Positions 1 to 57,694 of a DNA stretch of 57,694 nt are shown here, piece after piece (position 1 is the first letter of the stretch; the number at the start of each line of letters is the position of its first letter). The translations under genes were made by a program, and so were the position numbers. Origin of the DNA: Chloroflexi bacterium OLB15 (GTDB taxonomy: Bacteria; Chloroflexota; Anaerolineae; Aggregatilineales; Phototrophicaceae); NCBI GenBank assembly GCA_001567085.1, contig LMZS01000092.1:1-57694 (forward strand), in the 5' to 3' direction. The notes below the pieces were generated by a model. The model worked only from the letters and a program-made list of their open reading frames with translations, made no database searches and was not told the origin of the DNA.

Positions 1-359
1 TCTGCGCTGCCATCTGGCGACCAGGCCGGAGTTCGATCCCACGCCTCGTCATATGTCAGGCGGCGCACATTACTGCCGTCAGCGTTCATTACGTAAATTT
101 CCCGGTTGCCGTCGCGATCAGACATGAAAGCAATCTGCGTGCTATCCGGCGACCATGCAGGCTGGCTGTCCTCACCGGCGGTATTCGTCAGGCGGCGAAC
201 ATTGCTGCCGTCAGCGTTCATTACGTAAATTTCGAGATCGGCATCACGAAACGAATAGAAAGCGATCTGTTCCTCTGCCGGGTGGCGATCCAGCGCCTGC
301 GCCGCTGAATAGAACATAGCGATCAAGGTCATCATCGCGATAAAAAGAGAGCGTTTCAT
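1..359 (-). CDS. TolB-like beta-propeller secreted protein (N-terminal part, cut by window edge)
   Basis: Reading the minus strand from the ATG at 359 gives an open frame that runs off the left edge (about 119 residues seen). It opens with a signal peptide (MKRSLFIAMMTLIAMFYSAA, small residues before the likely cleavage site). PD40/TolB-type propeller repeats of 44 residues follow, each with the pattern EIYVMNADGSNVRRLT and then PAWSPD. Such proteins are exported beta-propellers; the function of stand-alone copies is usually unknown. The C-terminal part lies outside the window. No gene neighbour shares its strand here, so context adds nothing. Confidence 0.85.
   Translation of the reverse strand, partial: MKRSLFIAMMTLIAMFYSAAQALDRHPAEEQIAFYSFRDADLEIYVMNADGSNVRRLTNTAGEDSQPAWSPDSTQIAFMSDRDGNREIYVMNADGSNVRRLTYDEAWDRTPAWSPDGSA
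57..232 (-). repeat. Internal 132-bp-period repeat in the propeller gene
   Basis: A 44-nt segment at 57-100 recurs at 189-232 with two mismatches. The offset of 132 bp equals 44 codons and encodes the propeller signature (EIYVMNADGSNVRRLT). It is a protein repeat recently homogenised at DNA level, not a mobile or CRISPR repeat. Confidence 0.8.
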
Positions 360-746
360 CCTGCTGCGCCTGTTTTTAAGTATGAAAAATGTAGGCAGCA
401 ATCTTACATCCCCTGCCAGCTTGATCGCTATGCTTAATGCCATCTTCAAGCGCTGCGCCTGTGGTGAAATCACCGGATACTAAAGCATTTCACAACGGCA
501 GCGCTAAACCACGTGGCATCCCCAAAATGCGTTCGCCCGTCAGGCAAAGGCATTTAAGCGCCCGCTTGAAACACCCCGCTTTTCACTTTTAGCCACTCGC
601 AAATTTGCGATCACATTGCTGGCAATATGGATACCCTTCAACAGAAAATCCGTGCTACTTTAGGGTTAACATCGGTCATTTACAGAAAGTTGAGCATCTC
701 TCCGGCTTCACCTTCCTGATGCCGGACGAAAGGAGCTGTACAAACT
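360..746. other. Divergent intergenic region, no gene seen
   Basis: This 387-bp gap separates the divergent propeller and GH13 genes and must hold promoters for both. I see no convincing ORF, RNA fold or operator. The only clear signal is the ribosome binding site GAAAGGAG at about 728-735 for the GH13 gene. Confidence 0.5.
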
Positions 747-2984
747 ATGATTGTTCACTTTGATAACCTTGGCGGCTTTGCGCCAGTTTCCCTGTTACTG
801 CGTGCTGGAGATCAGAAGCCACAGCTTATTGCGCCTTCAGGCAGCGATGAGTTCGGCGCCGTCTTTGTGCTTCCTGAAGCGCAGGAGTGGCGCCAATTCA
901 AATTCGGCAGGCCGGGTTCTGAAACCACGCCGCCCGTTTTTGAGGGCGATTCTCATTGGCGCTCACTGCCGCCTGCCAGTGTCCGCGCACTTAACGAGAT
1001 ATGGGCGCGCAGTCAGCATCCTTTCGTCCACACTGTGCAGCCCGCCCCTGTTTCGCAGCATACTGCGGCTGAAATTGCGTCAACGCTGGAATTTAAGGCA
1101 GGCGCATACCTCAGTGACACCGCTGGCGCTTTCGCGCTCGGCGCAAATGTGTTGCAAAATGGCGGCGTATCATTCGGCTTTTTCCACCCTCATGCGGCAA
1201 GAGTTTTCTTAGCTGGCACCTTCAACGATTGGGCTTATCCCGGCGCGGAAAACGCCGATGAGCGCAAGTTCATCGAAATGACGCTGCATAAAGGCTACTT
1301 TGACCTGCCTAATATCTGGCATGCTCAGGTCAGCCATGCAAAAGCGGGCGATCTCTATCGAATTTACGTCGAATTTGGCGCGCTGGCCGGTGCGGACGAT
1401 CTAGGTTCCGTGCTGGCGGTTGATCCCTATGCGCGCGCATTAGGGGAAGATATGCAGCGTAATGATGGCCTGATTGTTGATCCTTCGCTTTTTCAGTGGG
1501 AGGATGCGAGCTTCGAGACAGCCGCAGTTCACGATCTGGTCATTTATGAACTGCATGTGCATGGCTTCACCTTCGGTCACGCTGATGTCCCTCCGGAAAA
1601 TCAGGGGCGATTTGCTGGCGTAACTGACCGCATCCGCGCTGGCTACTTTGATCAATTAGGGGCAACAGCCATTTACCTGATGCCCGTTGCCGAATCGCCC
1701 AGCCCGCAGGGCGAACACGCGATGGGCTATAACACCTCAGTGTTTACAGCCGTCGAGCGCGATTTCGGTTCGCCTGATGAATTACGCGCGCTGGTCAATG
1801 CGGCGCATCAGGCCGGGCTTTCGGTGATCGCAGATCAGGTTTTCACCCATACCGCCAACGATTTCAACCCGCTGTGGAAGTTGATACTGAATCACCCCGA
1901 CGAAGCTGAACGAGATGATGAAGGCGGGCTGTATTTCAGCGGCGAAACCCCCTGGGGCAACCGTATCGCCACCGAGCGCCCCGAAGTCCAGAATTTTCTG
2001 ATTGACGTTTGCAAGTATTTCCTGAAGGAATACCACCTTGATGGCTTCCGCTACGATTTCACCCATAGTTCGCTGATGAATCACGGATTCATGCAGCGTA
2101 TGGCAGATGAATTACAGGCCATTAAGCCAGAGGTGATTCTGATTGCCGAAAACATGCCCAATGAGCAGGATTTGAACCGCCGGGGGTTTGATGGTTACGG
2201 GCAGTGGTGCAATAACTTTCACGACACCATCAAAGCGCTGCTGCGCGAAGGTGTATTTGAGGCCGAAACCAACGATCCGCGAACCATCGGCTCAATCTTC
2301 TATTTCTCAAAAGACAGTTTTGCGGCGCATACCAATAACGTGGTGAATTACTGCGAAAGCCACGATGAAAATAGCGTCGCCTTTGAAGTGGGAACGGTTG
2401 GGGCGTTAAACAATCCCGCCTCTAAAGAGCGTAAATCTCGTCTCGGTCTGTTCGCAACGATGGTGGCGTTGGGGCAGCCCATGATCTACATGGGCGCAGA
2501 GTTTGGCGCTGAACGTGAGCGCAATACGACGTACTATACAGCGCCGAAAAATCCTGACGACAGTGGTTTCTTTGCGTGGGCATCAAGGCTAATACGGCTT
2601 CGGCGGCGCTATCCAGGGCTAAAGCTGCATGGCTACAACCCGATTGCAGACGGGCAATTTGAGTGGATTGCCGGAACATGGCTGGATGATCAGCATGGCG
2701 CAGGCAGGCGCGTGGTAGGCTGGCGTTCAATGCCATCCGCCAACCCATTGGAGACAATCATCGTGCTGCTCAATTTTGAAAACTACGATGTCGAAATTGA
2801 CCTTGAATTAGGCATCCCCGGCAAATGGGCGCGCCTGGCCGATATTGATTTCGTGAACGATCTCGCGCCGGAAGGCAGCTACGATCCCGCAAGCCCTATC
2901 ACCATCGTCACCCCAAATGGCCGCTTTCCTGGGTTTACCATACAAGACTCATCAGGGTTCATCTATAAATGGATTGGCAGCTAA
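747..2984 (+). CDS. GH13 alpha-glucan branching-enzyme-like protein
   Basis: This 745-residue protein has an extra N-terminal part of about 130 residues, a CBM48-like beta domain (about 140-230, with FFHPHAARVFLAGTFNDWAY) and a GH13 (beta/alpha)8 barrel (about 264-600). The catalytic triad is visible: nucleophile D437 in GFRYDFTHS, acid/base E468 in LIAENMPNE and stabiliser D540 in ESHDENS. The CBM48 plus barrel layout fits 1,4-alpha-glucan branching enzymes and malto-oligosyltrehalose trehalohydrolases, so it probably rearranges or trims glycogen-type glucans in the cytoplasm; no signal peptide is seen. Strand region I reads DQVFTH instead of the usual DVVxNH, so exact specificity is uncertain. 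The ATG at 747 follows a good Shine-Dalgarno. It converges on a GNAT gene 38 bp away. Confidence 0.82.
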   Translation: MIVHFDNLGGFAPVSLLLRAGDQKPQLIAPSGSDEFGAVFVLPEAQEWRQFKFGRPGSETTPPVFEGDSHWRSLPPASVRALNEIWARSQHPFVHTVQPAPVSQHTAAEIASTLEFKAGAYLSDTAGAFALGANVLQNGGVSFGFFHPHAARVFLAGTFNDWAYPGAENADERKFIEMTLHKGYFDLPNIWHAQVSHAKAGDLYRIYVEFGALAGADDLGSVLAVDPYARALGEDMQRNDGLIVDPSLFQWEDASFETAAVHDLVIYELHVHGFTFGHADVPPENQGRFAGVTDRIRAGYFDQLGATAIYLMPVAESPSPQGEHAMGYNTSVFTAVERDFGSPDELRALVNAAHQAGLSVIADQVFTHTANDFNPLWKLILNHPDEAERDDEGGLYFSGETPWGNRIATERPEVQNFLIDVCKYFLKEYHLDGFRYDFTHSSLMNHGFMQRMADELQAIKPEVILIAENMPNEQDLNRRGFDGYGQWCNNFHDTIKALLREGVFEAETNDPRTIGSIFYFSKDSFAAHTNNVVNYCESHDENSVAFEVGTVGALNNPASKERKSRLGLFATMVALGQPMIYMGAEFGAERERNTTYYTAPKNPDDSGFFAWASRLIRLRRRYPGLKLHGYNPIADGQFEWIAGTWLDDQHGAGRRVVGWRSMPSANPLETIIVLLNFENYDVEIDLELGIPGKWARLADIDFVNDLAPEGSYDPASPITIVTPNGRFPGFTIQDSSGFIYKWIGS

Positions 2985-3022
2985 ACAGGCTTTTCAACCC
3001 GCAGCCCGGCGCCCGGTGAATA

Positions 3023-3487
3023 TCATTCCAGGCGTTTTTCAAAACACATGCTCACCGGGTCATCCCGGTAAGCGCCAAATGGGGAGATGCGCTTGTAACC
3101 CAATTTTTGATACAGGCCAATCGCCTCTGTCTGATATATTCCGGTCTCCAGTCGCATCACGGTTAACCCGTGTGCGCGGCTGTAGCCTTCAAGGTGGTTA
3201 AGAATCTGCCCGGCGATGCCGCGCCCCCGATACTGTGGGCGCACATACATCCGTTTCACTTCAGCGTACTCACTGCCTGCCAGCAGTACGCCGCCGCATC
3301 CTGCCGGCTCGCCGTCATATCGCGCCACGAAAAACGCGACGTTTTCACGCACCAGCTTTTCAGCGCTGTACCCATGCCGGCTTTCAGGCGGGTAAAACGG
3401 CTCCAGCGCCGCCGTCAGTTCGTCAATGAGCAGCATCGCTTCCGTCGTATCAGGCCGTTCCTGCGTGATGATGAGAGGCATTAGCAT
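3023..3487 (-). CDS. GNAT family N-acetyltransferase
   Basis: A GNAT-fold acetyltransferase of about 154 residues. The acetyl-CoA pyrophosphate-binding signature is clear (VRPQYRGRGIAGQIL), followed by a typical C-terminal part (AIGLYQKLGYKRI). Substrate is unknown; related small GNATs act on amino groups of metabolites or on protein N-termini. The open frame extends to an ATG at 3550, but the extra 21 residues are basic, unlike the family, and have no Shine-Dalgarno. I therefore prefer the ATG pair at 3487/3481, where homology-like sequence (MPLIITQERP) begins. Confidence 0.82.
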   Translation of the reverse strand: MLMPLIITQERPDTTEAMLLIDELTAALEPFYPPESRHGYSAEKLVRENVAFFVARYDGEPAGCGGVLLAGSEYAEVKRMYVRPQYRGRGIAGQILNHLEGYSRAHGLTVMRLETGIYQTEAIGLYQKLGYKRISPFGAYRDDPVSMCFEKRLE

Positions 3488-3585
3488 CTGTCCGAATCGC
3501 CACAGTCGCCGCGCAGTATAAATCAAAGCGCGGCAATATTTGTCGTGCATTTTGTGGAAAGATTGGAGTCAAAAACGCATGCTTA

Positions 3586-3633
3586 CCCACAAACAACAGC
3601 GGAGACATGCCAGAAACGATGCACATCTCCGCT
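3586..3633 (-). terminator. Hairpin terminator after the Fbp-type ABC operon
   Basis: AGCGGAGA at 3598-3605 pairs with TCTCCGCT at 3626-3633 (8-bp perfect stem). On the minus strand the stem is followed by a T-rich stretch (GTTGTTTGTGG). It lies just downstream of the ATPase gene stop at 3667. Confidence 0.55.
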
Positions 3634-3666
3634 TATAGAAGTCGCCTAAGTTACAGCGTTTCCGCC

Positions 3667-4758
3667 TTACTCCGGCAGCAAATGAACGGCTTCGGGGATA
3701 AAGTCAATGCCAATCGTCTCGCCTTCGGCAAACATATGCTGCCTGCGCGGATCATTATCGGCAATCGTGATCGTAGTGCCATCCAGATTGATCAGATACT
3801 CGATTTCCGTACCCAGGTACATGGCCTGCTCAATGATCGCCTGTGGCAGTGAGGCATCCTTCCGAAGCAATAGCGCTTCGGGGCGCAGCATTGCCGTTAC
3901 TTCTGTGCCTGCCGCCATCTCAAACGGGGCGCGGGTCTCAATCTGTTTGCCCAGTAAGCTCAGGCTTACCTGCCCATTTGTGACAGCCTTCGCAGTGGCC
4001 GGCAAGAAATTAGCGCGTCCAATAAAGTCGGCTACGAAGCGAGTTTTCGGGTAATGATAAATTTCTTCAGGCGTGCCCATCTGCTCGATTTTGCCTTTAT
4101 TCATCACCACGATGCGATCAGAAAGCGCCATCGCCTCAACCTGATCATGAGTCACGTAAATGCTGGTGATTCCCAGGCTGCGCTGCAAGCGGTGAATTTC
4201 ACTGCGCATCTGCACGCGCAGTTTGGCATCAAGGTTGGAAAGTGGTTCGTCAAACAGCAAAATGCGCGGTTCCATCACCAGCGAACGCGCCAGCGCCACG
4301 CGCTGCTGCTGCCCGCCGGAAAGCTGGTTTGGCCGTCTATCCCCCAACCCGCCAAGCCCCATGGTATTCAGCGACGAGTTCACTTTTTCCCGTATTTGAG
4401 CGCGGGGCATCTTTTGCGATTGCAGCCCATAAGCCACATTGTCGAAAACAGACATGTGCGGAAACAGCGCGTAATTTTGGAAGACCAGCGCCATATCCCG
4501 TTTATTCGGCGGCTGCTGGGTAATATCCTTTTCTTCCAGCGAAATCTTTCCCTGATTAGGCATTTCAAACCCTGCGATCAGGCGCAAGGTCGTCGTTTTA
4601 CCGCAGCCCGAAGGGCCAAGCAGCGTCAAAAATTCGCCATCGTAAATATCAAGCGAAACTTCATCCACCGCCCGCACCGCGCCGCGCCCGCTGCGATCAG
4701 GAAATTCTTTGACGATGTTCACCAACTTTAGCAAAACCTGTTTCGATTGTTCTTCCAT
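3667..4758 (-). CDS. ABC transporter ATP-binding protein, FbpC/PotA type
   Basis: A 363-residue ATPase of the importer class with a C-terminal regulatory TOBE/OB region. Walker A is GPSGCGKTT (48-56), the Q-loop is in VFQNYALFP, the signature is LSGGQ (146-150), Walker B is ILLFDE (166-171) and the switch His is H204. About 120 residues after the nucleotide-binding domain form the TOBE-like part. It is the last gene of a three-gene minus-strand operon, 2 bp after the permease stop. It powers the adjacent fused permease; the transported ligand is discussed under the binding protein. Confidence 0.93.
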
Positions 4759-4760
4759 TT

Positions 4761-6479
4761 TTACCTGCCCTTTACGCGACGTTCAGCGCCGGTGTTGGTT
4801 CCGACAAGGGCGTAAAACACGCCAATTGCCACAAGCACAATCACCACCAGAATCACACAATAGGCAAAAGCATTGCCATAACGCCCGTTCTCAACTTCAT
4901 TCAGAATTTGCTGCGTCATAATTTTCGTCTGCGGCGTAGTCAAAAATATAATCGCAGAGATGGTAGTCATTGACCGGGCAAACGCATAAACCAACCCGGC
5001 AAACAACGCCGGACGAATTAGCGGCAGCGTAATTCTACGGAAAGTTCTGGCGCTATCCGCCCCTAAACTGACTGAGGCTTCTTCAATCGCAGGATCAATC
5101 TGCGAAAGTGATGAAACGCCCGAACGCAGCGCCGCTGGCACGCTTCGTGTGATATACACCAGCACAATTGCCAGCGCACCGCCAAAAACGGCCTGGCCGC
5201 CAGTTAGCTTGGGAATAATCGTGACGCCGCCAATCATGATCGGCGTATTGAAGGCCAGAATATAGCCGATACCAATGATCGTTCCCGGCACGGCAATGCC
5301 CAGCATCGCGCCAAAGTCCAGCAGATCGCGGCCTAAAAACTGCTTTCGCACCACAAAGTAGGCGATCAAAATACCGATGACTGCGGCAATTGGCGTAGCG
5401 ATGCTGGAAAGCACCGTAGTATCACGCATCGCCTGAGAGCCAATGCCATTGATCACAAAATCAAAATGTTCTAATGTGAAATCCCAGCGCACGCCGGGAA
5501 CATTAACAAACGCGCCATGTAAAATAGCGCCGTAAAGCAGCACCACCATCAGGCAAACGAACATCGCCGCCGCGAACAACCCCCATTTCACAAATGGATT
5601 CTCAATGGTTTGCGGCGTGCCAGTAGGTTTACCCGTCACAGAAACTACGCTGATGCGGCTGATCCAGAAGCGCTGAACAACAAACACGAGCAGCGAAGGC
5701 ACCAGCAGGATGATCGAAAGTACCGCCGCGCCTGTGGGGTTATACAAGCCGATCACCGTCACGTAAACGCGGGTCGCCAGCACTTCGTAATTCCCGCCTA
5801 AAACGAGCGGGTTGCCAAGATCGGCGATGGCTTCAACAAACAGCAGCAAGAATGAACTGGCAATACCCGGCAGCAGCATCGGAATAGTGACGGTGCGGAA
5901 CACCCGCCAGCGATTCGCGCCAAGATTGATCGCCGCTTCATCCAGCGCGGGGTCAAGCGCTTCCATCATGCCGCGCAGGTTGAGATAGGTAATCGTGAAG
6001 AAGGACAGCGTCATTACAAATACCAGGCCGTCCAGCCCGTAAATATCGTAACGCACGCCAAAGATGCCGCGCGAGATAGAACCGCTGCGCCCGAACAACA
6101 CAATGGCTGAGGTCGCAAGCGCAAACGGCGGCGAAATGACCGGCACCAGCGCCACCAGATGCATAAACCGCTTGAAGGGAACGTTGAGCTTTACCTGCAC
6201 GAAGGCGAACAGGAAGCCTATCGCCGTCCCAATGACGCCCACCAGCGTACCCAGAATCAGCGTATTCCAGATGATGCCTTGATAGACCGGATCAGAGAGA
6301 TAGCGAATGAATAAAGGCCGTCCATCATCAGAGGCGCTTTCGCGCACAATGGACAGAATTGGCAGCAAAATAGCAACTACCACAAAGAAGATCAAAAACA
6401 ACAATACAACCAATAAAAGCGGATCTTTAAGTAATGCCCTGAATTGTTTGACCTGTTGGTTATTTCGTATTCCTTGCAC
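4761..6479 (-). CDS. Fused ABC permease, FbpB type (two permease domains)
   Basis: A protein of about 572 residues with many hydrophobic segments and two BPD-type permease halves, each bearing an EAA-like loop (DEAAINLGANRWRVFRTVTIP near 190-210, and IEEASVSLGADSARTFRRITLP in the second half). Two-domain permeases of this length are typical of the Fbp/Afu/PhnU importer class. The frame extends to a GTG at 6509 without a Shine-Dalgarno. The GTG at 6479 has GGGGGA five bases upstream and is preferred. The gene lies between the binding protein and ATPase genes on the same strand and clearly forms an operon with them. Confidence 0.88.
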   Translation of the reverse strand: MQGIRNNQQVKQFRALLKDPLLLVVLLFLIFFVVVAILLPILSIVRESASDDGRPLFIRYLSDPVYQGIIWNTLILGTLVGVIGTAIGFLFAFVQVKLNVPFKRFMHLVALVPVISPPFALATSAIVLFGRSGSISRGIFGVRYDIYGLDGLVFVMTLSFFTITYLNLRGMMEALDPALDEAAINLGANRWRVFRTVTIPMLLPGIASSFLLLFVEAIADLGNPLVLGGNYEVLATRVYVTVIGLYNPTGAAVLSIILLVPSLLVFVVQRFWISRISVVSVTGKPTGTPQTIENPFVKWGLFAAAMFVCLMVVLLYGAILHGAFVNVPGVRWDFTLEHFDFVINGIGSQAMRDTTVLSSIATPIAAVIGILIAYFVVRKQFLGRDLLDFGAMLGIAVPGTIIGIGYILAFNTPIMIGGVTIIPKLTGGQAVFGGALAIVLVYITRSVPAALRSGVSSLSQIDPAIEEASVSLGADSARTFRRITLPLIRPALFAGLVYAFARSMTTISAIIFLTTPQTKIMTQQILNEVENGRYGNAFAYCVILVVIVLVAIGVFYALVGTNTGAERRVKGR

Positions 6480-6555
6480 AGCTTTCCCCCGATAAAAACC
6501 AGCCTCCACTCAGTTGAGCAGAGGCCAGCTTAAAAATAGGCGGTGTTAAATGAGA

Positions 6556-7650
6556 TTACTCAGCAGGTGCGGATGCAACCTCAGCGTCGAAGCGTTCGGT
6601 AATTGCCACACGGCTGGCGCCAGCCGCTGCAAAGTTATAATCCACCACATTGATCTCGCTCAGGTTCACTGCCAGCTCAGAGATCGCAGCGTCAGGATTT
6701 GTCGGCAGTTGCAGCGAATTTACGGTGGGGCCAATTTCCTGCGCGGCAGCAGTCAGCGCCCAGTCATACCACATACGGGCAGCATCTGGTTCCGGCGCGC
6801 CAGCGATGATAGCCATACCGCCGATTTCATAACCGGTGCCTTCTTCGGGGAAGGTGGTGGTCAAAATACCCTCGAAGCCTTCCTGCTGCAGCTTAGTGCA
6901 GTCGTGAGAGAAGATGATCGCCACAGCGATTTCACCCTGCCCTGCCAGCGTGCCCGGAGCCGAACCAGAACGGGTATATTGCAGAATGTTATTGTTCAGT
7001 TCGGTGAAGTACGCGAAAGCTTCGTCAACGGCGGCTTCGGTGGGATTGCCATCTTCGTCATAGCCAGTGCCTGCTTCAGCGGCTTCAAGCGCATCAGCCT
7101 TCAGCGTCACAACCGTCCAGAAGGCGGTGAATGCCGTACCTGATGTGGCAGGGTGCGCCATCGCCACGAAGCCTTGCAGTTCGGGGGCGAGCAAATCGTC
7201 CCATGAGGTTGGCGCTTCAAGTCCTAGTTCTTCCAAAACGTCAACATTGGAGCAGAAGCCGAGCGCGCCCACATATACACCCGTCCAATAGCCATCGGGG
7301 TCTTTATACTGATCCGGAATGGCCGCTGCTTCGGGCGAGTCATACTGCTCGATCAGGCCACCTTCTTCAGAGGCAGCGATAAAAGCGTCTGCCGGGCCGC
7401 CCCACCACACCGAAAATTCAGGGTCGGCGCTGCTTGCACGAATACGCGCCAGCGCTTCGCCAGAGGACAGACGGACATAGTTGGTATCAATGCCGGTTTC
7501 TGCCTCAAACGCTTCGGTCATCGCCACGCACCAGTCTTCCTGAGGCGTGCAAAGCACGGTCAACGTTGTATCCTGCGCCATCGCTGGAGCGGCAACCATA
7601 GCGATCACAAGACAGAGCAGAAGTAACGAGACGCGGGTTCTAGAATTCAT
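6556..7650 (-). CDS. Extracellular solute-binding protein, Fbp/Afu-like
   Basis: A 364-residue periplasmic-type binding protein with a signal peptide ending near MVAAPAMAQDTT. It is the first gene of the ABC operon. The fold and partner genes match the Fbp class, which imports Fe(III) or small organophosphorus or organic ligands. The double tyrosine that holds iron in FbpA proteins is not seen: the equivalent stretch reads GEIAVAIIFSHDCTKLQ. Iron as ligand is therefore doubtful. The frame extends to 7746, but an AAAGGA box six bases before the ATG at 7650 (a second ATG is at 7653) and the signal peptide fix the start. An AraC-type regulator is divergently transcribed upstream. Confidence 0.88.
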   Translation of the reverse strand: MNSRTRVSLLLLCLVIAMVAAPAMAQDTTLTVLCTPQEDWCVAMTEAFEAETGIDTNYVRLSSGEALARIRASSADPEFSVWWGGPADAFIAASEEGGLIEQYDSPEAAAIPDQYKDPDGYWTGVYVGALGFCSNVDVLEELGLEAPTSWDDLLAPELQGFVAMAHPATSGTAFTAFWTVVTLKADALEAAEAGTGYDEDGNPTEAAVDEAFAYFTELNNNILQYTRSGSAPGTLAGQGEIAVAIIFSHDCTKLQQEGFEGILTTTFPEEGTGYEIGGMAIIAGAPEPDAARMWYDWALTAAAQEIGPTVNSLQLPTNPDAAISELAVNLSEINVVDYNFAAAGASRVAITERFDAEVASAPAE

Positions 7651-7837
7651 CATAAATCCTTTCAAGTAGAATTCTTCTCTTAAACCTTGTTGCTCGATTG
7701 TTAAATATACTTTAAATAAATGCAGTTTCCAAACAACACAGACCACGAGCTTTCGCCATTTCTTTTCCTGCCGTCACATTCTGTGCATGGTTTAATCATG
7801 TATAAAGGGATGTTGAACGCTGGCTGAGAGAAATTAA

Positions 7838-8515
7838 ATGGATTTTGTTTTTGAGGATCGGGCGCCAGAATCGCCATTATTGGAAGCCTTCTGGCGCACA
7901 CAAAGCAGCATGGCCGGCTCATTTATTTCGCAAGCGGCCACCAGTTGGGAGATGGTGATCTGGCGCTATCAAGGCAAAAACCATGTCACAGTTCGCGGGC
8001 CAGAAACAAGGGCAGTGGTTACCAACTGCCCCGCCGATGCTGAATTTTTTGGCGTCCGTTTCAAAACAGGCACATATATGCCTCACCTGCCCATTGAAAA
8101 GATGGTGAATGGGGACATCCTGCTGCTAGAAGCTGGCAAAAAATCTTTCTGGCTAAATGGGAGCGTATGGGAACGGCCGACGTTTGATAATGCTGACATC
8201 TTCATTCAACGGATGGTGCGGCAAGGCCTGCTGGTAAGCGATCCCGTCGTTGAAGCTGTGCTGGCAAACCGCCCGCTGAAGATTTCGCCGCGCGCGCTTC
8301 AATATCACTTTGTACAGGCAACCGGCATCACCCAAAGCACATTTCACCAGATTCAACGGGCACATAAGGCTGCCGAAATGCTGCGAAACGGCGCTTCGAT
8401 TCTGAACGCTGCCTTTGAAAATGGATATTACGATCAGGCACATCTTACCCGTTCGCTTAAACGCTTCGTCGGCCAAACACCCCGCCAGATCGCCCCTATC
8501 AGCGTAAGAATTTAG
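7838..8515 (+). CDS. AraC-family transcriptional regulator
   Basis: A 225-residue protein with a ligand-sensing N-terminal part (cupin-like, about 1-120) and a C-terminal AraC-type double helix-turn-helix (about 140-225). The second helix-turn-helix carries the usual pattern AAFENGYYDQAHLTRSLKRFVGQTPRQI. It lies head to head with the Fbp-like ABC operon, separated by about 190 bp, so it may control that operon, but no operator could be identified by eye. The first HTH is less conserved than usual. Confidence 0.87.
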   Translation: MDFVFEDRAPESPLLEAFWRTQSSMAGSFISQAATSWEMVIWRYQGKNHVTVRGPETRAVVTNCPADAEFFGVRFKTGTYMPHLPIEKMVNGDILLLEAGKKSFWLNGSVWERPTFDNADIFIQRMVRQGLLVSDPVVEAVLANRPLKISPRALQYHFVQATGITQSTFHQIQRAHKAAEMLRNGASILNAAFENGYYDQAHLTRSLKRFVGQTPRQIAPISVRI

Positions 8516-8595
8516 GTGCGTTTTTTTTACAAGACGCAGCGCTGGCAGCCCTCTATCCTAAAGCTAGCTGAGATAAACACAAAGAGAGGCTAACC

Positions 8596-9144
8596 ATGCG
8601 CAAGGTAATCATTTCAACCATGATGACGTTAGATGCGGTGATAGAGAACCCGCAAAACTGGTCATTTGATTACGCCAACGAAGAATTCATGCAGTACGCA
8701 TCTGAGCAGCTTTTAGCCGCTGATGCGCTGATCATGGGTCGCGAAACTTATCAGGGTTTTTCCGAAGCATGGTCATCCCGCGCAGGGTCTAATGCCTTTG
8801 CTGACCGGATGAACGCGCTGCCCAAATATGTAGCTTCGCGCACATTGAGCGAGCCGCTGAGCTGGAATGCATCGCTGCTAGAGGGAGACGCGGCCAGTGA
8901 GATCGCCCGGCTAAAAACACAAGGCGGCGGGATTCTCTTACAGTACGGATGCGGGGAATTCACGCAAACGCTGCTAGAACACGATCTGATTGATGAACTG
9001 CGCCTGTTGGTGTATCCGGTGGTAGCAGGCGGCGGCCAGCGGTTATTCGAGAAACTCAACATGACCAAATTCACGTTATTGAGCGCCACCCCATTGAGCA
9101 CAGGCGTGGTGGTGCTCCATTATCAGCCAGTTGCAAAGGGGTAA
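8596..9144 (+). CDS. Dihydrofolate-reductase-like protein (RibD C-terminal domain family)
   Basis: A 182-residue protein of the YyaP/YwjB-like family that shares the fold of the RibD reductase domain and DHFR. Typical features are MRKVIISTMMTLDAVIENP at the N-terminus, LIMGRETYQGF near residue 50, and the C-terminal VYPVVAGGGQRLFE. It presumably binds NADPH; the physiological substrate of stand-alone members is unknown. A GAGAGG box precedes the ATG. It converges with the MarR gene, 11 bp apart. Confidence 0.87.
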   Translation: MRKVIISTMMTLDAVIENPQNWSFDYANEEFMQYASEQLLAADALIMGRETYQGFSEAWSSRAGSNAFADRMNALPKYVASRTLSEPLSWNASLLEGDAASEIARLKTQGGGILLQYGCGEFTQTLLEHDLIDELRLLVYPVVAGGGQRLFEKLNMTKFTLLSATPLSTGVVVLHYQPVAKG

Positions 9145-9155
9145 GCTGCGCCTGT

Positions 9156-9605
9156 TCAGCCGTGCTGCAAGCCCAGTTTGCGGCACAGGCGTTCCAGCGT
9201 TTGCTGTTCTTCGTTTGAAAGCACGCTTATTTCAGCCAGAATGCCCGCCACATGCGCGGGCAGCACTTCTTTCATCAAAACGCGCCCCGCGTCAGTGATT
9301 GAAACCTGAACGTAACGCTGGTCATGCGGATCGCGTTCCCGGCAAACAAGGCCGTTTTTCTCTAGATTCTGAAGCACCGTTGTCATGTTGGCGGTGCTGA
9401 GCAGCAGTTTCCGCGAGATTTCGATTTGCGGCAGCGTTCCGAGATGATACAACACTTCCAAGACTCCGAACTGGCTGGGCGTTAGCCCAAACTCGCTTAA
9501 ATGGCGATTGGTACGCTCCAGCACGCTGGCAGCAGCACGGGTGAGCTTGATGTAAACGTCCAACGCCTGAATTTCGGCGTGTGTTCCCTGATATTTTGTG
9601 CCCAC
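9156..9605 (-). CDS. MarR-family regulator, MhqR-like
   Basis: A 149-residue winged-helix regulator. The recognition region reads ISRKLLLSTANMTTVLQNLEKNGLV with the wing RDPHDQRYVQVSITDAG, both classic MarR features. The start is a GTG with GGGGCG just upstream. It is divergent from a hydrolase and a ring-cleaving dioxygenase gene, the same trio as the Bacillus MhqR regulon (MhqR, MhqD, MhqO) that senses quinones and catechols. By that analogy it likely represses both directions from the shared 125-bp region. No obvious conserved sensing cysteine was found, so the signal is inferred from context only. Confidence 0.85.
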   Translation of the reverse strand: MGTKYQGTHAEIQALDVYIKLTRAAASVLERTNRHLSEFGLTPSQFGVLEVLYHLGTLPQIEISRKLLLSTANMTTVLQNLEKNGLVCRERDPHDQRYVQVSITDAGRVLMKEVLPAHVAGILAEISVLSNEEQQTLERLCRKLGLQHG

Positions 9606-9663
9606 AATACGCCCCGCGTTCTAACGCAATTCTGATTGACACCCCGATTATAGTGTGATAATC

Positions 9664-9707
9664 TATTCGATGTCAAATCATTCGACGTTTAATCAATTTA
9701 TCGAATG
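9664..9707. promoter_or_regulatory. Candidate MarR/MhqR operator
   Basis: The divergent region holds CATTCGA at 9679-9685 and TCGAATG at 9701-9707, an inverted repeat with a 15-bp spacer. A further TATTCGA lies at 9664-9670. Placement between the repressor and its presumed target fits a MarR operator. The TCGAAT core resembles the inverted repeat known for Bacillus MhqR, but the spacing differs. Confidence 0.45.
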
Positions 9708-9730
9708 AGGGAACACGAAGGGTACAGCGC

Positions 9731-10375
9731 ATGAACGTTCAGGATTTCATCCATCACTACACGCCAGCATCAGAGGCTGACGCGCCAACACTGCTGCTGT
9801 TACATGGCACCGGCGGAAACGAAAACTCAATGCTTGCGCTGGGAAGCCAGTTTGCACCGGGCGCAGGAATACTTAGCCCACGCGGCAAAATTCTGGAAGG
9901 CACTATGCCGCGATTCTTCCGCCGCAAAGCTGAAGGCGTGTTCGATATGGAAGACCTGATCTTCCGCACCCACGAACTCGCAGATTGGATTGAAAGGGCA
10001 ATTGACGCATACAACATCGCGCCTGAATCGGTGATTGCAGTTGGCTACTCGAACGGGGCGAACATCGCAGCCAGCACGCTGTTACTACGCCCTGAAACGC
10101 TGAAGCATGCCATTTTGCTGCGCCCGATGCTGCCTTTGCGCCCGGAGCAGCTGCCCGATTTGAGCGGCGTGAACGTGCTGATTGAAACCGGGCTGCGCGA
10201 TCAAATGGTGCCATTTTCTCAGGCTGAGGTGCTTGCCCACCTGCTGAATGACTGTAATGCAGCGGTTACCTTTCAGAAGCAGCCTACAGGTCACGGGCTG
10301 ACTGAAGCCGATGTTCTTGAATCGCGCCAATGGATTCAGCAGATTGCTGCCGATCTGGCAGACAGTTCACGTTAA
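9731..10375 (+). CDS. Alpha/beta hydrolase (phospholipase/carboxylesterase family), MhqD-like
   Basis: A 214-residue cytosolic hydrolase. The oxyanion region is LLLHGTGGNENS, the nucleophile serine is in GYSNGANIA (the GxSxG elbow), the acid is in ETGLRDQMVPF and the catalytic His is in TGHGLTEADV. These match the carboxylesterase/phospholipase family that includes MhqD. It lies divergent to the MarR gene and 48 bp upstream of the MhqO-like dioxygenase, presumably in one transcript. Natural substrate is unknown; a role in quinone or catechol detoxification is inferred from the neighbours. Confidence 0.88.
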   Translation: MNVQDFIHHYTPASEADAPTLLLLHGTGGNENSMLALGSQFAPGAGILSPRGKILEGTMPRFFRRKAEGVFDMEDLIFRTHELADWIERAIDAYNIAPESVIAVGYSNGANIAASTLLLRPETLKHAILLRPMLPLRPEQLPDLSGVNVLIETGLRDQMVPFSQAEVLAHLLNDCNAAVTFQKQPTGHGLTEADVLESRQWIQQIAADLADSSR

Positions 10376-10423
10376 AGCGAAATCAACGCGACGACGCTTG
10401 TCGTTTAAGAAAAGGAAAACAAC

Positions 10424-11377
10424 ATGCAACTTCACGGACTCCATCATGTAACCGCCGTTACCGGCAAGATTCAGCAAAATCGTGATTTCTATACCCGTAT
10501 TCTGGGGCTAAGACTGGTCAAGAAAAGTGTGAATCAGGACGATACCAGCGCCTATCATATGTTCTATGCCGATAAGATCGGTTCTCCCGGCACAGACATG
10601 ACCTTTTTTGACTGGCCGCAAGCCGCGCGGGCGGTTCGCGGCACCGACAGCGTTATAAACACCATGTTCCGCGTTAATGGGCGCCCGGCGCTGGAATACT
10701 GGCTGGCGCGATTTGACGAATATCAGGTCATGCACAGCGAGATTGAGCAATTCAATGGGCATGACATCGTAAGCTTTGAAGACCCGGAAGGCCAGCGAAT
10801 GACGCTGGTAGACGATCAAGGCGCAGATTTTGAAGGTGAAGTGTGGGATGGCGCGGGTATCCCTGTAGCGTATGCGATTCGCGGGTTCTACGGGGTTACG
10901 CTTTCGGTGCCGCATCTTGCGCCTATGGAGCCTATTTTTACCACGCTGCTCAACTTTGAGAAGGTTTCCGAGCAGCCGAATCCGGCAAATCCTGATGAAA
11001 CCGTCACCATCTTCGCGATGGATGGCGGCGGGCCGGGCAAAGAAGTGCATATCATTGAGCAGCCGGGTTTACGGCACGCTTTTCTTGGTCGCGGCGGCGT
11101 GCATCACGTGGCTTTCCGGCTGACGGATGCCAGCGAACAGGAAAAATGGCTGGAACGGCTGGGAAGCTATCGGGTACGCAATTCGGGGTTGGTAGATCGC
11201 TTCTATTTCAAGTCGCTGTACTTTCGCATCTCCAACGGCATCCTGTTTGAACTGGCAACCGATGGCCCCGGTTTCGATGCTGATGAGCCGCTGGAAACAC
11301 TGGGCGAGAAGCTGGCGCTGCCGCCGTTCCTTGAGCCGTATCGTGAGCAGATTGAGGCGAATCTAAAGCCAGTTTAG
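10424..11377 (+). CDS. mhqO: Ring-cleaving dioxygenase, MhqO-like (two VOC domains)
   Basis: A 317-residue vicinal-oxygen-chelate protein built from two glyoxalase-like halves (about 1-145 and 150-310). The N-terminal GLHHVTAVTG and the mid-protein GGVHHVAFRL supply metal-ligand histidines typical of extradiol-type enzymes. Start, length and motifs fit MhqO, which detoxifies hydroquinones in Bacillus. It follows the MhqD-like hydrolase and ends at a strong terminator. An AAAAGGAAA box lies before the ATG. Confidence 0.88.
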   Translation: MQLHGLHHVTAVTGKIQQNRDFYTRILGLRLVKKSVNQDDTSAYHMFYADKIGSPGTDMTFFDWPQAARAVRGTDSVINTMFRVNGRPALEYWLARFDEYQVMHSEIEQFNGHDIVSFEDPEGQRMTLVDDQGADFEGEVWDGAGIPVAYAIRGFYGVTLSVPHLAPMEPIFTTLLNFEKVSEQPNPANPDETVTIFAMDGGGPGKEVHIIEQPGLRHAFLGRGGVHHVAFRLTDASEQEKWLERLGSYRVRNSGLVDRFYFKSLYFRISNGILFELATDGPGFDADEPLETLGEKLALPPFLEPYREQIEANLKPV

Positions 11378-11395
11378 GCGACAGATCGCATGAAC

Positions 11396-11429
11396 AACCC
11401 TCCCCATATCTCAAGGGGAGGGTTTTTTA
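11396..11429 (+). terminator. Rho-independent terminator after the MhqO-like gene
   Basis: AACCCTCCCC (11396-11405) pairs perfectly with GGGGAGGGTT (11415-11424) over a 9-nt loop and is followed by a T run. It closes the plus-strand hydrolase-dioxygenase operon; the converging SDR gene ends 12 bp later. Confidence 0.9.
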
Positions 11430-11440
11430 TTTCCAGCAAT

Positions 11441-12259
11441 TTATTGGGTGACGGGCATCCCGACCAACCGGGCGCTGGCATCCCATAAGCGGCGCGCAGC
11501 GGCTTGATCGTAAGATTCTTCTGAGGACTGTGTTTCACTGCGGCGCACGAAGTACTTTCCGCTAATCCCTTCAACTTGATCTGAAGCAGCCAGCCAGACC
11601 TGCGTATCTGCGCCTTCTTCTGAACTTAATGGCCCGCGCATATTCAAGCCTGCTGCCCTTTGGAAATTGCTGTTCACAAAGCCGGGATGTACCGCATTCA
11701 CAGTCACGCCGCTGCCTTCCACACGCCGCGCCAACTCATAGGTGAACATAATGTTGGCAAGTTTCGAGTCGTTATATGCATCCCATCCGCTGTAATTACG
11801 CCGGTTGCCCAGATCATCAAAGTTCAACTGCCCGCCGCCATGCGCATCAGACGCCACATTGATGATCCGAGATGGCGCGCTGGCAATCAACAAGTCCAGC
11901 AGCAGGTTCGTCAGCAGAAAATAGCTGAGATGGTTCAAGGCGAAGGTCATTTCGATGCCGTCTATGCTTTCGCGGTAGCTGGTGAACAACGCGCCAGCAT
12001 TATTGACCAGCACATCCAGCCGTGTATATTTGCGCCTGAATTCTTCGGCTAACATGCGGATATGCGTCTGTGAAGAGAGATCGGCGGTCAAAAATTCAAG
12101 CGAACCGGAAGTTTCGCCAATATCCTGTAAGGCGGCCTTAATTTTTGCGGGGTTACGCCCTACCCCAACAACGGTTGCCCCAACTGCCGCCAGCGCCCGC
12201 ACCGTCTCTTTGCCAATACCGTCTGTGGCGCCAGTGACCAGACAAACTTTTCCGAACAT
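11441..12259 (-). CDS. Short-chain dehydrogenase/reductase, retinol-dehydrogenase-like
   Basis: A 272-residue classical-type SDR. The NAD(P)-binding motif is TGATDGIGKE near residue 10, the structural motif is LVNNAGAL, the catalytic serine region is INVASDAHGG and the YxxxK motif is YNDSK. The sequence resembles the WW-domain oxidoreductase/retinol dehydrogenase-like subgroup, common in bacteria with unknown substrates. The frame extends to a TTG at 12289, but the ATG at 12259 starts right where the fold begins. It is divergent from threonine synthase. Confidence 0.88.
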   Translation of the reverse strand: MFGKVCLVTGATDGIGKETVRALAAVGATVVGVGRNPAKIKAALQDIGETSGSLEFLTADLSSQTHIRMLAEEFRRKYTRLDVLVNNAGALFTSYRESIDGIEMTFALNHLSYFLLTNLLLDLLIASAPSRIINVASDAHGGGQLNFDDLGNRRNYSGWDAYNDSKLANIMFTYELARRVEGSGVTVNAVHPGFVNSNFQRAAGLNMRGPLSSEEGADTQVWLAASDQVEGISGKYFVRRSETQSSEESYDQAAARRLWDASARLVGMPVTQ

Positions 12260-12347
12260 GTGAAATTGCCGTCCCCGCGTTAAGCTCAAGTCGCTCTAGT
12301 ATATCCGCTGGCGCGATCTTTCGCGGATATGATTTTATGGAGATGGG

Positions 12348-13526
12348 ATGCGTATGATGCAAAGCTATCTTAGTCATCTGGAATGCGGTTGGTGTGGCAA
12401 AACTTACGATTTTCGCGAGATTCTCAATTTATGCCCGGCCTGTGGCAAGCCTTTACTGCCGCGCTATGACCTTGATGCAGCAAAAGCGAATTTCACCCCT
12501 GAACGCCTGAAAAACCGCCCTAAATCACTGTGGCGCTACGGCGAAATGCTGCCCGTACAGGGCGAATCATTCCGTTACACTCTGGGCGAAGGCTTCACGC
12601 CAATGCTGCCTGTTAGCCGGCTGGGCAAGGCGCTTGGGTTAAGCCAGCTATACGCCAAAGATGAAGGAATCAACCCGACTGGCTCGTTCAAGGCGCGCGG
12701 GCTGGTGATGGCTGTTTCACGGGCTGCGGAATTGGGCGTTAAAGCATTGGCGATTCCCAGCGCCGGAAATGCTGGAAGCGCCGCAGCCGCCTACGGCGCA
12801 CGCGCGGGACTGCCGGTTTACGTGTATTTGCCGCAGGATGTGCCGCCTGCTTTTCTCGCTGAAATCAAAGCGTTAGGCGCGGAGATCACGCTGGTTGATG
12901 GGCTGATCACCGACTGCGCTAAATTGGTGCGGCAGGGCGCGGATGAAGGCCGGTGGTTTGATCTTTCGACATTGAAAGAGCCTTACCGCGTTGAAGGTAA
13001 GAAAACGATGGGTTACGAGATTGCCGAACAGATGGGCTGGCAGCTTCCCGATGTGATCGTATATCCCACCGGGGGCGGCACGGGCATCGTCGGCATCTGG
13101 AAAGCGTTCGCAGAAATGGAAGCGCTAGGTTGGATCGGAAGCAAGCGCCCGCGCATGATCAGCGTGCAAAGCGCGGGCTGCGCCCCGATTGTACGCGCCT
13201 ATGAGCAGGGGGTTGAACTGGCGGAAATGTGGCAGAACGCCGCGACAATTGCCGATGGGCTGCGGGTTCCAGCGGCTGTAGGCGATTTTCTGATTTTGCG
13301 GGCTGTGCGCGAAAGCGGCGGAACAGCACTGGCGGTAAGCGATGACGAGATTCGGGCTGCACAAATCGAAATCGGGCGCAGCGAAGGCATATTCGTCGCC
13401 CCTGAGGCGGCGGCTACAGCAGCGGCGCTGCCCCACTTGCTGGCAGCGGGGAAAATTCAGGCCGATGAGCGCATCGTACTGCTGATCACCGGGAACGGGC
13501 TAAAATACATGCATCTGTTGGCGTAA
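12348..13526 (+). CDS. thrC: Threonine synthase
   Basis: A 392-residue PLP enzyme that converts O-phosphohomoserine to threonine. An N-terminal zinc-ribbon-like segment has cysteines at 13, 16, 29 and 32 (CGWC, CPAC), as in many archaeal and Chloroflexota-type threonine synthases. The PLP lysine is K115 in TGSFKARG, and the phosphate-binding loops are SAGNAGS (138-144) and PTGGGTG. The ATG at 12348 has GGAG five bases upstream. It stands alone, divergent from the SDR gene; I found no T-box or other leader riboswitch. Confidence 0.9.
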   Translation: MRMMQSYLSHLECGWCGKTYDFREILNLCPACGKPLLPRYDLDAAKANFTPERLKNRPKSLWRYGEMLPVQGESFRYTLGEGFTPMLPVSRLGKALGLSQLYAKDEGINPTGSFKARGLVMAVSRAAELGVKALAIPSAGNAGSAAAAYGARAGLPVYVYLPQDVPPAFLAEIKALGAEITLVDGLITDCAKLVRQGADEGRWFDLSTLKEPYRVEGKKTMGYEIAEQMGWQLPDVIVYPTGGGTGIVGIWKAFAEMEALGWIGSKRPRMISVQSAGCAPIVRAYEQGVELAEMWQNAATIADGLRVPAAVGDFLILRAVRESGGTALAVSDDEIRAAQIEIGRSEGIFVAPEAAATAAALPHLLAAGKIQADERIVLLITGNGLKYMHLLA

Positions 13527-13604
13527 ACGGTGGCGTGTCCAGCCCATGCTATGCTAATTTCCATGCTACACTTATAAATCCTTTATTGATCACAGCAGAG
13601 GTAT

Positions 13605-14786
13605 ATGAACATGCGACTAAAAAAAGTTGCCCGTATGCTCACCTTGATGCTGGTGCTAGCGTTAGGGACACCTGGCGTTTTGGCACAGGGTGATCTTCCG
13701 ATCTACGACAATTACATAGTGCTTGATGTACAAGATCTGCCATTGAGAGCCGGCTCGCCTATACAATCTTCCGCACACTTATCTCCAGATGGCACACGCT
13801 TTGTGTATGTCGACGGATCGACATTCTGCTTTTATATGCTTGATGATAACAACGTGTGGGTAGAAGAAGCGTGTACAGAACTGGATAGGGAAATTTCAGG
13901 TAGAGATACAGAAGAGATTTACTGGTCGCCTGATGGGCAGTGGCTTACCCTACCCACCTATCGCGAGGCATTTTTATTTATAAATGATACCGATATCCGC
14001 ATCCTCAACACCGAGACTTTCGAGGCTGTTGTACTGACACAAGATCAGACGACGGGCACCCCGATAGATCCCGACTACAGCGGGTTTTTCGATGTCGCCC
14101 CTCAATGGCTCGATGACGATACGCTGCTTTTCCTGCGCTATATTCCAGATGACGATCTTGGATACGCGCATCTGATGCACATAGACCTTTCCGGCAGCGA
14201 ACCACAGGAAATCGCAGCGCTGACCGCGCCAAGAAGATTGAGCATTTACCTTATTGCTGCCTCGCGCGCCAGCTCCGAAGTTGCCTATAACATTAACGAC
14301 TTTGGCAGCGCGCCAGAAAATGGAATCTGGACGATGGGACTGGACAATCTTGAGCCAGAACAGGCAGTTGCTATCGAAGAAGAGCCGGATCGGCCGCAAA
14401 ATCTGGCCTATTCAGCAAACGGCAGCTATCTTTTGAATATTACTGCGCGTGGAATGGTCTATGGCACCACAGTTTCGAGCGTAGAAGTGGTTGACCCCGC
14501 GACAGGGGAAATAATCCCCTTTGACGACTCGCAAATTGTCATTGGCGCGGGCTGGTCGCCCGAAGGCAACGCGCTGGCTTACCTTGTAAATAACCCGGAA
14601 AATCCAGAAAGTTCAGGTTTGTATATCAGCCCTGCGCCGGGAGCGCCGGGTCATTTAGTGCTGGCAGGGCAGTTTGCCCCGCCTACCAGTTCACAGCGCA
14701 TGCCGCTGGTTTGGGCGAATAACGATACTATCTTGATCGGAAATAGGGCTGAGGGCATACTGCTGATCAGGGTAGGCGTGAAATAA
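13605..14786 (+). CDS. Secreted beta-propeller (PD40-like) protein of unknown function
   Basis: A 393-residue protein with an N-terminal signal peptide (cleavage near GVLAQGD) and repeated propeller-like strands with motifs such as AHLSPDGTRFVYV, IYWSPDGQW and AGWSPEGNALAYL. This is the WD40/PD40 pattern seen in TolB-like proteins. It is probably extracytoplasmic and may bind protein or peptide partners; no catalytic residues are recognisable. It is transcribed alone and followed by a clear terminator. Confidence 0.8.
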   Translation: MNMRLKKVARMLTLMLVLALGTPGVLAQGDLPIYDNYIVLDVQDLPLRAGSPIQSSAHLSPDGTRFVYVDGSTFCFYMLDDNNVWVEEACTELDREISGRDTEEIYWSPDGQWLTLPTYREAFLFINDTDIRILNTETFEAVVLTQDQTTGTPIDPDYSGFFDVAPQWLDDDTLLFLRYIPDDDLGYAHLMHIDLSGSEPQEIAALTAPRRLSIYLIAASRASSEVAYNINDFGSAPENGIWTMGLDNLEPEQAVAIEEEPDRPQNLAYSANGSYLLNITARGMVYGTTVSSVEVVDPATGEIIPFDDSQIVIGAGWSPEGNALAYLVNNPENPESSGLYISPAPGAPGHLVLAGQFAPPTSSQRMPLVWANNDTILIGNRAEGILLIRVGVK

Positions 14787-14794
14787 TTACATAG

Positions 14795-14826
14795 ATGCCC
14801 GTGTTTTTGCGAACACGGGCATTTTA
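14795..14826 (+). terminator. Rho-independent terminator after the propeller gene
   Basis: ATGCCCGTGTT (14795-14805) pairs with AACACGGGCAT (14812-14822) over a 6-nt loop, followed by TTTTAT. The stem is perfect over 11 bp. Confidence 0.88.
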
Positions 14827-14844
14827 TGCGCCGGAATCCCGCAG

Positions 14845-15855
14845 CTAACCTGCTAATACCGCGTCAATTTCACGCAGTTCACCATCGGTAAACGCCAGAT
14901 TTTTAGCGGCAGCCGCGCAATCTTCAACCTGCCGAACGGTGCTCGCGCCGATCAGCGCTGAGGTAGATGTGCGATGCCGCAGCACCCATGCCAGCGCCAT
15001 TTGCGCCAGCGTTTGCCCGCGCGTTAGCGCAATATCGTTCAGGCGGCGAACAACGGCCAATTTTTCTTCCGTGATCTGCTCGCGCTGAAGAAACGTGCCG
15101 GTCTTGCCCGCGCGGGACTCTTCGGGGATGCCGCCTAAATAGCGATCCGTGAGCATTCCCTGCGCCAGCGGCGAGAAGAAGATCGTGCCAACGCCTTCTT
15201 CAGCGCAAGCATCCAGCAAATCTGGCTCTACCCAGCGGTTAAACATGCTGTAAATAACCTGATTGATCAGGCAGGGCGTGCCTAATTGGCGCAAGATAGA
15301 TGCAGCCCGCCGGGTCTGTTCAGCGTCATAGTTAGAGATGCCGACATATAGCGCTTTTCCCTGCCGCACAATCTGATCCAGCGCCATCATGGTTTCTTCA
15401 AGCGGCGTATCCGGATCAGGGCGATGGTGATAGAAAATATCTACATATTCCAACCCCATGCGCTTCAGGCTTTGATCAATGCTGGAAATCAGATATTTAC
15501 GTGAACCCCATTCGCCATATGGGCCTTCCCACATGTAGTATCCGGCTTTAGTGGAAATGACCAGTTGATCGCGATAGGGGCGCAGGTCTTTATCAAGAAT
15601 GACCTTGAACATGGATTCAGCAGAGCCGGGCGGCGGGCCATAGTTGTTGGCGAGGTCAAAATGGGTAATGCCCAGATCGAAGGCGCGGCGCAGCATAGCG
15701 CGCCCGTTGTCAATGCGGTCTACCTCACCAAAATTATGCCAAAGGCCAAGCGAAATGACCGGCAGCTTCAAGCCGCTGCGGCCAGAATAACGATAAATCA
15801 TGCCGTCATAGCGGTCGGGCGCGGCGGCGTAAGTTTGCGGAATTGGGACAGCCAT
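14845..15855 (-). CDS. Aldo/keto reductase, YghZ/Gpr-like
   Basis: A 336-residue NADPH-dependent aldo/keto reductase. The catalytic tetrad is visible in FDLANNYGPPPGSAE (Asp, Tyr), STKAGY (Lys) and FYHHRPDPDTP (His). The PPPGSAE loop, KAGYYMWEGPYGEWGSRKY and length match the YghZ subgroup, whose E. coli member reduces L-glyceraldehyde 3-phosphate and methylglyoxal. A role in detoxifying reactive aldehydes is therefore likely. The gene is divergent from the alpha-mannosidase gene. Confidence 0.92.
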   Translation of the reverse strand: MAVPIPQTYAAAPDRYDGMIYRYSGRSGLKLPVISLGLWHNFGEVDRIDNGRAMLRRAFDLGITHFDLANNYGPPPGSAESMFKVILDKDLRPYRDQLVISTKAGYYMWEGPYGEWGSRKYLISSIDQSLKRMGLEYVDIFYHHRPDPDTPLEETMMALDQIVRQGKALYVGISNYDAEQTRRAASILRQLGTPCLINQVIYSMFNRWVEPDLLDACAEEGVGTIFFSPLAQGMLTDRYLGGIPEESRAGKTGTFLQREQITEEKLAVVRRLNDIALTRGQTLAQMALAWVLRHRTSTSALIGASTVRQVEDCAAAAKNLAFTDGELREIDAVLAG

Positions 15856-16267
15856 TTTGAAAATCCATTTAGAATCAGATCGAATGACACCAACTGTAAC
15901 CCGCCGGCCGCTTTCTGGCGAGATTATCCCTGATTATCAACGTGCAATAGACGCTAAAAAAATCTAAAATAACGCGCGTTATGGATAAATATCGCTCCAG
16001 TCCCGCAGCTCTGGCCTAACCGGTCATGCCCTCTCTTATGACACACTGGCGAAAGGGCGGCTAAACGAAGCGCGGCGGGCGAAGTTCGTCAAGGCGGCAT
16101 TTCTCGCGCACAATACTTAGCCATAACTACGGTTAAATTAGCGCCTCACACTTACCTGTAACCGGAGTTTCAACATCCATGCGGGAAAGACGGCTGATTA
16201 TCATGCCAGAATACCCTAAATCTATCCGCAGTAAGGCCACATACCACCTGTAAAAGGAGTCTTTCTC
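15856..16267. other. Divergent intergenic region between aldo/keto reductase and alpha-mannosidase
   Basis: This 412-bp stretch has no convincing ORF. It contains a perfect 14-bp palindrome at 15969-15982, listed separately. An AAAAGGAG ribosome binding site at 16252-16259 serves the TTG start of the mannosidase gene. I saw no LacI-type operator here, unlike the downstream glycan genes. Confidence 0.55.
15969..15982. promoter_or_regulatory. Perfect palindrome ATAACGCGCGTTAT, candidate operator
   Basis: A 14-bp perfect dyad about 115 bp upstream of the aldo/keto reductase start and about 285 bp before the mannosidase start. Size and placement fit a dimeric repressor site; the binding protein is unknown. 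Confidence 0.35.
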
Positions 16268-19200
16268 TTGTCACACGTATTTCGCTGGACAGCGCAAAAA
16301 ATTCTGAAGCGTCTCGCGCTCATTGAACCGTTGGTCTACATCCAAAAACATCCTCTGCCGCCATTTCGCTACACGAAGCTGGACAGCCCGCTGCAAGAGC
16401 CTCCAGTCGGCTTCGATGTGAATGACAGCACGTGGGAAGTGATTCAACCTCACAGCTATTGGGGCGCATGGAAAACAAACTTCGCGATGCGCGGCAGCTT
16501 CGAGATTCCCGCAAACTGGGATGCAGCTATTCCTGTAGCCTTGTATTTGCCGATGGGCGATTCGGGCGACTTTTCGCATCCCGAAGCGCTGACCTACATT
16601 GACGGGAGAGCGACAGCATCAACTGACCGCCATCATCACGAAATCCGGCTAGCAGACGATCTGCGCGATGGAAAAAGGCATCTTCTGGCGCTGCATGGCT
16701 GGACAGGCTTAGGCGGCTGGAGCGACGACGATCCACATACGCGGCTTTATATGCGCGAGTGCGCGGTAGTGCAAATTCATCAGCCCACGCGTGATCTGAT
16801 CGTGGCGACGCATGTCTCGCTCGAAGTGGCCGAAATACTGGGCGAAGAACATCCGGTCACGAACAAACTATATAACGCGCTCGATGCAGCTTTCAAAACG
16901 CTGGACACGCGCGATCCTGTGGGGACGGATGCCTTTTATGAGAGCGTCCCCGCCGCGCTGGAAGTTTTGCAAGCGGGAATCGCCGACGCTGGAGCGCCGA
17001 TGGAAGTAGACATTATTGGCGCGGGGCATGCCCATATTGACGTGGCATGGCTGTGGACGCTAGGGCAAACACGGCGCAAGGCTGGCCGAACTTTTAGCAA
17101 TGTGCTGCGGCTGATGGAGCAGTTTCCCGATTTCAAATTCACCCAAAGCCAGCCACAACTGTACCAATATACGCTAGAAACTTATCCCGAACTGTTCGCG
17201 CAGATTCAGCAGCGCGTTGAGGAAGGGCGCTGGGAGCTGATCGGCGGGACGTGGGTTGAACCAGACTGCAACACCATCGGCGCGGAATCGCTGGCGCGGC
17301 AGTTTTTGCTAGGCCGGTCATTCTTCCGCCAGCACTTCGGAACCGAAGACACCCCGCTGTTATGGCTGCCAGATACCTTTGGCTACAGTTGGGCGCTGCC
17401 CCAATTGATGCAGCAGGCGGGCATCCAGTATTTTGTGACGCACAAGATGAGTTGGAACCAGTACAACCAGATGCCTGAACAAATGTTGTGGTGGCAGGGG
17501 CTGGATGGCACGCGGATTCTCACTTACTTCCTGACCACTCCAGAAGGAAACACCTACCTGCCCCACGCCACCACCTATAACGCGCTGATGTCGGTTAAGC
17601 AGGCGTTTGGCACATGGAAAAACTTCCGTCAGAAGGGCGTGCATAACGAGCTGCTGATGGCCTACGGCTATGGCGACGGCGGGGGCGGGCCAACCCGCGA
17701 AATGTTGGAAAACATGGCCGCCTTGCATCCATTTCCCGGCGCGCCGCGCGTGCGCCCCGGCACCGTGCGCGAATTCATGGATCACATTGCCGAAACGGCA
17801 TCTGATCAACTGCCGGTGTGGAATGGCGAGTTTTATCTCGAATATCATCGCGGCACTTTCACCAGCCAAAGCCGGAACAAGCGCAGCAACCGCAAGAGTG
17901 AGTTTTTGCTGCACGATGCTGAGTTTCTGGCAGCATGGGCTAGCCTGACCACCGGCTATGAATACCCGCATGACACCTTCCAGAAGGCGTGGGAGCTGGT
18001 TTGCCTGAACCAGTTCCACGATATTTTGCCCGGCTCGTCTATTGGCGAGGTTTACGTTGACAGCGCGCGTGATTACCAAACGATCATGCAGTTGGGCAGC
18101 AGCGCACTGGAGAGCGCAATTACAGCGCTAGCGAGCACCTTACCCGCCGAAGCAGACCTGATTGCCATCAATCCTACGTCGTTTGGCGGCGCGCGGGTTG
18201 GGCTGTTTTCCGAAACGCTGCCAGAAAACGCGCAGATCGTTGACGGCATCACCGGCACACCGCTGATACAGCAAACGACAAGTGAAGGCACCCTGTTGGA
18301 GCTGCCCGACAGCGCGCCTTATGCCCTGCTGCCTTTGCGCATCGAGTCCGCCGCGCCCACATTCACGAATGAGCTGGTGATCGAGAAGACGGCAACCGGG
18401 CTGGTGCTGGAAAATGGGCTGGTGCGCGTTGAGTTCAACCCGCAGGGTGAAATTATTCGGCTGTGGGATAAAGAAGCGGCGCGGGAGGTTTTGCCTGACG
18501 GCGCGAGCGCCAATGTGCTGCTGGCGTTTGAAGATCGCCCGATGCAGTTCGATGCATGGGACATTGACATATATTACGAAGATCGCACCGAGCGCGTTGA
18601 TCAGGTTGAAAGCCTGACAATTATAGAATCCGGCCCGATACGCGCCGGGTTTGAAGTTCGCCGCCCTTACCGGGACAGCATGATTGTGCAGAAGGTATTC
18701 TTGCAGCGCAACAGCAAGCAGCTTGATTTTGATACGTGGATTGACTGGCACGAACAGCATATTCTGCTGAAAGCCGCCTTCCCGCTAAACGTCCTGTCGC
18801 CATATGCAACCTTCGATATTCAATGGGGCAACGTGCAGCGCCCGACCCACCGCAACACTTCATGGGAGCGCGCGCGTTTTGAAACCTGCGCCCATAAGTG
18901 GGTAGATTTGAGCGAGAGCAATTACGGCGCTGCCCTGTTGAATGACTGTAAGTACGGGCATGACGTGCTCGATCACACCGTCCGGCTCACGCTGTTAAAA
19001 AGCGCCACGAGTCCCGATCCCCACGCCGATCAGGGCGAACATCACATGACCTACAGCCTGCTGCCGCATACCGGCGATTGGCGTAATGGCGTGGTGCCCG
19101 CAGCCTATCACCTGAACAATCCGGTAATTTTGCGGCGCGTGCAAGCCGGAAATACGGCTGAAAGCCCCCGCGAATCGTTTGTGCGCGTAAATTCGGCCAA

Positions 19201-19438
19201 TGCCATTATTGAAACCGTGAAGCAGGCGCAGGATGGCGACGGGATCATCGTGCGGCTTTATGAACACCAGCGGGCGCGCGGGAAAGTGCAGCTTCAGGTA
19301 GGGTTTCCGTTACAGGCGGCCTATCGCTGCAATCTGCTGGAAGAAAATGAACTGGCGCTCGAAGCCGATGGCAACAGCGTCACCTTTGAGCTAACGCCTT
19401 ACCAGATCATGACGCTGCGGTTAGTGCCAAAATCATAG
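16268..19438 (+). CDS. Alpha-mannosidase, GH38
   Basis: A 1056-residue retaining alpha-mannosidase. The metal site and catalytic residues are visible: H256 and D258 in GAGHAHIDVAWLW, nucleophile D369 in WLPDTFGYSWALPQL, H392 in VTHKMSW and H584 in NQFHDILPGSSIGEV. The N-terminal 240 residues and the C-terminal beta domains (from about 620) match full-length bacterial GH38 enzymes. No signal peptide is present, so it should act on imported mannosides in the cytoplasm. The start is an unusual TTG, strongly supported by AAAAGGAG eight bases upstream. It may belong to the LacI-linked glycan locus downstream, though a hairpin follows it. Confidence 0.93.
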   Translation: MSHVFRWTAQKILKRLALIEPLVYIQKHPLPPFRYTKLDSPLQEPPVGFDVNDSTWEVIQPHSYWGAWKTNFAMRGSFEIPANWDAAIPVALYLPMGDSGDFSHPEALTYIDGRATASTDRHHHEIRLADDLRDGKRHLLALHGWTGLGGWSDDDPHTRLYMRECAVVQIHQPTRDLIVATHVSLEVAEILGEEHPVTNKLYNALDAAFKTLDTRDPVGTDAFYESVPAALEVLQAGIADAGAPMEVDIIGAGHAHIDVAWLWTLGQTRRKAGRTFSNVLRLMEQFPDFKFTQSQPQLYQYTLETYPELFAQIQQRVEEGRWELIGGTWVEPDCNTIGAESLARQFLLGRSFFRQHFGTEDTPLLWLPDTFGYSWALPQLMQQAGIQYFVTHKMSWNQYNQMPEQMLWWQGLDGTRILTYFLTTPEGNTYLPHATTYNALMSVKQAFGTWKNFRQKGVHNELLMAYGYGDGGGGPTREMLENMAALHPFPGAPRVRPGTVREFMDHIAETASDQLPVWNGEFYLEYHRGTFTSQSRNKRSNRKSEFLLHDAEFLAAWASLTTGYEYPHDTFQKAWELVCLNQFHDILPGSSIGEVYVDSARDYQTIMQLGSSALESAITALASTLPAEADLIAINPTSFGGARVGLFSETLPENAQIVDGITGTPLIQQTTSEGTLLELPDSAPYALLPLRIESAAPTFTNELVIEKTATGLVLENGLVRVEFNPQGEIIRLWDKEAAREVLPDGASANVLLAFEDRPMQFDAWDIDIYYEDRTERVDQVESLTIIESGPIRAGFEVRRPYRDSMIVQKVFLQRNSKQLDFDTWIDWHEQHILLKAAFPLNVLSPYATFDIQWGNVQRPTHRNTSWERARFETCAHKWVDLSESNYGAALLNDCKYGHDVLDHTVRLTLLKSATSPDPHADQGEHHMTYSLLPHTGDWRNGVVPAAYHLNNPVILRRVQAGNTAESPRESFVRVNSANAIIETVKQAQDGDGIIVRLYEHQRARGKVQLQVGFPLQAAYRCNLLEENELALEADGNSVTFELTPYQIMTLRLVPKS

Positions 19439-19453
19439 TCTAAAGATTGACCG

Positions 19454-19493
19454 TCTGCGGTCAGCGAAATTTTCACTTTTTGCTGGCCGCAGA
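19454..19493 (+). terminator. Hairpin after the alpha-mannosidase gene
   Basis: TCTGCGGTCAGC (19454-19465) pairs with GCTGGCCGCAGA (19482-19493), 12 bp with one G-U pair, over a 16-nt T-rich loop. Only a short TTT follows, so termination may be partial. Confidence 0.6.
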
Positions 19494-19662
19494 TTTGGGG
19501 CGATGAACGGCGCAGCGGCTGCCGCCAAAGGCTGCCCATTTGGGCGAGTTATATAATCAGGTCTTTTTATCACCGATCTTCCGACAGCAATTTTACGACT
19601 CATTTTCCCGCGACTTAACCGTTTAAATTCGCGCTTTTGAGCAGCAGCGCCGGTTGTTCAGA

Positions 19663-19703
19663 TTACACAAACTGTGTAACAAGTTAAAAAAATCTGGTTA
19701 CAC
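19663..19703. promoter_or_regulatory. TTACACA dyad plus a third half-site, candidate operator
   Basis: TTACACA (19663-19669) and TGTGTAA (19673-19679) form a perfect inverted repeat with a 3-bp spacer. A further GTTACAC lies at 19697-19703, which also pairs with GTGTAAC at 19674-19680. The cluster sits immediately upstream of the LacI palindrome and may be bound by another regulator. Confidence 0.45.
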
Positions 19704-19709
19704 TAAATA

Positions 19710-19725
19710 TTGAGAGCGCTCTCAA
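19710..19725. promoter_or_regulatory. LacI-family operator TTGAGAGCGCTCTCAA
   Basis: A perfect 16-bp palindrome with the central CG typical of LacI/GalR operators. It lies 13 bp before the LacI start codon, a position that suggests autoregulation. Near-identical sites recur at 20803-20818 and 21082-21097. Confidence 0.88.
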
Positions 19726-19738
19726 GGTAGAGTTTGGC

Positions 19739-20791
19739 ATGAAGCGATATACCTTAGAAGAGATTGGAAAATTAGCCGGCGTTTCACGGGCGACGGTTTC
19801 ACGGGTGATCAATCACTACCCCCATATTCGCCCGGAGATCAGGGAGCGCGTTGAAGCTGTGATCGCGCAGACCGGCTTTCAACCCAATGCGGTGGCACGC
19901 TCGCTGGTTTCCAGCCGCACGAATATTGTCGGGCTGATCATTCCCAGCACCGTTGAAGAAGTATTCACTGACCCGTATTACGCATACGTCATTAACGGGA
20001 TTTCGCAAAGCTGTAACACCAACGGGCTGATTCTGTCATTATTTCTGATTCATTCCCTTGAGGAAGAACGCAACGTGATTCAAGCGGTTGTAGGTACAGG
20101 TCTGGTTGATGGATTGATCATCACCGCCAGCCGCCGCAACCGTGAAATGCTCGCCACCCTACTTGCCAGCCAGCTTCCGATTGTGTTCATCGGGCAGCCA
20201 GACAATGACACTAACACCCATTATGTGGATGTAGATAACGTTTCCGGTGGCTATCTGGCAACGGAACATCTGATCTCGCTAGGCTACGAGAATATCGGGA
20301 TCATCGTCTCGTACATGAATAAGTCGGGCGAAGCGCGTTTGGATGGATACAAGCGGGCATTAAACGATCACGGGCTGCCGTTTTCGGAAGACCTGGTCGC
20401 TTACGGAGATTATTCGCTGGAAAGCGGCTATCACGCAATGAAACAGCTTATCAAGCGAAAGCCTCAGGCGGTGTTCGCGACCAACGATACGATGGCCTTT
20501 GGCGCTATTCGGGCGCTCAAAGAAGCCGGGTTGCGCGTTCCTGAAGACATCGCAATTATCGGCTTTGACGATCTTCCTTCAGCACAGCGATCAGAAAACC
20601 CTGCCCTCTCAACCATACACCAACCAATTCAGCAAACCGGGTTGGATGCGGTTGAACTGCTGCTGAAAGTAGTGAACGGCGAAGTTCAGAAAGCGCAGCA
20701 CCAATCATTCCGACAACGCTGGTTGTTCGCGAAAGCTGCGGCGCATCTAGAAAGACTGGCGCGGGAAGCCAAAAACACGGCGACTAGTTAA
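19739..20791 (+). CDS. LacI-family transcriptional regulator of the glycan locus
   Basis: A 350-residue LacI/GalR repressor. The N-terminal helix-turn-helix is YTLEEIGKLAGVSRATVSRV (4-23), the hinge region follows near 50-60 (NAVARSLVSSRT), and the rest is a periplasmic-binding-protein-like sugar sensor (motifs VPEDIAIIGFDDLPSAQ and LSTIHQP). It is flanked by matching operators upstream and downstream, so it probably controls itself and the sugar importer and beta-glucosidase genes that follow. The inducer is likely a short oligosaccharide from the glycan these enzymes degrade. Confidence 0.93.
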   Translation: MKRYTLEEIGKLAGVSRATVSRVINHYPHIRPEIRERVEAVIAQTGFQPNAVARSLVSSRTNIVGLIIPSTVEEVFTDPYYAYVINGISQSCNTNGLILSLFLIHSLEEERNVIQAVVGTGLVDGLIITASRRNREMLATLLASQLPIVFIGQPDNDTNTHYVDVDNVSGGYLATEHLISLGYENIGIIVSYMNKSGEARLDGYKRALNDHGLPFSEDLVAYGDYSLESGYHAMKQLIKRKPQAVFATNDTMAFGAIRALKEAGLRVPEDIAIIGFDDLPSAQRSENPALSTIHQPIQQTGLDAVELLLKVVNGEVQKAQHQSFRQRWLFAKAAAHLERLAREAKNTATS

Positions 20792-20802
20792 TTTTCAGAG
20801 TT

Positions 20803-20818
20803 TTGAGAGCGCTTTCAA
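20803..20818. promoter_or_regulatory. LacI-family operator TTGAGAGCGCTTTCAA
   Basis: A 16-bp dyad with one mismatch, 12 bp after the LacI stop codon. It is identical to the site at 21082-21097. Confidence 0.82.
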
Positions 20819-21081
20819 TGCGCGCTCACGGGGAGAAAAAGTTGATTTGAGATGTGATTATGAGCCTGTAGGGGGTCGCTAACTTAACCGCCACCCTTAT
20901 CAGTGAGGTCATAGATGAGCAGCTTTATTTTGAACTTTACGACGCTAAAAATTTTTTTCATCGCAGCCACGCTGCAATCAACGACGCTGGTTGTCCGCGC
21001 CTTAGTGGTCGCGGTTCGATCTGGATCGCCCGTTTAGTGAAGGGAGATGATGAAACCTACCCAGAACCTCTTTGTTTAGTT

Positions 21082-21097
21082 TTGAGAGCGCTTTCAA
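21082..21097. promoter_or_regulatory. LacI-family operator TTGAGAGCGCTTTCAA
   Basis: A second copy of the same 16-bp site, 121 bp before the start of the sugar-binding protein gene. This is a plausible repression site for the importer operon. Confidence 0.85.
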
Positions 21098-21218
21098 GCA
21101 CTGTGCTACTCATCAGCGCGGAAAGCGGCAGAAGAAGCTTTTTGGGGAAACCGCTTCATGAACGTTCTCAAAAAGGGTGTTTCGTTTAATGTGCGCGCAG
21201 TCTAAAAAGGAGATAACC

Positions 21219-22607
21219 ATGCGCAAACAAAATATTTTTGGGGCAGTTGTGTTCGCAGCTATTTTAGTCTTGTCCTTCGGCGTGGTTAGCGCTCAGGAAC
21301 CCGTCACCATTCGCTGGTATGTAGGTCTTGGCGCAGGCACAGACGCCCCGACGATTGCCGGCCAGGAAGCCGTTGTCGCAGATTTCAACGCGACGCATGA
21401 TGATATTGAACTGGTTCTGGAAGTGGTGGACAACGCTCAGGCTTACGATGTGTTGAACACCCAGATCGCCGCTGGCAACGCCCCGGACATTGTTGGCCCG
21501 ATGGGCGTGCGTGGCCGCGCATCCTTCCCCGGCGCGTGGCTTGACCTGGCGCCGCTGATCGAATCCACCAATTACGATCTGAGCGACTTTGACCCCTCGC
21601 TGGTCGAGTTCTATCACATCGCTGATGAAGGTCAGGTTGGCCTGCCCTTCGCCGTGTTCCCCTACTTCATGATGTACAACAAAGACCTGTTTGATGAAGC
21701 AGATCTGCCCTATCCCCCGATGAACTACGGCGAGCCGTATGTTGACGCCGACGGCGTTGAGCACGAGTGGAATATTGAAACTGTAACCGAACTCGCCCGC
21801 ATGTTAACCGTTGATGCTAACGGCAACGATGCAACCATGGACGGATTCGATAATACCCAGATCGTGCAGTGGGGCTTTGGCGTTAGCCATACCGATGTGC
21901 GCGGCCGTGACACCCTGTTCGGCGCAGCAAACTTTGTTGATGCCGACGGCAACGCAGTGATCCCCGAAAATTGGCGTTATGCTGAAAATTGGTACCACGA
22001 TGCGATGTACGGCCCGCAGGCGTTCTACCCAAGCGGCGCTTATGCTGGCAGCGACCTGCTGGCAGGCGGCAACTGGTTTGGCAGCGGCAACGTCGCCATG
22101 GTTCCGATTCACCAGTGGTATATGGGCTGGGGCACCGCTGACCTCGCTGATGCGTGGGACATTGCGCCGATTCCTTCATACAACGGCGTCACCACAGCCA
22201 AGCTGCACGCAGACACTTTCGGAATTATGGAATACACCCAACACCCCGAAGAAGCATTTGCTGTGCTGTCCTATCTCCTCGGCGAAAAAGCTGAAGAACT
22301 GTCCACCATTTACGGTGGCATGCCCGCACGCCTGAGCCTGCAAGATGGTTTCTACGAACGCTATGTCACAACCCTGTCTGAGCAGTATCCCAACACCAAT
22401 TTCGATATCAACTGGGATGTTGCCGTTCAGGCGCTCGCCTACCCTGACAACCCGAATCACGAAGAAGGGATGCCGAGCTTCCTGGAATCCAGCGCTCGTT
22501 ACACCGAATACGGTCAGGTTGTGGATAACAACGCTGATGCCGATGTAGATGCAGAGTTAGATTTGCTGCAAACTGATTTGCAAGCAATCTTTGACGCCGC
22601 CAGCTAA
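21219..22607 (+). CDS. Sugar ABC transporter substrate-binding protein (family 1)
   Basis: A 462-residue extracellular solute-binding protein of the oligosaccharide class. The signal peptide (MRKQNIFGAVVFAAILVL, cleavage near VVSAQEP) has no lipobox cysteine. Mature features such as ITWYVG-like IRWYVGLGAG and APDI-type GNAPDIVGPMG match MalE-like proteins. The frame extends to a GTG at 21177, but AAAAAGGAG six bases before the ATG at 21219 fixes the start. It is the first gene of an importer with two permeases and sits under LacI operators. A stable hairpin follows it. Confidence 0.93.
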   Translation: MRKQNIFGAVVFAAILVLSFGVVSAQEPVTIRWYVGLGAGTDAPTIAGQEAVVADFNATHDDIELVLEVVDNAQAYDVLNTQIAAGNAPDIVGPMGVRGRASFPGAWLDLAPLIESTNYDLSDFDPSLVEFYHIADEGQVGLPFAVFPYFMMYNKDLFDEADLPYPPMNYGEPYVDADGVEHEWNIETVTELARMLTVDANGNDATMDGFDNTQIVQWGFGVSHTDVRGRDTLFGAANFVDADGNAVIPENWRYAENWYHDAMYGPQAFYPSGAYAGSDLLAGGNWFGSGNVAMVPIHQWYMGWGTADLADAWDIAPIPSYNGVTTAKLHADTFGIMEYTQHPEEAFAVLSYLLGEKAEELSTIYGGMPARLSLQDGFYERYVTTLSEQYPNTNFDINWDVAVQALAYPDNPNHEEGMPSFLESSARYTEYGQVVDNNADADVDAELDLLQTDLQAIFDAAS

Positions 22608-22615
22608 TTTCCAAT

Positions 22616-22657
22616 AAGCCATCCGGAAGAAGCCTAACGACTTCTTCCGGATGGCTT
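22616..22657 (+). terminator. Intercistronic hairpin with 17-bp perfect stem
   Basis: AAGCCATCCGGAAGAAG (22616-22632) pairs perfectly with CTTCTTCCGGATGGCTT (22641-22657) over an 8-nt loop. It has no long T tract and lies between binding-protein and permease genes. It probably stabilises the upstream mRNA or attenuates read-through so that the binding protein is made in excess. Confidence 0.85.
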
Positions 22658-22688
22658 GATACCTGCCCAACATTCATGCAGGAAAAAT

Positions 22689-23687
22689 ATGATGGATATG
22701 CTTAACGAAATGAATGTCGCTGGCCGTGACACACGAAAGAGCGGGCTTTTCAGTTCGTTCAAACTTTCGCCAGCACGGCGGCGCGAAGCCAAATGGGGGC
22801 TGTTCTTCATTAGCCCATGGCTCATCGGATTCACCGTTTTCTACCTTGCACCGATGATCGCTTCACTTGGCCTATCTCTGTTTGAATTCACGCTTTCATC
22901 ACCGGAAGATGCACGGTTCATAGGCTTAGCCAACTGGCAGCGTATGCTGTTCAATGACCCGAAAACATGGGAAGGCCTGGCAATCACCTTTAAGTTTGCC
23001 CTGATCTCGTTTCCCATTGGCATGATCCTGGCTTTCTCGCTGGCGGTGCTGCTTAACTCGAAACATCTCATCGGGCGAAACCTATTTCGCACGCTGTTTT
23101 ATGCGCCTACGATGGTGCCTTTTATCGCCTCTATCCTGATCTGGTCACAGGTACTCAACCCAAACACCGGCTGGCTTAACCGGATTATTGATCTCACCGG
23201 CATACAGGCAAGCGGCCAAAACGGCTTACGCTGGATGGATGATCCTAACCTGATCTATATCGCTTACACCTTCATCGGCATCTGGGGAATCGGCAATACA
23301 GTGCTGATTTACCTTGCCAGTTTGCAGGGCGTGCCCACAGAACTTTATGATGCATCCAGCATTGACGGCGCTGGCTGGTGGCGACGCCTGTGGAATATCA
23401 CCGTTCCAATGATTACCCCCGTCATCTTCTACAACCTGATTTTGAGCTTAGTCGGGCTGTTGCAATTCTTTATCCTCCCGTTTGTACTGAATCAAGGCAG
23501 CGGCTATCCCAGCGGATCAACCAATTTCTATATGGTCTATTTCTATAAACAGGCTTTTAACTTCCAAAACATGGGATATGGCGCCTCATTAGCGTGGCTG
23601 CTATTCGTTATTGCCCTGGCAATCACGATCTTCTTATTCGCAACGGCGCGCTACTGGGTGTATTACGCCGGGGGAGAAAATAGATAA
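22689..23687 (+). CDS. Sugar ABC transporter permease, MalF/UgpA type
   Basis: A membrane protein of about 332 residues with six or so hydrophobic segments. The EAA-like loop is ELYDASSIDGAGWWRRLWNITVPMITP, which contacts the ATPase. The start is one of two adjacent ATGs (22689 or 22692) after AGGA; the frame's TTG at 22656 lies inside the preceding hairpin and is rejected. The stop overlaps the next start by one base, showing translational coupling. No ATPase gene lies in this operon, so a shared MsmX/UgpC-type ATPase elsewhere is expected. Confidence 0.92.
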   Translation: MMDMLNEMNVAGRDTRKSGLFSSFKLSPARRREAKWGLFFISPWLIGFTVFYLAPMIASLGLSLFEFTLSSPEDARFIGLANWQRMLFNDPKTWEGLAITFKFALISFPIGMILAFSLAVLLNSKHLIGRNLFRTLFYAPTMVPFIASILIWSQVLNPNTGWLNRIIDLTGIQASGQNGLRWMDDPNLIYIAYTFIGIWGIGNTVLIYLASLQGVPTELYDASSIDGAGWWRRLWNITVPMITPVIFYNLILSLVGLLQFFILPFVLNQGSGYPSGSTNFYMVYFYKQAFNFQNMGYGASLAWLLFVIALAITIFLFATARYWVYYAGGENR

Positions 23688-24769
23688 TGGCATCAATGAC
23701 CTCCTCTCCATCCGTCAGCCACGATCCAATTAAGATCGCCCAAAAGCGCCGCCGGCTGCTTAATCAGGCCGCAATCACGCTGGTGGCGTTGATTATTCTC
23801 TCGATTTACCTGATGCCGCTGGGCTACGGCCTGATCAACTCTGTGAAAACACAGGCTCAGGTTTCAGACTCGCGCGCGCCACTGCTCCCTTCTGATGCCG
23901 TTACCTTTGAATGGGAAGGCGCGGAATATGAAGTTTTCACCGTGCCTACTGATGATGGTGAAAAACAGTACGCGCTCATTGATCCCGGTCGCCGCGAAAG
24001 TACGATGCTGGACATCAATAACCCTGAAGCCGGAACTTTTGAATGGGAAGGCAATTGGCGCACACTGCTTCCGGTGACCGAGTTGGCGTTCCATTTTGAG
24101 AATTATCCCGAAGCATGGCGAACCATTGATTTCCTGCGGCTGCTGCTTAACACGCTGATGTATGCCACGATCACCATGATTGGCACGCTGGTGGCCTCGT
24201 CAATGGTCGCCTATGGGTTTGCGCGCTTCCGCTTCCCGCTCAAGAATGTGCTGTTCATCGTTTTGATGTCTACGATCATTCTGCCACCAGCCGTCACGCT
24301 GGTGCCGACCTATGCCTTTTTCGTGAAGGTGCTGGGCTGGGGCGGAACATGGCTACCCTTAATCATCCCGCAAATGTTTGGCAACGCTTATAACGTCTTT
24401 CTGCTGCGGCAGTATTTTCTGACCATCCCCCGTGAGATGGAAGAAGCCGCGATGATTGACGGCGCCGGCCCTATTCGCACATTCACATCGGTGATCCTAC
24501 CGCAGGCGGTTCCGGCGCTTACCGCAGTTGCAATGTTCCATTTCTTCTTTGCCTGGAACGATTTCTTTGGCCCGCTGATCTATCTGGCAGGCAACCGCCA
24601 GGCAAACCCGATTACGGTTGGCCTGACGGAGTTCAATGGACTGTACAGCGCCGAGCCGCAGCTTATCCTGGCGGCAGCTATAATCTCTATGCTTCTGCCG
24701 CTGACGATATTCTTCCTTGCCCAGCGCGTATTCATTCAGGGAATCGTCATTACTGGCGTAGACAAATAA
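23687..24769 (+). CDS. Sugar ABC transporter permease, MalG/UgpE type, with extracytoplasmic insert
   Basis: A 360-residue permease with the EAA-like loop EMEEAAMIDGAGPIRTFTSVILP. Between the first hydrophobic segment (about 25-50) and the second (about 140) lies a hydrophilic stretch of about 75 residues (from about 55 to 130), rich in acidic and beta-type sequence and containing two FEWEG motifs. MalG-type proteins usually have a much shorter loop there. It overlaps the previous gene's stop (TAATG). Confidence 0.92.
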   Translation: MASMTSSPSVSHDPIKIAQKRRRLLNQAAITLVALIILSIYLMPLGYGLINSVKTQAQVSDSRAPLLPSDAVTFEWEGAEYEVFTVPTDDGEKQYALIDPGRRESTMLDINNPEAGTFEWEGNWRTLLPVTELAFHFENYPEAWRTIDFLRLLLNTLMYATITMIGTLVASSMVAYGFARFRFPLKNVLFIVLMSTIILPPAVTLVPTYAFFVKVLGWGGTWLPLIIPQMFGNAYNVFLLRQYFLTIPREMEEAAMIDGAGPIRTFTSVILPQAVPALTAVAMFHFFFAWNDFFGPLIYLAGNRQANPITVGLTEFNGLYSAEPQLILAAAIISMLLPLTIFFLAQRVFIQGIVITGVDK

Positions 24770-24790
24770 ACCTCGAAAGACAGGATCGTG

Positions 24791-26575
24791 ATGACAGAAG
24801 TAAAGCAGCAGTTTAGCCTAACGAACGAAGCCGCGATTGACGCGCTTATCGCGCAAATGACGCTTGCTGAAAAAATCGGGCAGATGACCCAGGCTGAGAA
24901 AAACAGCATCACCCCCGAAGATGTTACGCGTTATTTCATTGGCTCTGTGCTCAGCGGCGGTGGCGGCAACCCGGAAGTCAATACGCCGGAAAACTGGGCG
25001 CAGATGGTGCGCGGCTTTCAGGAAGCTGCACTCAAGACGCGCCTCAGCATCCCCCTGATTTACGGTGTAGACGCGGTGCATGGGCATAACAACGTCGTTG
25101 GGGCAACCATATTCCCTCATAACAACGCATTGGGCGCAGCCCGCGATCCTGATCTGGTACGCCGTATCGCTGAGGCTACCAGCAAGGAATTAATGGCAAC
25201 CGGCGTTCACTGGGACTTTGCGCCAGCCGTATCTGTGCCTCAAGATATTCGCTGGGGGCGATCATACGAAGGCTTCAGCGAAAACACGGAGATCGTCACC
25301 AAACTTGGCACCGCTTATGTACAGGGCTTGCAGGATAGCAAACCACGCATCATGGCGTCCGTAAAGCATTATCTGGCTGACGGTGGGGCGGAATGGGGCA
25401 CTTCGCACCCGCCTCAATGGATTACCGGCAACTGGCAAGCACCAACTGGAAACGGCAAGATCGATCAGGGCGATGCGCGGGTTGACGAAGCCACGTTACG
25501 CCGAATCCATCTGCCGCCCTACCAGGCCGCGATTGAAGCCGGGGCGGTGAATATCATGGCGTCCTTCTCAAGCTGGCAGGGCACCAAGATGCACGCGCAT
25601 CGCTACCTGCTCACTGACGTGCTCAAGGGCGAGTTGGGCTTCAACGGTTTCCTGGTATCCGACTGGATGGCTGTATATCAAATTGACCGCGATTACGCGG
25701 TGAGCGTGGCTACAGCGATCAATGCCGGCCTGGATATGGTGATGGTGCCCTACGATTACAAGACATTCATCGAAACCCTCACGCAGGCTGTCCAATCTGG
25801 CAGCGTGCCGATGTCGCGCATTGATGACGCGGTGCGGCGGATTCTGCGGGCGAAGTTTTGGGTTGGCGTTTTCGACAATCCGTTTGGAGATGACAGCCTG
25901 CTGGCAGAAGTCGGCTCGGCAGAACATCGGGCGCTCGCCCGCGAAGCCGTGCGTAAATCAGCGGTGCTGCTTAAGAATGAAGATCAACTGCTGCCGCTTT
26001 CCAGAAATGAAACCATTATGGTGGCGGGGCGCGGGGCTGAAAATATCGGATTACAATGCGGCGGATGGACGATCATATGGCAGGGCGATAACGGCGCGAT
26101 CACCCCTGGCACCAGCGTTCTAGGCGGTATTCGCAAAGCGCTGGAGAGCGGCGCAGAACTGGTTTACAGCGCCGATGGCAATTTCGCAGGAGAAGAACTT
26201 GTACCTGTCGGTATTGTGGTAGTCGGCGAAACGCCCTATGCGGAAGGAATGGGCGATAACGAAAGAGTGACGCTGCTGGATGTGGATAAAGAAGTGATCG
26301 CGCGGATGCGCCGCCGCTGCGCCAAACTGGTGGTGATTCTGCTTTCAGGCAGGCCGCTGATCATCACGGATCAACTGGCGCAAGCGGATGCCTTCATCGC
26401 GGCATGGTGGTTGGGAACCGAAGCGGACGGCATTGCTGACCTGATCTTTGGAGACGCGCCCTTTACAGGTAAGCTATCATTCTCGTGGCCTCGCAGCATT
26501 GATCAAGTTCCTCTGAAAGCGCTTCAGGAAAGCGCAGAACCGCCGCTGTTTCCGCTGGGCTTTGGGCTTTCGTAG
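24791..26575 (+). CDS. Beta-glucosidase, GH3 (cytoplasmic)
   Basis: A 594-residue GH3 enzyme without a signal peptide. It has the N-terminal barrel and the alpha/beta sandwich; the nucleophile is the Asp of FLVSDWMAVYQ (about 291) and the KHYLADGG motif is near 193. The C-terminal part carries LVVILLSGRPLII and LIFGDAPFTGKLSFSWP, as in glucan-processing GH3 enzymes. It likely hydrolyses beta-glucosides imported by the adjacent permeases. GTG at 24788 and ATG at 24791 are adjacent; AGGA spacing favours the ATG. It is paralogous to the secreted GH3 module downstream. Confidence 0.92.
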   Translation: MTEVKQQFSLTNEAAIDALIAQMTLAEKIGQMTQAEKNSITPEDVTRYFIGSVLSGGGGNPEVNTPENWAQMVRGFQEAALKTRLSIPLIYGVDAVHGHNNVVGATIFPHNNALGAARDPDLVRRIAEATSKELMATGVHWDFAPAVSVPQDIRWGRSYEGFSENTEIVTKLGTAYVQGLQDSKPRIMASVKHYLADGGAEWGTSHPPQWITGNWQAPTGNGKIDQGDARVDEATLRRIHLPPYQAAIEAGAVNIMASFSSWQGTKMHAHRYLLTDVLKGELGFNGFLVSDWMAVYQIDRDYAVSVATAINAGLDMVMVPYDYKTFIETLTQAVQSGSVPMSRIDDAVRRILRAKFWVGVFDNPFGDDSLLAEVGSAEHRALAREAVRKSAVLLKNEDQLLPLSRNETIMVAGRGAENIGLQCGGWTIIWQGDNGAITPGTSVLGGIRKALESGAELVYSADGNFAGEELVPVGIVVVGETPYAEGMGDNERVTLLDVDKEVIARMRRRCAKLVVILLSGRPLIITDQLAQADAFIAAWWLGTEADGIADLIFGDAPFTGKLSFSWPRSIDQVPLKALQESAEPPLFPLGFGLS

Positions 26576-26603
26576 ATCGCGGGTAAGGCACGCCTGTTTA
26601 CAG

Positions 26604-26642
26604 TGATGCTGTAGGGAAAGCGCTTTTCATCCTACAGCATCA
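26604..26642. promoter_or_regulatory. Inverted repeat enclosing a LacI-type operator core
   Basis: TGATGCTGTAGG (26604-26615) and CCTACAGCATCA (26631-26642) are perfect 12-bp arms. The 15-bp interval between them contains AAAGCGCTTT (26617-26626), a LacI-like palindromic core. As RNA it forms a hairpin after the cytoplasmic GH3 gene; as DNA it may be the operator for the secreted enzyme gene starting at 26691. Confidence 0.7.
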
Positions 26643-26690
26643 TCACCTTATACAGATCGCGTTTATTTCCATTCTTTTATAGGAGTTAGG

Positions 26691-27134
26691 ATGCTTCGCT
26701 TTCGTAAATTTTTCCCCTTAGTGCTGAGCATAGCGGTTCTGCTCGTGCTTAGCGCGCCCATCTTGGCGCAGGATACACCTGCATACCTCAATCCCGATCT
26801 TCCTGTAGAGGAGCGCGTGGCTGACTTGCTGGCGCGTATGTCGCTCGAAGAAAAAATCGGGCAAATGACTCAGATTGAGAAAAACAGCCTCACCCCTGCT
26901 GATGTCACCGAATGGTTCATCGGCAGCGTACTTAGCGGCGGCGGCGGCTATCCCTTCCCCAACACGCCTGAAGCATGGGCGGCGATGGTAAATAGCTTTC
27001 AAGAAGCCGCGCTGGCAACCCCGCTGGCGATCCCGATGATTTACGGCGTTGACGCGGTACACGGGCATAACAACGTTGAAGGCGCGGTCATCTTCCCGCA
27101 AAAACGTGGGGCTTGGCGCAACCCGCAACGCTGA
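26691..27134 (+). CDS. N-terminal fragment of the secreted GH3-CBM-GH16 enzyme
   Basis: The ATG at 26691 follows AGGAG by five bases. The frame gives the signal peptide and the first part of GH3 (IGQMTQIEKNSLTPADVT, GVDAVHGHNNVEGAVIFP) and then leaves the true frame at the A5 run 27100-27104, ending at 27134 with about 11 nonsense residues. Confidence 0.8.
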   Translation: MLRFRKFFPLVLSIAVLLVLSAPILAQDTPAYLNPDLPVEERVADLLARMSLEEKIGQMTQIEKNSLTPADVTEWFIGSVLSGGGGYPFPNTPEAWAAMVNSFQEAALATPLAIPMIYGVDAVHGHNNVEGAVIFPQKRGAWRNPQR

Positions 27135-29622
27135 GCTTGTCGAAGAAACGGCAAGGATCACCGCGCGGGAAATGATCGCTACCGGCATTTACTGGAACTT
27201 TGCGCCAGTGATCGCCGTACCGCAGGATATTCGCTGGGGGCGCGCTTATGAGGGCTTCGGCGAAAACACTGATCTGGTGACTGAACTCGGCACCGCTTAT
27301 CTGCGCGGGCTACAGGGCGAATCGCTCTCTGATCCCGGCTCAGTGTTAGGCACTCCCAAGCATTTCATCGGTGATGGCGGCGCGGCATGGGGAACATCGC
27401 CCTTCGGGCCGCAAAACATTGACCGGGGCGAAACAATGGTGGATGAAGCGCGGCTGCGCGAACTGTATCTGCCGCCCTATATCGCTGCTATCGAAAATGG
27501 CGCGCAGAGCATCATGATCTCGTTCTCCAGTTGGGACGGCCTGCCGATGCATGCCCAATCCTACCTGATTAACGATGTACTCAAGGGCGAACTGGGCTTT
27601 ACCGGGTTCACGATCTCCGACTGGGCAGGCATTGATACTATCGGCACGGATTATTACGCCGCCGTCGTCACCGCCATCAATGCAGGCGTTGACATGAACA
27701 TGGTTCCCTATGATTTTGAACAGTTCATCAATGTGATGCTGGAAGCGGTTGAAAATGGCGATATTACTATCGAGCGCATTGATGATGCTGTAAGCCGTAT
27801 CCTGCGAGTCAAATTTGAACTCGGCCTGTTTGAACATCCGTTTAGCGATCCTTCGCTGATCCCCACTGTTGGCGCAGATGAACACCGTGCCGTCGCCCGC
27901 GAAGCAGTCAGCCAATCGCTGGTTTTGCTGAAGAACGAGAATGAGGCGCTGCCGATTTTGGCAGAAGCCCAAACGATTTTCGTCGCTGGCACAGCGGCTG
28001 ATGACATCGGCTTGCAATCTGGCGGCTGGTCTATTGAATGGCAGGGCCGCGCAGGCAATATCACTGAGGGAACAACCATCCTTGAAGCGTTGGAGGCGGC
28101 GGTATCTGAAGGCACAGATGTGCGCTACAACCGCTTTGGGCGTTTTGAAAACTTCACCGACGATGCGGGCAACCCGCTGATCGCAGATATTGGTATTGTG
28201 GTGATCAGCGAACCGCCATATGCCGAATATGAAGGCGACAGCGCATCACTGGAGCTGGCAGAATCAGAGTGGAGCACCGTTGAACGGCTGCGCCCGCTGG
28301 TTGAGAAGCTGGTTGTGGTTGTGCTCTCTGGCCGCCCGATGATCATCAATGATGCGATTGTGAGCGCGGATGCGGTTGTGGCTGCTTGGCTGCCCGGCAC
28401 CGAAGGCGCAGGGGTAGCTGATGTGCTGCTTGGCGACTTGCCTTTTGTTGGCAAATTGCCATATACATGGCCGCGCAGCGTAGACCAACTGCCGTTTGAC
28501 TTCGCAAATCTAGCGTCTGAGGGCTGCGACGCGCCGTTGTTCCCCTATGATTACGGCTTAACCTATGAAAACAGCGAATCATCATGGGTTGATCTGGCGA
28601 TTGAATGCAGCGGGGGTGAAGTTGCAGCTGCCGCATCCGCTGAAGCTGACGCTGTAGAAACAGCAGCGAGCAACAGTTTTTTAGCACCTGAGGGCGTAAG
28701 TGGGGAAACCTACTACGCCCCTTTCCCGGTTAGCATCGCACTCGATGGCGACCTTGCTGATTGGGCAGGCGTGCCGCGCGTAGTACTGGCCGGGGCTTCT
28801 GAGACGCCAACGGTCAGCTTTGCAGCAGCGGCTGATGGTGATAACCTTTATTTCAGCGCCGATGTGACCGACGACAGCATCATCACCGGGCAGCATGGCA
28901 CAGATTACTGGAATGAAGATTCAGTCGAGTTTTACCTCAACGCTACCGGCGATCTGAATTTAAGCGAATATATCGCTGGCGTCGCTCAGATCACTATTCC
29001 AGCATTGAACGCCAATCAACCTGAAGAACCAGCTATTGGGGGCATGCAGGGCGCAAGCGCTGATGCTCAGGTTTCAGTGGTTCTTACCGATACTGGCTAC
29101 AGGGTAGAAGCGGCGGTGCCGCTGGTCAACGATGTATGGGAAATTGTGCCAGAGCATGACGGCATTCTTGGCTTTCAGGTGCATTTGAACAGCGCATCTT
29201 CAGCAGATCGCGATACTAAGCTGATCTGGTCGGTATTTGACAGCAGCGATCAATCGTATCTCGATCCCGGTCTATTCGGCCAATTGATCTTCTTTGAAGT
29301 GGGTGAGGAAGCCGCGTTAGAAAACGGAGAAAGCAGCGAAACAGTTGTGGCAGAAGATAACGTTACATGGGATTCCCGCGAATGGGTGCTGGTGTGGTCA
29401 GATGAGTTTGATGGCGAAGCCGGAACACCCGTTAATTCAGAATACTGGACGCACGACGTTGGCGGTCATGGCTGGGGGAACAACCAGCTTGAGTATGACA
29501 CCAACGATCCTGAAAACGCATCACTAGATGGCAACGGCAATCTGGCAATTGTGGCACGCGAGGGCAGCCCCGAAGGGCGCTTCTGCCATTATGGCAATTG
29601 TGACTACACTTCCGCGCGCTGA
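27105..29622 (+). CDS. Central fragment: rest of GH3, CBM9-like domain, start of GH16
   Basis: From about 27105 this frame continues GH3 (VGLGATRNAELVEET, EGFGENTDL, TISDWAG) through the sandwich domain. A linker of alanine and glutamate follows, then the CBM9-like domain (IALDGDLADWAGVPRVVLAG, YWNEDSVEFYLN), then the GH16 start (WVLVWSDEFDGE). It ends at TGA 29620-29622 inside the conserved GH16 stretch CHYGNCDYTSAR, caused by the missing base. Confidence 0.8.
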
Positions 29623-30125
29623 TCACCCGTAACAACGTTGAATTTACCTATGGGCGCGTTGAAGCGCGCATCCAAATTCCGCGCGGGCAAGGGATATGGC
29701 CTGCATTCTGGATGCTGGGTTCAAATTTCCAGCGTGTCGGCTGGCCGGCAAGTGGCGAAATTGACATCATGGAAAATGTGGGCAAGGAACCGCAAAACGT
29801 GTATGGAACTGTGCATGGCCCCGGCTATTCCGGCGGCGATGGGGTTGGCGGTTCTTACAGCATGGGCGAAAATTTTGCCGATGATTTCCATGTCTACGCG
29901 GTAGATTGGGATCCTGATGCCATTCGCTGGTATGTGGATGGCGAGTTGGTAAATACTATCACCCCCGACGATCTGCGCGGCAATCAGTGGGTCTTTGATC
30001 ACGACTTTTTCATCATCCTGAACGTCGCGGTAGGCGGATACTGGCCGGGCAATCCTGATGAGACTACCGAGTTTCCGCAAACGATGCTGGTGGATTATGT
30101 GCGCGTGTATCAACTGGCAGAGTAA
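29622..30125 (+). CDS. C-terminal fragment: GH16 catalytic core
   Basis: From 29622 the frame reads ITRNNVEFTYGRVEARIQIP and then SGEIDIMENVG, with the GH16 nucleophile Glu, the central Asp and the acid/base Glu of ExDxxE, and ends with the beta-sandwich close LVDYVRVYQLAE. An internal ATG at 29712 could only start a non-functional piece. Confidence 0.8.
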   Translation: MTRNNVEFTYGRVEARIQIPRGQGIWPAFWMLGSNFQRVGWPASGEIDIMENVGKEPQNVYGTVHGPGYSGGDGVGGSYSMGENFADDFHVYAVDWDPDAIRWYVDGELVNTITPDDLRGNQWVFDHDFFIILNVAVGGYWPGNPDETTEFPQTMLVDYVRVYQLAE

Positions 30126-30224
30126 CTGAAGCGCAGCAACGTTTAACGCCGATATGGTTAGACGCAAACGGGCGTGCCGCAGCGCGCCCGTTCGCCTATT
30201 TACCGCATCAAACTTGCGTATTCG

Positions 30225-31829
30225 CTAAGCGTTTACGTCCCCGCACAGATGTACCTGAATGCCCATCGCCGCGAACATCGCCGCTTTAGCCGCCAATGCC
30301 CGATCTGCATCTTCAGCAGACGGCGCATAAGCGACGTTCAGATGGTTGGCCTTATGGCGCGCCATCATCTGATCGCGATTCACGCCGTGCAGGACGGCAT
30401 GCATGATCGGCCACTGCGGAGTCGTGGCTTGCCAGCGCCGTTCTGTTTCTTGCAGCGGTAGGTCAACCACCGTTGCCCGCCCAATATCGGCATGAAGCGC
30501 GCCATCCATAACAAATACACGACTCCACACAATTTCGCCCGGCTTGCTAATCCCCTTCAGCGTTCCGCCGCCTAACCTGAAGTACATGGGCGGCTGACGC
30601 TCAGAAACTGCGCCCGCATACCCGCCGACAAAATGCGATGCTGGCGCCGCGCCGGAAATGAGGAATACCCATACATAATCATCCACGCCATTACCGGTAA
30701 AATGCTCGCCCCAGCGCAGGTCATGCAGGGTGCTGGCAGGATCGAAGCCCAGCGCGTTCCAGATACGATTGGTTACGACCAGATCTACGGCAGCGCCCTC
30801 GTCCACTTCGTTGAAGTGCGGCAGCGCTTGCCCCGCAAAGAGTTCTTCCCCGCTGTGTTCGTGATACACAGGCGGGCGTTCGACGTTGTTCAGCAGCCCC
30901 TCAACCAGATCGGAGGCCGGAGACATATCTTTCAAGCCCTGCTGATATTGAATACCAACCGCCGCGCAGCCAAAGTCATGCGCGATACGCGTCGCCGCGA
31001 TGTACATTTTAAGCTGTTCAAGAATTTGCGCGTCAGTGAGTTCAGTCGCATCATCGGTTCCGGTCACAAAGGTCATGCCCCGTTCATCCAACCAGCCACG
31101 ACACTTTTGCGCTTCCGCGTTTGAAACGCGGCGCATCGCCGCGACCAGCGCCGATTGACTGAGGCGCTCTTTGTAAATTCCGGTAGGATTCATCAATTCG
31201 TCATCAATGATGGCGTTATACATCCCCATACAACCCTCATCGAAGATGCCGATGATGGCTTTATCGCGTTTCAACTCGCTGGCGAGTCGTTTGCCTAATT
31301 CCACTTCCGCGCCGCTGGCGGCATGGTTCCAATCGCGCACATGGCTGGTATCGTGCGTAATTTTGCCTTCGCGCAGCCACTGGCGAATGCCTTCAAGGAA
31401 AAACGGATCGGTAAAATCTACGCTCCAGATCGAGCTGTATTGCACGCCCATCTTGGTCAGCGAGCCATTCAGGTTAAGCATTCCTACCAAACCCGGCCAC
31501 TGACCGCTCCAATTAGCCAAGGTCAGAATCGGCCCGCGATGATCGCGCAGACCGGCAAGAACATGATGGCTGTACTGCCACACCGACTCAGCCACAATCA
31601 GCGGCGCATCCGGGTCAATAGATTTGAAAATATCCATCCCCATACGCTGATTCCAAATGAAGCCATGCTGCAATTCAGGATCATATGCGTGGGCGCGGCG
31701 AATCTCATACCCTTCAGCTCTGAATACTTCGGCAAGCCGCGCTTCCATGTCTGCCTGCGTAGGCCAGCACATCTGGTTTGCAGAAAGACGCAGATCGCCA
31801 CTGGCAACAAGGACTATCTCGTTCGTCAT
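30225..31829 (-). CDS. L-fucose/L-arabinose isomerase-family protein
   Basis: A 534-residue protein with the layout of the FucI/AraA isomerase superfamily: two Rossmann-like N-terminal parts and a C-terminal beta domain. Candidate metal-binding acidic residues are in IGIFDEGCMGMYNA near 215 and in the AVGIQYQQGLKD region; HxN-type residues near the C-terminus (WPIMHAVLHGVNRDQMMARHKANH) fit the third ligand. Such enzymes interconvert aldoses and ketoses in the cytoplasm with Mn2+. The exact sugar cannot be told. It is transcribed alone, convergent to the GH16 fragment and divergent from DUF2218. Confidence 0.78.
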   Translation of the reverse strand: MTNEIVLVASGDLRLSANQMCWPTQADMEARLAEVFRAEGYEIRRAHAYDPELQHGFIWNQRMGMDIFKSIDPDAPLIVAESVWQYSHHVLAGLRDHRGPILTLANWSGQWPGLVGMLNLNGSLTKMGVQYSSIWSVDFTDPFFLEGIRQWLREGKITHDTSHVRDWNHAASGAEVELGKRLASELKRDKAIIGIFDEGCMGMYNAIIDDELMNPTGIYKERLSQSALVAAMRRVSNAEAQKCRGWLDERGMTFVTGTDDATELTDAQILEQLKMYIAATRIAHDFGCAAVGIQYQQGLKDMSPASDLVEGLLNNVERPPVYHEHSGEELFAGQALPHFNEVDEGAAVDLVVTNRIWNALGFDPASTLHDLRWGEHFTGNGVDDYVWVFLISGAAPASHFVGGYAGAVSERQPPMYFRLGGGTLKGISKPGEIVWSRVFVMDGALHADIGRATVVDLPLQETERRWQATTPQWPIMHAVLHGVNRDQMMARHKANHLNVAYAPSAEDADRALAAKAAMFAAMGIQVHLCGDVNA

Positions 31830-32160
31830 AATTCTTCTCTCAATCAGGATAAATCAGCCTTTGCATGAGTTATAACCGATTTACCACACTTTTAGCGAAC
31901 AAGTGCGCCTTGTGGTTTGCCTGAACACCCCCAACCCCAAGGCGCAGCGGCTAATTTAACCGGTATTTAATTCTAACTACACTGCCAGCACAAACCATTT
32001 CACTTATGATTTTCATCAAATCGCGCGCGCCAATAACCCTGCACTTAACCGCGTGCGTGGAAATAGCCGGGCGGCATGCCGTATCATCATCCGGTTCGCC
32101 TGCTTATCAGGTTGAGCTATTTCCGATGGATGAAACCGCCACTGCGGAGGCAAGAAACGA
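31830..32160. other. Divergent intergenic region, no gene seen
   Basis: This 331-bp gap lies between the divergent isomerase and DUF2218 genes. GAGAGAAG serves the isomerase and GGAGG at about 32146-32150 serves DUF2218. I saw no operator, RNA element or short ORF with coding character. Confidence 0.5.
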
Positions 32161-32454
32161 ATGGAAACGAATGTATTGACTGCGGAAGCGACGGTTGCGA
32201 CGGCAAATGCTTCCAAGATTATGAAATGGCTGTGTGGTCACTTCAAAATGAAGGTTCCCGCCGAATACAACGACGTCAGCGGGCATGTCAATTTCCCGTT
32301 TGGCGTATGCACGATGACAGCAACGGATACAGCGCTGCTAATCCGGGTGCAGGCGCCCGATGCCGAGTCTTTTGAACGTGTGAAGCTTGTGGTTAGCGAT
32401 CATCTGGAGCGTTTTGGCCGTAAAGAAGCGCTCACCGTAGTCTGGCAAAACTAA
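32161..32454 (+). CDS. DUF2218 family protein
   Basis: A 97-residue protein matching the DUF2218 pattern: TAEATVATANASKIMKWLC, then KMKVPAEYNDVSGHVNFPFG with Cys and Thr (VCTMTATDTALLIRVQA), and a C-terminal HLERFGRKE segment. The family is often encoded beside metal or siderophore uptake genes in other bacteria and its function is unknown. Here it stands alone. Confidence 0.82.
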   Translation: METNVLTAEATVATANASKIMKWLCGHFKMKVPAEYNDVSGHVNFPFGVCTMTATDTALLIRVQAPDAESFERVKLVVSDHLERFGRKEALTVVWQN

Positions 32455-32483
32455 CGCGCTTAGGGGATTAGCGCCGTTTTCCC

Positions 32484-32518
32484 AAAAAAAAGGCGTATCC
32501 GTTTGTTTAGGATACGCC
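32484..32518 (-). terminator. Strong rho-independent terminator of the peptide/response-regulator cluster
   Basis: GGCGTATCC (32492-32500) pairs with GGATACGCC (32510-32518) over a 9-nt loop. On the minus strand the stem is followed by eight Ts (As at 32484-32491 on the plus strand). It lies 33 bp downstream of the response regulator stop. Confidence 0.92.
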
Positions 32519-32550
32519 GTATCGGTGAGTCATATGGCCTCTTGTTTAGA

Positions 32551-32937
32551 TTACACCGCCCGCGTTGCCACCCTTGTCAGCAATTCCTGAACGCCATACA
32601 CCAGCCTTGAGCTAAGCTGTGATTTGCACAAAAACTGGGTTGCGCCCGCATCCATGCTGCGCTGGATGGTCGAGCGATCATCATTTGACGAGAAAATCAT
32701 AACCGGCGTATAACGGGTATTGGTGCGCCGCCGAAGTTCCCGGCACAGATCAATACCATTGCCATCAGGCAGCATCACATCCAGGATGAACAGACTTGGG
32801 ATGACGCTATCAAGTATGCTGAGGGCAGAACGGACATTGGGCGCCGTTTTAACCTCATAGCCTCTGCGCTCAAGCAAAATCTTAACGATTGAACGAAAGG
32901 CCTTATCGTCATCCACCACTACGATAAGTTCAGCCAT
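32551..32937 (-). CDS. Single-domain response regulator
   Basis: A 128-residue CheY-like receiver with no output domain. The acidic cluster DDD is near residue 9-11, the phosphoacceptor Asp is in FILDVMLPDGNG, the Ser/Thr switch is in MIFSSND and the Lys is in FLCKSQ. The frame extends to a TTG at 32961, but AGGAG lies 11 bases before the ATG at 32937. It is the last gene of the minus-strand cluster with the small NHLP-like protein and the twin peptides. No histidine kinase is in the window, so its phosphodonor is unknown. Confidence 0.88.
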   Translation of the reverse strand: MAELIVVVDDDKAFRSIVKILLERRGYEVKTAPNVRSALSILDSVIPSLFILDVMLPDGNGIDLCRELRRRTNTRYTPVMIFSSNDDRSTIQRSMDAGATQFLCKSQLSSRLVYGVQELLTRVATRAV

Positions 32938-32978
32938 TTTAGATACCACTCCTGCAAACAACCGGGTAAGTTACGCCG

Positions 32979-33272
32979 TTAGCCAAAAGAGAGCGCCTGC
33001 GCAAACTCGTTCAGCGATGATGCCTGAATTGAACACAGCCATTCTTCAGTTGCGGCTGAAAATCCAAATTCAGCGAACAGGGAAGTATCGCGTTTCTCGA
33101 TCAGGCGCTGGCAGAACTTTGAGTCCAGAAGTGCCATCCCCATCAGGTCATCGAGGCTGCGTTGTTCTTCCTGCGTCAAAAGATATCCGTGCCACACCGT
33201 TTTGCGCGGAACGTCGCAATTTTCGCCGCGCACAAACCATTTATTCGGGTAACGTGGTTCTCGCAAAGCCAT
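32979..33272 (-). CDS. Small NHLP-clan-like (Os1348/Franean1_4349-type) protein
   Basis: A 97-residue protein. Residues 39-94 (SLDDLMGMALLDSKFCQRLI, then SLFAEFGFSAATEEW) fit the pattern of Os1348/Franean1_4349-type NHLP-clan domains, with an early DSxFxxxLI, a GFxxxxEE and a C-terminal SLNEFAQAL helix. In other genomes such domains act as leaders of ribosomally made peptides, but this one has no obvious core peptide (only SFG after the domain). The N-terminal 38 residues are basic and aromatic and unknown to me. AAGGAG precedes the ATG. It lies 60 bp downstream of the twin peptide genes and 41 bp before the response regulator start. Confidence 0.6.
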   Translation of the reverse strand: MALREPRYPNKWFVRGENCDVPRKTVWHGYLLTQEEQRSLDDLMGMALLDSKFCQRLIEKRDTSLFAEFGFSAATEEWLCSIQASSLNEFAQALSFG

Positions 33273-33332
33273 GAAATTGCTCCTTCAAGGATAGTTGGAA
33301 GCTTTAGCCATTCAGGTAAAACTTAAGTCCAA

Positions 33333-33449
33333 TCAGCCACCGGAAAAGCCACCGCCACCTGCCGGGCCGGCAAAAGCGATTGCGGTCGGAAGAAGCGCCA
33401 GAATAGTTGTCACTGCAACGGCGATAGCGATCTTAATGCGAGCGTTCAT
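33333..33449 (-). CDS. Short secreted-looking peptide, copy A (38 aa)
   Basis: A 38-residue ORF too short for usual callers. Residues 1-6 are basic (MNARIK), 7-24 hydrophobic, and 25-27 AFA look like a signal-peptidase site. The remaining GPAGGGGFSGG (11 residues) would be the exported peptide; alternatively the whole is a membrane peptide. A GGGGGA box lies just before the ATG. The protein is identical to copy B, with three nucleotide differences, all at synonymous third positions, while flanking DNA is unrelated. That is strong evidence that it is translated and under selection. Function is unknown. Confidence 0.72.
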   Translation of the reverse strand: MNARIKIAIAVAVTTILALLPTAIAFAGPAGGGGFSGG

Positions 33450-33503
33450 TTCGTTTCCCCCAAAGGAAAATTAAATCGGGCAAAATTAAATGTCTTTGAA
33501 AAA

Positions 33504-33620
33504 TCAGCCACCGGAAAAGCCACCGCCACCTGCCGGGCCAGCAAAAGCGATTGCGGTTGGAAGAAGCGCCAGAATGGTTGTCACTGCAACGGCGATAGCG
33601 ATCTTAATGCGAGCGTTCAT
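33504..33620 (-). CDS. Short secreted-looking peptide, copy B (38 aa)
   Basis: The second copy, 54 bp upstream of copy A on the minus strand, encodes exactly the same 38 residues (basic start, hydrophobic core, AFA, then a glycine-rich tail ending FSGG). A GGGAGTAGGGG region precedes the ATG. It is the first small gene after the 1048-aa regulator, separated from it by a 259-bp gap. I do not recognise a named family. Confidence 0.72.
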   Translation of the reverse strand: MNARIKIAIAVAVTTILALLPTAIAFAGPAGGGGFSGG

Positions 33621-33879
33621 TGTTCCCCTACTCCCGTTAACTAAAGAACTATGCAAATAGATTGGGGAAAATATATCAGGGGGTGTGCAACAAAGTGCTT
33701 ACCAGAGAAAAAACCAGCAAAAAACCGTCAAAAATGGCGGATTTTGTGTTTGCAAACGGGTTTAGAGCAGCTAGCTTATCGCCAGTTATGGGTTAAGTAT
33801 TGCAAAATCTGCTGTCTTGGCGTGCCCCCATGCTACGGGGGAAAGCGCAGCCGTCAGGTCGGGGTGAGGGTCTTGAACG

Positions 33880-36800
33880 CTAGCTTAACAGCGAACGGGC
33901 GTGTTGAATGGTTTCGCGGGTAGGCTCTACCGCCAATTCATCACGGAACAACTGCTGCATTTGTTTCAGATGCAGGTATACCTTCTGGCGTTCGCCGCGT
34001 TCGGCATAGCAAGACATGATCAGGCGGTGTACTTCTTCATGGAAGGGATCAAGTTTTAGCGCCTGCTTAAATAGGCGCAGCGCCTGCGGCAAATCACGGC
34101 GGGCGTGGGCGCAGCGCCCTAACCCCACCATACTATCAAGATAGGCTTCTGATAGGCGCTCGCGGTAGCTATCAATCCATTCGCCATTCAGTTGCGGCAG
34201 GAAATCGCCCTGATATAAATCAACAGCGCGGCGGAACAAATCTTCGGTGCGGGCATCGCGTATCGAAAGCCCTTGAGCGCGCTCTATCATCACCTGAAAT
34301 TCCTGCGCGTCACACCAGATATCAATATCCGGATTAATTTGATAGGTGTCATTATTGAAAACGATCACATTTTCGCCCAACGCCTGACGGACGCGATAAA
34401 GCGTCGTGTGAAAATTCGATCTCACCCGCGCCGCCGAGCTATCCGGCCAGAAATCAAGGCTGATCGTTTCACGCCGCTTTGGGCCTTCAAACAGCAGATA
34501 GAAGAACAGTTCACGCGCCGCCGCCGCCCGCCAGTCAGCTGGCAGCACAGGCACTCCGTCGCGTTCGATCTTTTCACGCCCCAGCGTATGCACCCGCAAA
34601 TTGTAGATGTATTCAGATGAAACGCGATCTTCAAGGCGGATAACCACCGGACGACCGAACTGGTTGCTGCGTAAATGCGAGAGGCGGCTGATCAGCGCAG
34701 AAAGCCGGTTGGCGTTCGCCAGCACAAATTTATCGAGTTCAGCGTTATGAACAATTTCAGCCAGCGTTGGCTGGTAGCTGCCGCCCTGCTCTAATAGCTG
34801 CAAGGCGTAACTTAGATGAGCGCTGGCAGCCCCTTTATCATTTAGCTGCAACGCCAGATCAGCACAGACTGCAAGTATTTGGGCAGATTCAGCATTCGAG
34901 CGCTTGCTATGCAGCTCTTGAACAAGACCTAGCAGTTCATCCAATGCTTGGGCGGTATCTTCCTGATAACCGTGTGCCGCCCAGTAAGCGGCGCGGCCTA
35001 CGTTCTGCTCAAGCACCAGCCCGTGCGCTTCGGCAAGGGTGTACGCCTCTTCAGCCAACGAAGCTGCTTCATCATAATTGCGCTGCCATCTACGCAGCAC
35101 CGAACTGCTGAGCAGGATACCTACGCGCAGGCTAGGCTCGCTGTTTGCTGTAAATTCCAGCGCGCGGTTATAAAGCAGCAAAGCTTCCTGGAAGGAACCA
35201 AGATCACGCTGAAGATCGCCAAGGCTCCACAACAGATAGCTTTCAATACGGCGATTTTGCAGCGGCGCAATAACGCCAAAGCCGTCCTGAAAAGTCGCGA
35301 AGGATTGGGCGTAATCCCCATGCTGGTGGTAATGATAGCCGAGATCGTTTAGCGCCAGCGCCAGCAAGCTGCTGCTGCCCAGCCCGCGCAGGATAGCGAC
35401 CACTTCCTGTAAACAGGCTGCGGCTTCACCCATACGCCCTAACCGTAAATACACAACTTGTAAGTCTTGCAGCAGGTTAGAAAGGGATAGTTTATCGCCA
35501 TAACTGCGGCTGAGCGGCAGCGCATCTTCCAGATAGCGCAGCGCCAGATCGATCTTGCCCAGTCGGAAATAGGCAAAGCCGATAATACGCAGCGCGCGCC
35601 CATTCAAATTGTCGGATTCAAAGCCGTTTTGCAGCACCTGATCGGCCTGTGCAATAGCAGCAAGATAATGCCCGCGCTGTAAGTGAACGCGCCCCCGCCA
35701 GAGCTGCACATCTGCGAGATGAATTTGATCGTTCATCTCTGCGTAGATAGCTTCAGCCCGATCCAATTCCTGAAGCGCCACGTCATACTCAAAACGCTCA
35801 ACATGAATAGCCGCCGCATAGTAAAGCAGCGTCTGGTTATAAACTTCGTTTTGGGTGAGGGTTTCGCACCATGCCAACAGGGTTTCAATGCGCCCCTGCC
35901 CGTAAAGCGCGGCGACTGACGATTCTACAACCTGTGCTGCGGCTAATGGATCGCCAGCAACTACATAGTGACTGAACGCATCTTCAATCAGGTTATTACG
36001 CGCATACCAATCGGCAGCCTGCCGGTGCAATGCAAAATAACGTTTGGGGCTGCGCTTCTGGAATTCACGCTGTAAATAGCTCCGGAACAGGTTGTGATAC
36101 ATCAAACCGCCGGAGACTCGGCTCAAAAACAGATTCTTGTCTACTGCATCCGCAATCCAACTGCTGGCGTTACGGATACCTAGCACCTGGGTGACGAGTT
36201 CAGGGGTAATGCGCGTCAGGGTTGAAGATGCCAGCAAAAAGTCCCTCAGGCCGGGCGGCTGCGCATCCAGCATCATGGTTGCCAGCGTGTCAAACAACAC
36301 ATCTGGCGCATCATTTGTGCCAAAGAACATGCGCGCAACATCCGACGGCAGCGGCTGAAGCGCCAGCACTACACCCGCAGGCCAGCCTTCAAGATGATCA
36401 ACCAGTTCCTGCGTCTCTGGGGTTGGCGAGCTGCCAAACGTGGATGCAGCTAATTCAGCAATTTCGTCTGAAGTGAAGCACAGTTCATCCTGCCCGATTG
36501 CCAGCACCTCGCGGCGCGCCACCATTTGCACTAAAGGCAGCGGCGGCAGTACGCGGCTGACTAGCACCAAATGGCATCTTACCGGCAGCAAATTAATGAA
36601 GTTCTGAAGCCATGCCTCGCAGCGGCCAGAGCCGATCAAGTGCTGAACATCATCCAAAATCAGGTATAGATCGTCGCTTAGCACCGTGCGCAAATACGAC
36701 GCGACGGCAGCTGCCGATTCGCCAGGTTCAAGGCTAATTTTTGAGGAAGAAATTTCAAGTGCAGGGAAGCGAGATTGCAGCGCAGCGATCAACTGAAGGA

Positions 36801-37026
36801 AGAAACTGGGGAAATCGCGTTCACGTTCTTCTACAGTATGCCAAACAGCATTATTGCCATGCTGTTCCGCAAATTGCGCTGCGAGAGTAGTTTTACCATA
36901 GCCGGGCGGCGCACAAATCAAGGTAAGCTTATGCTCGTTGGCTAGAGCAAGCTTACCCATCAGACGTTCACGACTGATCACGCCTGAAATATGGGGGGTT
37001 TCCGTCACGCCTTGCGCAGCAGTCAT
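33880..37026 (-). CDS. MalT/SARP-like STAND regulator with TPR-like middle and C-terminal BTAD
   Basis: A 1048-residue regulator. Residues 20-330 are a STAND/AAA-type ATPase (Walker A APPGYGKTT at 39-47, Walker B YLILDDV at 121-127). About 330-800 is helical with TPR-like repeats (for example the LYYAAAIHVERFEYDVALQELDRAE and AACLQEVVAILRGLGSSSL regions). Residues 806-896 are an OmpR/SARP-type winged helix (NLRVHTLGREKIERDGV, FWPDSSAARVRSNFHTTLYRVR), and 897-1046 are the BTAD domain. MalT/AfsR-type regulators bind a ligand or peptide to the TPR part and then activate promoters at direct repeats. It lies upstream of the twin peptide genes on the same strand. Confidence 0.9.
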   Translation of the reverse strand: MTAAQGVTETPHISGVISRERLMGKLALANEHKLTLICAPPGYGKTTLAAQFAEQHGNNAVWHTVEERERDFPSFFLQLIAALQSRFPALEISSSKISLEPGESAAAVASYLRTVLSDDLYLILDDVQHLIGSGRCEAWLQNFINLLPVRCHLVLVSRVLPPLPLVQMVARREVLAIGQDELCFTSDEIAELAASTFGSSPTPETQELVDHLEGWPAGVVLALQPLPSDVARMFFGTNDAPDVLFDTLATMMLDAQPPGLRDFLLASSTLTRITPELVTQVLGIRNASSWIADAVDKNLFLSRVSGGLMYHNLFRSYLQREFQKRSPKRYFALHRQAADWYARNNLIEDAFSHYVVAGDPLAAAQVVESSVAALYGQGRIETLLAWCETLTQNEVYNQTLLYYAAAIHVERFEYDVALQELDRAEAIYAEMNDQIHLADVQLWRGRVHLQRGHYLAAIAQADQVLQNGFESDNLNGRALRIIGFAYFRLGKIDLALRYLEDALPLSRSYGDKLSLSNLLQDLQVVYLRLGRMGEAAACLQEVVAILRGLGSSSLLALALNDLGYHYHQHGDYAQSFATFQDGFGVIAPLQNRRIESYLLWSLGDLQRDLGSFQEALLLYNRALEFTANSEPSLRVGILLSSSVLRRWQRNYDEAASLAEEAYTLAEAHGLVLEQNVGRAAYWAAHGYQEDTAQALDELLGLVQELHSKRSNAESAQILAVCADLALQLNDKGAASAHLSYALQLLEQGGSYQPTLAEIVHNAELDKFVLANANRLSALISRLSHLRSNQFGRPVVIRLEDRVSSEYIYNLRVHTLGREKIERDGVPVLPADWRAAAARELFFYLLFEGPKRRETISLDFWPDSSAARVRSNFHTTLYRVRQALGENVIVFNNDTYQINPDIDIWCDAQEFQVMIERAQGLSIRDARTEDLFRRAVDLYQGDFLPQLNGEWIDSYRERLSEAYLDSMVGLGRCAHARRDLPQALRLFKQALKLDPFHEEVHRLIMSCYAERGERQKVYLHLKQMQQLFRDELAVEPTRETIQHARSLLS

Positions 37027-37410
37027 TGATCGCCGGCCACTACTTTGCCATGATTGAACTCGAAACTGATTCTATGCGCTGTCAATGTTACACGGCACAA
37101 AAAATCGTAACGTATTCATTTACGTTCTTCAACCCTAAACATAAAACACAACATGCGCGCGCAACTACTTGCCGCACATTCAATCCATATATTTATAATC
37201 ATATTACTGTATCACTACAAATTGTAACACTCTTACAACTTTTTGCTACAAATTGCCTAATCAGATGCCCGTACTGCGGCAGTTTGACCTCACAACCCTT
37301 CACTATCACAGTTTTTCCCATGAAAACGCTCAATAGATATTGCTGAATAGCCTGATCAACGCCAAAATGCCATTCATCAAAAACTGATCTATCAGAACGC
37401 TAACCATATT
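37027..37410. other. AT-rich control region between the regulator and the flavoprotein gene
   Basis: This 384-bp divergent gap is visibly richer in A and T than its surroundings. It contains an inverted repeat AACGTA-6 bp-TACGTT (37109-37126) and three TACAA-type direct repeats (TACAAAT at 37216, TACAACT at 37234, TACAAAT at 37247). SARP/BTAD proteins often bind short direct repeats, so these are candidate sites, but spacing (18 and 13 bp) is not the classic 11-bp multiple. No ORF here is credible. Confidence 0.4.
37216..37253. promoter_or_regulatory. TACAAAT direct repeats, candidate regulator-binding sites
   Basis: TACAAAT at 37216-37222, TACAACT at 37234-37240 and TACAAAT at 37247-37253 lie in the divergent region upstream of the SARP-like regulator. 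Evidence is pattern only. Confidence 0.3.
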
Positions 37411-38634
37411 ATGGATCAAGCATGTGACATTTTGATCGTCGGCGCTGGCGCAGCAGGCCTGATGACTGCTATTTTTGCCGGGCGGCAGTACCGAGATCGG
37501 CGCATTCTCATTTTAGATGGCGCAAAAAAGCCGGGGGCGAAAATACTCGTTTCCGGGGGTGGCCGCTGCAATATCACCCATGATTTCGTAGATGCTTCGG
37601 CTTTTGCCGGCTCATCCCGCAACGCAATCGGAAAAGTGCTGCGCCGTTTCGATGTGGATGAAACTGTTACTTTCTTTCAAGAGATCGGCGTACAACTGAA
37701 ACGCGAATCTACTGGCAAGCTGTTCCCTACAACTGACAGCGCTCGTACCGTGTTGGACGCGCTAATACGCGAAGCAAAGCGGGTGAACGTAGAGTTTCTA
37801 CATCCTTACCGGGTTGAGGAAATTTCACAGCAGGGCGGCCATTTTGATGTCACCGGCGTATGGGGAAGCATAACCGCGCATAAAGTCGTGCTTGCGACGG
37901 GCGGAAGAAGCCTGCCCCGTTCAGGGTCTGATGGGCATGGTTACAAGCTGGCGCAGTCGCTTGGTCATAAACTAACCAGGCGTTTCTTTCCCGCGCTCGT
38001 CCCTCTCACGCTGCCGCCCACGCACTTCATCTGTGAATTGAGCGGGATCACCCTGCCAACAATGCTGACCGTTGTGAGCAGCACTGGCAAAAAGCTGGTC
38101 TCGTTCACCGATTCCACCCTGTGCGCGCACTTTGGCTTATCAGGACCGTCGGTATTGGATATCAGCCGCTATTATCTGGATACTGTGGCACAGGATCAGA
38201 ATGCCGCCCTGCTGATCAATTGGCTGCCAGAAACCACGACTGAGCAGTTTGAGCACGCCTTACAAAGCGAGCGGCAGCCCGTTATCCGGATGCTTAGCCA
38301 AAAATTCCCAGAGCGCTTAGCCCGCGCATTATGCGAGCAGGCAGGGGTTGATCCCCTATCTTCAGGCATTTCGTTAAGCCGCCCACTGCGAAAATCGCTG
38401 GCGCAAACGGTGACTTCGATGAAGCTGCCGATCACCGGAGATCGCGGTTATACCTATGCTGAGGTCACCGCTGGCGGCGTTCCACTTTCCGAGATCAGGC
38501 TTGAGACGATGGAATCGCGCGTTTGCCCCAACCTGCATCTGTGCGGCGAAATTTGCGACGTGGATGGAAGAATCGGGGGTTATAACTTTCAATGGGCGTG
38601 GTCAAGCGGTTATACAGCAGGCATTTCTCTCTAA
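37411..38634 (+). CDS. NAD(P)/FAD-dependent oxidoreductase, HI0933/YhiN family
   Basis: A 407-residue flavoprotein. The FAD-binding start is ILIVGAGAAGLMTAI, followed by AKILVSGGGRCNITH, the family hallmark, and LATGGRSLPRSGSDGHGY, with a C-terminal GEICDVDGRIGGYNFQWAWSSG. These match HI0933/YhiN-like enzymes, whose reaction is poorly defined. It is transcribed from the AT-rich divergent region and is followed by a phosphorylase gene. Confidence 0.92.
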   Translation: MDQACDILIVGAGAAGLMTAIFAGRQYRDRRILILDGAKKPGAKILVSGGGRCNITHDFVDASAFAGSSRNAIGKVLRRFDVDETVTFFQEIGVQLKRESTGKLFPTTDSARTVLDALIREAKRVNVEFLHPYRVEEISQQGGHFDVTGVWGSITAHKVVLATGGRSLPRSGSDGHGYKLAQSLGHKLTRRFFPALVPLTLPPTHFICELSGITLPTMLTVVSSTGKKLVSFTDSTLCAHFGLSGPSVLDISRYYLDTVAQDQNAALLINWLPETTTEQFEHALQSERQPVIRMLSQKFPERLARALCEQAGVDPLSSGISLSRPLRKSLAQTVTSMKLPITGDRGYTYAEVTAGGVPLSEIRLETMESRVCPNLHLCGEICDVDGRIGGYNFQWAWSSGYTAGISL

Positions 38635-38738
38635 GCCATCGTCAAATCTGGCGAAGCATAGGGAGATCGAAGGTGGACGAAGTTCCCATAAAATGCTAGG
38701 TTTTCCGGAGCGAGCATCGCTTAATTGCTGGAGGCTAT

Positions 38739-40463
38739 ATGGTTGAAAGTGCCCTGAATCAGCGGATGGCAGATAAGCTGAAGTCCCTTTACGGCAGCGA
38801 TATTGGGGCGGCAGCACACACCCAACTGCTTGATCTGATCGAAAATTACCCGATACCAGCACAAGCGGCGCATTCGCTTTCGCAGCGAGATGCGATTCTC
38901 ATTTGCTATGGCGATCATATTCAATCAAGCGGAAAAATGCCGCTGGCTGTGCTGCATCACTTTCTCAAGGCAACCGCGCCAGTCAATACGGTGCATATCC
39001 TGCCGTTTTATCCGTATTCTTCGGATGATGGGTTTTCGGTCATAGACTATTACGCGGTTGATCCCGCGCTGGGCAACTGGGATGACATTCACGCCTTGCA
39101 TCAGGATTTTCGCCTGATGTTCGATGCGGTTTTGAATCACATCTCTGCACACAGCGAGTGGTTTCAAGCCTATCTTCGCGATGAAGCCCCATTTTCGGAT
39201 TTTTTCATCAGCGTTGATCCGGCACAAGATTTATCGCTGGTGCGCCGCCCGCGCGCGCTGCCGCTGCTCACGCCAGTCGAAACTGCCAGAGGCATTCGCC
39301 ATGTGTGGACAACTTTCAGCGACGATCAAATTGACCTGAACTTTAGCAATCCTAATGTGCTGCTGGAAGTTATTCGGGTGCTGCTGTTTTACGTGCAGCA
39401 AGGCGCAGACCTAATCCGGTTGGATGCTATCGCCTTCATCTGGAAGATCATCGGCACAGCCTGCATCCATCTTGAGCAAACACATACAATTATTCAACTG
39501 ATGCGTGATGTACTCAATGCTGTCGCCCCAGATGTGCTGCTCATCACTGAAACCAACGTGCCCCACCATGAAAACATTTCCTATTTCGGCGACGGCACTA
39601 ATGAAGCGCAGATGGTCTACCAGTTTTCGCTGCCGCCGCTGCTGCTGCACACTTTTCGTACAGGCGATGCCACCACTTTAAGCCGGTGGGCGCAGGGTTT
39701 GGAGCGCATCGGTGAGCGCACAACTTTCTTCAATTTCACGGCCTCGCATGACGGAATCGGCGTAACTCCGGCGTTGGGCATTTTAAGCGATGGCGATATC
39801 GCCGCGCTGCTGGAACTTACCGAACGGCATGGCGGTTTCGTCTCTTATAAGCAAAACAGCGACGGAAGCCGCAGCCCGTATGAGATGAACATCACTTATT
39901 TTGATGCCATCACTGACCCCGCCATCACCGCACAAAACCCGATGCTCGCCTGCCGCCGCTTCTTCTGCTCGCAGGCGATTATGCTGGCACTGGTCGGCGT
40001 GCCGGGCATTTACTTCGGCAGCCTGTATGGCTCACGAAACGATCTGGCAGGGGTGCAAGCAACCGGGCGCTACCGCTCAATCAACCGCCAGAAGTTTGAT
40101 ATGCACGCGATTCAGGAAGAACTCGCAGATCCGCTTTCTGTTCGCCATCAGGTTTACACAGCCTACAGCCAATTGCTGCGCCTGCGCGCGGAAGAGCCTG
40201 CCTTTCATCCCTTTGGCGGTCAAACAGTGCTGCATGTACACGAGAGCGTATTTGCGCTTTCACGTATTGCGCCGGATCGATCTTCAGAAGTTATCGCCAT
40301 GCACAATGCCAGCGATCAGGATGTGCCTGTACAGCTTGAAGCCGCTGGCGGCTCGATCTGGCTGGATATGCTCAGCGGAGAGCGTTATCTATCAATGGGG
40401 GGCTTTTTAAATCTGCGCCTTTTGCCCTTTCAGGTTGCATGGCTTAAACGTGTCTCAAGCTAA
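38739..40463 (+). CDS. GH13_18 sucrose-/glucosylglycerate-phosphorylase-like enzyme
   Basis: A 574-residue GH13_18 enzyme with the (beta/alpha)8 barrel motifs in order: nucleophile D229 in LIRLDAIAFIWK, acid/base E271 in LLITETNVPH and transition-state Asp D338 in FTASHDGIG, plus ILPFYPYSSDDGFSVIDYY near 87-104. Such phosphorylases split an alpha-glucoside with phosphate to give glucose 1-phosphate. The length and YSSDDGFS-type loop fit sucrose phosphorylase relatives such as glucosylglycerate phosphorylase. A GNAT gene follows at once (15-bp gap) and a GH63-like hydrolase is further downstream. CTGGAGG precedes the ATG. Confidence 0.88.
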   Translation: MVESALNQRMADKLKSLYGSDIGAAAHTQLLDLIENYPIPAQAAHSLSQRDAILICYGDHIQSSGKMPLAVLHHFLKATAPVNTVHILPFYPYSSDDGFSVIDYYAVDPALGNWDDIHALHQDFRLMFDAVLNHISAHSEWFQAYLRDEAPFSDFFISVDPAQDLSLVRRPRALPLLTPVETARGIRHVWTTFSDDQIDLNFSNPNVLLEVIRVLLFYVQQGADLIRLDAIAFIWKIIGTACIHLEQTHTIIQLMRDVLNAVAPDVLLITETNVPHHENISYFGDGTNEAQMVYQFSLPPLLLHTFRTGDATTLSRWAQGLERIGERTTFFNFTASHDGIGVTPALGILSDGDIAALLELTERHGGFVSYKQNSDGSRSPYEMNITYFDAITDPAITAQNPMLACRRFFCSQAIMLALVGVPGIYFGSLYGSRNDLAGVQATGRYRSINRQKFDMHAIQEELADPLSVRHQVYTAYSQLLRLRAEEPAFHPFGGQTVLHVHESVFALSRIAPDRSSEVIAMHNASDQDVPVQLEAAGGSIWLDMLSGERYLSMGGFLNLRLLPFQVAWLKRVSS

Positions 40464-40478
40464 AATTCTAAGGCTAAC

Positions 40479-40937
40479 ATGAATCTGACCATAGAACGCC
40501 CGATCCCTGACGATGCTGAAGCGTTGGTGAACATCGAAATCGCCGCTTTCCATCATGATACCGTCTTGTATGGCGTGCCACAGGGAGGCCCACCGGGTTA
40601 CGATTCCATCGAAGTGGCCCGCCAGAAAATGGCAGCGCATCATTACTTCAAAATCGTATATGAAGGCCAGATTGTAGGCGGGCTAGTGGTGATGGAGATG
40701 GCTGACGAGCATTTTCATCTCGATCTCATCTATGTTGCGCCCGAATATCACAATCTGGGCATCGGCACAGAGGCGATGCAGTACATCCTGCGCGCATATC
40801 CGGCAGCAAAATGGACGCTTGATACGCCGATCTGGGCAGTACGCAATCATCATTTTTATGAGAAGTTTGGATTCGTGAACATCAAGGTCACGGATTATGA
40901 AGATATCACGCTGATCACCTATGAGCGAACTGCTTAA
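40479..40937 (+). CDS. GNAT family N-acetyltransferase
   Basis: A 152-residue GNAT protein with the acetyl-CoA motif VAPEYHNLGIGTEAM and the C-terminal HHFYEKFGFVNI. Substrate is unknown. It lies 15 bp after the phosphorylase stop and is probably co-transcribed with it; a strong hairpin follows. Confidence 0.85.
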   Translation: MNLTIERPIPDDAEALVNIEIAAFHHDTVLYGVPQGGPPGYDSIEVARQKMAAHHYFKIVYEGQIVGGLVVMEMADEHFHLDLIYVAPEYHNLGIGTEAMQYILRAYPAAKWTLDTPIWAVRNHHFYEKFGFVNIKVTDYEDITLITYERTA

Positions 40938-40955
40938 TGCGCTAAACCGCCCGCC

Positions 40956-40993
40956 TATCTGGCGCTAACGATTAGCCCCATTAGCGCCAGATA
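40956..40993 (+). terminator. Terminator hairpin after the phosphorylase-GNAT pair
   Basis: TATCTGGCGCTAA (40956-40968) pairs with TTAGCGCCAGATA (40981-40993), 13 bp perfect, with a 12-nt loop and a T-rich tail (TCTTTCC). Confidence 0.8.
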
Positions 40994-41186
40994 TCTTTCC
41001 CCATAATTCAAATCCCCTACGATGAACATTTAAGAAGAAATCTGGCTGATCTGCCCTAATGGGCGCTAGGATTGCATTCAGGGAATCGTTACACTTCGCG
41101 TTAACGTTCTAGTCGCAACCGGGTACAGCAACGATTTTCAGCAATACTTTATCGGGTGGTTCGCTTACACGCTGGATGCATCCACT

Positions 41187-42959
41187 ATGTTCGATTTTGA
41201 AAACCTTCATAATCGCATTGATCTGGTCAACATACCCTTCACCGATACAGGTTCACGGCTGCTGCTCTTTCGCCAGGAAAATCAACTTTCGATACGGCTG
41301 GCTGAGCGCTGGACGAAATGGGAAAAAGAAGTCGGGCATTACCGCCAACGCCCCCCGATCATTGAAAACTTCACTTTTCTTGATGAACACGGAACCCCCC
41401 AGGAGATTACTTCCGAAACTTACCCCTATCTGGCGCGACTCACGACGCCCGTCGGCGTCTTTAACTGGACATTCCAGGATCCCGAAACCCTGATGGTGGC
41501 TTTACCATCAGGCACCTTTAGCTTACGGTTTCTGGTATATGCCGAATCGCCAGTGGCTGATCGTCGCGGCGGGGTGCTGCGCGGCAAACGCAATATCGCC
41601 TATACCACCAACGCGCGCATCCTTGCCAACACAATCGAGCCTGTGCGCGAAGGTTTATTTGTGGTGACCATGCTGCTGGATGCGCAAACAGACGATGTGC
41701 TGCTGCTCAACATCACCCCGCGCATGGGCTTTAATCGTTCACTACAAGCGCCAGCAGACGTTTTTGACGCGATCAAAAAACGCTGGGCAGACTGGTTTGA
41801 GGCGACGCCTCCGGTGCTTGATCACTATCGCCGCCAATATGATTATGCATGGTGGGTATTAGGCTCCGGGCTGCTCACTACGCGCTATTTTTTTACGCGG
41901 GTGGCTATGGCGCCCTCGAAAATTCATTATGTCGGGGTGTGGCATTGGGATCAGTTTTTTCATGCCCTCGCCTACCGCCATGTAGACGCCAAATTAGCCG
42001 AAGATCAGATGCGAATCATCCTCGATCATCAGCGCCCAGATGGTATGCTGCCAGATGCCATCCATGATGAAGGGTTGGTTACCCACTTATCTACCCCCGT
42101 AGATGCAGATGTAACCAAGCCGCCACTGGCCGCATGGACAGCGCTCAAGTTGTATAAGCGGACAGGCAGGCTGGACTTTTTGAAGGAAGTTTATGAAGCC
42201 ATCACGCGCTGGCATCAATGGTGGTTAACCGAAAATGTGAATGAAAATGGCTTATACATGTATCGCCATCCGTTTTCCTCAGGTCTGGACGATAGCCCGC
42301 TTTGGGATGAAGGGATGCCCGTCGTCGCCCCTGATCTGAATACCTACCTGTGTATTCAAATGGAAAGTTTGGCGCAGATCGCCGACTTGATCGGCTATCC
42401 GGCAGAAGCAGTAGATTTCCGAAAAGATGCCGATGCGCTGGCAAAGCGTATGCAAGCCCTGCTGTGGTCAGAGCGCGATGGCAACTTCGCCGCGCTCTAT
42501 AATAACCAGCCAATACCGACGCGCACGCCCTTCAATCTCTATCCCATTTGGACAGGGCGAATGCCAGCGCACATAGTTGATCGGGTGCTGCAAAACCTGA
42601 CCGATCCGGAGCAGTTCTGGACAGAATATCCACTGGCGACAGTTGCCCTGAACGATCCGAAATTCAACGCAATGCAAATGTGGCGCGGCCCCTCATGGGC
42701 AAACATCAATTACTTGTTTGTGGAAGCGCTGTTCCGCATCGGCAAACCAGCGCTGGCGGTAGAGCTGCGGCAGAAAACGCTGAATATGATCGCCCGCCTG
42801 CCGGACATTTACGAATACTACAATCCGATTACAGGCGAGCGTCCGCCGAAATCCGCGCCGATCTTCGGCTGGACATCGGCGGTCTATATCGATCTTGCAA
42901 TTCAGGAAACGGAGGCGGTTGAGCGCGGCGACATTAAACTTTCAACCGTGCAGGGCTAA
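41187..42959 (+). CDS. GH63-like glycoside hydrolase (possible glucosyl-/mannosylglycerate hydrolase)
   Basis: A 590-residue protein with an N-terminal beta domain and a C-terminal (alpha/alpha)6 barrel. Typical motifs are VGVWHWDQFFHALAYRHVD (about 249-267), YRHPFSSGLDDSPLWDEG (about 359-376; the SGLDDS acid) and PIFGWTSAVYIDLA near the end. These fit bacterial GH63/glucosidase-like hydrolases, which include glucosylglycerate and mannosylglycerate hydrolases. There is no signal peptide. Proximity to the GH13_18 phosphorylase suggests compatible-solute turnover. Its stop overlaps the end of the convergent DUF5054 gene by 4 bp. Confidence 0.8.
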   Translation: MFDFENLHNRIDLVNIPFTDTGSRLLLFRQENQLSIRLAERWTKWEKEVGHYRQRPPIIENFTFLDEHGTPQEITSETYPYLARLTTPVGVFNWTFQDPETLMVALPSGTFSLRFLVYAESPVADRRGGVLRGKRNIAYTTNARILANTIEPVREGLFVVTMLLDAQTDDVLLLNITPRMGFNRSLQAPADVFDAIKKRWADWFEATPPVLDHYRRQYDYAWWVLGSGLLTTRYFFTRVAMAPSKIHYVGVWHWDQFFHALAYRHVDAKLAEDQMRIILDHQRPDGMLPDAIHDEGLVTHLSTPVDADVTKPPLAAWTALKLYKRTGRLDFLKEVYEAITRWHQWWLTENVNENGLYMYRHPFSSGLDDSPLWDEGMPVVAPDLNTYLCIQMESLAQIADLIGYPAEAVDFRKDADALAKRMQALLWSERDGNFAALYNNQPIPTRTPFNLYPIWTGRMPAHIVDRVLQNLTDPEQFWTEYPLATVALNDPKFNAMQMWRGPSWANINYLFVEALFRIGKPALAVELRQKTLNMIARLPDIYEYYNPITGERPPKSAPIFGWTSAVYIDLAIQETEAVERGDIKLSTVQG

Positions 42960-44935
42960 GCGCCAAACGACAGCGTAAATCTGAACTGGGCATCATCTTC
43001 AAACCACATCGGGAAGTTGGTGCCCCACACATTGTTGAACAGGTTGGCATGAAACCCATCCCTGAGATCAGGCAGTGTGTTGTCAAAATCCAGCAAACGC
43101 GGCTTGCCTACGGCCACTAACGCGCTGTCCCAGCATTGCAATTCCAGAGCCGCGTTCTGTTTGCTGACGCGAACCGCATTTGCCCCATGCAGCGCGCGCG
43201 CGCCTTTGCTAACCACATCACGGGGGTCAACCCATGAACTCAATTTGGCAAGCTGCCAATCAGCATCTGCGTCAATTTTCGGCGTAAATCCTAGCCAGAA
43301 GGCTTCGGCAATGCGGCTTGCCCGCTTTTGAAACCATGACAACGTAACGTCAATGGCGTTATCACGCACATGGTAATACAGCAGCGTGACGCGCGGAGCG
43401 CCATAAGCGTAGGCGGGCTGCGGGTATTCCAGCACGAATAAGCGCCGGTTTTCGCCCTGCGCCAGCGCCATACTCACCTGTGGATGAAACCACTCGCCAA
43501 CCTGATTCGGGGTGCCCTCTTTGGCGTTATCGGGAATCGCCCACCACTTGATATCAGGGTTGTCCAGATCGCGCAAATACTGGCTGATATATCGCGCATA
43601 ATCATCTTCACCGTAAACGCGATACGAAAATCGCGCGAGCAGGTGATCTTCATCTGCCCATGCATTTCCGGTCTGGCGGTCTTGCAAACGGCTAATGGCG
43701 CCGCTGCTGCTATCAAACCCGACTGTGAAGCGATCAGTAACCATTTCCGTGCTGGAAAGCGGCGTCCATTCAGACAAATCAGGTTCGCGGGGATCAGACG
43801 CCGCCAGCGACTTAACCACCTCATCATACAGCGGCGAGCCTTCAAGCGCGGCCAGCGCCTGCGTGAGGTATTCGCGCTGCTCCACCCACGAACGGGCAAA
43901 TAACTGGCCGCGTTCCGATTGACGGGCAGCGTCAAAATCAGCGCCTGAATAGCTGGTCGTATCCGGAAAGTGAGTCTTTTCGTCCATGCCCCAGGTGTGT
44001 TCGCCCACCAGCAAAAGCGGCACAGAAGCCTTATCAACGCGGCTCTGTTCCTCGCCAGACAGATTTCGCTCCTGCCAATCTGCTCGTAAACGGCTCCACG
44101 CCCGAAAATATCTGGTTTTCGTCGGGTCGCTGCCTACGCCCTGTATCCACGTATCGCCAATCTCAGCGGTGATCACGGGCAGTTGATCATTTACAGGACG
44201 CAGCGCGCGTGCGAAATCGTCCAGCGTAGAAGCTTTTAGGGTGGCGCCGGGTAGTTTTTGTTTGAGATCAGCAAAAGTTTGCCGCACCTGCATTTCAGTC
44301 GGCGGCCCCAGGTTATCTCCAGTCAGCACCAGCGCCAGCGCCTCACGGCATCCCGGCACGCTCACAATGCCGCCATAGCCGGGATCATAAGCCATCGTCA
44401 CCCGGGTATCGGACGCTTCATCACGCCATGTAAATACTGAGGGAACTTCCGGCACCGATGCCGCTTGATTCACCCCGATATGCAGCCATTCAATGCCAGC
44501 TTCGGCAAGCAGCGGCACAATGCCCCGCGTATGCCCCGGCACATCGGTCATCTTGCCCGCAATGGTGTGGCGGCCAAATCGCTGATCCAGCCTGGTTGAG
44601 AGGCTTAACCCGAAGCGGAACAAACTCGCATCGAAATATTCGCTGTGTGTGGTGAATGGAAGCGCGTGCCAGTTTAACGCGCCGCTGGCAATACCCTCTT
44701 CAATCGTGCGTTTTAATTGTGGAGAGCCATGTTCCAGCGCGTGATAAATCAGCCAGGAACCCGTCGTCCAGCGAAACCACTGCTGCGAGTCGCTTTGGCG
44801 GGTGCGACTTGCTAAAGCCAGCGCACCGGGAATGAATTCATCAAAATACTTGCGTACAACATTGGCTGCCAGATCAGTAAAGCCTACGTCCAGATGGGTC
44901 TTAAACACCACATGGACGACATCTATATCTGTCAT
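42956..44935 (-). CDS. DUF5054 family protein, GH38-like hydrolase
   Basis: A 659-residue protein with the DUF5054 pattern, distantly like GH38: KTHLDVGFTDLA near residue 12-23 (His and Asp as metal ligands), then GKMTDVPGHTRGIVPLLA (about 146-163) and later AEIGDTWIQGVGSDPTKTR and GEHTWGMDEKTHFPDTTSYS. It is likely a cytoplasmic glycoside hydrolase; its substrate is unknown. It is the last gene of the sugar-import operon, 9 bp after the PHP gene, and ends 4 bp inside the convergent GH63 gene. Confidence 0.82.
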   Translation of the reverse strand: MTDIDVVHVVFKTHLDVGFTDLAANVVRKYFDEFIPGALALASRTRQSDSQQWFRWTTGSWLIYHALEHGSPQLKRTIEEGIASGALNWHALPFTTHSEYFDASLFRFGLSLSTRLDQRFGRHTIAGKMTDVPGHTRGIVPLLAEAGIEWLHIGVNQAASVPEVPSVFTWRDEASDTRVTMAYDPGYGGIVSVPGCREALALVLTGDNLGPPTEMQVRQTFADLKQKLPGATLKASTLDDFARALRPVNDQLPVITAEIGDTWIQGVGSDPTKTRYFRAWSRLRADWQERNLSGEEQSRVDKASVPLLLVGEHTWGMDEKTHFPDTTSYSGADFDAARQSERGQLFARSWVEQREYLTQALAALEGSPLYDEVVKSLAASDPREPDLSEWTPLSSTEMVTDRFTVGFDSSSGAISRLQDRQTGNAWADEDHLLARFSYRVYGEDDYARYISQYLRDLDNPDIKWWAIPDNAKEGTPNQVGEWFHPQVSMALAQGENRRLFVLEYPQPAYAYGAPRVTLLYYHVRDNAIDVTLSWFQKRASRIAEAFWLGFTPKIDADADWQLAKLSSWVDPRDVVSKGARALHGANAVRVSKQNAALELQCWDSALVAVGKPRLLDFDNTLPDLRDGFHANLFNNVWGTNFPMWFEDDAQFRFTLSFGA

Positions 44936-44944
44936 GTACTCATC

Positions 44945-46327
44945 TCACGCGTCGAGATAAATCGGGCTGGAGATTGCCCGAACTGTATCTGGCGCGCCAG
45001 CAGCTACAATCTGCGCGCGGATATACAGCGCATCAAGAGTATCAATAGAAAGTTGGATACGCCAGTCATCGGCATCAATGTCATAACGCCCTACTGCGCC
45101 ATCAGCGGTATAAAGCTCCAATATCGAGCCGCGAGCGCCGCCAGCCTGTACGGTAATTTCAACCTGCCCCTCAGCGCCAGCTTGCACCACGTCGCCCATC
45201 ATAGCATCGCCTGAAGACAGCATCACGCGCGGCCCATCCGGCGACTCGCTAATGAAGACCCGCCCTTTACGCAGCGCGTCCAGCAGTTTTATCGGTGACG
45301 GTGACCCTTCAACATACAGCCAGGTGGTTGGCGTGCCAAGCTTTGCAGGATGTTCCAAATGGTGAAAATGCGCGTCACTGCCGCCTACCGGCGAAATGCG
45401 TCTCCGCTGGCGCAGCTTCGATTCCCAGTATTTCAGCGCGATATTATTGGATAGTAGCCAGGGGCCGTTCCACACTTCAATGCAGTCAAAGTCATCAACC
45501 TGCGTAAACACCCAGTCTGGCCCTTGTGGGCGGGGATGATTGCAGGAAATCAAATAGCCGCGCCCCCGCGCTTCTGCCACCACACCAGCCATTCGCGGCT
45601 CAGTTAAAATGCGGAAGTCAAGTGAGGCATCTGCCCCCCAAGCATTCCAATGGCCGCGATAGGTAGTTACCTCAAATCCGGGGATAAGCATCAGGCGGGT
45701 ATCAATCGTATTTAGCGCCATTAGCTGCGAAAGCACGTTGTGATCGGTGATTGCCAGAAAATCGAGGCCTAGTGCTTCTGCTTTTCGCACCACTTCCAGC
45801 GGGCTGCTATCGCCGTCGCTGTTGAAAGTATGGCAGTGTAATTCGCCACGATACCAACCGCTGGCATTAGCCGGAAAGGCAATATCCGTCAGCGGCAGCA
45901 GAACAGGCTCAACAGCCGCGTTATTGACCACGCCAGGAGTCAGTTGTATTTCTACTTCAAAATCACAGCCTTGAGGGGCAACTTTATACAGTCCAAGGCA
46001 AATTTCCCAGATGCCGGGTTGTATCAGACCAGGCATATAGCCCGGCGTCGCTTCATCCTGCGCGATGAAAAACCGATCACGGGCGCTGCCGCTCCAGCCG
46101 CGAAACCCGCCATTTTTGCCAAAGGTCGCGCCGCGTGAATCGAAAATGCCAATATCTATGGTATTGCCGCCAGTGACGCTCGGATCAGAGACAATGGCGC
46201 TGCTGTAGCGGTAAACCACATCAATACGCGCAATGCCTTCTGGCACTTCAAACGGCAGTTCCAAAAATGACTGGGAATAACTTTCATCCAGATGTCCGGC
46301 TAAGGAAAGATGCAATGCATCGGACAT
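44945..46327 (-). CDS. CehA/McbA-type PHP-domain metallohydrolase
   Basis: A 460-residue protein: a beta-rich N-terminal part (about 1-155) and a C-terminal PHP domain with GELHCHTFNSDGD, LAITDHNV, PGFEVTTYRGHWNAWG, ISCNHPRPQGP and VGGSDAHFHHLEHP supplying the usual histidine and aspartate metal ligands. Relatives include carbamate hydrolases and phosphodiesterases; the real substrate is unknown. The frame extends to a TTG at 46342, but GAGGA six bases before the ATG at 46327 decides the start. It follows the ATPase gene and precedes DUF5054. Confidence 0.87.
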   Translation of the reverse strand: MSDALHLSLAGHLDESYSQSFLELPFEVPEGIARIDVVYRYSSAIVSDPSVTGGNTIDIGIFDSRGATFGKNGGFRGWSGSARDRFFIAQDEATPGYMPGLIQPGIWEICLGLYKVAPQGCDFEVEIQLTPGVVNNAAVEPVLLPLTDIAFPANASGWYRGELHCHTFNSDGDSSPLEVVRKAEALGLDFLAITDHNVLSQLMALNTIDTRLMLIPGFEVTTYRGHWNAWGADASLDFRILTEPRMAGVVAEARGRGYLISCNHPRPQGPDWVFTQVDDFDCIEVWNGPWLLSNNIALKYWESKLRQRRRISPVGGSDAHFHHLEHPAKLGTPTTWLYVEGSPSPIKLLDALRKGRVFISESPDGPRVMLSSGDAMMGDVVQAGAEGQVEITVQAGGARGSILELYTADGAVGRYDIDADDWRIQLSIDTLDALYIRAQIVAAGAPDTVRAISSPIYLDA

Positions 46328-46342
46328 AAAATCCTCATTCAA

Positions 46343-47407
46343 TCAGGAAATACGTTCACCATCTTCACTGAAATAGTGCAGTCGCGCCATATCCGGCATC
46401 AGCCACACCTGCTCCGGCAGTTCTGGCGGTTCGTCGCCAAACACACGCGCCGAAATCAGTTCTTCGCCTACGCGCACCAGGATCAACGTTTCTCCGCCTA
46501 GCGGCTGCGTCACGTAAACCTTGCCTGACAGGCCGCCTTCAATTGGTTGGGTGTGAATTTTCAGATGTTCAGGGCGCACGCCAATCACCCGCGCTTTTGA
46601 AGCCAAAGCGAAATCTTCGCGCATTGGGATGACATGCTCCGCAATTTTCAGAACGCGCGCGGCTTCGTCCGGAACGATTTGCAGCAGATTCATTGGCGGG
46701 CTGCCAATAAAAGCCGCCACAAACTGATTGGCTGGCTTTTGGTAAATTTCAAGCGGCGTGCCCACCTGCATAATCTTGCCGGCGCTCATGACCACGATTC
46801 GATCTGCCAGCGCCATCGCTTCAGATTGGTCGTGAGTTACATAAACGCCAGTCACGCCAACCTCACGCTGAAGGTACTTTAGAAATGCGCGCGCTTCCAG
46901 GCGCAGCTTTGCGTCCAGATTGCTAAGCGGCTCATCAAAGAGGAACACTTTCGCGCGGTGAACGACAGCGCGAGCAAGCGCCGTTCGCTGCTGCTGCCCG
47001 CCCGAAAGCTGCGAAGGCCGCCGATCCAGCAGATGATCAATTTGAAGCTGCCTGGCAACATCAGCCACCCGCTGGGTGATCTCCTGTTTACTTACGCCGC
47101 GCACTTTGAGGGGATAGCCGATATTTTCGCTAACCGTCATATGCGGGTAAAGCGCGTAATCCTGAAAGACCATCGCCACATCACGGTCACGCGGTTGGCT
47201 CATGGTAACATCGCGTTCTCCGATGATAATGTTGCCGCTATCCGGCTCTTCCAAGCCAGCAATCATGCGCAGCGTGGTTGTCTTGCCGCAGCCTGATGGC
47301 CCCAGCAGCGCCACAAATTCACCATCTGGCATATTCAGATCAATTCCGGCGACAGCCTGTACAGTGCCGAACGTTTTGACCAGTTTTTGTATTGTGATCG
47401 AAGCCAT
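46343..47407 (-). CDS. ABC transporter ATP-binding protein, UgpC/MsmX type
   Basis: A 354-residue ATPase with Walker [10 protein letters not shown] (36-44), Q-loop VFQDYALYPHM, signature LSGGQ (134-138), Walker B FLFDEP (155-160) and switch H192, then a C-terminal TOBE/OB part typical of carbohydrate importers. It lies 12 bp after a permease and may also serve importers that lack their own ATPase, such as the one at 21.2-24.8 kb. Confidence 0.93.
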   Translation of the reverse strand: MASITIQKLVKTFGTVQAVAGIDLNMPDGEFVALLGPSGCGKTTTLRMIAGLEEPDSGNIIIGERDVTMSQPRDRDVAMVFQDYALYPHMTVSENIGYPLKVRGVSKQEITQRVADVARQLQIDHLLDRRPSQLSGGQQQRTALARAVVHRAKVFLFDEPLSNLDAKLRLEARAFLKYLQREVGVTGVYVTHDQSEAMALADRIVVMSAGKIMQVGTPLEIYQKPANQFVAAFIGSPPMNLLQIVPDEAARVLKIAEHVIPMREDFALASKARVIGVRPEHLKIHTQPIEGGLSGKVYVTQPLGGETLILVRVGEELISARVFGDEPPELPEQVWLMPDMARLHYFSEDGERIS

Positions 47408-47419
47408 CTAAAACTCCAC

Positions 47420-48262
47420 TCAGGATTTGATGCCGCCGAAGAAGCGAAATCCGTAACGCCAGTTGATAATCAAATACATGATCAATACCGGTAAGGTGTA
47501 TAGCAGCGCATAGGCGGCGATTAAGGTAATCTGCGGCGAGCCTTCTTCGTCGTAAAAACGGTAGAAAGTTACAGCGGCAGGCATTAGCTCTGGCGAGCGC
47601 AGCAGCAGATAGGGCGTCAAAAATGCGCCCCACGCGTTAATCAACACCCAAATACCAACGACCATTAACCCCGGTCTAATCAAGGGAAAGGTGATATCTC
47701 GAAAAATACGCATTGGTGATGCGCCCATCACCATAGCCGCTTCTTCGTAGCTTCTGGGAACGCCATCTACAAAGTCTTGCATGATGAAAATGGCTGAAGG
47801 CAGCATCCCGCCCACCATCACCAGAATCACGCCGATATGGGTATTGATCAGGCCAATTTCAAAAATCAGGCGGAAGATCGGCACCATACTGGCTGTGCCA
47901 ACCACGACCGACGAAAACAGAATGAGCACGTAAGTCCACATCTGGCGGCCCGGAAGCCGGCTGCGTGAAAGCCCAAACGCCGCTAAGGCAGCCACCAGTG
48001 TAGTGATCAGCATTGTGCCAACGCCGATAATCGGGCTGTTGACCAATAAGCCGCGCATCGCCAGATCGTTATCCAAGACCTCGCCAAAGTTCGCCAATGA
48101 CGGGTTGGCTAGAATTGATACCGACAACGTGGCATGGTCATTAAAAGGCGAGAAAATGAACCACAGCAGCGGCAGCAGGAAGAAGAAGGCGATCACATAA
48201 GCAAGCAGCGTGATCAGCACGTAGCGAAAAGTGAAGCGGCGCTTTCGCGATCTCGTGGTCAT
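47420..48262 (-). CDS. Carbohydrate ABC permease, MalG/UgpE type
   Basis: A 280-residue permease with the EAA-like loop RSYEEAAMVMGASPMRIFRDITFPLIRP and about six hydrophobic segments. Its start overlaps the stop of the previous permease gene by 4 bp (ATGA), so the two are translationally coupled. Confidence 0.93.
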   Translation of the reverse strand: MTTRSRKRRFTFRYVLITLLAYVIAFFFLLPLLWFIFSPFNDHATLSVSILANPSLANFGEVLDNDLAMRGLLVNSPIIGVGTMLITTLVAALAAFGLSRSRLPGRQMWTYVLILFSSVVVGTASMVPIFRLIFEIGLINTHIGVILVMVGGMLPSAIFIMQDFVDGVPRSYEEAAMVMGASPMRIFRDITFPLIRPGLMVVGIWVLINAWGAFLTPYLLLRSPELMPAAVTFYRFYDEEGSPQITLIAAYALLYTLPVLIMYLIINWRYGFRFFGGIKS

Positions 48263-49158
48263 GCACGCGCCCTCCGTGACCGGCTCACCAGCAGGTAAAT
48301 GCTGGCAATTGCCAGATTGATGATCATGACTACCATCGCGGCAGCACTACCCTTTCCAAATTCAAAGAAGCGCAAGCCGATGCGGTAAGTAAAGATTGAG
48401 ATCACATCGGTTTGGTAAGAAGGCCCGCCACCAGTCAGCAGGAATGGCGTGAACGTATTGAACGTCCACAGGGTGATTAACAGCAAATCGGTCAGAATAT
48501 AGGGCGTTAACTGCGGCAGCAGAATATCCCGAAATTTCTGCCAGTTGCTTGCGCCAAGCACGTCAGCAGTCTCTAGCTGCGATGGTGGAATAGAGGAAAG
48601 CGCCGATGAAAACAGCAGCATTGAGAAAGCAGCGCCACGCCACGTATTAAACAGAATGATGCTGACCAGCGGATAATTGAAAAGCCAGTCTGGCCCGGTG
48701 ATGCCGATTGCATTCAGCAAGTTATTGAGCGTCCCATCAGGGGCGAGATAGGCAAACCAGGCAAAAGCCACAACCACATCAGGGATAATCCACGCCGCAA
48801 TCGCCAGCGTAAAAACCACTTCTCGCGTAAAACCACGCCGGTTATGCAGCAAAACAGCGATGAATAAGCCAAGCACCGCCTGACCAATTAAGCCTGAGCC
48901 GATCACGAACTGAATGGTGACCAGCAAGCTGAATCCCATTTCGCCGCGCCGCATCCATTGGTCAGAGTCAAATAGATCTACATAATTTTGCATACCAACA
49001 AACTGCGGGTTTGTGGCATTCACCCCAACCAGCGTCGTGTTGGTAAAACTCATCTGAAAGATTGAGAAGAAGGGATATACCAGAAACACGGCAATGAAAA
49101 TGATCGCCGGTGCCAGAAATAACAACCCTACTGGGCGGGACAGCATTCCACGCTGCAC
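48259..49158 (-). CDS. Carbohydrate ABC permease, MalF/UgpA type
   Basis: A 299-residue permease with six or so hydrophobic segments and the loop LETADVLGASNWQKFRDILLP. The start is a GTG preceded by AGGATGTGAG; an ATG four codons later is an alternative. It follows the substrate-binding protein gene by about 85 bp. Confidence 0.92.
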   Translation of the reverse strand: MQRGMLSRPVGLLFLAPAIIFIAVFLVYPFFSIFQMSFTNTTLVGVNATNPQFVGMQNYVDLFDSDQWMRRGEMGFSLLVTIQFVIGSGLIGQAVLGLFIAVLLHNRRGFTREVVFTLAIAAWIIPDVVVAFAWFAYLAPDGTLNNLLNAIGITGPDWLFNYPLVSIILFNTWRGAAFSMLLFSSALSSIPPSQLETADVLGASNWQKFRDILLPQLTPYILTDLLLITLWTFNTFTPFLLTGGGPSYQTDVISIFTYRIGLRFFEFGKGSAAAMVVMIINLAIASIYLLVSRSRRARA

Positions 49159-49242
49159 AACTCACATCCTATCCCAGAGGTCAGCCGGATGCCTAAGGAC
49201 AGCATCCGGCTGACAGTAAGCCCTAACCAAAACTACTGACGA

Positions 49243-50607
49243 CTATTCAACCGGAATACGTTCGACGTTATCTTCGCCAACCAGCGCGGTCACGGCCTCA
49301 TCATATGCGGCCATTGCCTCTGCCGGTGTCATTTCACCAGAAACCACGCGCTCGGTCATCAACTGCGCTTCAGCGGAAACACGGTTGTAATCGGGCAGCT
49401 GCGGGCGAATGGTGGTGTAAGGCAGAACTTCGTCCACAATCGCGCTCATGGTTTCATCACCCGTAACAGGCACGTCCAGGCGGGCGCGAATGCGGGGCTG
49501 AATTTCTTGCAGCGCGGCCAACGATTCCTGGCTGTACATGAAGGCCAGAAGTTCCCATGCTTCCTGCGGGTGGGCGGAGTTCGGGTTGATGACAAAGCCG
49601 GTGCCGCCGCTAATGGTCACAAAGTCTTGACCACGATAACCTGCGCCGGGTTCCATCGCCGGCATGAGCGCGAAGCTAATGACTTCATCGCGGTTAGCCA
49701 TCGGGAAGTTGCCGCCGGTGGGGGCAAGCGGGCCGCGCCACAGGTAATCGCCTTCGACCAGCATGGCAATTTCGCCCTGGCTGAAATCTTCAAACGAACG
49801 ATCACGGCCATCCTGCGTAAGCTGATAGCGGGCATCACCCAACTGCTCAGTTACATAGATGGTTTCGTACAGATTCAGCGTGTTCAGAATAGCCGGGCTG
49901 CTAACGATCCACTTTTCAGTCTCAAAGTCGTAAATGTGCTCACCAGCGCCAAGCAGCGCCATCAGGTAGCCCTGCATAGTGGTGGCTTCGCCCATCGCAG
50001 TACCAGCGTTCAATTGCAGCGGCACAACACCTTCAAGATTTTCCTTGATCGTGCGGGCGGCATCCAGAACTTCTTCCCAGCTTGTCGGCTGCCAATCGGC
50101 AGGCAAACCAGCCTGTTCAAACAGTTCGGTGTTATACCAAATGACGCGGGCGTCTGTACCACGCGGCACGCCGTAAATTTCACCGTTGTAGCCCAGAATC
50201 TGCTGGAGGCTTTCGGGAATCTGTGACCAGCCTTCCCATTCCGTCGCGGCATCGCCCACGAGGGTGCTCAAAGGCTGCAACAAGCCGCCGTCTACAAATT
50301 CAGGCAGCCAGAAACCGTCAAAAGCCAGAATGTCAGCGCCTGCGCCAACACCGAGATCGAGCACCCACTGCTGCCGTTGATCTTCACCGGTGCCAACAAA
50401 TTCATTCGCCACTACGTCAACTGGCGTGCCAGCTTCGGCCATCTGCGCTTCAAATGCTGGAGCAACGTATTCGTTGATCCACTGAAGTTCAACGCCGCCT
50501 GTACCATTGATCACAATTGTAATTGGGTCTTGCGCGGAAATACTGCCGACGGCAAACAGCGCGGCGGGTATGAGCGCCAAAGCTGCTTTCTTCATAAAGT
50601 TCTGCAT
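49243..50607 (-). CDS. Sugar ABC transporter substrate-binding protein
   Basis: A 454-residue extracellular binding protein. The signal peptide is MQNFMKKAALALIPAALF, cleaved near SISAQDP, without lipobox. Motifs such as VGAGADILAFDGFWLPEF and LNLYETIYVTEQ fit the carbohydrate class. GAGGAG lies eight bases before the ATG. It opens the operon and its upstream region carries three adjoining inverted repeats. The ligand is unknown. Confidence 0.92.
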   Translation of the reverse strand: MQNFMKKAALALIPAALFAVGSISAQDPITIVINGTGGVELQWINEYVAPAFEAQMAEAGTPVDVVANEFVGTGEDQRQQWVLDLGVGAGADILAFDGFWLPEFVDGGLLQPLSTLVGDAATEWEGWSQIPESLQQILGYNGEIYGVPRGTDARVIWYNTELFEQAGLPADWQPTSWEEVLDAARTIKENLEGVVPLQLNAGTAMGEATTMQGYLMALLGAGEHIYDFETEKWIVSSPAILNTLNLYETIYVTEQLGDARYQLTQDGRDRSFEDFSQGEIAMLVEGDYLWRGPLAPTGGNFPMANRDEVISFALMPAMEPGAGYRGQDFVTISGGTGFVINPNSAHPQEAWELLAFMYSQESLAALQEIQPRIRARLDVPVTGDETMSAIVDEVLPYTTIRPQLPDYNRVSAEAQLMTERVVSGEMTPAEAMAAYDEAVTALVGEDNVERIPVE

Positions 50608-50654
50608 GAGACTTTCTCCTCGCGTTGCTGATATCTAACTTAAAGCAATGGAGT

Positions 50655-50701
50655 GGTCAGCGCGCGCTAGCTGACCGTTTCAAAAACGGTTGTACACAAC
50701 C
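50655..50701. promoter_or_regulatory. Three abutting inverted repeats upstream of the binding-protein gene
   Basis: GGTCAGC/GCTGACC (50655-50661, 50670-50676), ACCGTTT/AAACGGT (50674-50680, 50684-50690, CAA spacer) and GGTTGT/ACAACC (50688-50693, 50696-50701, AC spacer) follow one another and share edge bases. They lie 48-94 bp before the operon start and directly after the regulator gene, so they are good candidate operators. Confidence 0.7.
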
Positions 50702-50727
50702 CATAAATAAATGGACTTCTCGTATTT

Positions 50728-51858
50728 TCAGGACACTGCTGCTGTTGAACTGCGCTGCACCAGCCGTGTAGGTATTAAGGTAAAAATACTTTCGCTGGCT
50801 TCACCCTCAATACAGGTGATAAGACGGCGTGCTGCTTCAGTCCCAATCAAAAATCCATTTTGCGCGATTGTTGTTAATGGAGGGTCCTGAAATTGAGCAA
50901 TATCCAGATCATCAAAGCCTATCAGGGAGACATCTTCCGGCACTCTCCTTTCAGCGGCGTTTAAAGCCTGCTGCACTTTGACGGCAATCCAGTCATTTAC
51001 CGCAAATATCGCCGTCGGTCGTTCATTTTCCGCCCTGCTCAAAATTTCAAGCAGAGGTGAAAACTCAGCAAGATCGAGTTCCGCGTAAGTTTCATAGGAA
51101 CTCAATTCACGGGCAGCGCCTATCAAACAAGGCGGCATTGGCTCAGCATTCTCTCGTCGCAGCACATCCTGATAAGCACGGTAACGTTCAGATACTGACC
51201 ACAAATCAAGATGCGGCCTCGAAACAAACAAGATGCGCCGGTGCCCCAGCCCGATCAGATGCTCCATTGCCTGAACGCCACCTTCATAGTGATGGCTGCA
51301 TACACAGGGAAGCACCATGCCGTTAATCGGCCTGTCCATCAATACAATCGGCATCCGCTGCGCAGCCTCGCCTATCCATCGCGATGCAGACGATTCAGCC
51401 CGCGCCGGAACCATGATGCAGCCGCTGGCATTGTCGTTGAGCAGGTTTTGCAGCAGCATACTTTCTTCCGCCAGATCGCGATCCGTACTGGCTAACTGCA
51501 CCCGAAAACCGCTTTTTCGCAGCACGCGCTCCAGCCCGTTGAGCAGGTTCACCGCGAAAGTTCCGCGATATTCTGGCAGCAGCACCCCGACAACACCCCG
51601 ACCAGAAACCGGCGCAGGCGGGGCAACAAAGGTTCCCTTCCCTGCTATCCGGTAGATCAGCCCTTCATCCTGCGCAGCCTGCCATGCCTTTTGAATAGTT
51701 GCGCGGCTGATCTCAAGCGATTCCACCAGTTCCCATTCTCCAGGCAGGCGATCATGAGGTTGGAGAACGCCATTTTTGATGTTGTGGCGCAATTCATCCA
51801 ACAACTGTAAATGCAGTGGCAATGAGCTTGATCGAAGTATCCGAAATTGCGCCGTCAT
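50728..51858 (-). CDS. AraR-type regulator (GntR winged helix plus LacI-like sensor)
   Basis: A 376-residue regulator. Residues 1-75 form a GntR-type winged helix (LPLHLQLLDELRHNIKNGVL, LEISRATIQKAWQAAQDEGL, IYRIAGKGTFV), and residues 85-370 a LacI/GalR-like sugar-sensing domain (GVVGVLLPEYRG, VPEDVSLIGFDDLDIAQFQ, PPLTTIAQNG). This fusion is the AraR arrangement. It lies directly upstream of the carbohydrate import operon on the same strand and most likely controls it through the dyads described. Confidence 0.92.
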   Translation of the reverse strand: MTAQFRILRSSSLPLHLQLLDELRHNIKNGVLQPHDRLPGEWELVESLEISRATIQKAWQAAQDEGLIYRIAGKGTFVAPPAPVSGRGVVGVLLPEYRGTFAVNLLNGLERVLRKSGFRVQLASTDRDLAEESMLLQNLLNDNASGCIMVPARAESSASRWIGEAAQRMPIVLMDRPINGMVLPCVCSHHYEGGVQAMEHLIGLGHRRILFVSRPHLDLWSVSERYRAYQDVLRRENAEPMPPCLIGAARELSSYETYAELDLAEFSPLLEILSRAENERPTAIFAVNDWIAVKVQQALNAAERRVPEDVSLIGFDDLDIAQFQDPPLTTIAQNGFLIGTEAARRLITCIEGEASESIFTLIPTRLVQRSSTAAVS

Positions 51859-51867
51859 GTCTATACC

Positions 51868-51877
51868 TGTCCGGACA
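51868..51877. promoter_or_regulatory. Palindrome TGTCCGGACA, candidate autoregulatory operator
   Basis: A perfect 10-bp palindrome nine bases upstream of the AraR-type gene's ATG; on the minus strand it reads GGTTGTCCGGACAGG. Its TTGT/ACA halves resemble the TTGT/ACAA dyad before the binding-protein gene, fitting binding by the same regulator. Confidence 0.5.
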
Positions 51878-52046
51878 ACCTAACAATAACGCAAAAAATA
51901 TGAAGATTGCAACAAGTAATCATAAGTTCTGTTTAACCTTTTGTGCATTTTTACGAACAGCCGCTTAATAAGGTAAATCTCATCAAGTTCTGGCAAGATT
52001 AAACAGCGGGTTGTTTTACTGGTTTATCGCAGAGGAGGAAATGGTC

Positions 52047-52313
52047 ATGAATACATCATCTGAGGCGCTGCGTTTGCTGCAACAGGCCGCCAGTGAAACA
52101 CAACAAGCGATCAATATCATTGATAATCTGGTGGTGGAACATGATTTTCAAGATGTAGCATCGTTGGTTGCACAGGCCGCAAGCGCGCTGCTTAATTCCG
52201 CGCAGCAGCTTATGCAATCCAACGATGTTGCCGCGTTCGAGGCGATGGAAAACGCGGAGGACTTACTAGATGCCGTTTACGACATCATTGACGCCGAAAC
52301 CGATGAGGAATAG
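52047..52313 (+). CDS. Small acidic helical protein of unknown function
   Basis: An 88-residue acidic protein, predicted almost wholly helical from its heptad-like leucines and alanines (EALRLLQQAASETQQAINII, VAQAASALLNSAQQL, MENAEDLLDAVYDI) with a DAETDEE tail. No Cys or signal peptide. AGGAGG is eight bases before the ATG at 52047, so this start is chosen over TTG 52011 and ATG 52041. It is convergent with DegV, 1 bp apart. I do not recognise a family. Confidence 0.72.
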   Translation: MNTSSEALRLLQQAASETQQAINIIDNLVVEHDFQDVASLVAQAASALLNSAQQLMQSNDVAAFEAMENAEDLLDAVYDIIDAETDEE

Positions 52314-52314
52314 C

Positions 52315-53184
52315 TCAAAGCGCTAAGCCATCAAACAGCGACAATGGCACAACACCCGCGCCAACAACGCCTGGCCCCGTATGCACGCCAAGAACGGGCG
52401 AAATCCGGATGACATCCAGTTTGCCAACGTTGAGCTGCTCTTTCAGCACTCCGGCTAGCTGTTCAGCGCGATCAGCCGCCTGCCCATGTATCACGGTCAC
52501 CCACACGGGCGTTTGCCGATCATATTGTTTTGCCAGATGCTCTGAAATGCTGGAAATCGCGTGGTTCATGGTACGGGCGCGGCCAATAGTTGAATATTTG
52601 CCGTCGGCCTTATCCACGTGGATCACCGGCTTGATATGCAGAATAGAGCCAGCCAGCGCCTGCACGCGGCCAATCCGCCCACCCCGCGCCAGATAATCTA
52701 ATGTATCCAGCGTAAAGATGGCTTCCGAAGCCGCGCGAATTGCGCTTAAACGCTCCAGAATCTTCTGCACAGGCCATCCGGCTTTTGCCGCAAATGCCGC
52801 TGCCAGCACCTGAAACCGCTCGGCAGGCGATAGTGTTTGCGTATCAACGACCGTCACTTTTGCCTCTGGCACTTGCTGGGCAGCCAGCATCGCCGCGTTA
52901 TACGTGCCGCTTAAGCCAGACGAAATATGCAGCGACAGCACTTCTTCGCCTTCGCTTGCTGCCTGGCGGTAAAGATTCATGAATTCGCCCGGTGAAGGTT
53001 GAGAGGTGGTTGGCACCAGAGGGGCGATGCTGCGCAGCCGATCATAAAAGGCATCCGGCGTGATTTCGGCTGATGCGATTTCGGCTTGATTCGGAAATTG
53101 GATAAACAGTGGGGCAATGTGGATATTGAGGTTAGCTGTTTCTTGCTGCAAAAGGTCTGCTGCGCTGTCGGTTATTATCTTCAT
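52315..53184 (-). CDS. DegV family protein (fatty-acid-binding fold)
   Basis: A 289-residue DegV protein. The start KIITDSAADL, the motif PTTSQPSPGEFMNLY (about 78-92), SLHISSGLSGTYN and TLDYLARGGRIG are family hallmarks. DegV/FakB-like proteins hold a fatty acid for phosphorylation by a FakA kinase, which is not present here. It is a minus-strand single gene. Confidence 0.93.
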   Translation of the reverse strand: MKIITDSAADLLQQETANLNIHIAPLFIQFPNQAEIASAEITPDAFYDRLRSIAPLVPTTSQPSPGEFMNLYRQAASEGEEVLSLHISSGLSGTYNAAMLAAQQVPEAKVTVVDTQTLSPAERFQVLAAAFAAKAGWPVQKILERLSAIRAASEAIFTLDTLDYLARGGRIGRVQALAGSILHIKPVIHVDKADGKYSTIGRARTMNHAISSISEHLAKQYDRQTPVWVTVIHGQAADRAEQLAGVLKEQLNVGKLDVIRISPVLGVHTGPGVVGAGVVPLSLFDGLAL

Positions 53185-53408
53185 TCGCTTCCAATCAGAT
53201 TCTCATGTTGTCCGTTCATGTATGTTCGGTAGCATACTGGTCAGGGGCAGTTTCAACCAGAGGGAATTCAATGAGTGTTTTCCAGCCCGCCGCAGATTTC
53301 TACGACAGAATATTTTTGTGGTACAATGCCTGTAATGAGATTGATACGCGTATTTGACTTCGCTTCACAAATTCCCTCTATCAGCCTCAACAGAATTGTC
53401 GTTATATA

Positions 53409-53432
53409 GTGTGTCCCGCTAAAGAGACACAC
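53409..53432 (+). promoter_or_regulatory. Leader hairpin before the DEAD-box helicase gene
   Basis: GTGTGTC (53409-53415) pairs with GACACAC (53426-53432) over a 10-nt loop, ending 23 bases before the ATG. It could influence translation, as leaders of RNA helicase genes often do. The rest of the 271-bp gap 53185-53455 shows nothing clear. Confidence 0.4.
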
Positions 53433-53455
53433 ACCTTTCTAGTGATCGAGGACAC

Positions 53456-54766
53456 ATGAACTTTCACGATCTTGGATTGATCGATCCCTTGCTGCGCGCC
53501 CTGCGTGCAGTGGAATATACAAAGCCGACGCCGATACAGTCGCAGGCGATCCCGCAGGTGCTTCAAGGCAAAGACCTGATCGGCTGCGCGCAAACTGGCA
53601 CCGGCAAAACCGCCGCCTTTGCGCTGCCCCTGCTGCAACGATTGTACGAATCTACCCGCGACCGCAAGCGCGGCGTTATTCGCGTTCTGGTGCTTTCACC
53701 AACCCGCGAACTCGCTGCCCAGATCAACGATAACTTCGTCGCCTATGGCCGCTATACCGGGCTGAAATCTCAGGTCATCTTCGGCGGCGTCGGTCAGCAG
53801 CCTCAAATTGATGCGCTGCGCCGGGGCACCGATGTTCTGGTCGCTACACCCGGCCGCCTGCTTGATTTGATGAATCAGGGTTACATACGCCTGAACACGA
53901 TTGAAATATTTGTGCTGGATGAGGCCGACCGGATGCTAGACATGGGCTTCATTCACGACGTTCGCAAGGTGATTTCTGCGCTGCCAAAAGCGCGGCAAAC
54001 CCTGCTGTTTTCCGCCACCATGCCTGAAGCCATTCAGGAACTTGCCAATAGCATCCTGATCAACCCGGTGCGCGTAGAAGTGACGCCTCAGGCAACCACT
54101 GTCGAAAAGATCGCGCAGTCGGTCTTTTTTGTGGAAAAGCAAAACAAGCGCGCATTGTTAGAGCATCTGCTGGCAGATGCGGCAGTTCGGCGGGTGCTGG
54201 TATTCACCCGTACCAAGCACGGCGCAAACAAATTAGCCGAACAGCTTGATCGCGCGCACATTCAGGCTGAAGCCATTCACGGCAACAAGTCGCAAACTGC
54301 GCGTGAGCGGGCGCTCGCCAATTTCAAAGCCGGCAAAACGCGGGTGCTGGTTGCTACCGATATCGCCGCGCGCGGCATTGACGTAGACGATGTAACCCAT
54401 GTGATCAACTACGACCTGCCTAATGAGCCGGAAAGCTATGTGCATCGCATTGGCCGCACGGCGCGGGCGGGCGCTTCTGGTATCGCATATTCCTTTTGCG
54501 ACGTGGAAGAACGCGCGTATCTGCGCGATATTGAGAAGCTAATTCGGCTGCGCGTGCCCGTTGCCGAGCAAAATCCGTATGCCTCAGATATTCCGATGCA
54601 TGTGATACAAACCCATACAAAGCCTAATCAGGGTTCCCCGCGCGGCAATAACAACCAGCAGCGTAATGGCAGCTACGCGCAGCGCGGCAATAATAACAAC
54701 GCTAAAGCATCCCCTCGCCCACGCCGGAACAACAATTTCCGCCGCCGCGAAAATGCGAACGCCTGA
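53456..54766 (+). CDS. DEAD-box RNA helicase, RhlE-like
   Basis: A 436-residue ATP-dependent RNA helicase. Motifs in order: Q motif TPIQSQAIP (25-33), AQTGTGKT (45-52), PTREL (82-86), TPGR (131-134), DEAD (155-158), SAT (186-188), [10 protein letters not shown] and [10 protein letters not shown]. The C-terminal tail from about 385 is basic and rich in Asn, Arg and Gly, a likely RNA-binding tail. Likely roles are ribosome assembly and cold or structural RNA remodelling. Confidence 0.95.
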
Positions 54767-54783
54767 CCCCTATTAAGACAGGC

Positions 54784-54820
54784 AAAGGGCAAATGGATCA
54801 CGTTTGCCCTTTCATTTTCT
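54784..54820 (+). terminator. Rho-independent terminator after the helicase gene
   Basis: AAAGGGCAAA (54784-54793) pairs with TTTGCCCTTT (54803-54812) over a 9-nt loop, followed by CATTTTCT. Confidence 0.85.
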
Positions 54821-54909
54821 CTGCCCTTGTTCAAACCCATAGCCACACAGGTTAAAATCTGTGGTCTAATTGCAGCGTACTGTCATATCACCACCAGAAA
54901 GGCCGCGTA

Positions 54910-55488
54910 ATGGAATTCACACTTACCCTGCCCGATTGGGCAGTTGAGGAAAATGAACGCCTGCCAGAATTCATGCCCTCGCTGGACGAGCGTATGCAGG
55001 CGGTGATTCGCTTCTCGCGTTTGAACATTGAACACAACACCGGCGGCCCGTTTGCAGCCGGCGTTTTTGAACTCGAAACCGGGCGGCGGGTGATTGTTGC
55101 CGTAAATCGCGTGGTGGAATCCAACTGCTCATCGGCGCATGCCGAAGTGATGACGCTTTCACTCGCGCAAAAGATACTGGGCACTTATGACCTCGGCGGC
55201 GCTAATATGCCTGCTTACCAGTTGGTCGTCAACTGGCGCCCCTGTGCTATGTGCTTTGGCGCAAGCATCTGGTCGGGAATCCGCTCATTAGCAATTGCTG
55301 GCAGCGGCCCGGAGCTTGAAAGCATCACCGGCTTTGATGAAGGGCCAATTCACCCACAATGGGATCAGGAATTGGCGAAGCGCGGTATCGAACTGATTGA
55401 TAACGTATTAACTGAACAGGCTGTCGCGGTGTTCCGGCAGTTTGCCGACAGCGGCGCGCTGGTCTATAACGGGCGCGGCGGAGCCTGA
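54910..55488 (+). CDS. Nucleoside (cytidine/guanine-type) deaminase family protein
   Basis: A 192-residue zinc deaminase. The zinc/catalytic HAE (77-79) is in SSAHAEVMTLSLAQ and the second zinc motif is RPCAMC (110-115). The N-terminal part (LDERMQAVIRFSRLNI, GGPFAAGVFELETG) resembles guanine-deaminase-like and other nucleoside deaminases rather than CMP deaminases. Substrate is uncertain. A terminator hairpin follows. Confidence 0.9.
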   Translation: MEFTLTLPDWAVEENERLPEFMPSLDERMQAVIRFSRLNIEHNTGGPFAAGVFELETGRRVIVAVNRVVESNCSSAHAEVMTLSLAQKILGTYDLGGANMPAYQLVVNWRPCAMCFGASIWSGIRSLAIAGSGPELESITGFDEGPIHPQWDQELAKRGIELIDNVLTEQAVAVFRQFADSGALVYNGRGGA

Positions 55489-55512
55489 TCGCTGCGGCAT
55501 GTTCTAATGAGA

Positions 55513-55546
55513 GAAGGGCGTGTATCTACCGCGCCCTTCCCGTTTA
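55513..55546 (+). terminator. Terminator hairpin after the deaminase gene
   Basis: GAAGGGCG (55513-55520) pairs with CGCCCTTC (55532-55539) over an 11-nt loop, followed by CCGTTTATT. The convergent epimerase gene ends 24 bp later. Confidence 0.6.
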
Positions 55547-55569
55547 TTCCTGAATTTTACTGTTTTTGT

Positions 55570-56577
55570 TTATGCCGCTGGTTTCCAGTAAGTGCGGAAC
55601 CATTCCACCGTGCGCCGAAATGCTTCTTCCCGCCCAACCACCGGGCGATAGCCAAAATCTTTCGCCGCTTTGGTCGAAACGAACGAAAAATCACGGCAGG
55701 TGCTGAGGACAGCATAACGTGTGACAGCGGGGTTGGCGGTCTTTTCGCCCGGCGCCAGTTTGTAAATGGTTTCCCCGGTAAGCGCTGCTGTATATGCAGA
55801 CTGAAAAGAGATGCGCTTTTTAAGCGGCGAAAACCCCATCGCAATCAAGAATGGTTCAAGAAAATCAAAGAAATTTCGCGGCGCTTCATCAGTGATGAAA
55901 TAGGCCTGCCCCGAAACTTTCGATCCCGGTTGTAAGGCTGCTGCCGCCTGCAAGTGCGCTTCAGCCACATTTTCAACGTACACATGATTAAAGCGCGCTT
56001 TACCATCGCCCACGCGCGCCATTTTCCCCTGCTTTGCGCGTGTAAAGGCTGCTGGAAACCGATAACGGTCAAAGGGGCCATAAATACCTGCCGGGCGCAA
56101 AGCACAGGTCTGTAATCCCGATTTTGTATTAGAAGCCAGCACTAAACGTTCCGCGTCAGCTTTGGTTTCCGAATAGTAATCCAGAAAAGTGCGCGCATAC
56201 GGCAGCGATTCATCGCCTTCGACAATTGGCCGCCCATCAAAGACAACATCAATCGAACTGGTATAGATCAGCTTTTTGACGCCGCGCGTCAGGCAGGCGT
56301 CAATTACGTTCTGGGTGCCGCCCACATTGATATCATAAACATATGGCGACTTGCCCAGCCCCAGATACACCAGTGAGGCAGCATGAATGATCGTGTCTAT
56401 GCCGCCAGCAGCCTGCTTTAATGCCGAAGGGTCGCGCACATCGCCTACGAACGATTCAATACGCGAATCCGGAAATGGCTCAAGATCGAAGGCGCGAACC
56501 TTATGCCCGCGCGCCATCAATCTTGCAATCAACGCCCGCCCTAACATGCCGTTAGCGCCGGTAACAAGTACGCTCAT
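55570..56577 (-). CDS. NAD-dependent epimerase/dehydratase (3-beta-HSD-like extended SDR)
   Basis: A 335-residue extended SDR. The cofactor motif is TGANGMLG (6-13), the catalytic motif is Y135-xxx-K139 in YYSETK, and ASLVYLG, VNVGGTQNV-like NVGGTQNVIDAC and RPAGIYGP are typical of 3-beta-hydroxysteroid-dehydrogenase-like and sugar-nucleotide epimerases. It probably acts on a lipid or sugar-linked hydroxyl; the substrate cannot be read from sequence. It is a single minus-strand gene. Confidence 0.88.
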   Translation of the reverse strand: MSVLVTGANGMLGRALIARLMARGHKVRAFDLEPFPDSRIESFVGDVRDPSALKQAAGGIDTIIHAASLVYLGLGKSPYVYDINVGGTQNVIDACLTRGVKKLIYTSSIDVVFDGRPIVEGDESLPYARTFLDYYSETKADAERLVLASNTKSGLQTCALRPAGIYGPFDRYRFPAAFTRAKQGKMARVGDGKARFNHVYVENVAEAHLQAAAALQPGSKVSGQAYFITDEAPRNFFDFLEPFLIAMGFSPLKKRISFQSAYTAALTGETIYKLAPGEKTANPAVTRYAVLSTCRDFSFVSTKAAKDFGYRPVVGREEAFRRTVEWFRTYWKPAA

Positions 56578-56639
56578 AAAAACTCCACCTGCCCATCATG
56601 AAGGTCGGTTTTAATAGGGGCAGATGAATCCCATTATCG

Positions 56640-57182
56640 CTAATGAGTGGCGATGATAACATCCACCGATCTCTGAATTTTTTGTGAATCTGCTGTTGGG
56701 TTTTCCCTTACCAGTACCAGCGTGCCCGGTTCAAATAAAGTCGCGCAGGTAAATCCGGGGAACTCTTCAACCTCATAACTGCCGATTATTTCAGCGATGC
56801 GCGGCGCGTTACGAGCCGCCAACCAGATCAGCGTGCCTTCCCCTTGCAGGCAAAAAACTGCCCCGCCTTCAAAATAGGTCACGTTTACCGGGCTGAAAAT
56901 ATCAACCGCCTGAAGAATGCCGAGTGCCTGCACGCCTTCTACGCCAATCGCGCCAATATCGTATAGCGCCGCGCCAAAATGGGTTGTTGGCGAGCCATTC
57001 TGATACAGGATACGCCCATAGATGGCATATTGCAGCGCATCGGGAATCCCGCTGCGCACAACGGAATCTTCAGCCATGCCCATCTCAGCAAAAGGCATTT
57101 CTGGCGGCGGCGGCAGGTAAGTTCCGCTTGCAGATGGCGTATAAGCAGCCTCAGCAGTAGCCGTGTTGGTTGCGCCAATCAC
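56640..57182 (-). CDS. C-terminal fragment of the Thr-rich secreted protein
   Basis: An open frame ending at 56640; its only in-frame ATG is at 57182 but the frame is open to about 57397 and reads TETA and TPTYT repeats, so the ATG is internal. It holds the C-terminal domain of unknown function described in the whole-gene entry. Confidence 0.7.
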
Positions 57183-57694
57183 CGCCGTTTCCGTTGGCGC
57201 GTCAGTAGAAACCGCCGTAGCCGTGCTGCTGCTGGTAAGCGTCGGGGTAAAGGTCGCCGTAGCACCAGCCGTTTCAGTATAGGTCGGCGTATGTGTTGCG
57301 GTTTCAGACGCCGTGTAAGTAGGCGTTGGCGTCTCGGTCTCTGTCGCCGTAAACGTAGCTGACGCCGTTTCAGTATAGGTCGGCGTAAAGGTGGAAGTTC
57401 GGTATACGTAGGCGTAAAAGTCGGGGTAAACGTCTCTGTCGGCATATCCGTAAACGTTGTAGTGAACGTAGGCGTAAAAGTTGCGGCAGCGCCCTGTTCT
57501 TCGTAAGCGCCAATATCCACCGCGCCGCCAGCAATACGGTCATAGCCGCTGCCCCGCTGATCGGTTGTGATGCCTGATGGCACCAGCGCATCATCGCCCG
57601 CATCAATCGCCGGGCTGCCTTCTTCCAGATAGATGGTGTTTGTCGCGCCACCCCAATTGCTGAAATAACCGAGCATGGCATTGGCAGCGACAAT
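57179..57694 (-). CDS. N-terminal (window-edge) fragment of the Thr-rich secreted protein
   Basis: The frame enters at the right edge and reads the beta-helix end and the first part of the linker. After about 57397 it runs out of frame ([12 protein letters not shown] and more Arg-rich sequence) to a stop at 57179. The Arg-rich tail is a frameshift artefact, not real protein. Confidence 0.75.

Follow-up and report, generated by a model that had tools for sequence, protein, structure and literature searches.

Twin peptide genes beside a SARP-STAND-TPR regulator form a candidate peptide-signalling cassette in Chloroflexota

The two short open reading frames at positions 33333-33449 and 33504-33620 (minus strand) of the 57,694-nucleotide stretch of Chloroflexi bacterium OLB15 DNA that was analysed here as a whole (the window) are genes under purifying selection, and both these peptide genes and the cassette around them are well supported. 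In our best reading, to which we assign a probability of about 0.55, they would provide a self-inducing peptide signal that is sensed by the SARP-STAND-TPR activator encoded next to them, resembling the RRNPP systems in its working and not in its descent. A wider reading, based on the comparison of genomes, has a little less than an even chance: a whole class of Chloroflexota would possess a peptide quorum-sensing system that does not share its descent with RRNPP. Arrays of almost identical micro-genes would supply a Gly/Ser-rich tail as inducer of an AfsR/MalT-type SARP-STAND-TPR activator, in secreted and in leaderless versions.

Both ORFs encode the same 38-residue product, MNARIKIAIAVAVTTILALLPTAIAFAGPAGGGGFSGG, as the first-pass annotation had reported. 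Comparison of the codons confirmed that the copies differ in 3 of 117 bases, every difference being synonymous and at a third codon position. The copy at 33504-33620 is transcribed first and is separated from the second by a 54-nt spacer (33450-33503, minus strand), which is unlike the stretch preceding the first copy and contains the second ribosome-binding site. The 54 nt preceding the two ORFs share 33% and the 54 nt 3' of them 30% ungapped identity, so that the flanks and the spacer are indeed unrelated. The identity had been described as ending exactly at the start and stop codons, and it does end within 2 nt of them, as the repeat is detected as a single 120-nt pair (33331-33450 and 33502-33621, 98% identical). 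A Shine-Dalgarno sequence had been attributed to each copy; by eye, that of the first copy is clear (GGGAGTAGGGGAACA-ATG) but that of the second is weaker (GGGGGAAACGAA-ATG). A third copy was not found in the own genome, whose assembly is 91% complete. Three synonymous differences alone would be thin evidence for coding, but the coding status is solid because relatives carry homologous peptides, whose absence had been named as one of the findings that would speak against these genes.

Selection was assessed over 16 pairs of copies or orthologues, in which 167.5 synonymous and 76.5 non-synonymous changes fall on 638 and 1588 sites, respectively (pS 0.26, pN 0.05; 71% of the sites are non-synonymous), and the three codon positions account for 54, 24, and 166 changes. 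The purifying selection proposed earlier is thus borne out by mainly synonymous change. Six overlapping pairs were left out of this total, including G010 a/b and G026 c1/c2, which are weakly constrained (dN/dS 0.63 and 0.57); weak constraint is also seen in two pairs within the 16 (G039/n124 and L098/L099). At least two peptide copies are present in 8 of the 30 genomes of the order that encode the regulator, with two copies in the window and in G152, three in G026, five in G041, and eight in G018. Another genome (G055, L163) contains at least two copies and a third that is cut by a run of N (about 4107-4328, reverse strand). In G010 and G033, one copy is found at each of two contig ends, and for G010 this suggests that a tandem repeat interrupted the assembly there as well. 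In this near relative the two copies share the ending FGGG, and the two window copies the ending FSGG. Gene conversion or independent duplications would produce such a pattern, which agrees with the earlier proposal of homogenised copies. Gene conversion is also suggested by the homogeneous ORFs of the window amid unrelated spacers.

On the minus strand of the window, the regulator gene (37026-33880) is followed by a conserved promoter element (33704-33670), the two peptide genes (33620-33504 and 33449-33333), the gene of a 97-residue protein that we call P97 (33272-32979), and the gene of a receiver-domain protein (32937-32551). The next gene beyond, encoding a DUF2218 protein, is on the opposite strand. 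The regulator has 1048 residues and comprises a MalT-like STAND ATPase, a TPR region, and a C-terminal winged helix with BTAD (Pfam: AAA/STAND, TPR_12 with 4.4e-18 among the TPR matches, and BTAD with 4.9e-13). A profile built from 32 homologues matches MalT (8bob, 6.7e-72) with its N-terminal third (profile positions 11-415) and the SARP domain of AfsR (8jke, 9.2e-40) with its C-terminus (811-1057), and the succession of an OmpR-like winged helix and BTAD is the architecture of SARPs. Its match to NprR (2.1e-10) reflects generic TPR similarity and is weaker than that to kinesin light chain. The HTH_3-type domain of RRNPP receptors was not found in the regulator by domain searches; MalT STAND and AfsR SARP domains were found there.

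P97 is a divergent relative of the Os1348/NHLP clan. Its residues 40-94 match NCBIfam NF038399 weakly (16.2 bits), below the cut-off of 40 bits; of five relatives tested in other orders, two exceed it (54.7 and 40.4 bits). The predicted structure of P97 is poor (mean pLDDT 63.5) and gave no Foldseek match, and the comparison with Os1348 in the PDB (6lk7) reached only E 0.42. The receiver protein does not have an output domain (Response_reg, 2.5e-24), and its start is an ATG within a longer ORF (32551-32961); a receiver match is found 3' of P97 in 23 of 29 genomes of the order. In six loci of other orders (L135-L140), a DUF5317-like membrane ORF lies between peptide and P97, which Pfam confirmed for all three submitted sequences. 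Elsewhere in the window, at 26691-30125 (plus strand), a gene for a glycoside hydrolase family 3/CBM9 protein with a glucanase-like C-terminus, presumably GH16-like, is split over three frames (26691-27134, 27049-29622, and 29712-30125) by either frameshifts or assembly errors.

The distribution of the cassette was determined in the own genome and 40 relatives (41 genomes). A direct search with the peptide gave significant matches in G010 only (4.5e-17 and 1.7e-16; next best 0.01), and more relatives were reached through synteny, the element, and the regulator. P97 homologues are encoded in 13 of the 41 genomes, and these are exactly the genomes retrieved with the regulator (E <= 1e-60, up to 19 candidates scored per genome). 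This co-occurrence has a probability of 5.7e-11 under independence of the genomes, which are not independent. The element and peptide genes are present in all 13, those of G025 being reached via its regulator. G025 encodes P97 and the receiver protein on one contig and the regulator, followed by element and peptide gene, on another. Thus, the pair of regulator and peptide does not have to be linked to P97. In the relatives, the DNA that separates the regulator gene from P97 contains peptide ORFs with a ribosome-binding site, a hydrophobic core, and a Gly/Ser-rich tail.

A 31-base pattern of the element, allowing at most one mismatch, matches 36 of the 154 genomes of the order, compared to 6 of 154 for the backward control. 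The regulator is encoded in 29 of these 36 and missing from seven, and 12 of the 36 belong to the 13 genomes described above. Among the other 24, all 16 that have both element and peptide carry the regulator, while seven of the remaining eight lack it; one of these eight, G070, has the full cassette of regulator, element, peptide, P97, and receiver gene. Across the class, 47 of 298 genomes encode P97-like proteins, and at the 21 such loci examined outside the order a regulator of this kind lies upstream in 17, a hydrophobic peptide ORF is present in 17, and both are present in 16. A narrower profile (A3) found 17 loci in genome contigs, and the named records matching P97 are from Anaerolineae, Chloroflexi, Ardenticatenia, and Thermoflexus assemblies. 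One genome, G146, encodes three regulator paralogues (L177, L178, L179), one with its own element and peptide (contig C26), one with a P97-like gene directly downstream (C114), and one with neither (C125); a further contig (C21) contains element and peptide without a regulator beside them. Gene callers had been expected to miss both window genes. This fits the 32 protein clusters matching the peptide profile (E <= 1) compared to 411 for the neighbouring P97 (E <= 0.001), but matches to so short a query are also more easily missed. The peptide gene family has largely been overlooked by annotation.

The promoter element (33670-33704, minus strand) consists of a box, TGGTAAGCACTTTGTTGCACAC (33683-33704), a gap of 7 bp, and the -10-like hexamer TATATT (33670-33675). 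With up to three mismatches allowed over 26 bases, the own genome contains it only once, and the consensus 5' of the peptides is TGGTAAGCA(C/G)TTTGTTG followed by TAnnnT. Wherever a peptide is listed (25 element rows), its ATG follows the element at a distance of 72-99 nt; the 26th element row is that of G018, which has an array of mini-genes. The distance to the end of the regulator gene varies from 10 to 1106 nt, and therefore the element belongs to the peptide. It stays with the peptide in G152, where the regulator gene is divergent from the peptide gene, and in G006 and G089, where the regulator is on another contig and is not followed by an element. The "TA" of the -10 hexamer was included in the search pattern but is also present in all 12 genomes found without the pattern, and the sixth position, which was never included, is T in 26 of 27. 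By eye, a TTGACA-like hexamer was not seen at -35 of these promoters. A sigma-54 promoter was rejected, also by eye, as GG and GC are 13 and not 10 apart, and a known RNA was rejected as the window has no Rfam match at gathering thresholds and no tRNA.

Among 17 loci from other orders, six, representing four genera, have SARP-type 11-bp direct repeats ahead of the -10 hexamer, arranged like the published afs box, with 7-9 of 9 matches and at most 1 of 300 mononucleotide shuffles being as good. One genus (three loci scored) has the succession CCGTGAGAGTT, CCGTGAGAGGT, CCCCCG, and TAAGAT, and the three further genera also reach 7-9 of 9 matches. In the other 11 of the 17 loci a convincing direct repeat is absent, and none of the 16 promoters tested in the window's own order has a significant one (best 2-4 of 9, reached by at least 140 of 300 shuffles). 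Here, the promoters have the conserved 22-bp box, 7 bp, and the -10 hexamer, and this distance matches that of the afs box. According to passages in PMC10936776, the target of AfsR is a small gene in whose promoter two 11-bp repeats make up a 22-bp box that overlaps the -35 zone, and in the published complex the box covers -40 to -19. By analogy with AfsR and this complex, the SARP domain would bind the element.

The leader of the peptides is recognizable by composition only: a basic start and a hydrophobic core are found in 27 of 28 peptides scored in the order (n121 is cut by a contig end), and the first 20 residues are net positive in 44 of 45 peptides. The aligned alanine preceding the tail is nearly invariant in 25 rows. 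Counts of AxA sites had to be rejected as proof of cleavage, as the 26 of 28 in the order are not significant against shuffled tails (mean 19.3, up to 27) and the 9 of 17 in other orders compare to 10.6. The tail core [AILMGS][TSAPG][SG]G is present in 25 of 28 tails, the pattern having been written after viewing them. Some tails of relatives contain cysteines (GAPICPAC, CPATGGGGCTGG).

G018 differs in having leaderless genes. Its element is followed by eight tandem mini-genes, spaced by 88-94 bp and each with a ribosome-binding site, which encode three distinct peptides of 20-22 residues, all ending in AGNAAGGSR and without a hydrophobic stretch (15-residue maximum 0.4). A further unit precedes P97 on a second contig, and over six 60-nt units pS is 0.25 and pN 0.016. 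The array (L153) is followed by a stretch like the start of P97 that soon reaches a stop codon, and an intact-looking P97 start is found on another contig (L049). Similar tails terminate leadered peptides of relatives (AGNAPGGSH in G146, AGSATGGSH in G138). Because the leaderless genes keep a homologous-looking tail, the C-terminal tail is likely to be the active part, and an insertion into the membrane, suggested earlier as one fate of the peptide, is unlikely as its general role. In G265 (L106, about 690-870, reverse strand), the regulator gene and the P97-like gene flank a leaderless ORF with three PPTYGGC repeats (MMRNLPPTYGGCRTTPPTYGGCCHTPPTYGGC), which is preceded by direct repeats of CCGTGAG spaced 11 bp apart.

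Which part of the regulator tracks the peptide was analysed by distance-matrix tests over 17 cassettes of the order, which are few and related sequences. The distances between peptides track those between TPR regions when STAND is controlled for (partial r 0.30, p 0.005) and likewise when the SARP half is (0.52, p 0.0005), and the last eight residues follow TPR beyond STAND with 0.47. P97 shows the opposite, following STAND and SARP beyond TPR (0.40 and 0.39). With 12 dereplicated cassettes the effect for the whole peptide holds (0.41, p 0.01), but that for the tail weakens (0.23, p 0.06). When the window is analysed together with 12 loci from other orders, the contributions of TPR and SARP cannot be told apart (0.29, p 0.01, for the peptide on SARP beyond TPR), and P97 no longer serves as a control. 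The covariation is supportive of peptide sensing by the TPR region, not decisive. Judging from the anatomy of the proteins and this covariation, the TPR region would sense the peptide tail.

The most probable role of the peptide, as far as genome comparison can tell, is that of an extracellular signal. The product of the twin ORFs would be a precursor that is exported and releases a short signalling peptide, its Gly/Ser-rich C-terminal tail, here predicted to be GPAGGGGFSGG. The tail would re-enter cells and activate the adjacent regulator, and the activated regulator would bind the upstream element so that more peptide is transcribed. OppA-type binding proteins are present (8 matches), and P97 and the receiver protein may act as outputs or modulators. 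Self-induction through the SARP regulator is likely, and the cassette is likely a form of bacterial cell-to-cell communication. However, tails as simple as these are unusual for a specific ligand, which counts against a signal.

The main rival, which we consider unlikely, is that the peptides are bacteriocin-like antimicrobials produced under the SARP regulator, with P97 as partner or immunity protein. Short hydrophobic Gly-rich tandem peptides resemble multi-peptide bacteriocins. SARPs activate antibiotic genes (passages in PMC10936776), and the clan of P97 is annotated as RiPP precursors and includes Os1348, a protein of 85 residues without which a Pseudomonas shows less antibiotic activity (passages in PMC7726476), which favours an antimicrobial. 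It counts against this that the G018 peptides keep the tail while being short and non-hydrophobic, that the copies are under purifying selection and not diversification, that the order cassettes contain no transporter- or maturase-like gene between regulator and receiver gene, and that YcaO is found in only 2 of 22 cassette genomes. An azole RiPP of the microcin B17 type was rejected, as YcaO is absent from the own genome (91% complete) and from 20 of the 22 cassette genomes.

Rather improbable is also that the peptide never leaves the cell. It would then be a small regulator, intracellular or attached to the membrane, with the SARP-STAND-TPR protein, P97, or the receiver protein as its binding partner, and an AfsS-like feedback part. 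The precedent of a SARP driving a small gene (AfsR-AfsS, passages in PMC10936776), the leaderless peptides of G018, and the weak cleavage-site statistics would agree with this, but the leader-like N-terminus of nearly all order peptides scored does not, and many near-identical copies fit the dose of a secreted product. There is a slim chance that enzymes from other loci modify the peptide as a RiPP precursor, with P97 as leader-type or escort protein and a modified signal or toxin as product; the clan to which P97 is related, the cysteines in some tails, and the PPTYGGC repeats point to it, but no maturase is seen in the cassette and YcaO, the maturase family searched for, is rare. Recent tandem duplicates without conserved function, as the mere three differences between the window copies might imply, are refuted by the class-wide cassette, the purifying selection, and the conserved promoter element.

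Knowledge of quorum sensing comes mostly from three phyla, and peptide signals are typical of Bacillota (passages in PMC10075063). The top matches of a literature search in works outside subscription papers and preprints contained no peptide signalling via SARPs or in Chloroflexota and no description of the cassette, which is a concrete candidate for peptide quorum sensing in this phylum. A self-inducing peptide signal would share several features with the RRNPP(A) systems of Bacillota (Rap-Phr, Rgg-SHP, NprR, PlcR, and the leaderless RopB-LCP). RRNPP(A) propeptides combine a signal-type leader with a short C-terminal active part, and their receptors belong to the Rap/Rgg/NprR/PlcR/PrgX/AimR lineage, with a DNA-binding domain of HTH_3 type where one is present. 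In both cases, a small peptide gene adjoins the gene of a TPR-bearing regulator (in the window by Pfam TPR), and the propeptide has a signal-type leader, which is here deduced from composition; the two genes are unlinked in G006 and G089. Tandem duplicated pheromones and leaderless signals are known in RRNPP-type systems as well (PMC11343458 and PMC10518010, respectively). In contrast to these systems, the receptor here combines a STAND ATPase of MalT type and a SARP domain of AfsR type, the host belongs to the Chloroflexota, and P97 and the receiver protein are part of the unit.

P97 shares with the Os1348/NHLP clan the match to NF038399, which for the window protein is below the cut-off. Unlike a RiPP precursor, P97 shows no obvious core peptide, and its gene is part of a regulatory cassette. 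The cassette suggests that some of the small proteins labelled as RiPP precursors (Os1348 family) belong to regulatory units. SARP-LAL regulators of the PimR type also combine SARP with a large ATPase, and their heptamer CGGCAAG/TGGCAAG (passages in PMC5930380) resembles TGGTAAG here, but their target is the regulator gene pimM and not a peptide gene. The AfsR-AfsS system of Streptomyces shares SARP, NOD/STAND, and TPR domains with the cassette, but the SARP domain is N-terminal in AfsR and C-terminal in the window regulator. AfsS is not known to be a secreted peptide. It is called a master regulator in passages of PMC10936776, which also leave open if the TPR sensor of AfsR has an inducer. 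In the cassette, the gene of a regulator with AfsR-like domains adjoins that of a candidate ligand, and the question of the AfsR inducer becomes testable.
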